IMG/VR virus record: IMGVR_UViG_3300025286_000113
Span: 1 to 26,575 of that record
Source of the DNA: a virus
Length of the DNA stretch: 26,575 bases
Reading direction: 5' to 3' (one strand)
Every line of letters begins with the position of its first letter. The stretch's first letter is position 1. The notes below the pieces were generated by a model. It made no database searches. It had not been told where the DNA came from and saw only the letters and a list, made by a program, of their open reading frames with translations. The translations under genes and the position numbers were made by a program. Shown here piece after piece: positions 1 to 26,575 of this stretch.

Positions 1-804
1 ACTTAATGGAGATTGTGATGCAGATATATTAAACATAGTAATTCTGCTTTTCCATTCTGATGGCCATTTCTTTTTAGCATAAACACCGTAATGAAACATT
101 GCATTATTTCTACCACCTTCTGGTATTTTATTTATAGACATAAGTTCTATACACGGAGGCCCATCAGAAAATTCTGATTGGGGCCTCTGTACTTTCACGA
201 GACCAACATCTAGTTGTTTTACATTATTTATGATCTCGTAAAATTCTTCTAAACTTGCTGCATCTCCATCATCTTTAAATGCATATCTTGTTGTGTCATC
301 ACCATTAAAGTATGGTAGATTTAAAAAATTTCCTGTGTCGTCTTGTGATTTTAATTTAATTTGTTTTGGAAAGACCTCTGACCCGCCGTATCCCAGTAGT
401 GTTTTTATCTCTGTAAGTTTATCTCTCATTCTTTCTGCATTTACAGGTTTCTCTGAAAACAGAAACACATGAGCGCCTCCACTCTTTGACCTACATACTA
501 CCAGTGGTAATTTAAATTGTTTTATTTTATTAATTAATTTTTTATGATCAAATCCTGCATATGAATCTATATCTACACATCCCCACACACATTGATTGTC
601 ATCATTAATTGGAATAATTCCTAAACTTTGTGAACCCTGTAGATGTTTTAACCAAAGTTCATCTGTAACTGGTTCTCTTACTACAAAAGATTGTCCTTTT
701 ACCTTTTCTCCATTGTTATTATTAGGACCAACTTTTGTACAACCATGGGCTCTTTTTAAGCCTTTAAATATATCTCTAAAATTTCTTACTCTATCTTCAA
801 TCAT
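1..804 (-). CDS. Archaeo-eukaryotic-type DNA primase, C-terminus off the left edge
   Basis: The frame is open for 268 codons from the ATG at 804 to the window edge, so the C-terminal part is missing. It looks like an AEP-superfamily (TOTE-type) primase that would synthesise primers for phage replication. Visible motifs are VDIDSY at residues 77-82 (metal-binding D78 and D80), SKSGGAH at 106-112 (nucleotide-binding His motif), EVFPKQ at 143-148 and GNFLNLPYF at 158-166. GRNNAMF at 231-237 resembles the PriCT region that follows AEP cores. In relatives a helicase domain often follows; here it would lie outside the window. The ATG has no good Shine-Dalgarno; the frame stays open upstream to a TAG but offers no ATG. 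It is the last visible gene of the minus-strand replication unit. The fold call is fairly firm, the physiological role is inferred. Confidence 0.8.
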   Translation of the reverse strand, partial: MIEDRVRNFRDIFKGLKRAHGCTKVGPNNNNGEKVKGQSFVVREPVTDELWLKHLQGSQSLGIIPINDDNQCVWGCVDIDSYAGFDHKKLINKIKQFKLPLVVCRSKSGGAHVFLFSEKPVNAERMRDKLTEIKTLLGYGGSEVFPKQIKLKSQDDTGNFLNLPYFNGDDTTRYAFKDDGDAASLEEFYEIINNVKQLDVGLVKVQRPQSEFSDGPPCIELMSINKIPEGGRNNAMFHYGVYAKKKWPSEWKSRITMFNISASQSPLS

Positions 805-813
805 AGTTTTGTC

Positions 814-871
814 TTGGGCGTTTCCACTCTCGCTTTCACGCCCAATCCTAGGAATCTAGCTTTCGCTAGAT
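814..871 (-). other. Two stem-loops between the 253-aa gene and the primase gene
   Basis: In minus-strand RNA the gap first holds ATCTAGC-GAAA-GCTAGAT (871 to 854), a perfect 7-bp stem capped by a GNRA-type tetraloop. Then comes the palindrome TCCTAGGA, then TTGGGCG/CGCCCAA (845-839 with 820-814), a perfect 7-bp stem around an 18-nt purine-rich loop. Neither stem is followed by a U-run, so a classic terminator is unlikely. The second stem ends about ten bases before the primase ATG and is G+C-rich against its surroundings. It could be a cis-regulatory, processing or protein-binding element. I do not recognise a known RNA family. Confidence 0.5.
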
Positions 872-873
872 GA

Positions 874-1635
874 TTAATATGGTGAATCGCTTTTTGATTC
901 GTCAGATCCATGTTTGGTTTTAACTAAACCTTTTCCTACTCTATCAGCAAAATTTTTAGCCATATCATAGATTGATTTATTAGTTACAGGACCAACTTTA
1001 GTTACATCCCATCCAAACCATGTTCCTTTGTCATTAGACATCTGAACAGTCTTTAGATTATAAATGTGGCTATATGTTGGCGGAGTAAATAATCCATTTT
1101 TACCCTGCATCTTAATACCCATCATCATTGAGTTCCATTTTCTACTCACTTTTAATTGAGTAGCTTTCATAGAAATCAAAGCATCTGATGGACTACCATT
1201 CATGAAAATAACATAATGGTTCGCAGTATTTTCTAAATAGTTACCATTAGGTAAACGATCTTTGAAAGATTTATCACGAGTAGTTGTACTCACAATATCA
1301 CTGTCTGCCTTATGAAATGCAATTGGAGAACCCTGACTTGAGCCTCTATCTTGCCATTCTACATACTGTCTTTCATAAAAAACTGGAATAACATCTATTC
1401 CTTTTTTACCATCGAAAAGTTGATTTGTGACAGTATTAAATATCATTCCTGGTTCTGCGCCCTCAATAAATTTTTCATTCATCTTGTTCACTTCAGGAGA
1501 TAGTTGTCCTAAAACTTTCAGAAATGGTAAAGCAAAATCTTCTTGCTTCATATTCTGAGAGCCTGCATTTGCATCTACCTCGAATAAATTCGTAGACAAT
1601 GCACCTGCATTTTCTTTTTTTGCTACTTCGTTCAT
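874..1635 (-). CDS. Conserved phage replication-module protein, possible ssDNA-binding protein
   Basis: This 253-residue protein is of a type often seen in phage replication modules. Its core contains LPFLKVLGQLSPEVNK (residues about 36-51), a GxIxNTVTN segment near 64-71, and a stretch rich in Tyr, Phe and Trp (VFYERQYVEW) followed by TTTRD. No catalytic motif is visible. The tail (SDESKSDSPY) is mildly acidic and ends in an aromatic residue, as single-stranded DNA-binding proteins often do, but it is less acidic than T7 gp2.5. The gene sits between a coiled-coil protein and the primase. The start is the ATG at 1635, with AAGGAAA about ten bases upstream; it begins two bases after its neighbour's stop. 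The ssDNA-binding role is inference from context and the tail. Confidence 0.55.
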   Translation of the reverse strand: MNEVAKKENAGALSTNLFEVDANAGSQNMKQEDFALPFLKVLGQLSPEVNKMNEKFIEGAEPGMIFNTVTNQLFDGKKGIDVIPVFYERQYVEWQDRGSSQGSPIAFHKADSDIVSTTTRDKSFKDRLPNGNYLENTANHYVIFMNGSPSDALISMKATQLKVSRKWNSMMMGIKMQGKNGLFTPPTYSHIYNLKTVQMSNDKGTWFGWDVTKVGPVTNKSIYDMAKNFADRVGKGLVKTKHGSDESKSDSPY

Positions 1636-1637
1636 GT

Positions 1638-2186
1638 TTATTGTTTCCTTTTTATTGTAGTCTTATTTCCAACAAATATGTTGAAAAGTTCCGTTGGCAT
1701 GTCTTTACCTGCCTCAATACGCTCACGGACTAACGCTTTAAGAGTCATGGGTTCAACCTTCATCTTTTGTGTTGGCTGAAACCCACGCTCTTGTGCAAGA
1801 ACAGCATAATCAGCTGCCTTGTTTTCTTCGTTGCGACCAAAAGATACGGATATCTCATTTTTGATTATATCTCCTAGTCCATTATTACGAAGCCAGTTAA
1901 GAGCCTTTTCTCTATTCGCATTTGTAATCGTTGCGCTATAGAAAGGCTTAACATCTACTGAAGATCCATCCATAAGCTTAAGATGGGATAGACCCATCTC
2001 TGTCATCATGGTTGGAATAACCTCTCCAGATAGACGATCTAGTTCTTTTTTAGTGTTCTTCATATTGTCTTCTTGTAGTTCAAGTCTTTTTTGTAAAGAC
2101 TCCAACTTCTCAACTTGATCTGCAAGTGACTGAATATTATCAGTCTTCTTCATTGTGTCTTGTTGGTCTTTTTCAAAATCAATCAT
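1638..2186 (-). CDS. Conserved phage coiled-coil protein of the replication module
   Basis: The protein has 182 residues from the ATG at 2186, which is preceded by AAAGGAG at good spacing; an upstream in-frame start at 2219 would overlap the previous gene much more. Residues about 18-55 form a Leu/Lys/Glu heptad coiled coil. The rest is compact: GEVIPTMMTEMGL, then DGSSVDVKPFYSATI, then ALNWLRNNGLGDIIKNEISVSF, ending with LVRERIEAGKDMPTELFNIFVG. That layout (coiled coil, a short beta region naming a substrate-like strand, C-terminal MPTELF) matches a family common beside phage recombination and ssDNA-binding genes, whose function I do not know. It overlaps the 118-aa gene by eight bases and is probably co-translated with it. 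Confidence 0.6.
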   Translation of the reverse strand: MIDFEKDQQDTMKKTDNIQSLADQVEKLESLQKRLELQEDNMKNTKKELDRLSGEVIPTMMTEMGLSHLKLMDGSSVDVKPFYSATITNANREKALNWLRNNGLGDIIKNEISVSFGRNEENKAADYAVLAQERGFQPTQKMKVEPMTLKALVRERIEAGKDMPTELFNIFVGNKTTIKRKQ

Positions 2187-2535
2187 TAATTTCTCCTTTC
2201 TCGTATAAATTAATTTCAATAGGATAATATTTTCTTTCTTGTTTATCCCATTTTAATAGATTGTATTTTCCATTTGTGATGTCAGAAACTATAGAACACG
2301 CCACTCCTATTATTGCAGGATCGCCTGTCAATAATAAATAATCTCCTGTAGTAAAATCCTTTAAAGCTTTTCTTAGTTTAAAAATTAAAGGACCAGGAGA
2401 AAATATTATTTGAGAAAATTCTGGAAGTAAAAATTTCATTTTACCAAATTCAGATGCACCTATAATATTAATTTTAGGGCTCCCTGCTTGGGTTCCTGGA
2501 ATTTCTTGTATGACGTAAACTATTTTTTCTTTCAT
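2179..2535 (-). CDS. Conserved hypothetical phage protein, first gene of the minus-strand replication unit
   Basis: The protein has 118 residues if translation starts at the ATG at 2535. An in-frame TTG at 2544 would add three residues but lies inside the predicted -10 region of its own promoter, so the ATG is preferred. The C-terminal half holds the best conserved stretch, LLLTGDPAIIGVACSIVSD (about 88-106 counted loosely), then NGKYNLLKWD and a YYPIEINLY ending. I recall this pattern from other marine phages as a protein of unknown function. No membrane segment, signal peptide or catalytic motif is visible. By the promoter geometry its mRNA would be leaderless or nearly so. Being first in the unit, it may be an early regulator or replication accessory, but that is only positional reasoning. 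Confidence 0.6.
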   Translation of the reverse strand: MKEKIVYVIQEIPGTQAGSPKINIIGASEFGKMKFLLPEFSQIIFSPGPLIFKLRKALKDFTTGDYLLLTGDPAIIGVACSIVSDITNGKYNLLKWDKQERKYYPIEINLYEKGEIND

Positions 2536-2537
2536 GC

Positions 2538-2571
2538 TTGACAATATAATAATTAATTGTTATCTTGTCAA
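2538..2571. promoter_or_regulatory. Antiparallel overlapping promoters inside a 34-bp palindrome
   Basis: The arms are TTGACAATATAAT (2538-2550) and GTTATCTTGTCAA (2559-2571), which match as an inverted repeat at 11 of 13 positions around the 8-bp palindrome AATTAATT. Each arm carries a perfect -35 box. On the plus strand TTGACA is 17 bp from TATCTT (2561-2566), giving a start near 2573 and a leader of about 17 nt for the helicase. On the minus strand TTGACA (2571-2566) is 17 bp from TATATT (2548-2543), giving a start near 2536, one base before the ATG at 2535. A consensus TATAAT at 2545-2550 could serve as an alternative plus-strand -10. Symmetry also suits a dimeric regulator. Confidence 0.6.
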
Positions 2572-2589
2572 CTAGAAAGAAGAAAAATT

Positions 2590-4020
2590 ATGAAATACAA
2601 ATTTAAGACAAAACCATATGCACATCAAATAACTGCGTTGGAAAAATCGTGGAATAAAGAAACTTATGCTTATTTTATGGAAATGGGTACGGGTAAAACT
2701 AAAGTATTAATTGATAATGCTGCCATGCTTTATGATAAAGGCAAAATAGATGGCCTTTTAATTGTTGCACCTAAAGGGGTTGTAGGTACGTGGTATAATC
2801 AAGAAATTCCTATACATCTTCCAGATCATATAGAAAATGTGACTGTATTGTGGCAAGCAAATATTACTAAAACTCAGCAAAAAAAACTAGACGAATTATT
2901 TGAACCAGAATCTATTTTTCATATTCTGATTATGAATGTAGAAGCTTTTAGCACTACTAAAGGAACAGAATTTGCCCATAAATTTATATCTAGTCATAAT
3001 ACATTGATGGTTATCGATGAATCTACTACTATTAAAAATCCTTCAGCTAAAAGAACTAAGAGTATTCTTAAACTATCCACTGAAGCCAAATATAGAAGAA
3101 TAATGACAGGATCGCCTGTAACTAAAAATCCGTTAGATTTATATAGTCAATGTGAGTTTTTAAGTCCATGGTTATTAAACTTTGCTTCGTATTATTCATT
3201 TAGAAACAGATATGCAGAAATGAAAACTATACATGTTAGTGGACGATCTATACAGGTTGTTGATAAATTTAAGAATTTAGGTGAATTATCAGAAACATTA
3301 AAAAATTTTTCCTATAGAGTATTAAAAGAAGATTGCTTAGATTTACCTCCTAAAAACTGGACTAAAAGACATATCACTTTATCACATGATCAAAGAAAAA
3401 TTTATACTGAAATGAAACAAACAGCACTTGCACATTTAAATGGTAAAGTTACGAGCACCATGACTATTCTTACTCAATTAATGAGATTGCATCAAATTAC
3501 ATGTGGCCATTTTACCGCAGATGATGGCACTACACAGCCTATAGATAATAATAGAACTAGTGAGCTGATGAATGTAATATCTGAGATGGAAGGTAAAGCC
3601 ATTATTTGGGCTCATTATCAGTATGATATAAGAGAAATTATTAGAGGTATAGTTGAGAAATATGGTCCAGGTTCCGTGGTTGACTATTATGGGCTCACGC
3701 CTCAAGAAGAAAGACAACCTAATATTACGAAATTTCAGTCCGACCCTAGGTGTCGATTCCTTGTTGGAACGCCCTCTACGGGCGGCTATGGCATCACTCT
3801 GACGGCTGCAAACACCGTAATATACTATTCTAACGGATATGACCTAGAGAAGCGATTACAGTCAGAAGACAGAGCGCACAGAATTGGTCAAAAAAAGAAT
3901 GTCACTTATGTGGATATTATAGCAGAAGACACGGTTGACGAAAAAATTGTAAAAGCTCTACGTACGAAGATTAATATTGCTTCTCAAGTATTGGGAGAAG
4001 ATCTTAAATCATGGATTTAG
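2590..4020 (+). CDS. SNF2-like superfamily 2 helicase
   Basis: This is the only plus-strand gene I accept. It encodes 476 residues from the ATG at 2590, chosen over an upstream TTG at 2557 because AGAAAGAAG lies just before it and the homologous region begins there. Motifs in order: KPYAHQ (8-13, Q-motif-like), GTGKT Walker A (33-37), IVAPKGVVGTW (58-68, motif Ia), DEST Walker B (143-146), TGSP (173-176, motif III), and QSEDRAHRIGQ (424-434, motif VI with arginine fingers). It should be an ATP-driven DNA translocase acting in replication, recombination or remodelling of replication forks, like other phage SNF2-type enzymes. The last third is clearly G+C-richer than the first two thirds. It is transcribed away from the primase unit and towards hsp20. 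Confidence 0.88.
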   Translation: MKYKFKTKPYAHQITALEKSWNKETYAYFMEMGTGKTKVLIDNAAMLYDKGKIDGLLIVAPKGVVGTWYNQEIPIHLPDHIENVTVLWQANITKTQQKKLDELFEPESIFHILIMNVEAFSTTKGTEFAHKFISSHNTLMVIDESTTIKNPSAKRTKSILKLSTEAKYRRIMTGSPVTKNPLDLYSQCEFLSPWLLNFASYYSFRNRYAEMKTIHVSGRSIQVVDKFKNLGELSETLKNFSYRVLKEDCLDLPPKNWTKRHITLSHDQRKIYTEMKQTALAHLNGKVTSTMTILTQLMRLHQITCGHFTADDGTTQPIDNNRTSELMNVISEMEGKAIIWAHYQYDIREIIRGIVEKYGPGSVVDYYGLTPQEERQPNITKFQSDPRCRFLVGTPSTGGYGITLTAANTVIYYSNGYDLEKRLQSEDRAHRIGQKKNVTYVDIIAEDTVDEKIVKALRTKINIASQVLGEDLKSWI

Positions 4021-4059
4021 TAGGACTATACGCGTAGCGCGCGCAAATTTTCAAATCCA
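4021..4059. other. CpG-rich palindromic spacer between convergent genes
   Basis: This 39-bp gap separates the plus-strand helicase stop from the minus-strand hsp20 stop. It contains two abutting perfect palindromes, TACGCGTA (4029-4036) and GCGCGCGC (4037-4044), and a short potential stem CGCG-TAG-CGCG (4031-4041), followed by AAATTTT. Such G+C runs are rare in this AT-rich window. It may stop both transcripts or bind a protein. The stem is too short for a confident terminator call. Confidence 0.4.
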
Positions 4060-4482
4060 CTATTTTATAGCTATTTTCTTTGGCTTCTTGTCTTCTGGTG
4101 GATTGTAATTCAATTCCACTTTCAACATTCCATCTTCTAGTTTAGCTCCAGCACATTCAACATACTCTGACAACTGAAATTGTTTTCTAAACTCACGTTT
4201 AGCTATGCCTTTATGAACAAAATTTTCTTCATGTTCAGAAAGCGATGCTCCTTGCTCTCCACCAATAGACAGAACTCCATCTTGTACTTCAACAACAACG
4301 TCTGATTTTTTATAACCAGCTACTGCCATCTCTAAGATGTATTTATCTTCGCCTGCTTTCTTTATAATATTATAATGTGGAAAGCCTGCGTTTATAGTAT
4401 TGGACCTATGAAATCGCTCGAAGAACGATTCAAAGCCAATTGCATTATTTAGGAAATTATTTAAATTTATTAGATCAGTCAT
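4060..4482 (-). CDS. hsp20: Hsp20/alpha-crystallin small heat shock protein
   Basis: This 140-residue protein matches IbpA-like small heat shock proteins in length and layout. It has a short hydrophobic N-terminus (FFERFHRSNT), then an alpha-crystallin domain from about 38 to 128 with YILEMAVAGYKKSDVVVEV and the typical FRKQFQLSEYVE and AKLEDGMLKVEL. It ends in KKIAIK, carrying the I-x-I anchor. As an ATP-independent holdase in the host cytoplasm it would keep unfolded proteins soluble during infection; in T4-like cyanophages such genes are known near virion genes, and a role in virion or host protein folding is plausible. The start is well supported by AAGGAGG (4494-4488), five bases before the ATG. 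It is the final gene of the minus-strand late region. Confidence 0.92.
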   Translation of the reverse strand: MTDLINLNNFLNNAIGFESFFERFHRSNTINAGFPHYNIIKKAGEDKYILEMAVAGYKKSDVVVEVQDGVLSIGGEQGASLSEHEENFVHKGIAKREFRKQFQLSEYVECAGAKLEDGMLKVELNYNPPEDKKPKKIAIK

Positions 4483-4487
4483 AGTAA

Positions 4488-4515
4488 CCTCCTTGTTAGA
4501 CAGTTAATAAAAAGG
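4488..4515 (-). promoter_or_regulatory. Strong hsp20 ribosome binding site with possible masking structure
   Basis: The Shine-Dalgarno is AAGGAGG at 4494-4488. In the minus-strand leader, CCUUUUU (4515-4509) can pair with AACAAGG (4497-4491), with one U-C mismatch, which would hide half of the Shine-Dalgarno behind an AU-rich helix. A second option, TAAC/GTTA, would present it in a loop. Weak, imperfect masking resembles fourU-type RNA thermometers, which commonly control bacterial hsp20 genes. No folding energy was computed. Confidence 0.3.
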
Positions 4516-4537
4516 CCCCTAAAGCACCCTTAAGACG

Positions 4538-4565
4538 TATATATACTATTTTAGAGTAATTACAA
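4538..4565 (-). promoter_or_regulatory. Candidate sigma70-type promoter for hsp20
   Basis: On the minus strand TTGTAA (4565-4560) is 16 bp from TATATA (4543-4538), overlapping nothing but the spacer after the endolysin stop at 4569. Transcription would start near 4531 and leave a leader of about 49 nt. This would let hsp20 be expressed apart from the late genes. AT-rich background makes a chance match possible. Confidence 0.35.
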
Positions 4566-4568
4566 CCC

Positions 4569-5054
4569 TTACTCTACTACTCTTCCACCTTGCCACTTCA
4601 TTTCTGGAAGGCCATTCTCATACCGTTTGCCATCGAATGTCAGAATTTGTTTTCTGTTAGCACCCTTTTCATTATAACTAACGTGTATCCAGCCCGCTTG
4701 TCCATCGTCGGGTTTGTAGAACTCGAGAATACATTGATCAAAATCTACATTATTAGTCAGCCAATAAGCGACTTTAATATTAGGGACTCCATTGATTTCG
4801 AAGTCAACAGCCTGGCCCTTCGCATGTTGCGACGTTTTTTTGCTGCCGATCGCTTCACACAGCGCCTCGCTGCGGTAGCCCGAGGACACCATAATGGGTA
4901 AATCAAAATGTGCACGCACTGGTTCCAAAATTTCATAACATACGTTTTCTAAATTTTTTATTTCACCAGCTCCTGGCGTATTGTCAATACCTTTACGAGC
5001 TGCTACCATTGAACGGGTCATCTCTTCAAGAGTGAAGTGTTTTGAAAGTTGCAT
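4569..5054 (-). CDS. Peptidase M15 family endolysin (D,D- or L,D-peptidase)
   Basis: The 161-residue protein is a peptidase M15_3-type zinc enzyme, expected to cut peptidoglycan cross-links or stem peptides for lysis. It opens with the typical SKHFTLEEMTRS, then SSGYRS at 57-62, SQHAKGQAVDFEI at 75-87 (zinc ligands H77 and D84), and GWIHVSY at 121-127 (third ligand H124). A length near 160 aa without a cell-wall-binding domain is normal for Gram-negative phages. It has no signal peptide, so it needs a holin; several small membrane proteins lie directly upstream. The middle of the gene reaches about 55% G+C, far above its neighbours. The ATG at 5054 follows the previous stop after four bases and has a poor Shine-Dalgarno. 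Confidence 0.88.
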   Translation of the reverse strand: MQLSKHFTLEEMTRSMVAARKGIDNTPGAGEIKNLENVCYEILEPVRAHFDLPIMVSSGYRSEALCEAIGSKKTSQHAKGQAVDFEINGVPNIKVAYWLTNNVDFDQCILEFYKPDDGQAGWIHVSYNEKGANRKQILTFDGKRYENGLPEMKWQGGRVVE

Positions 5055-5058
5055 AATT

Positions 5059-5259
5059 TTATGAAGCTAGGTGATTGATTAAAGTATATATTAAAAAAGC
5101 CATACCACAGATTAAAGCTCCAGAACACGTTAATAGTATTTTCTCAAGTCTCTTAACTCGTTCTTCTATTTGATGAATTTTTTTATGTGTTTCTCTTTGC
5201 ATAATTCGACATAGTCTCTCGTGTGATTCAATTTTTTGTAAGGCGTTAGTTTTTTTCAT
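5059..5259 (-). CDS. Small single-span membrane protein, holin candidate
   Basis: This 66-residue protein has a charged N-terminal helix (residues about 8-40, heptad-like, rich in Lys, Glu and Arg) followed by one hydrophobic span at 41-62 and a four-residue tail. This arrangement, cytoplasmic amphipathic helix plus one C-terminal transmembrane segment, resembles XhlA-type and class III holin-like proteins. Its position directly before the endolysin supports a lysis role. It starts with a TGATG one-base overlap with the gene before it. I do not recognise a named family, so holin is an inference from topology and neighbours. Confidence 0.55.
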   Translation of the reverse strand: MKKTNALQKIESHERLCRIMQRETHKKIHQIEERVKRLEKILLTCSGALICGMAFLIYTLINHLAS

Positions 5260-5474
5260 CAGTCTAGTATTAAAGAAAGTATTTTCTTTTCCCCCATATA
5301 TATTTCGGTGTTAGCCTTAGACTTAATGCATTTATATATAACTCTATCAGTAGTTTTTTTGTCCCGCATAGATACGCGCTTGGCCTTAAGACATTGGCTG
5401 AGGGTGGGCTGGATACGATGTTCTTTAATTTCATGGTCCCAGATTAAAAGTAGGGCGAATACAGTCTCAATCAT
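5259..5474 (-). CDS. Small conserved protein with short hydrophobic N-terminus
   Basis: From the ATG at 5474 the protein has 71 residues; a TTG at 5507 would add eleven residues but has no better ribosome binding site and would spoil the N-terminal hydrophobic stretch. Residues 2-11 (IETVFALLLI) form a short membrane-active or signal-like segment. The rest is basic and holds two cysteines (28 and 49) that could form a disulphide if exported. The spacing IQPTLSQCLKAKR, later YKCIKSKANTEIYMG, recalls a family of small proteins near lysis genes in marine phages; its function is unknown to me. It overlaps the next gene by one base. The 72 bp upstream hold an AT-rich stretch and no gene. Confidence 0.5.
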   Translation of the reverse strand: MIETVFALLLIWDHEIKEHRIQPTLSQCLKAKRVSMRDKKTTDRVIYKCIKSKANTEIYMGEKKILSLILD

Positions 5475-5546
5475 CGCACGCACACCTTTTTCCAAATAGT
5501 TTTTCAAACCATTTTTGACTACTTATTTTTTTAAAAAACTTAATGA

Positions 5547-5954
5547 TCATTGATGGCCTCCATTAGCAAAAGTTCTTTGCTTATCTTTTAATTTTTCAAT
5601 ATCAGATAATATCTTTTCTACATCTTTTTGTAAACGCTCTATGTTTACGGTATTTGACATCATATCCTCCATCGAAGTTTCTATTTTTTCTACTTGCCCA
5701 CTCATATGTTCGATGAGCATAAATTGTTCTGAATCAGCGGGAAGACTTCCTAAAAGTCCCCGAGGCCATCCGATACGGAAAGCTGTGTTTTCTACGAGAT
5801 CCTTCTCCATTAATTCTAGTTTTGTTGAGTGTCGGTTTTGGGTCTCAATGATACCGAAGTAAGCCCAGGTTCCAATCGCGACGAGGGTGATCAAACTGGC
5901 AACCGTTTTCATCGGCATCTGAACTTTTGCTTCGTCTGAAATTTTAAGTGCCAT
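5547..5954 (-). CDS. Membrane-anchored coiled-coil protein near the lysis genes
   Basis: The start is the ATG at 5954, giving 135 residues and a TAATG overlap with the previous stop; an upstream ATG at 5963 would lie inside the previous gene. One hydrophobic span (about 17-36) is followed by a conserved region with ENTAFRIGWPRG and GSLPADSEQFMLIEHM, then a coiled coil (about 84-126). With a short N-terminus and the bulk after the span, it could face either side of the inner membrane. I recall near-identical architecture in pelagiphages, where it is unassigned. A spanin or holin-regulator role is possible from its place before the endolysin, but no lipobox is visible. Confidence 0.6.
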   Translation of the reverse strand: MALKISDEAKVQMPMKTVASLITLVAIGTWAYFGIIETQNRHSTKLELMEKDLVENTAFRIGWPRGLLGSLPADSEQFMLIEHMSGQVEKIETSMEDMMSNTVNIERLQKDVEKILSDIEKLKDKQRTFANGGHQ

Positions 5955-6151
5955 TATTTCCAACCTTTCTTAGCTAGTTTAGGTTTTCCTTTAACTAAAC
6001 CGCCTTCTGCATGTAAAGTGGGTTTTTTATATCCACTCATCATTTTTGAAAGATCAATTTCTATTAAATCTAATCTTTCCATAGGTTTATCAGGATAGAC
6101 AACCCATTGGTATTTTCCTGGTTTATATTTTTTTGGTTTTTTCTTTGGCAT
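5954..6151 (-). CDS. Small basic hypothetical protein with a GG motif
   Basis: This 65-residue protein is highly basic at both ends: it begins with PKKKPKKYKPGKY and ends with KGKPKLAKKGWK. The centre (MERLDLIEIDLSKMMSGYKK) is likely helical. Near the C-terminus HAEGGLVKGKPKL contains the same A-E-G-G-L/I pattern that recurs in the large virion proteins of this window. It has no membrane span. It is joined by one-base TAATG overlaps on both sides, which supports it being a real gene. Binding to DNA or to a virion protein is possible, but nothing in the sequence decides it. Confidence 0.5.
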   Translation of the reverse strand: MPKKKPKKYKPGKYQWVVYPDKPMERLDLIEIDLSKMMSGYKKPTLHAEGGLVKGKPKLAKKGWK

Positions 6152-6405
6152 TAGTAATTGTATCCTGTCGTAGGTTGATTTGAACCTAAGACTTCAAATA
6201 ATTTTTTATGTTGTTCAATGATCTCTTTATCCTTATCCATCATACCATCGACTTGATCTTCTAGTTTTAAAACTTGTTGTTGAAGTGTCTGTACTTTATC
6301 TTCATGTACTGCCTGAATAGTAGACAGTTCAAAAGTTCTAGAAAGTGACCAGCCAGCTAGGGCTAGTAAGATTCCTACCAACATTGTCATTAATTTTTCA
6401 AGCAT
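6151..6405 (-). CDS. Small membrane protein with coiled coil
   Basis: The 84-residue protein has one N-terminal hydrophobic span (about 5-22, containing VGILLALAGW) and then a coiled coil (about 28-70) in which QQQVLKLEDQVDGMMDKDKE has clear heptad spacing. The tail (QPTTGYNY) is short and polar. Its Shine-Dalgarno AAGGAG lies in the last codons of the 1460-aa gene, and its ATG overlaps that stop as TAATG. It could be an i-spanin-like or holin-associated protein, or a membrane component linked to DNA ejection, since it lies between ejection and lysis genes. The topology is visible; the role is not. Confidence 0.55.
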   Translation of the reverse strand: MLEKLMTMLVGILLALAGWSLSRTFELSTIQAVHEDKVQTLQQQVLKLEDQVDGMMDKDKEIIEQHKKLFEVLGSNQPTTGYNY

Positions 6406-9400
6406 TATGTTCTCCTTGCAATTATCTGTTCGCTTGGTGATAATAGGGCAGACTGTGTTCGTGTCAAGCCTGTTTGTTGATCAATTTGTGGTGCACTTGC
6501 TACCAATCTTTTATCAGGCATTGCTGTTTGTGGTAGTGGTGGTGTTTGAATATCCCTTGCTAGTGATGTTCTTTTTTTAGGTAACATACTTGTTTGATTG
6601 TTAGCTGGTAAAGAAGGCCAAATAGTTGGCGCTTTAATTTTATCATAGAAAAATTCTTCATCTAATCTTTGGTATTTTAAATTTCTTAAGATATTTTTTA
6701 ATTTATACTTAGGATAAAAAGAATCTCTATTAAGTCTTCTTTTTGTTTTTTTATCTTTGTTAAACTCTTTGTTCATCTCTTCCAACTCTTTAAGTTTATT
6801 TTTAAATCTCGGTTCACTAAAAGGAATAGGATCAAAGTCACCATTTAAAATTCCCCTAACATCTCTTAGTGCTATACCTCTTGCTCTCAGTTCTTTTTTA
6901 AGAGTGTAGTAATCTACGCCAAATTTTTGAGCTGTTTTAAAAGCTTGGTAAATTCTTCTTTGCTCTCTCCAAACATTTCTTTGTATTCTAATAAAATCAT
7001 TTTCAATGTCATCGTTTCCGTTGTGTGTTTCTGTTTTATACATAACACTTGCATCAAAAGCTTTTGATCTAATTTTAGTATAGTCACTAATTAAAAAGTC
7101 TACAGTTTTATTTACATCTACATCATAAGGTTTAATTCCAGTTGCTAAACCCATCAATACATCCTGTTCATCATACACTCTTCCTTTGTAAGGTGTGCCT
7201 GTGTATGCAGAATATAATTGTCTTAAAGTTGTAATAGCTCCTGGTTCTAATTGTTTATAAAAATACTCCCAAGATTTACTCCACTTCTCTTCATCTGAAT
7301 CTAATTCACTCCAGATTTTTTTACCAGTTTTAGTATACCCTCTTTTTATATCTATGAATGCTTCCAATCCAATTGGTGTAGAGATAAAAGGATCAAAGAA
7401 TTCTCTTACTGGTCCTGCTTCATCAAAAACTAAATGCCTCCAAAAATTACCAAAATTTTGGTTGTTTAATCTTTTTTGTTGAATAGCATTGTTTAATGCT
7501 TCCCATGGTCTTCTTACATAATCATATGGAAGAACAGTAGAAAGATCTACCATTTTAAATTTACCTTTTATAGCTTTAGTAACAGCTAATAGTTGAGAGT
7601 TTCTTTGGTATCCAGGAGCCAAGTTTTGTTGATATTCTTTCATAATATCTTGTGTTAATCCTGTCATAGCTCCATACAGTTTCACAATTGCCAAACCTTT
7701 AGCACCTTGTGTAGTAAACAATCCTATCAAACCCCTGTAACCCATCTCTCTCAAGATTGGATCTCCTGATAGAATTTCTTTAGTAGATATATTCATTACG
7801 TTAAATGAACTTCTTAAAGTTTCTGCTGGGAAGGCTACGAAGTTTCCAAGGGGCAAGTTTCTTACACCTTTAATAGCTGCTGGTACTTTACTATAGGTAG
7901 GCATAGTATTTCTAACGTAATATGCAGAAGCTTCTTTGATAGCTTCCTCTAAAGTTTTTTTACTACCATCAGTATTTAATAAATCTAATTCTCTACCAGC
8001 TATTTTGCTAAACCAACTCTGCATTCTTTTCATATCTTTTTTAGCATAATCAGTTAAGAAAGATTTGTACCAGTTATAACCATACCATTTCCATACATGG
8101 TCACCACCAGCATATAATTTACCCATCAATTCCACGATCCGTGCATCACCAGCCGCTTTAATCATACTATCAAATGAGTTAATTGTTCTTCCTTTTTGAG
8201 TAGCTGCAAGTAATTCTTTTAACTCAGTTACCACTATATTCTCATCTAATGCACCGTATTTAATTCCTTCTTCTATGTTAGCTAGGAGCCTTTCTTCAGC
8301 GGACCCAGATAATCTACCTGAATTATAAATATCGTCTATCTGCATTTTAACTGCATTAGTTACTGAAGCTCTACCACCAATCAATCCTCTTAACATTGCA
8401 AAGTCTGCTGCAGTTACAAAGTTTCTTGATCCTGTTGCAGGTGAACCAACTGTTTTACCCCACTGTACTCCAGCTTTAAACTGAAGGAAGGTAGAGTATC
8501 CTGGAATTTCTGCTAAGATATCTAGTGGTCCTCGGTTAGTTGTTAGTACTTTAGCTGTTTGAGCATCAGTATATAATTTACTTAAGCTGGTCTCTAGACC
8601 AGACATGCCATCAATTCTTCCTATTTGAACTACTTCCATTGTTTTCTTTCCTGCTCGCGCTTCAGCGGCAGTTCTAAATACTTGTTTTTGTTGTAACATC
8701 ACCCTTGCAAGCGTGTCGTACATTTGTTTATTGGAAACAGCACTCATCATACTTGCTGTAGTAAACAAGACATTATTTTTAAGACCTTCTACACCTTTAA
8801 CTGTTCCTTTACCTAATAAATTATTAAGAACTGCTGGAAGTTCTTCTCCCTCTTTTAAGAACCCCTTTAAGTTTAATCTTTCACCAACTTTTCTAAGTAC
8901 TTCAAATGGATTTCTATTATCTACTTTACCCATTTGTAAAATTTGTCTTATCATTAAATTGGAATAATCTTTAATAGCTTTTGATTGAGAAGCCCCCTTT
9001 CCTGCAGCTATGACTGCTTCTTCAAGTAAATTTTTATCCCTTTTAATAAGATTCTCTGCAAACCTAGCAGCCTTAATAAAAATAGGATCAGTAGATGGCA
9101 TTGAATAATTAGGATTATTTAAGAAAGCAAAAGATTTTTTAACATAATTTTTTGTTCCACCATTTAATGCATGAGCAAAACTTTCATCTTTAGGTACATA
9201 CTTATTAAATAGTTTATTTATTTTAGTAATTTCTTCTTTTAAAAGCTTGACAGTATTTTGCATTGCTTCAGGGAGATTACTTAGTTTTCTTTTACCATCT
9301 AATACTTCTTCGATGTCATCGGCAATTTTATTCAGGAAAGAAGGAGAAGTTTTATTAGTATTATATGTGCTTTCAAAGCCTTTAGCTAAATCATATGATT

Positions 9401-10787
9401 TTAGTTCAATACTTTTTAATAAATCTTGAATTTTTTTTCCTGTAGCTTTGATCTCTCTGTTCGCAGAACCTTTAATAAACAATGCTTCTGCTGTATTTTT
9501 TCCTGCCGATCTAATCCAAGAGATAGCATTATCTATTCTTTTTAAACCTGATTCTACTGGATCAATATTATCAACAGCAAATCTTCTCCATTGTTGATAA
9601 GGAGGAAGTTGTTGAGTCCATTGTTTAGTTCTACCCAATGCTGTTAAAGCAATTCTAGTTCCAAATTGATTAAATATTACATCTGCATTGGCTCTAAAAG
9701 CTTTAGCTATAGATGGAAGTACCACAGGGTCTAATGCCAAACCTTTAAGCACTGGTGTTACTAAAGGATTAATAACTCGACCAAGTAAATCATAAGTTAC
9801 ACCTACTCCATAACCTATACCTCTAACACCAAGACCAAGTCCTGCTCCTATTAATGGAAAACCTAATCCTATTAAAGCTCCTTCTTTTCCAAATTTAATT
9901 TTGTTTGCTAATCTAGCAGCTGCAAGCTCTTTACCTGTCTTGCCTTCTTCTTTAGTTCTCTCATAAAAGATAGGGTCTAATCTTCTTTCACCTCCTGATA
10001 TTAAAAAGTCTGTTGCCCCTAATGATAAGGCACCAGTACCCATTCTTTGAGCAAGACTTGCCCCTGATTGAATAAGCCTGTGCTTGTTTGCAAGTTTAGC
10101 ATTATTCATGAAGAGAGTTCTACCTTTAAACCATTTGATGGCGTTTGGTATATTCCTTATAATTTTGTCAGTTATCTTCATTGGTACCATAAATTGAGTA
10201 CCCATTTGAGTAATTTCACCAGCTAAAGTTTCTGGCTCTCCTGAATATTCTAGAAATTTTCTAGTTAAACCATCTAATCCTTCTGTAAATCGTGGATCGT
10301 ATGTAGTGCCTGTTTTTTCATTTATTTTTCCAGCACCTAGATCAACACCAATAGTTAATAGTTCTGCTAATGATTTAAAGGCTAATGGTGGACCAATAAC
10401 TGCACCTGTTGCTACATCTGATAGGTAATCAACTTCTTTCTCTGTATCTCTTGGCACTAAATTTTCAGGTTTTATACTAAATTTTTTATACCAAGGTGTG
10501 TCTGCTCTTGCTTTACTTTCAAACTCTAGTTTTTCAAACTTTGTAATCTCATCAAATTTACCTTCTGCAATTTTCTTATTATATTTTGCTTTCCTTACCC
10601 ATGCATGGGTTCCTAAAACAGGATCCATAAGCAACAAGGAGAATGGATTAAAAACTTTTTTCTTTGATTTATGTTTAGGTTCTTTAACGTTGTTTCGACT
10701 TACTTGAAATCTTATTTGATCTTTAACGTCTTCACTATCAAACTTTGATGGCAGCGTGTCAAAATACGAGTATGGTTGTTGGCCCAT
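6405..10787 (-). CDS. Very large internal virion / DNA-ejection-type protein
   Basis: This is the largest gene (1460 residues). It is mostly alpha-helical and Lys/Arg-rich, without a recognisable enzyme motif such as the T7 gp16 transglycosylase. A glycine-rich hydrophobic region at about 300-350 (GALIGLGFPLIGAGLGLG and beyond) could insert into a membrane. The C-terminal 250 residues are charged and end in a Pro/Gln/Thr-rich tail. Its size, its place after Ala/Gly-rich virion proteins and before lysis genes fit the largest ejection protein of podovirus-like phages, which is packaged in the capsid and helps DNA cross the host envelope. I infer this from architecture and order. It shares single-base overlaps with both neighbours. 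Confidence 0.6.
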   Translation of the reverse strand: MGQQPYSYFDTLPSKFDSEDVKDQIRFQVSRNNVKEPKHKSKKKVFNPFSLLLMDPVLGTHAWVRKAKYNKKIAEGKFDEITKFEKLEFESKARADTPWYKKFSIKPENLVPRDTEKEVDYLSDVATGAVIGPPLAFKSLAELLTIGVDLGAGKINEKTGTTYDPRFTEGLDGLTRKFLEYSGEPETLAGEITQMGTQFMVPMKITDKIIRNIPNAIKWFKGRTLFMNNAKLANKHRLIQSGASLAQRMGTGALSLGATDFLISGGERRLDPIFYERTKEEGKTGKELAAARLANKIKFGKEGALIGLGFPLIGAGLGLGVRGIGYGVGVTYDLLGRVINPLVTPVLKGLALDPVVLPSIAKAFRANADVIFNQFGTRIALTALGRTKQWTQQLPPYQQWRRFAVDNIDPVESGLKRIDNAISWIRSAGKNTAEALFIKGSANREIKATGKKIQDLLKSIELKSYDLAKGFESTYNTNKTSPSFLNKIADDIEEVLDGKRKLSNLPEAMQNTVKLLKEEITKINKLFNKYVPKDESFAHALNGGTKNYVKKSFAFLNNPNYSMPSTDPIFIKAARFAENLIKRDKNLLEEAVIAAGKGASQSKAIKDYSNLMIRQILQMGKVDNRNPFEVLRKVGERLNLKGFLKEGEELPAVLNNLLGKGTVKGVEGLKNNVLFTTASMMSAVSNKQMYDTLARVMLQQKQVFRTAAEARAGKKTMEVVQIGRIDGMSGLETSLSKLYTDAQTAKVLTTNRGPLDILAEIPGYSTFLQFKAGVQWGKTVGSPATGSRNFVTAADFAMLRGLIGGRASVTNAVKMQIDDIYNSGRLSGSAEERLLANIEEGIKYGALDENIVVTELKELLAATQKGRTINSFDSMIKAAGDARIVELMGKLYAGGDHVWKWYGYNWYKSFLTDYAKKDMKRMQSWFSKIAGRELDLLNTDGSKKTLEEAIKEASAYYVRNTMPTYSKVPAAIKGVRNLPLGNFVAFPAETLRSSFNVMNISTKEILSGDPILREMGYRGLIGLFTTQGAKGLAIVKLYGAMTGLTQDIMKEYQQNLAPGYQRNSQLLAVTKAIKGKFKMVDLSTVLPYDYVRRPWEALNNAIQQKRLNNQNFGNFWRHLVFDEAGPVREFFDPFISTPIGLEAFIDIKRGYTKTGKKIWSELDSDEEKWSKSWEYFYKQLEPGAITTLRQLYSAYTGTPYKGRVYDEQDVLMGLATGIKPYDVDVNKTVDFLISDYTKIRSKAFDASVMYKTETHNGNDDIENDFIRIQRNVWREQRRIYQAFKTAQKFGVDYYTLKKELRARGIALRDVRGILNGDFDPIPFSEPRFKNKLKELEEMNKEFNKDKKTKRRLNRDSFYPKYKLKNILRNLKYQRLDEEFFYDKIKAPTIWPSLPANNQTSMLPKKRTSLARDIQTPPLPQTAMPDKRLVASAPQIDQQTGLTRTQSALLSPSEQIIARRT

Positions 10788-11884
10788 TACGCCCTCGCTT
10801 GTTTAGGCAGTACCAGTTGAACGTTATATTTTGTATTGAATTCATTTACATCCGCTTGAGTTTGAATTTCTGCAAAGTCAGCGAATGCTTCATAACTTTG
10901 AGAAAGCAATAGAACTATTTCATTACTAATTTCAGGAGGTAATCTTTCTCTTAATTGTTCATAAGAAATATTAATTTGATTTGTTTCACCCTGGTCCATG
11001 GGCCCTGGTGCTCGTGCTTGCATTGGTTGTCCAGGCATCACGGATCCTGCGTTTTGATAACCGATTCTTCCTCCAGTAGCGCCGCCTTCTCTTTTATCCT
11101 CTTCAAGAAAGTCAGCAAGTTGTCTTAAATATCTGTTAGTTATTTCTACAACTTTTTCCGAATAACCTTTATCACCTCTTGTCCAAGGTTGTCCTGTGGC
11201 TGGATTTGTTGTAGCGTCAAGTTCCAATCTAGCTAGATCAGAAGCTTCTTCAAAAGCTCTTGTGTTTCTTAAGATTGCCATTTTATCAGAAACATCAAAA
11301 CCTTGCAAAGCTTTATATTTGTCTGCTTCTTTTTGTGCTTGAAGGTTTGCACGTTCTTCAGGAGGTGCTGCTGATATTTTTGCGTTCCAGTATTTGTCAA
11401 GTTCTTCTACAAGCCATTGCTGTTTACCTTTAGCTTCTATCTCTCCTAAATATTTTTGAAGTGAACGATCTGCTTCGTCCCTGACTTTTTCATATTCTAG
11501 TTCTCCTCTTTTAAGACCTAGTTCTTCTTTTTTAAGGCCTACCTCTTCTTTAAATCGTTCTGATTCTATATCTCTTCCCTCTTGTTCCCACTCTCTTTTC
11601 CAATCTCTTTCCTCTCCAGCTGCTCTTCTAGCTTGAAATTGTTCAAATGGTGTTTTAGCTGATGCTGCAGCTTGTTGGAATATGTTACCACCTCTAGGTC
11701 TTGATGCTAAATCTAAACCAAAACTGATTAAAAAATCATTAAAGTTTCTACTGCTAAAAGGTGATACTCTTTGATCAGATGTATTCTCTGTTCCTTTATA
11801 TCCCTGCCTTGGCTGTAGTCCTGAAGTAATTCCTTCAGCAGTACCGCCGATTCTAAACATTGGTCTTCTTAAAGTTCTGTTCAT
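10787..11884 (-). CDS. Virion-associated coiled-coil protein with GGRIGY motif
   Basis: The protein has 365 residues. The N-terminus (RRPMFRIGGTAEGITSGL, then QPRQGY) is a pattern I recall from other marine phages. Residues about 85-165 form a long charged coiled coil (for example VGLKKEELGLKRGELEYEKV). A low-complexity linker at 265-300 contains GGRIGYQNAG and Pro/Met/Gln-rich sequence, and the last 60 residues are again helical. No catalytic motif is seen. It lies between the Ala/Gly-rich 477-aa protein and the 1460-aa protein, so it probably belongs to the same internal virion or ejection assembly. The start ATG at 11884 follows the previous stop by two bases. Confidence 0.55.
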   Translation of the reverse strand: MNRTLRRPMFRIGGTAEGITSGLQPRQGYKGTENTSDQRVSPFSSRNFNDFLISFGLDLASRPRGGNIFQQAAASAKTPFEQFQARRAAGEERDWKREWEQEGRDIESERFKEEVGLKKEELGLKRGELEYEKVRDEADRSLQKYLGEIEAKGKQQWLVEELDKYWNAKISAAPPEERANLQAQKEADKYKALQGFDVSDKMAILRNTRAFEEASDLARLELDATTNPATGQPWTRGDKGYSEKVVEITNRYLRQLADFLEEDKREGGATGGRIGYQNAGSVMPGQPMQARAPGPMDQGETNQINISYEQLRERLPPEISNEIVLLLSQSYEAFADFAEIQTQADVNEFNTKYNVQLVLPKQARA

Positions 11885-11886
11885 TA

Positions 11887-13320
11887 TTACCTCGGTGTTC
11901 CTCTTACTGGCCCCATTACATTACCATAGATACCACCCAACGTTGATCCTATTCCAAGAGCCGTGGCTAATGGACTAGGGTTAGCTTGAGTTTGGAATTG
12001 GTACTGAGGTCCCATTCCACCCATCAATCCGGTTAAGCCTGAACCTAACCAACCAAGTCTTTCCATTGGTTCGTATAGACCCATTCTTGCTTTTTCTCTA
12101 TCTGCATCTATTTGTGCTTGCAAGAAAGCCTGGTCTGCTGCGCCCACTTGACCCGCTCTTGCAATATCTGTTCCTTGGAATCCTTGTAATGCTCCTGCTA
12201 CACCTAGTTGTTGTTGACCTAGTGCCGCTCTTTGACCAGCCATACCTGCTTGTTGACCCGCAACGCCAGCCATCATTTGTCCTGGTGCTAAGAACGCTTG
12301 TCCTGCTCCTAATTGTGATTGTGCTAATGATTGTAATGCACCACCTAAACCTAATTGTCCTTGTGCAAGTGCTGCTTCTTGTCCAGCCATTCCTGCTCTA
12401 GCTCCTGCAAATTGACCAGCTTGTCCAGCCATACCTGCTTGTTGACCAGCCATGCCAGCTAAACCTTGTGCCATACCTGCCTGTGCTTGACCGATACCTA
12501 ATCTTGATGCCATGTCAGCTTGTCTTGAAGCTTGCGCTTGTGTAAATCCTTGTTGTTGTAATTGTGCTTCTAACATAGCTCTATCTCTATCTGATTGAGC
12601 CATGTATTCTGATTGCATAACACCTTCACGACCACCACCAAAGCCGCCTAAACCTACTGCTGCATCGGATATAGCTTGTTGTCTCATCGCTGCTTGCTTA
12701 TCGAATTCTGCTAATGATGTATCTATAACTTGTTGTTGGTATGGAGACATATAAGAAGCAATTGATCCTGCTCCTGTTCCTGCTCCTGTTCCAGTAAGTC
12801 CTGCAGCTTGTTGAATATAAGGATCTACTCCACCCATTGCAGTTTGTGCTGCTCCTAATTGTGTTCCAGCTGCTCCAAGTCCTGTCTGTGCTGCACCTAA
12901 TTGTGTGCCTGCTGCTCCTAAAGTTCCTGCAGCTGCACCTAATCCTGTTCCTGCTGCTGTAATATATGGAGATACTCCACCTAATGTTGCTTGTGCCTGT
13001 CCTGCTGCTGCTCTTGCTGGGTCAGCGTATTGAGTTCCAATAGCACCTAGACCTGCTTGTGCTGCTCCCAACTGTGCTCCTGCAGCTGTTACATCTGCTC
13101 CTGCAGCTTGAACATATGGTTGATAAGCACCTAATCCTGCTGTTGTTAAACCAGTTGCTTGTTGTTGCAACGCTGTTTGCGGCGCAACTTGTGGAGCCAT
13201 TGATGCTATTTGTGCACCTGTAAATGGCGTTGTCGCCTGTTGACCCATAGCTTTAGCATATTGTCCTGCTAAAGATTCTATTTGTGGGTTAAACAGTGCT
13301 CGTGATTCGGTTACAGCCAT
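11887..13320 (-). CDS. Ala/Gly/Gln-rich heptad-repeat virion protein, probable ejection protein
   Basis: This 477-residue protein is dominated by Ala, Gly and Gln. Two long tracts have a clear seven-residue period: about 78-162 (units such as LGAAGTQ and LGAAQTG) and about 281-375 (AGMAGQQ-like units). PY-AAG units recur at about 67, 117 and 166. Between the tracts sits the conserved block SPYQQQVIDTSLAEFDKQ, then GLGGFGGGREGVM and a helical AMLEAQLQQQGFTQAQ (about 190-265), a pattern I associate with internal virion proteins. Helices with small residues every few positions pack tightly and can line or cross membranes, so a DNA-ejection channel is plausible. No cysteine or charged cluster interrupts the repeats. 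It starts with a TAATG overlap. Confidence 0.6.
   Translation of the reverse strand: MAVTESRALFNPQIESLAGQYAKAMGQQATTPFTGAQIASMAPQVAPQTALQQQATGLTTAGLGAYQPYVQAAGADVTAAGAQLGAAQAGLGAIGTQYADPARAAAGQAQATLGGVSPYITAAGTGLGAAAGTLGAAGTQLGAAQTGLGAAGTQLGAAQTAMGGVDPYIQQAAGLTGTGAGTGAGSIASYMSPYQQQVIDTSLAEFDKQAAMRQQAISDAAVGLGGFGGGREGVMQSEYMAQSDRDRAMLEAQLQQQGFTQAQASRQADMASRLGIGQAQAGMAQGLAGMAGQQAGMAGQAGQFAGARAGMAGQEAALAQGQLGLGGALQSLAQSQLGAGQAFLAPGQMMAGVAGQQAGMAGQRAALGQQQLGVAGALQGFQGTDIARAGQVGAADQAFLQAQIDADREKARMGLYEPMERLGWLGSGLTGLMGGMGPQYQFQTQANPSPLATALGIGSTLGGIYGNVMGPVRGTPR
12193..13089 (-). repeat. Heptad-encoding internal repeats in the Ala/Gly-rich gene
   Basis: The gene repeats 21-bp units at the DNA level, encoding seven-residue blocks such as LGAAGTQ/LGAAQTG (residues 131-160) and AGMAGQQ-like blocks (residues 288-318 and 350-364). 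A longer period of about 50 residues is marked by PYVQAAG, PYITAAG and PYIQQAAG. The units are diverged, so this is old tandem duplication and not a recent slip. Confidence 0.6.
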
Positions 13321-16300
13321 TATAAAACTCCTTCTAATCTTTGTGAGGTAGCAAACATATTTCTTGCTCCTTCTAATCCTTGAGATTCCTCGGATACATT
13401 ACCACCTTGTTCTAAATTTTCCATAACATTTTCCATTATTTCTGCTCCCTTGTCGATGTCTCCACCTCCAGCAGCTCTTACAGCATCCGCTGTAAATACA
13501 AATTCGTTTTTACTTAATCTTGCTGGTACATCATCTGCTCGTTCTTGTCCACCTATTGGTACAAATCCACCTTCTTGTCTATAATCTTTTTCCATGCCAC
13601 CTAAATCCATGAGCCCTCCTTCTTGAGCATATTGAACTTCATCTTCATCATTCCCATACAAAGATTGTAAATAGGCTGCTTTGTGTGATAATTTTCCACC
13701 AGCATACCCAATTCTTCCGCCTTGAGCTGAAGCGATACGTCTAAAATTACTTTCATCAAATCTTGGAATCCAATATTCATCCGCAGCTGCTTTATCAGCT
13801 AACCATTTTTTATACATTTCATCTTCCTCATCATCGGTCGCTGCCGTGTACAAACCACCAAGTATTGAGGAACCTAGTATACCACCAAGAGCTGTTGGCA
13901 TCATTGATCCACCACCTTTTGTTAAACCTAATTTACCTAACCAACCTTCTGTACCTGGTGTCCACATTTTTCCTGGGGTCATTTTCCAAGGCAGCGCACC
14001 ACCACCTTTTGCTGCTGTTCCAAATAAATTTGTTTTTAAACCTGAAAACATTCCTGTTCCACTTTTACCAAACATACCTGTTCCATAACCTAACGCAGCC
14101 ATTATAGCTAGTTTACCTGCAGGAGTTTTTGCGAATTTCTTAATTGATCTAGTTGCACCTTTAAAAGGTTTTGTTAAACTCTTAACTAATTTTCCTAAAA
14201 AATATCCTTGTCTTAAATCTGTTATTCCACCATTAGCGTATCCTGCTCTGCCACCATCAGCACCTATAAATTTTAATTCACCAGTGATCGGATCAAATGT
14301 TGTTCCACGTGTTACTCCAGAAGCTAATTGAGTAGGTAAATAATTTAACATATTTTCAGCGCCAGTTAAATTATATGTAGATGTAATTCCACTTGCATCA
14401 ATAGGACCTGTAGGAAATGGACTTGTTCCCGCTGCTGCCGCTTGTTGTGTTAATGGTGCTGCTGTTGTTCCTGTTCCTTGTGCCGCTAAGTATGCTGCTT
14501 CACTAGGATGACCTTGTCTTTGCCATAATGGATCAGGGCCCCTGCTACTTTCAACATATCCAGCATCACCTGGTTGTATTTTATTCATGTTAGGATAAAA
14601 ATCTTGAAAAGCAAGTTGGTCATCATCTGCAAATTTTTTTGTTTGTCCAACGTACTCTTGTCCAAGAGCTTTTTGTATATCTTGTAGCTTTTGTAAGTCT
14701 GTAGCAGAAAGCCCTAAACTCTCTGCACTAAATTCATCAAATAAATCAGGATCAGTGTACCAATCTTCACCATATTGTGGTTTTCTAGTTAATGTACTCC
14801 AACCAGGTAGTTGACGTTTTCTTCCTCCATAAATATAATCAAATAAATTTCTTAATTCTCTTTTTCTAAAGTCACTGCTTTTTTGTTTGAATTTTTCTTT
14901 GAAAGAAACTTCTTCAGCTTTAGCTTTAGCTTTAGCCTTAGCTTCCGCCCTAGCATAAGGGCTGCTGTCTGGTCCTCTTTCATATTCTTTTTGTTGCTGC
15001 TTAATAGTCTGTTGAGCACCTTCTCTTTGTTTTTTTAATAGTTCTTTTGTTTTTTTTGAGTATGATTCCGTTGGTGTTGCCACCATAGCTTTTCCTCTAT
15101 TTTCATCTTTTTGTTTTTCTTCATGTTCTCTAGCTCTAACACTTGGAGGACGATCTCCTTGATACCCAGGTCTTCCTGGTCCAGGTTGAACGAGTTGTCC
15201 ATTAGCATATCCCAGTCTCGCGATTCCGCCTTCTGCTGCCATAACTGGTGATTGACCTGTAACTTGTGCCATGTTATAAACTTTTTTAAGGGTTTCTAAA
15301 TCCATTCCTCTATATTTTTCTTCATCCCCAAAATACTCTATAATGTTTTTGGGTGATATTTTATTATCATACTTAAATCCTTGTATGTCCTCTATCACCC
15401 TTTTTGCACCAGGTTGTAATACTTCTTTGTCTTTACTAAAAGGATTAAATTTACTACCTTTTTCTATATCTGTTAATCCACCAACTCTTGCTATATCCAT
15501 TAACACATCAGGATTAGCTAAATCTGCTGGGACTTGACCTCCCACAGTAGTTGTACCAGTTGTATCACCTTTACCTAAAACTTCTTCATTGTGGGCCTTG
15601 ATTACTGCTTCAGCATCGAATTCTTCTGCCTCAGCAGAAGTAAATGGATCAAGGTATGATAAATATTTACTCCATGGAATATCTCTTCCTCTACTAAGCA
15701 TTCTTTTAACTCTATCAATATTTGTTATTCCTTGAGGTATTCCTCCTCCACCAGTTGTTAATGACTCTGGTGGTGTTGGTGGATTTAATACATTTGGTGA
15801 TCCACCTCTTCGTGATGGTTGTTGAGCTAATATTGCTGCTGCTTGTTGTCTACTAGATGGTCCTCCTAGTTGAGGTGGTAATTGATCTGGGCCTTCTCCT
15901 CTTAATGGAGCAGGAGGTTTTTGTGTTTGTATTGCAGAGTATACTTGTCTGTCTATGTTTTGTGGTCCTCTATTTTCATCTTTTTGTCTGTCTAAATCTT
16001 GTTTTACGTTTGCAAAAGCATATCCTGGTCTTGAACCATCTATAGAAGGTTGAACTCTACTAAAACCTACGTCTGCAATTCCACCATTAGCCATACCAGC
16101 TACAGCTTCTTGTCTAAATTGTTCCAAGGACATTGGTTCAAGTCCCTGTTCTTGCATTTCAAAAACGTATTTGTCGTATTCATCTTGCAACATATCATCA
16201 GCAGCAGACGCTGTTCGTATGCCACCCTCTTCTTGTTTTGTTTGCATTAATATGATTTTGAAATCCTCACTTTGTATGAAACCTTCAATACTTCCCCATT

Positions 16301-16484
16301 CATTTTTTTCTGGAGGAGACATTCCATTCCATAATTCACTTGCAATATTTCCATTTTCTTCACCTAATATAGATAAAGCTATCTGTCTATTTTCTTCTGG
16401 AGATCTAGGACCTTCGCCACCTGTATATTTAATTTCTGGTGCGTTTTTGTTTAACGATGATATTCCTGTGTAATCTATAGCCAT
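13320..16484 (-). CDS. Large virion protein with recurring GG-x-x-GY motifs
   Basis: This 1054-residue protein is modular and low in complexity. GG motifs occur at 134 (GGIADVGF), 419 (GGIARLGY), 744 (GGRAGYANGG), 922 (GGRIGYAGG), 956 (GGLMDLGG) and 972 (GGFVPIGG). The first two lie in a duplicated module that continues with RPGY and then QKDENRG. Middle regions are charged and helical (about 450-550, with an Ala-Lys-Ala run at 513-523). A Gly/hydrophobic stretch (about 790-880) may touch membranes. The C-terminus carries ADDVPARLSKNEFVFTADAV (982-1001), then GGGDIDKGAEIMENVM, which I recall from many phage structural proteins. A virion or ejection role is inferred. A promoter-like sequence lies upstream; no good Shine-Dalgarno precedes the ATG at 16484. 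Confidence 0.6.
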   Translation of the reverse strand: MAIDYTGISSLNKNAPEIKYTGGEGPRSPEENRQIALSILGEENGNIASELWNGMSPPEKNEWGSIEGFIQSEDFKIILMQTKQEEGGIRTASAADDMLQDEYDKYVFEMQEQGLEPMSLEQFRQEAVAGMANGGIADVGFSRVQPSIDGSRPGYAFANVKQDLDRQKDENRGPQNIDRQVYSAIQTQKPPAPLRGEGPDQLPPQLGGPSSRQQAAAILAQQPSRRGGSPNVLNPPTPPESLTTGGGGIPQGITNIDRVKRMLSRGRDIPWSKYLSYLDPFTSAEAEEFDAEAVIKAHNEEVLGKGDTTGTTTVGGQVPADLANPDVLMDIARVGGLTDIEKGSKFNPFSKDKEVLQPGAKRVIEDIQGFKYDNKISPKNIIEYFGDEEKYRGMDLETLKKVYNMAQVTGQSPVMAAEGGIARLGYANGQLVQPGPGRPGYQGDRPPSVRAREHEEKQKDENRGKAMVATPTESYSKKTKELLKKQREGAQQTIKQQQKEYERGPDSSPYARAEAKAKAKAKAEEVSFKEKFKQKSSDFRKRELRNLFDYIYGGRKRQLPGWSTLTRKPQYGEDWYTDPDLFDEFSAESLGLSATDLQKLQDIQKALGQEYVGQTKKFADDDQLAFQDFYPNMNKIQPGDAGYVESSRGPDPLWQRQGHPSEAAYLAAQGTGTTAAPLTQQAAAAGTSPFPTGPIDASGITSTYNLTGAENMLNYLPTQLASGVTRGTTFDPITGELKFIGADGGRAGYANGGITDLRQGYFLGKLVKSLTKPFKGATRSIKKFAKTPAGKLAIMAALGYGTGMFGKSGTGMFSGLKTNLFGTAAKGGGALPWKMTPGKMWTPGTEGWLGKLGLTKGGGSMMPTALGGILGSSILGGLYTAATDDEEDEMYKKWLADKAAADEYWIPRFDESNFRRIASAQGGRIGYAGGKLSHKAAYLQSLYGNDEDEVQYAQEGGLMDLGGMEKDYRQEGGFVPIGGQERADDVPARLSKNEFVFTADAVRAAGGGDIDKGAEIMENVMENLEQGGNVSEESQGLEGARNMFATSQRLEGVL

Positions 16485-16531
16485 AATTTTATGTTAATTT
16501 ATTAAAGGCAGGAATTTCACCTGGGTTTATA

Positions 16532-16560
16532 ATATTACTTGTTTTTCACAAGTAAATCAA
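16532..16560 (-). promoter_or_regulatory. Promoter-like sequence with embedded hairpin before the 1054-aa gene
   Basis: On the minus strand TTGATT (16560-16555) is 17 bp from TAATAT (16537-16532). The spacer contains most of a perfect 7-bp inverted repeat, TTACTTG/CAAGTAA (16555-16549 and 16541-16535), with a 7-base loop. It may be a promoter with an operator, or an RNA hairpin that trims or attenuates the late transcript. It starts three bases after the previous gene ends. Confidence 0.3.
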
Positions 16561-16562
16561 GC

Positions 16563-16904
16563 CTATGATGTAACTACTCTAGGTTTGATTTCGAGCGCAG
16601 ATAGTACTACGTGTAATCTGTTTGCCGTTGCTGCGGTTACTTTTATAATTTCGCTCTCTGCGACGACTAATGGTGCTGAAAGTAATTCTGATGTTCCATT
16701 AGCAGATATAGCTTTTACCCTAAATAGGCTAAAAACAGCGCTATCTGTATCGGTTAATGTAATCGTTATTGTATCAGCATTACCTGAATCTTCAGATACC
16801 AGAATAGATTTAATAACAGCTGTTGTTGCCGTAGGTACTGTATACAGTGTCGTTGCATCAGTACTAGTTAAATCTACCTTTTTGTTTACAAATGTATTAG
16901 CCAT
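16563..16904 (-). CDS. Small beta-rich virion protein
   Basis: This 113-residue protein is rich in Thr, Val, Ala and Ser, with alternating hydrophobic and polar residues that suggest a beta sandwich. Recognisable stretches are TTLYTVPTATTAVIKSILVS (20-39 roughly), ITITLTDTDSAVFSLFR and IIKVTAATANRLHVVLSALE. This pattern resembles small structural proteins of cyanophages and other marine phages that decorate the head or tail. The lack of cysteine and of enzymatic motifs fits a structural role. It begins with a TAATG overlap with a tiny upstream gene and ends 78 bp before the next one. The function is an inference from composition and neighbours. Confidence 0.6.
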   Translation of the reverse strand: MANTFVNKKVDLTSTDATTLYTVPTATTAVIKSILVSEDSGNADTITITLTDTDSAVFSLFRVKAISANGTSELLSAPLVVAESEIIKVTAATANRLHVVLSALEIKPRVVTS

Positions 16905-17068
16905 TATGCCATAAAGAAAGCTTCCGCTTCCGCCTCATCTTTTAAATCCTGTTGAAAGGATGTGTTTAATTTTTGCACGATACTATCAACATCTCTAACA
17001 AATGATTGTTGTATTTGTTGATCGTATTGTTCTAAAGGTTGTGTTAATGATTGTACAATTCTAGCCAT
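16904..17068 (-). CDS. 54-residue helical protein between tail genes
   Basis: A short gene lies exactly between two virion genes and is joined to each by a one-base TAATG overlap, which is strong evidence that it is real. The product begins MARIVQSLTQPLEQYDQQIQ and ends with an acidic stretch (DLKDEAEAEAFFMA). It is predicted helical with Gln-rich heptads (about 13-42) and has no membrane span. It might be a small tail-completion or chaperone-like protein, but no family is recognised. Typical gene callers with a length cut-off above 54 aa would miss it. Confidence 0.6.
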   Translation of the reverse strand: MARIVQSLTQPLEQYDQQIQQSFVRDVDSIVQKLNTSFQQDLKDEAEAEAFFMA

Positions 17069-19230
17069 TATCTTCTTCCATCTGCTTGTATATCTAGTCT
17101 AAAAGTTCCAAGTTTCCAGTGTTGTTGGGTACTGGTGTTGTCTACTTTTAAAGCTATGGCTCTTGCCCTAGCTCTTGTATCTATTTTAGTCGTTGTTGTC
17201 GTAGATGTAAAGGGTCCAAGTGAAGAACTTGCTTCTGAATCTGTTGGATAGTTTTTCAAGTTTAGTGTCACTCTTGCATCTCCAGTTTGTGATAAAAAGT
17301 CTGGAAGCACTCTTCTAATTTTCATCATGTATTCACCATCACCTCTTAAATCTGCTCCACCACCTTGGCCCACAGATATATCAAAATCTCCTGATTGAAT
17401 GCTTGCTGAAACACCAGTTCTTGCTCCTGCTTTAATTTGATCTTGTCCTGTTTCATGTTCATAGTAAGTTGTAACACCATCAGTATTGCCAACGGTTGCA
17501 TCACTGGTTGCATCAGAATCATATTCTGTTGCATGTGGTTTTCCAAATACAGCTGAGTCTGCCCAAGCAGATCGAGCCAATGAACTTGTAGTCCATACTG
17601 GTCTCTCTGGTGTTGAATCCATAAAGTTATAAGTAACCGATCTATTATTAGATGCAGCTGTGCTACCTGGATAAAACCAAGTTACTTCACCAAATAAATT
17701 ATTTAATCCTGCATAAATATGGTTTTTAGGAACTGTATTAATATCATCGTAAACATAGTCCTCAACTAAACATGCTAAAGATTCTAGTTTACCAGTATAT
17801 CTAAAGAAACCATTCTCTGACATCCAGTAAGCAGAACCATCAACCTCAACAGCGGCATGTTTTCCCATCAATCCACAGTTCGTTCCAACCTGTTGAAACG
17901 AGAAAGTAAAAGGCGCACCAACGAATCTCATAATAAATAAAGATGTATCAGTCCATACGTAAATTGCATCCCGACCTCTAATCGCTGCCACGATCCGTGT
18001 TCCATCGGCCAGTCTCTGTGTACCAGCGGTATTGATTGCTGAAGGCGCGTATGAAGTTGAAGCATTGATGCTCTCCTGATCCGACCATCTAATATACATA
18101 TCATCCTGAGTAGATGTAGTTCCAATAGTTGTTTCAGTTCCAAAAAATACTAAGTGCCTATCGGGTGTAGATACTAAAGTTTGAACTGCTGCTGTTGGTG
18201 CATTGGCAACAATTGTTGCTCTAGTAGATGTTGCTCCCGTTGCATCTGAATCCCATTCAAAAGTTGCACCATCTGCAATTGTTGCAATAAGTTTATTTCC
18301 ATAATTGTCCAAGGACCATAGTCCAGGAGATGTTACAATGTCACCTGTTTGTGATGCGCCCCATTTCGTATAGTCTGATGCGTCATAAATTGTAGCTCCG
18401 TCTGAATGAGAAGCAGCTGTCGTATTATCTGACCCTCTTGTTAATCCTGATATAGTATTAGTACTTGTGGTGTTTGAAGTATAGACAATACGTTCACTGT
18501 CTATTAAAACTGTTCCTGAAGTTGGAAAAGCTGATGAATCATCAAGAACAATACTAGATGACCCTGAAGTTAATGCACCATCTAGGGTTGAGGTTGCTTC
18601 ACCTGTAACTTGACCACCCCATAATCCTAGCCCCCAACCAGCAGCTGATGCCTCTAACGCAGGTCCAACTTTATAATAATGTCTAACTCTTATTCCACCA
18701 GAAGTACTAGCTCCTGATCCAGATTCCACTGATCCCATTTCAACGGTAATTGTTGTTGAACTTGGAACGGTTGTAACCATAAAAGTTTTATCATCAAAAT
18801 CATCGGAGTCAAAATTAGAATTAGTAATAGATGAAAAATTATCTAAATAAACAATATCATATTTAGAAATACCATGAGCAGATGAAAAAGTTATAGTAAC
18901 AGTTGCATCACTTTGCGTTGTTGAAAAAGCACTTGTTAAATTTGATGTACTTTTAAGAGGAGTTATATCATAAAAAGCTCCTCCAGAATACACATATAAA
19001 ATTCTATTAGTTCCAAGTGCTGCATATTTAATACCACTTGCATTAACAAAATGGTGTAAGGCTGTATTTCTTCCTGTAAGAGTGACATCCCCTAATTGAG
19101 ACCAACCACCCACTTTTTCAGGCGATCCATATCTAAATCTAACATAATCACCGCTAATCCATTGGCCTTCGCCGCCCGTTGCTGTGACTTGTTTATTGAA
19201 ACCTGGTTGAAACCTTAATTTTTGTAGCAT
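17068..19230 (-). CDS. Tail / packaged-DNA stabilisation-type virion protein
   Basis: The 720-residue protein begins with LRFQPGFNKQVTATGGEGQW, then DYVRFRYGSPEKVGGW, a signature I associate with P22 gp10-like tail or DNA-stabilisation proteins of podoviruses and marine phages. The body is rich in beta-strand sequence with many aromatic turns (for example GLWSLDNYGNKLIATIADG and YMSENGFFRYTG-like blocks), fitting a propeller or beta-rich tail protein. An insertion at about 100-290 is Ser/Thr-rich and includes SERIVYTSNTTST-type strands. It would form part of the tail tube or nozzle. The start ATG at 19230 has AAGG six bases upstream, and a stem-loop lies just before that. The family call is moderately certain, the exact position in the tail is not. 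Confidence 0.65.
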   Translation of the reverse strand: MLQKLRFQPGFNKQVTATGGEGQWISGDYVRFRYGSPEKVGGWSQLGDVTLTGRNTALHHFVNASGIKYAALGTNRILYVYSGGAFYDITPLKSTSNLTSAFSTTQSDATVTITFSSAHGISKYDIVYLDNFSSITNSNFDSDDFDDKTFMVTTVPSSTTITVEMGSVESGSGASTSGGIRVRHYYKVGPALEASAAGWGLGLWGGQVTGEATSTLDGALTSGSSSIVLDDSSAFPTSGTVLIDSERIVYTSNTTSTNTISGLTRGSDNTTAASHSDGATIYDASDYTKWGASQTGDIVTSPGLWSLDNYGNKLIATIADGATFEWDSDATGATSTRATIVANAPTAAVQTLVSTPDRHLVFFGTETTIGTTSTQDDMYIRWSDQESINASTSYAPSAINTAGTQRLADGTRIVAAIRGRDAIYVWTDTSLFIMRFVGAPFTFSFQQVGTNCGLMGKHAAVEVDGSAYWMSENGFFRYTGKLESLACLVEDYVYDDINTVPKNHIYAGLNNLFGEVTWFYPGSTAASNNRSVTYNFMDSTPERPVWTTSSLARSAWADSAVFGKPHATEYDSDATSDATVGNTDGVTTYYEHETGQDQIKAGARTGVSASIQSGDFDISVGQGGGADLRGDGEYMMKIRRVLPDFLSQTGDARVTLNLKNYPTDSEASSSLGPFTSTTTTTKIDTRARARAIALKVDNTSTQQHWKLGTFRLDIQADGRR

Positions 19231-19249
19231 AAAAACCTTATAATAATCA

Positions 19250-19280
19250 GGCAGGAGATGGTGTGGTGGAATCTCCCGCC
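19250..19280 (-). terminator. Strong stem-loop at the end of the oxygenase cassette
   Basis: The minus-strand RNA can form GGCGGGAGAT/ATCTCCTGCC (19280-19271 with 19259-19250), a 10-bp stem with one G-U pair and an 11-nt loop. It lies 19 bases after the last oxygenase stop and 20 bases before the tail gene. No U-run follows, so full termination is doubtful; it may attenuate, protect the upstream mRNA or mark a processing site. Confidence 0.4.
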
Positions 19281-19299
19281 AAACTATTATTCTACTATA

Positions 19300-19932
19300 T
19301 TATTTAGATAATTTAAAGCCTTTATACCAAGCAGGCAAGCCTAAATGTGGACGTTTGTCAAACATATTTTCCTTGGCTCCTGGTGTGTTTTTATTATTAT
19401 AATGTAGAAAAGCTTGAACACATTCTTTACCTTTAAACTTCTCTCTCCAATGCTCTAATCCACACCCTTCGTAAATTAACATATCCCCTGGTTTTAAATG
19501 TACTTTTATTCCTTTCATCCCTTCTTTACCAGAAGGTTCAAGATAAAGTGCCCATGGATCTCCTCCAAGATTCATCGTCGTAGAGATTTCACAGCTAAAT
19601 CGATCCTTATGTCTTTTAAGAACATCTCCGTTTTTATAAATTCTGGCATAAGTATAAGCAGGATATAATTTTAATTCTGTGGCCTTTTCCATAATAGGTT
19701 GGATTTTTAACATTAACGTTTCCGCAGCTATATTTCCATATTGAGAATAAGTGTTAGGAATTTGATCATCATCATAACTGCCTATAATACTTTCAAAAGG
19801 AGAAAAATATCTAGTGGTCTTACACGTATCATAAACTTGTTTTTGCATAGAAAAATAGTTTGCAATAAAGGTTGCTAAATCTTTTGACACAGCTGAACGT
19901 ATCACTGCATATTTATTTTTTTTAAACGTCAT
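19300..19932 (-). CDS. 2OG-Fe(II) oxygenase, array member 1 (HKD type)
   Basis: The 210-residue protein has the double-stranded beta-helix pattern of a 2-oxoglutarate/Fe(II) oxygenase. The iron-binding triad is visible as H108-K-D110 in KRHKDRFSCEIS and H161 in GLEHWREKFKG. LKPGDMLIYEG (146-156) forms the strand before the distal histidine. The conserved start of the fold is YPAYTYARIYKNGD (90-103). It should couple decarboxylation of 2-oxoglutarate to hydroxylation of an unknown substrate. Related HWREPF-type proteins are known to me from cyanophages. It overlaps the preceding oxygenase gene by eleven bases (stop inside its start region) and is last in the array. A 2OG co-substrate arginine is not obvious at the usual spacing. 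Confidence 0.8.
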   Translation of the reverse strand: MTFKKNKYAVIRSAVSKDLATFIANYFSMQKQVYDTCKTTRYFSPFESIIGSYDDDQIPNTYSQYGNIAAETLMLKIQPIMEKATELKLYPAYTYARIYKNGDVLKRHKDRFSCEISTTMNLGGDPWALYLEPSGKEGMKGIKVHLKPGDMLIYEGCGLEHWREKFKGKECVQAFLHYNNKNTPGAKENMFDKRPHLGLPAWYKGFKLSK

Positions 19933-20551
19933 CTGTAATTTTCTCTGGGTTTAAATAAATATTACCTGAAATACTAATCCTCTTTTTATTAGATAAATAA
20001 AAAGGATAAACACAATGGCTAAATTTTGAAGGAAAAAATAACATAGTTCCTTCATGGGAAGGTTCAAGATTGTAATCACAAGTTGAAACTTGTCCTAATG
20101 CATTAGTATAAAATAATTGAAAGGAATTGGGATATTTAGAATTAGAATGCTTAACAAATGGTAATTCACATTCTTTTTTAAAACTAGATGGAATTTTAAT
20201 CCATATTACAAAAGAAAAAAGCCCACCGTGGTTATGAATAGGGTTAAATTCATATTTTTTTTGAAAATTAACCCAAAAACTATTTAGAATATACTGACAA
20301 TTTTTAGTTAAAAAATGAGGAACTGCTATATCTGTATAAAGATTATTATATTCATCAATACTAGGTAATAAAATATTTTTAAAAAACCAATCATCTTTAT
20401 CTACAAGAGTATTAGATTCTTTTATATTACCTGCAAGAGTGTGATTAGTTTTTTCTTTTTTGTTTTTAATATAGTCTTTTAATCTTGAAATTGTTTCTGA
20501 GGAAAGTTTTTGTTCAATTATTCCTATATTAGGAAGATTAATACGAGTCAT
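19922..20551 (-). CDS. 2OG-Fe(II) oxygenase-like protein, array member 2 (HxH type)
   Basis: This 209-residue protein shows NPIHNHGGLFSFVIWIKIP (103-121), the HxH-type metal site (H106, H108) followed by the first core strands, and later GTMLFFPSKFSHCVYPF (168-184) with distal H179 and R191 in KKRISISGNI, the likely 2OG-binding residue. This places it near the TIGR02466-like group, where an HxH pair replaces HxD. The N-terminal 80 residues are helical and charged. Expected reaction: 2OG-dependent hydroxylation of an unidentified substrate. The start is the ATG at 20551 in an ATGA overlap with the previous gene. The sequence is AT-rich and has poor ribosome binding site, so coupled translation is likely. 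Confidence 0.75.
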   Translation of the reverse strand: MTRINLPNIGIIEQKLSSETISRLKDYIKNKKEKTNHTLAGNIKESNTLVDKDDWFFKNILLPSIDEYNNLYTDIAVPHFLTKNCQYILNSFWVNFQKKYEFNPIHNHGGLFSFVIWIKIPSSFKKECELPFVKHSNSKYPNSFQLFYTNALGQVSTCDYNLEPSHEGTMLFFPSKFSHCVYPFYLSNKKRISISGNIYLNPEKITDDV

Positions 20552-21180
20552 ACTTTTATAGCCATTTCTTTAGGCACTGCTTGTATATTCCAATGGATAA
20601 ATCTAAATGGTTCTATACCGTGGTCTACGACATATTCATGTTCCAAGTATCCTGGAAATATAATTAATGTTCCAGGTTTAGGTTGAAAGTGAACTTTTTC
20701 ATGACCTGACCAAATACCTTTTATATCTGGTTTCATGTTTAATTTAGTTGTGCGTGCTCCTGTTTTTGGCTCGTGAAAAACTGGATAAGAAGTTTTGTCA
20801 CTACATTTTAAAAAATAAAAACCTGATACATGTTGATTCCAATGTATGTGTGCAGAATGATGACCTCCCCCTTTTTTAGAAAATTCTTGTACCCACATTT
20901 CAGAAAATATAGTTTGGTATTGTTTTATATCATAACCCATCTGATCTAAAAATTCCCAAGACTTCATACCAATATAATTTCTAAAATCTAAAAAATCATT
21001 ATCATGTAACAACGGTGTTGAGTGATAAGATCTTCCAAAGTCACCATATTTTTTTATATAGGGTTTTTCTTTTTTCTTTGCCTCTTTGATATATTTGTTT
21101 GATGCCTTATTTAAAGAATTAACAAATTCTGGTTTTTCTTCTGACCACATAGGTGTACAAAAAAAATTACTTACATGCAT
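20548..21180 (-). CDS. 2OG-Fe(II) oxygenase-like protein, array member 3 (HxH type)
   Basis: The 210-residue protein carries GGGHHSAHIHWNQHVSGFYF (104-123), with the HxH metal pair at H111 and H113, then TLIIFPGYLEHEYVVDHG (171-188) with distal H181, and R193 in EPFRFIHWNI as the likely 2OG anchor. It is clearly related in plan to member 2 but not close in sequence, so the two are old paralogues or separate acquisitions. TIGR02466-like phage proteins have this layout. The N-terminus (VSNFFCTPMWSE) is short and typical for that group. The substrate is not shown. It starts one base after member 4 ends and ends in an ATGA overlap with member 2. Confidence 0.8.
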   Translation of the reverse strand: MHVSNFFCTPMWSEEKPEFVNSLNKASNKYIKEAKKKEKPYIKKYGDFGRSYHSTPLLHDNDFLDFRNYIGMKSWEFLDQMGYDIKQYQTIFSEMWVQEFSKKGGGHHSAHIHWNQHVSGFYFLKCSDKTSYPVFHEPKTGARTTKLNMKPDIKGIWSGHEKVHFQPKPGTLIIFPGYLEHEYVVDHGIEPFRFIHWNIQAVPKEMAIKV

Positions 21181-21181
21181 A

Positions 21182-21820
21182 TTATTTAAATGGATACCCT
21201 AAGTTCCAACACACTAATGAATATCTCACTCCTTTCGTCACCGGTTTAACCCTATGCCATACAAATGAAGGAAATATAATAATAGAACCTTTTGGTAATA
21301 CCTCTGTTGCTTTCCTTAAATGTTTTAATTCATCTCTCATGTGTGGATCATAATCTCTAAAATCAAATTCTAATTCTCCACCACTATATTCAGAACCATC
21401 TGTTAACTGACAAGTCATTGAAAGTTTTCTAATTTTACCATGATTAGGATTAGCTTTATTTTTTCTTTCATAAGACTTATTCCAACTGTCACAATGCCAA
21501 TCATAATATTGATTTAGCTTATATTTTGTAAATTGACAATTTTCTGATCTATCCCACTCAAAATTCCATCCAGCTTTTTTATTTGCTGCATGAACATAAG
21601 GATGTAATTCTTTGTAAATCCAAGTATCATCTAACCATACTACATCAGAATCTCTTTTTCTTTTCATATCTCTAATCTTTTCTTTAGATAACTTTCCATC
21701 ACCAAAACCACCTGTTCTAGCTATCACTTCTTGTTTTGATAAAGCATATTTAATTACTTCATCACAAAATCTAGGAGTTAATGCAGATTTAAAATACCAA
21801 TAATAATTAAATAAATTCAT
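21182..21820 (-). CDS. PKHD-type 2OG-Fe(II) hydroxylase, array member 4
   Basis: This is the most canonical member (212 residues). QYYDWHCDSW (104-113) gives H109 and D111; GSIIIFPSFVWHRVKPVTKG (178-197) gives distal H189; and R199 in VRYSLVCWNLG is ten residues after it, the standard 2OG-binding spacing. RKLSMTCQLT (131-140) and YSGGELEFDF (145-154) complete the PKHD-hydroxylase core, a family related to prolyl hydroxylases. A full set of ligands predicts an active enzyme. Known PKHD relatives act on proline or similar residues, but the substrate in phages is not established. It overlaps member 5 by fourteen bases and ends one base before member 3. Confidence 0.88.
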   Translation of the reverse strand: MNLFNYYWYFKSALTPRFCDEVIKYALSKQEVIARTGGFGDGKLSKEKIRDMKRKRDSDVVWLDDTWIYKELHPYVHAANKKAGWNFEWDRSENCQFTKYKLNQYYDWHCDSWNKSYERKNKANPNHGKIRKLSMTCQLTDGSEYSGGELEFDFRDYDPHMRDELKHLRKATEVLPKGSIIIFPSFVWHRVKPVTKGVRYSLVCWNLGYPFK

Positions 21821-22310
21821 AAGTTATAGTCTGTACAAAATTTAAAGAATCTTTTTGTATGTTGATTAAATAATACATACAAGTTGAAGGAAACATGACA
21901 AATTTATTATTTGTTAAAGGTATATCCCATGACCTTCCTTTACGTCTATTGTCATCATAATGTATTCGAACAGAGCAGTCCTCAACTTTTACACCATATA
22001 AAAGTGTAAAGTCAGGTGAGTTTTTTAAATCTACTGGATCAATATTAAGTAATGGAATTGTAATTTCATTGGGTTTATATACATTACCCCAAGTTTCTTT
22101 GCTAATAAGTCCAATCTTATGTTCTACTTTTATATGTTCTCGAATATACGTATTTAGCATATCCCAGACCTTTGAGAATTCAAATTCTGAATTTTTTAAA
22201 TGTGTTACAAATATATCTAAGGTTAATACATCTCTTTGAATTTCAAAACCATTAGGCATTGAAACATCACCATAATATAACGCTGTCTCAGATAATACTT
22301 TCTTTTCCAT
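21807..22310 (-). CDS. Degenerate 2OG-oxygenase-like / cupin-fold protein, array member 5
   Basis: The 167-residue protein is first in the oxygenase cassette. Its second half, CSVRIHYDDNRRKGRSWDIP (112-131) and NNKFVMFPSTCMYYLIN (134-150), then NFVQTITYEFI, has the strand order of a double-stranded beta helix. H117-Y-D119 resembles an HxD pair, but where the distal histidine should be there is Tyr (146/147). It therefore looks either inactive or adapted to another metal or ligand. I recall cyanophage proteins with this same FPST-YY pattern, without known function. The promoter-like sequence at 22321-22348 lies immediately upstream, and AAAGGA precedes its ATG. It may be a non-catalytic partner or substrate-binding subunit of the neighbours. 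Confidence 0.55.
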   Translation of the reverse strand: MEKKVLSETALYYGDVSMPNGFEIQRDVLTLDIFVTHLKNSEFEFSKVWDMLNTYIREHIKVEHKIGLISKETWGNVYKPNEITIPLLNIDPVDLKNSPDFTLLYGVKVEDCSVRIHYDDNRRKGRSWDIPLTNNKFVMFPSTCMYYLINIQKDSLNFVQTITYEFI

Positions 22311-22320
22311 ACCAATTCCT

Positions 22321-22348
22321 TTTATAAAGGAAGATATATAAATGTCAA
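22321..22348 (-). promoter_or_regulatory. Promoter candidate heading the oxygenase cassette
   Basis: On the minus strand a perfect TTGACA (22348-22343) starts right after the upstream stop codon and is 16 bp from TATAAA (22326-22321). Transcription would begin only about four bases before the ATG at 22310, so its transcript would be nearly leaderless; read-through transcripts would keep the AAAGGA ribosome binding site. Confidence 0.5.
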
Positions 22349-22834
22349 TTATGCTAGTGTATCAACTAAAACCCAACCTGCATTATTATCTGCCTGATAT
22401 GCAGATTCATTCCATTGATATTCCCAATGGTTATTGTTTAATGAGTTTTGTGTTTCTTGTTCAGAAGTTAAATCTGGAGCAGCACCAATCGGTGAAATCC
22501 AAGTAAAATCACTTTTTACCCATGATGGATATGGTTGTTTAGGCCAAAAGATTTCATTAGTTTTATCCCAAGTATATCCTATACCTGCATAATTTCCTCT
22601 AAACGCTTTTGACTGATCAGAGGCTACTGTATTATCATTATTATAATATTTTCCACCTTTTGTGTTATAAGAAGTTTGAATCCAAAGATGTGCAGGCCAA
22701 TTATTATGTAGTTGTAAATAAGCTTGTCCTACTGATTCGTCTGCTGCTCCATCACCATCTAACATATCGGAATCAGCTAAAGTAACTACAGTTAAAACCA
22801 CATTGGCTTCTGATATTTTTGCAAAGTGTGCCAT
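22349..22834 (-). CDS. Small tail-fibre-associated protein of cyanophage type
   Basis: The 161-residue protein starts AHFAKISEANVVLTVVTL and contains WIQTSYNTKGGKYY (51-64) and FRGNYAGIGYTWDKTNEIFW (78-97), then PYPSWVKSDFTWISPIGAAP. This combination is very familiar to me from T4-like cyanophages and other marine phages, where such proteins lie among tail-fibre genes and are called structural or hypothetical. Trp and Asn are abundant and no enzyme motif is seen. It starts two bases after the Gly-rich fibre gene ends, so it is probably co-translated and may be a fibre tip, chaperone or assembly partner. It lies immediately upstream of the oxygenase cassette. Confidence 0.65.
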   Translation of the reverse strand: MAHFAKISEANVVLTVVTLADSDMLDGDGAADESVGQAYLQLHNNWPAHLWIQTSYNTKGGKYYNNDNTVASDQSKAFRGNYAGIGYTWDKTNEIFWPKQPYPSWVKSDFTWISPIGAAPDLTSEQETQNSLNNNHWEYQWNESAYQADNNAGWVLVDTLA

Positions 22835-22836
22835 AG

Positions 22837-23922
22837 CTATTGAAATCTATACCTTATAATAACAGTTCCTGAACCACCATTTCCAGCGTCTTGTTCTCTG
22901 TCCAGTGAATCATTATCAATTGGACCTGGTGGATTAGATGCATGATAGTGAGCTCCTCCGCCACCACCACCTGTGTTGGCTCCTCCAGCTCCTGCAGCTG
23001 TTACATTACCTGCTCCAGGGCTTGGGGAAAAACCACCGTTGCCACCGCCACCTGATCCTCCTGGGGGTGCTCCTGATGGTTGAATTGTTCCTTGCTCTCT
23101 GGTTCCACCGCCACCTCCGCCAGCTCTTGTTACGTTTGAACCTGTAATATTTGTTGGTGAGCCATTACCTCCACCACCTGCTGTATAACTAGTAAGGGCT
23201 ACAGTAGCTGGGGCTGCAGTTCCAGCAGCTGCCGCACCGCCGCCTCCGCCGCCTCCATTATCGTTTGAATTTCCTCCCGCATTTCCTCCACCATCATTTC
23301 CTTGAGGTGGAGTTACTGGGGGTGTGTTACCTGAACCACCACTACTTGGTCCAGTTTTTCCTCCACCATGACCTGATCCACCTGATGTTGATGGTGAACC
23401 ACCTCCTCCCGCTGAAGTTATTGTTGAAAAAACTGAATCAGATCCTGAACTACCTGCAGCTTTGTTGTTTGTTGTTGAACACCAATATTCTCCTGCACCA
23501 CCAGCTCCAACTGTGACAGGCACAGGTGATTCGACAGGTAATGATGTTGTACATGCTGCTAAAGGACTTGCAGTATAAGGACCTGAAGATGTCTCTACGT
23601 GAGCTTCTCTATAACCTCCAGCACCTCCGCCACCACCCATAGAGGCTCTTCCTCCTCCACCACCTGCTAATACTAAATAATCAACTACTGCTAATGGTCC
23701 ACTACCAGCGGATACACAAAAAGTTCCAGGACTAGTAAAAACATGAACTTTGTAATTTGTATCTACAGTAGTTATAGTACCACCCGTTGCTGCTATATAT
23801 GCGTCAGGTTTTACACCACCAGCACCAAAACCTAAAACTGCATAACCAAAAGATTTACCTTTGTTTTCTTTTTTCTTTGAATTCTTTCCAGTTATTATTG
23901 TTGGATTAGTAACATTTCTCAT
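22837..23922 (-). CDS. Glycine-rich adhesin-like tail fibre
   Basis: This 361-residue protein has a short basic N-terminus, a beta-rich linker (47-85, with NYKVHVFTSPGTFCV and VVDYLVLAGGGGG), and then about 250 residues with many poly-Gly blocks of four to seven glycines separated by short variable segments. It ends with GNGGSGTVIIRYRFQ. The GTVIIRY ending and the LVLAGGGGG entry are typical of phage glycine-rich fibre domains. Such blocks form polyglycine-II helical sandwiches in the gp38-type adhesin of phage S16, and the variable loops between them can contact the host receptor. It probably determines host range. It lies in a fibre cluster, just after the 781-aa fibre gene, twelve bases apart. 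Confidence 0.7.
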   Translation of the reverse strand: MRNVTNPTIITGKNSKKKENKGKSFGYAVLGFGAGGVKPDAYIAATGGTITTVDTNYKVHVFTSPGTFCVSAGSGPLAVVDYLVLAGGGGGRASMGGGGGAGGYREAHVETSSGPYTASPLAACTTSLPVESPVPVTVGAGGAGEYWCSTTNNKAAGSSGSDSVFSTITSAGGGGSPSTSGGSGHGGGKTGPSSGGSGNTPPVTPPQGNDGGGNAGGNSNDNGGGGGGGAAAAGTAAPATVALTSYTAGGGGNGSPTNITGSNVTRAGGGGGGTREQGTIQPSGAPPGGSGGGGNGGFSPSPGAGNVTAAGAGGANTGGGGGGAHYHASNPPGPIDNDSLDREQDAGNGGSGTVIIRYRFQ

Positions 23923-23934
23923 ATTTTAATCCTT

Positions 23935-26280
23935 TTAATCGTCGTTAGCTGCATCAGTTGTGTAGAATAGTTTAACACCATGTAATCTAGCATCCCCACC
24001 AGAATCATCATTTGAATCTGACACATCTCTAAAAATTCTAAAAAAACAAAGTTGATCATCAGCAGGAGAACCAGCTATCGTAACGGCTCCACTTTCTGCG
24101 CTAACATTTACTTCTTCAACAGCGCCTTGTTCTGTATCATCAACAACAATTGCTGTTCCATAAGCAGTGTCAATTGTATCATTGTCTCCACAAGCTACAC
24201 CTTGTAGTCCCCAAGAAACACCACCTGTAGCAGCTAGTCCAGACCAAAAAACTTGAAATGTTACAGTGCCTAAATTCCATGATTTAGGAAAAGCAACTGA
24301 AAATTGTGCGTGTTCATCACTGTCTTTATCAAAATCTAAAACACGCATATCAGGTCTTCCTGAAGTTGTTTCTACTGATGTTATATCTGCGCATGGGTTA
24401 CTTTCAGTTGGGTTCATTGCATTTGAAGGAACCCAGATAGTTTGTTTACCAGCAATGTTAACAGCCGTACTACCATTTGTAAGTGTACCTGAAACATCGC
24501 AAGTTCCATTAATATCTATAGCTGTTGCTGTTAAATCTATTTCATCAGTTGCACCAATAGATAATACTGTTGCACTTGATCCATGTACGAATTGACTAGT
24601 ATCATTGAAACATATTTTATTTGTTGAATTTAAAGTTAGGCCTGTTCCATCTGTATGAGTTAAAGTTGTATCTTGATCATCTCCAAATTTTAATACAGTT
24701 GAATCAGAATCAAGAACAAGATCATCTCCAATCCAAACATCTTTAGCAACTCCTAAACCTCCTGCTAATGTTAAGGCTGCTGTACCTGTTGCACTAGCTT
24801 CAGTCGTTGCCGAAAGTGCTACAACTCCTGCAGAACTAATTGCTACGGCATCGGTATCAGAAGCAGATCCAATATTTCCAGCATCTGGGATTACAATACT
24901 ACCACCTGCGGTGAATGTCCCACCACCAGCTAGTGTTCCTGCAAAAGTCACATTTGCACCACTAAATGTAGCTGCTGTAGTTGTTCCTGATTTAATTATT
25001 AAATCCCCACTTGTATTTGTAGCACTACCGAAAGTAGTACCCCCATCTTTAAAGAATATATCTCCACCATCGGCATCTAAAATAATGTCTGTACCAGCGT
25101 CAATAGTTGCAAGTGCAGAAGAAGAAATAGTTAAATCTGTACCATCACCTTCAATTTTTTCTCCATCATCACCAAATACCATTCCAACATCGTTAGGTAG
25201 ATTTACATCAGCGGTTGCTGTTAAATTAATATCGGCACCTGAAGTAATTGTTAAATCTGTGCTGTCCCCTTCAATTTTTTCCCCAGTTCCAAATGTGATT
25301 CCAACGTTTGCTGGTATAACTACATCTGAAGTAGCTGTTAAATTAATTTTAGCACCTGAAGTAATTGTTAAATCTGTACTATCACCTTCAATTTTTTCCC
25401 CAGTTCCAAATGTGATTCCAACGTTTGCTGGTATAACTACATCTGCTGTGGCTGTTAAATTAATATTATTACCAGATATAGTTAAATCTGTTCCATCACC
25501 TTCAATTTTTTCGCCATCATTACCAAAAGTCATTCCAATATCTGCAGGAATATTGATGTCTGCACCTGATGTTATATGTAAATCTGTTCCATCACCATAA
25601 ATATATTCTCCACCTTTGTCATAAAAATAAAGTCTACGATCATCCGCCATACGAACGACTTCACTACCATCATACTGTTGGAAAACTAAATCATCGGAAT
25701 CAACACCTAATTTTAAAATCTGAACACCAGCAGTGGTATCCATATCTAATGTTAATTGAGTTGTCCCAGCGTCTTTAAATTCTACATTACCGCCCGCTGC
25801 ATCAATAACAATATCTGCAGCTGAATCTAAAGTAATATCTCCTGTTCCTGATGTAAGTTCATTTGAACTAATATTAGTGTCAATAACATCAGTACCATTA
25901 CAATAAAGTATTTTTGCCCCTTTATCAGTTGCAGCCCAAGTAACTCCAGTTTGACCTGATACCAGAACTTGAACAGTATAAGCTCCTGACGTTGAATTTT
26001 TTATAACCCACCATTTTTCTTTTGCTGTTACAGTTACAGTTTGGTTTCCTGTAATGGTTCCAGATAATTCAACAACTGCATTTCTTGCAGAATCACCTGT
26101 AGAACCATCTGTGTAAGTTAAAGCTGTTGTTTGTACGCCGCCAGCAATTGATTGTGATACATAACCACGAATTGCTTCTTCTAAGATTTGTAAATTGGTA
26201 TTAGTTTTTGTTCCCCAGTTACCGGCGTTCTCGCCAGTGGTCATTAACTCTGTGCCAATATCCGTATATGTCGATGCCAT
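23935..26280 (-). CDS. Tail fibre with tandem 39-residue repeats
   Basis: The 781-residue protein begins STYTDIGTELMTTGENAGNW and then GTKTNTNLQILEEAIRGYVS (a fibre N-terminus I recall from marine phages). Residues 217-400 contain about four and a half tandem repeats of 39-40 residues, each with GEKIEGD-TDLTI, alternating hydrophobic residues and Gly turns, which predicts a beta-helical or trimeric shaft. Similar modules (IVIDAAGGNVEFKDAGTTQ and IILDADGGDIFFKDGGTT) flank them. A beta-rich C-terminal domain (about 640-781) may bind the receptor. Its start overlaps the upstream partial gene as TAATG. Membership in a fibre is well supported; the receptor is unknown. Confidence 0.72.
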   Translation of the reverse strand: MASTYTDIGTELMTTGENAGNWGTKTNTNLQILEEAIRGYVSQSIAGGVQTTALTYTDGSTGDSARNAVVELSGTITGNQTVTVTAKEKWWVIKNSTSGAYTVQVLVSGQTGVTWAATDKGAKILYCNGTDVIDTNISSNELTSGTGDITLDSAADIVIDAAGGNVEFKDAGTTQLTLDMDTTAGVQILKLGVDSDDLVFQQYDGSEVVRMADDRRLYFYDKGGEYIYGDGTDLHITSGADINIPADIGMTFGNDGEKIEGDGTDLTISGNNINLTATADVVIPANVGITFGTGEKIEGDSTDLTITSGAKINLTATSDVVIPANVGITFGTGEKIEGDSTDLTITSGADINLTATADVNLPNDVGMVFGDDGEKIEGDGTDLTISSSALATIDAGTDIILDADGGDIFFKDGGTTFGSATNTSGDLIIKSGTTTAATFSGANVTFAGTLAGGGTFTAGGSIVIPDAGNIGSASDTDAVAISSAGVVALSATTEASATGTAALTLAGGLGVAKDVWIGDDLVLDSDSTVLKFGDDQDTTLTHTDGTGLTLNSTNKICFNDTSQFVHGSSATVLSIGATDEIDLTATAIDINGTCDVSGTLTNGSTAVNIAGKQTIWVPSNAMNPTESNPCADITSVETTSGRPDMRVLDFDKDSDEHAQFSVAFPKSWNLGTVTFQVFWSGLAATGGVSWGLQGVACGDNDTIDTAYGTAIVVDDTEQGAVEEVNVSAESGAVTIAGSPADDQLCFFRIFRDVSDSNDDSGGDARLHGVKLFYTTDAANDD
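25081..25632 (-). repeat. Tandem 117-bp repeats in the tail fibre gene
   Basis: Residues 217-400 of the fibre repeat with a 39-40-residue period. The two best copies share a 61-bp identical stretch (25268-25328 and 25385-25445), 117 bp apart and in frame. Others are diverged. Such repeats let shaft length change by recombination. Confidence 0.75.
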
Positions 26281-26575
26281 TAAGCGCTCCCTACAAATAC
26301 TTCAACATCACAAGAATCTGTATCAGCAAGTGCTGTGATATCTACTAAATCGTTTAATGATACTGTAATTGCAGAACCAGCTGCATGCATAGTATCCTTA
26401 ACTCCACCACTATTGTCACCTGGATAAATGAACGAGTGACCAGCATCCACCTTCATACAAAACTCTGTACTGTCTTCATCTCTAAATGTTAATGTAAGAT
26501 GATTCGTTGAATCTAAATTTGTAATTCTAATATATCTAACATCGTCTTCATCGAATTGACCTGCTAGATAACTTT
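26280..26575 (-). CDS. Virion protein, N-terminus off the right edge
   Basis: The frame enters from the right edge and ends with a TAA that shares one base with the fibre ATG (26282-26280). The visible 97 residues include RYIRITNLDSTNHLTLTFRD, then a segment with VDAGHSFIYPGDNSGGV, then ITVSLNDLVDITALADTD, ending VEVFVGSA. Alternating hydrophobic and polar residues suggest a beta sandwich, as in small decoration or tail-associated proteins of marine phages. The N-terminal length is unknown. The one-base overlap and placement in the fibre region support a structural role. Confidence 0.6.
   Translation of the reverse strand, partial: SYLAGQFDEDDVRYIRITNLDSTNHLTLTFRDEDSTEFCMKVDAGHSFIYPGDNSGGVKDTMHAAGSAITVSLNDLVDITALADTDSCDVEVFVGSA

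Follow-up and report, generated by a model that had tools for sequence, protein, structure and literature searches.

Gene Content of the Cassette

The window analysed here, i.e., the whole 26,575-nucleotide stretch covering positions 1 to 26,575 (one strand) of IMG/VR record IMGVR_UViG_3300025286_000113, belongs to a phage related to the phages that infect the ocean bacterium Pelagibacter. Between positions 19300 and 22310 it carries five adjoining minus-strand ORFs, M1 to M5 (Table 1), which a first-pass annotation had described as five tandem genes of the 2-oxoglutarate (2OG) oxygenase type. Pfam (M2, M3, and M4) and AlphaFold2 (M1 and M5) support this description: all five proteins have the 2OG-oxygenase (hydroxylase) fold, with an iron site that is complete in four of them and absent from M5. 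Three of the four gene junctions are overlaps of 14, 4, and 11 bp, and a single base separates M4 from M3.

Table 1. Features of the cassette and of the genes directly upstream.
Feature	Position	Strand	Length	Family	Description
M1	19300..19932	-	210 aa	phrog_2954	Predicted prolyl-4-hydroxylase-like 2OG oxygenase; ligands H108, D110, H161
M2	19922..20551	-	209 aa	PF13759	2OG oxygenase, HxH type, optional member (Pfam)
M3	20548..21180	-	210 aa	PF13759	TIGR02466-like 2OG oxygenase, HxH type (Pfam)
M4	21182..21820	-	212 aa	PF13640	2OG oxygenase, PKHD (YbiX/PiuC)-like, HxD type (Pfam)
M5	21807..22310	-	167 aa		Conserved pseudo-oxygenase; barrel lacking the metal and 2OG ligands (AlphaFold2, Foldseek)
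U	22349..22834	-	161 aa	phrog_7759	Accessory protein associated with the fibre; its gene directly precedes M5
Adhesin	22837..23922	-	361 aa	PF21722, phrog_2295	Glycine/proline-rich adhesin-like protein, candidate substrate

The five genes are as dissimilar as had been claimed, every pair standing at a blastp E-value of at least 0.005 and an hhalign probability of at most 30%. Recent tandem duplication is thus ruled out as their origin, and an apparent hhalign match between M1 and M2, which disappeared once columns were tied to the reference, is taken as an alignment artefact. The full iron-ligand sets proposed for M1 to M4 are borne out by their conservation, since the HxD/HxH...H metal triad is invariant or nearly so within each of the four families (59–238 relatives each). 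M2 and M3 pass the PF13759 cut-off of 27 bits (38 and 48 bits, respectively) and belong to that family only, as neither reaches the curated TIGR02466 cut-off of 62.5 bits (19.5 and 50 bits). M4 matches PF13640 (54 bits, cut-off 27) and, by sequence, PiuC structures (E 3e-4), its score for the PKHD-type hydroxylase YbiX/PiuC (PRK05467) remaining below the curated cut-off (52.8 vs. 143 bits). The ligands H106/H108/H179/R191 of M2 are found in 59/59 relatives and H109/D111/H189/R199 of M4 in all relatives; in M3, H111 and H181 are kept in 237/237 relatives, H113 in 236, and R193 in 235. The 2OG-anchoring arginine is therefore fully conserved in M2 and M4 and almost fully in M3. Of the 187 loci that were not fetched with M2, 9 have it upstream of M1.

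M1 matches phrog_2954 (E 1.5e-51), a PHROG profile that bears the name “ferrochelatase,” and has no Pfam match over the cut-off, the ferrochelatase family included. Its AlphaFold2 model (pLDDT 88.6) is a 2OG barrel that Foldseek matches to 2OG oxygenases and prolyl hydroxylases of the PDB, best to the prolyl 4-hydroxylase (P4H) of P. putida (E 3e-9). The residues H108/D110/H161 are present in 237/237 relatives; M1 has no obvious canonical arginine or lysine for 2OG anchoring, and the invariant R163 and Q173 are candidates. A ferrochelatase identity is rejected, since the Pfam match is lacking and the model shows a 2OG barrel in place of the chelatase fold. Judged by this model, the label of phrog_2954 is a misnomer for M1, which is newly re-identified here as a barrel predicted to resemble prolyl 4-hydroxylase and bearing an invariant HxD...H site. 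The fold, taken together with the proline correlation described below, suggests that M1 may be specific for prolyl residues.

M5, a Conserved Pseudo-Oxygenase

M5 has no Pfam match over the cut-off. As the first-pass annotation had supposed, it shares the fold of the other members: its AlphaFold2 model (pLDDT 87.9) is a barrel that Foldseek matches to 2OG oxygenases (best E 5e-7, followed by PHD2 and P4H), PHD2 and P4H dominating the best 50 of the 216 PDB matches at E ≤ 0.001. The ligand columns are occupied by L88/I90/Y146/N157, with no conserved histidine or arginine across 229 relatives, all of which keep Y146. The same annotation took this for a damaged site, a view that we reject because the ligand-less state is fixed in the family and the gene is under purifying selection equal to that on the active members (dN/dS 0.128). 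Devoid of both the metal triad and the 2OG anchor, M5 is filed as a member of the fold and not as an oxygenase; this conserved pseudo-oxygenase is newly reported here.

Linkage of the Cassette to U and to an Adhesin Gene

The gene order adhesin-U-M5-M4-M3-(M2)-M1 is found again in hundreds of IMG/VR contigs. U (phrog_7759, E 1.4e-28) belongs to a family that lies upstream of M5 in 256/265 loci, and an adhesin-type gene precedes U in 191/196. M4 comes next after M5 in 230 of the 231 loci with room, and M1 after M3 in 81/81; the genes thus travel as a unit, as had been proposed, and are not scattered in related phages. A PF13640 gene directly adjoins M1 in most M1-bearing contigs, and the PHROG profile phrog_3531 covers an M1-like half and an M4-like half. 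Evolutionary distances of U, M5, M4, M3, and M1 co-vary (r 0.62–0.84, vs. 0.13–0.34 with the downstream tail gene), also in one shared set of 27 loci (0.40–0.64 vs. 0.13–0.33).

The adhesin of the window (48 bits against PF21722, cut-off 24.3) contains 6.9% proline and the motif GNTPPVTPPQG. U was rejected as a dedicated substrate, many phages with U having no 2OG Pfam match. A dependence of the glycine-rich adhesin on 2OG genes was likewise rejected: such adhesins also occur in phages without any 2OG gene and can therefore do without hydroxylation. In HTVC027P, the site contains three 2OG genes, yet the phrog_2295 adhesin is missing.

Adhesin Proline Content and the Presence of M1

A relationship between M1 and adhesin proline was first noticed in isolates and then tested on U-anchored contigs fetched without M1. 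In these contigs, the glycine-rich adhesin reaches about 6% proline or more in 16/17 M1-bearing loci, with medians of 6.9 where M1 is present, 3.0 where other 2OG genes are, and 2.1 where there is none. A comparison of whole contigs of at least 30 kb (11 with M1, 37 without), drawn from whole-record searches of 50 loci each, gave the same picture: among whole contigs with the adhesin module, median adhesin proline is 6.85% with M1 and 2.5% without (AUC 0.99, p 6e-7). Proline is the best discriminator among the 20 residues, the next reaching an AUC of 0.78, and other proteins show no proline rise like that of the adhesin in M1-bearing genomes. Three loci that apparently combined high proline with absence of M1 (L385, L387, and L399) carry M1 elsewhere on the contig. 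Contigs without M1 but with 4.9–5.4% proline, which are possibly incomplete, comprise L423 and L449 (no PF13640 gene) and L407, L451, and L614 (other 2OG genes). Phylogenetic contrasts relate proline to M1 (r 0.45, p 1e-5; control -0.01) and 5/5 disjoint sister pairs point in the expected direction, the true replication being small because M1 presence changes only about five times on the U tree. This link between M1 and a candidate substrate, which is a correlation, is new.

Proposed Function and Alternatives

The cassette probably hydroxylates a host-recognition protein of the phage itself, since it travels with the adhesin gene and since this adhesin is proline-rich in M1-bearing phages. Among the substrates put forward in the first-pass annotation (virion fibre, host surface glycan, and nucleobase), the fibre or adhesin is the best supported, by linkage and by the proline correlation. 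Our preferred reading, to which we give slightly less than an even chance, is that the cassette is a post-translational modification set for the tail-fibre adhesin of the same phage, acting by prolyl hydroxylation. M1 and its conserved PF13640-type partner M4 would hydroxylate prolines, and perhaps the residues neighbouring them, of the glycine/proline-rich adhesin encoded just upstream, while M3 and the optional M2 may add further hydroxylations or act at other sites. M5, as a non-catalytic barrel, could bind or position M4 or the substrate, possibly as one half of a heterodimer. Hydroxyproline may then make the receptor-binding tip (polyglycine-II/PPII-like loops) stiffer or more diverse, with a conceivable effect on adsorption. 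The broader proposition, that marine phages possess a horizontally mobile system dedicated to the prolyl hydroxylation of their receptor-binding adhesins, including a catalytically dead subunit, in a collagen-like maturation of the tail tip, is possible and is put forward with greater reserve. With the terms used, text searches of the literature brought up no paper in which 2OG enzymes hydroxylate phage virions. The location of the cassette among structural genes is consistent with adhesin modification, but any moron would likewise sit among late genes.

Alternatively, the members could be independently acquired morons without a shared pathway that tolerate one insertion site, the proline correlation reflecting shared ancestry. 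Paralogy among M1 to M5 is not detectable, member sets differ between phages, the G+C content of the cassette is below that of its flanks in 81/81 loci, and independent changes of M1 are few. The fixed order, the overlapping and co-varying genes, and the uniform direction of the sister contrasts nevertheless make this account unlikely.

Rather unlikely is a role in small-molecule or host-glycan chemistry, in which a metabolite or a surface sugar would be oxidised. The literature treats these genes as auxiliary metabolic genes and takes the “ferrochelatase” partner ecologically as a sign of iron or haem metabolism (PMC9599517, PMC11561400); the 2OG superfamily is chemically versatile, and natural-product enzymes are also among the PDB neighbours of M1. 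The haem link falls, however, as that partner itself has the 2OG fold, and metabolism leaves the adhesin linkage and the proline trend unexplained.

The enzymes could also hydroxylate host translation or surface proteins, such as EF-Tu, and thereby aid takeover. Host-takeover genes are often clustered morons, and the P. putida P4H structure nearest to M1 is a complex with EF-Tu. This explanation is improbable in that it predicts neither the strict linkage and co-variation with the adhesin and U nor the proline trend, and the cassette stands among structural genes. As for modification of phage DNA bases, 2OG enzymes do act on bases in other phages, and some clades of the HTVC023P type possess genes for DNA hypermodification (PMC9599517), but the Pfam search gave no Tet/JBP or AlkB-type match for any of M1 to M5 and the cassette lies beside adhesin genes instead of replication genes, so that a nucleobase substrate is hardly credible.

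Few unexplained “auxiliary” genes are as frequent in ocean phages as 2OG genes. If M1 is an adhesin hydroxylase, the iron/haem reading is wrong and these genes have their place in host recognition. By modifying phage adhesin proteins, they could then influence host range, the stability of the virion, and how far infection depends on oxygen and iron.

Comparison with Known Systems

PBCV-1, a chlorella virus, encodes a prolyl 4-hydroxylase linked to 4-hydroxyproline in viral proteins (Eriksson 1999, as cited in PMC9301287); it differs from the cassette in being a single enzyme in a eukaryotic virus, with no adhesin linkage. The fungal heterodimer TlxI/TlxJ (PDB 7VBQ), in which a catalytically incompetent 2OG-fold subunit boosts its active partner (PMC12141560), is the model for the putative role of M5, and TlxI (7vbr) is among the Foldseek matches of M5. 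TlxI lacks the 2OG-binding arginine, whereas M5 lacks the metal ligands as well; moreover, TlxI/TlxJ serves fungal secondary metabolism, and M5, known here from genes and a model, would be a partner by analogy.

Clusters of this kind were already known from HTVC023P-type pelagiphages, for which Wittmers et al. (2022, PMC9599517) report eight distinct 2OG genes near, but not adjacent to, “ferrochelatases,” the partner name given to the M1 type. The cultured phages HTVC023P and HTVC033P carry the genes of the cassette: gp64–67 of HTVC023P are M5, M4, M3, and M1 in the order of the window, and the 023Pt_psg01 isolate has M5, a phrog_274 gene, M4, M3, and M1. M2 is extra in the window, and the HTVC023P-type records list M5 as a “hypothetical protein.” Marine T4-like phages (HTVC008M, Mosig, S-SM1, and S-CAM8) carry many more such genes; there too, 2OG genes stand in tandem, accompanied by a phrog_2954 gene and close to genes for fibres or baseplates. 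Pfam finds more than a dozen 2OG matches in HTVC008M, which has five such genes in tandem, and S-SM1 has a longer run, which contradicts for marine phages the notion that phages commonly carry one or two such genes and that five adjacent ones are exceptional. These clusters differ from the window in their orders and members, and M5 was not found in them; in Mosig and S-CAM8, a PF13640 gene adjoins the M1-type gene, and the HTVC008M cluster lies on the strand opposite to its neighbours.

Organization and Conservation of the Cassette

In the window, an IMG/VR virus record of 26,575 bases, five minus-strand open reading frames, M1 to M5, fill positions 19300-22310 with no gap larger than one base; all but one of the four junctions overlap, by 14, 4, and 11 bp. 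At 29% G+C, vs. 37% elsewhere in the window, the cassette is markedly AT-rich.

Features of the window, with the cassette genes in transcription order
Feature	Position	Strand or location	Description
M5	21807-22310	minus	first in transcription order
M4	21182-21820	minus	second
M3	20548-21180	minus	third
M2	19922-20551	minus	fourth
M1	19300-19932	minus	last
Large fibre-like ORF	23935-26280	upstream of cassette	phrog_31104
Glycine-rich protein	22837-23922	upstream of cassette	PF21722
U	22349-22834	upstream of cassette	phrog_7759
Virion protein	17068-19230	downstream of cassette	phrog_3287
M15-type peptidase	4569-5054		likely lysis enzyme
DNA helicase	2557-4020	plus	phrog_62
Pam3 gp34-like protein	874-1635		strong match (PF23977, E 4e-73; phrog_2402)

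The arrangement of the peptidase and the plus-strand helicase resembles the end of HTVC023P-type genomes. A Tad2-like stretch within the Pam3 gp34-like protein is weak, below cut-off and probably due to chance.

IMG/VR holds at least 592 relatives each of M1, M3, and M4, 314 of M5 and 108 of M2, of which the best 80 per query were used. M5-M4-M3-M1 is the commonest complete order (79 loci), and M2 lies between M3 and M1 in 14 loci. A six-gene form, in which an extra, weakly M3-like gene separates M2 from M1, occurs in 12 complete loci. M4 follows M5 in 230 of the 231 loci with room, M1 follows M3 in all 81 loci, and M5 precedes M4 in 166 of 173 loci that had not been fetched with M5. The fibre-associated accessory protein U stands directly before M5 in 256 of 265 loci and is itself directly preceded by a Gly-rich protein in 191 of 196 (low-complexity clustering); a VIIRY-type motif ends 168 of the 196 proteins before U. 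Distances for genes of the unit co-vary more with one another (r 0.62-0.84) than with those of the tail gene downstream (0.13-0.34), also in a shared set of 27 loci (0.40-0.64 vs. 0.13-0.33). Cassette G+C is 0.29 vs. 0.38 outside and is lower in 81 of 81 loci.

Fold and Active Sites of the Five Proteins

M2 and M3 pass the Pfam cut-off for PF13759 and M4 that for PF13640. M1 has no Pfam match and strongly matches phrog_2954, labelled “ferrochelatase”; its AlphaFold2 model is a 2OG barrel (pLDDT 88.6) that comes closest, among solved structures, to chains of the Pseudomonas putida prolyl-4-hydroxylase (E 3e-9). For M5, none of Pfam, PHROGs and NCBIfam gives a significant match, but the protein is modelled as the same barrel (pLDDT 87.9), nearest among solved structures to 3bvc, then PHD2 and P4H. 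Phage 2OG oxygenases are among the viral models closest to it.

The metal ligands of M1 to M4 are invariant or nearly so (n = 237, 59, 237, and 238 sequences, respectively). The corresponding places in M5 come from aligning its motifs to those of M2, with the first motif set in register by sequence only: W-x-N....E..P-x-[H>L]-N-[H>I]; FPSxxx[H>Y146]; [R>N157]. Judged in this way, M5 is a conserved pseudo-oxygenase, because no conserved His or Arg occupies the ligand places among 229 relatives, in which Y146 is invariant, and because its dN/dS (0.128) is like those of M1 (0.112), M3 (0.128), and M4 (0.151).

Adhesin Proline Content and M1

Homologues of U follow Gly-rich adhesins in unrelated phages both with and without 2OG genes, and phages or contigs carrying an M1-type gene (M1+) could therefore be compared with those lacking one (M1-). 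The lead arose post hoc in isolates, the discovery set, where proline makes up 4.6-8.6% of the main Gly-rich ORFs with a phrog_2954 gene vs. 1.3-3.7% without; one HTVC023P Gly-rich ORF is an exception at 1.6%, possibly through off-frame reading. Phages of the same host, SAR11, show the same difference (HTVC023P and HTVC033P, 5.8-7.6%; HTVC025P, 2.6%). The separate test set consisted of IMG/VR contigs anchored on U and fetched by three U queries, not by M1. Per-locus median adhesin proline there is 6.85% in M1+ (n = 17), 3.0% in M1- with other 2OG genes (n = 43) and 2.1% with no 2OG gene (n = 148); the respective values for other ORFs are 3.3, 4.4, and 4.3%. Counted per whole contig of at least 30 kb, adhesin proline is 4.9-10.5% in 11 M1+ contigs vs. 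0-5.4% in 37 M1- (AUC 0.99, p 6e-7). Three apparent exceptions (L385, L387, L399) carry M1 elsewhere on the contig, and the remaining M1- exceptions, at 4.9-5.4%, lie on contigs that may be incomplete (L407, L423, L449, L451, L614).

The association holds in independent contrasts on the U tree (86 taxa; r 0.45, p 1e-5; other ORFs, -0.01), and five of five disjoint sister contrasts point in the expected direction, across few independent M1 gains and on fragmentary contigs. With isolates and contigs pooled, proline is the most discriminating of the 20 residues (AUC 0.99; next R, 0.78). Base composition as the cause of the rise was ruled out, since proline elsewhere is lower in M1+ contigs (3.26 vs. 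4.15%).

Proposed Mechanism

M1 and the PF13640 gene look like the conserved core, because they adjoin each other in most M1+ contigs and in Mosig, Bellamy, and S-CAM8, and phrog_3531 joins an M1-like half to an M4-like half. On the L385 contig, the PF13640 gene adjoining M1 (G001:C1:2300-2638) has in-frame stops and may be a pseudogene or an assembly error.

M1 together with M4 would hydroxylate prolines of the adhesin, the presumed substrate, and M3 and M2 might add further hydroxylation. M5 may act as a non-catalytic partner, putatively in a complex, in the manner of TlxI, the model for such a role (PMC12141560). Hydroxyproline could plausibly tune the receptor-binding loops of the adhesin, because gp38 of phage S16, a Gly-rich adhesin, combines such loops with a polyglycine-II sandwich (PMC6630733).

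Related Phages and Earlier Descriptions

The 2OG gene cluster, though not its chemistry, is already known. In HTVC023P-type phages, eight different 2OG genes have been described close to one or two “ferrochelatases” (Wittmers 2022, PMC9599517), and cyanomyoviruses have been listed with multiple 2OG genes each (Sullivan 2010, PMC3037559). Fe(II)-dependent oxygenases of marine phage islands have been tabulated under host recognition (Mizuno 2014, PMC3909814), and seasonal viruses were found to be enriched for phrog_61 and phrog_2954 (PMC11561400). HTVC023P and 023Pt_psg01 carry the module, and HTVC033P carries M4-M3-M1. In HTVC027P the equivalent site holds three other 2OG genes, oriented the opposite way (L086:7093-8754), and the record contains no phrog_2295 adhesin.

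Genes of phrog_274 (“DNA endonuclease V”) and phrog_2297 (“DNA endonuclease”) lie inside 2OG clusters (L085:5698-6180, L369:4696-5208, L370:5722-6737). Like “ferrochelatase”, these labels look wrong; the S-SM1 phrog_2297 gene (L370:5722-6246) passes PF13640, and the 023Pt phrog_274 gene matches it weakly.
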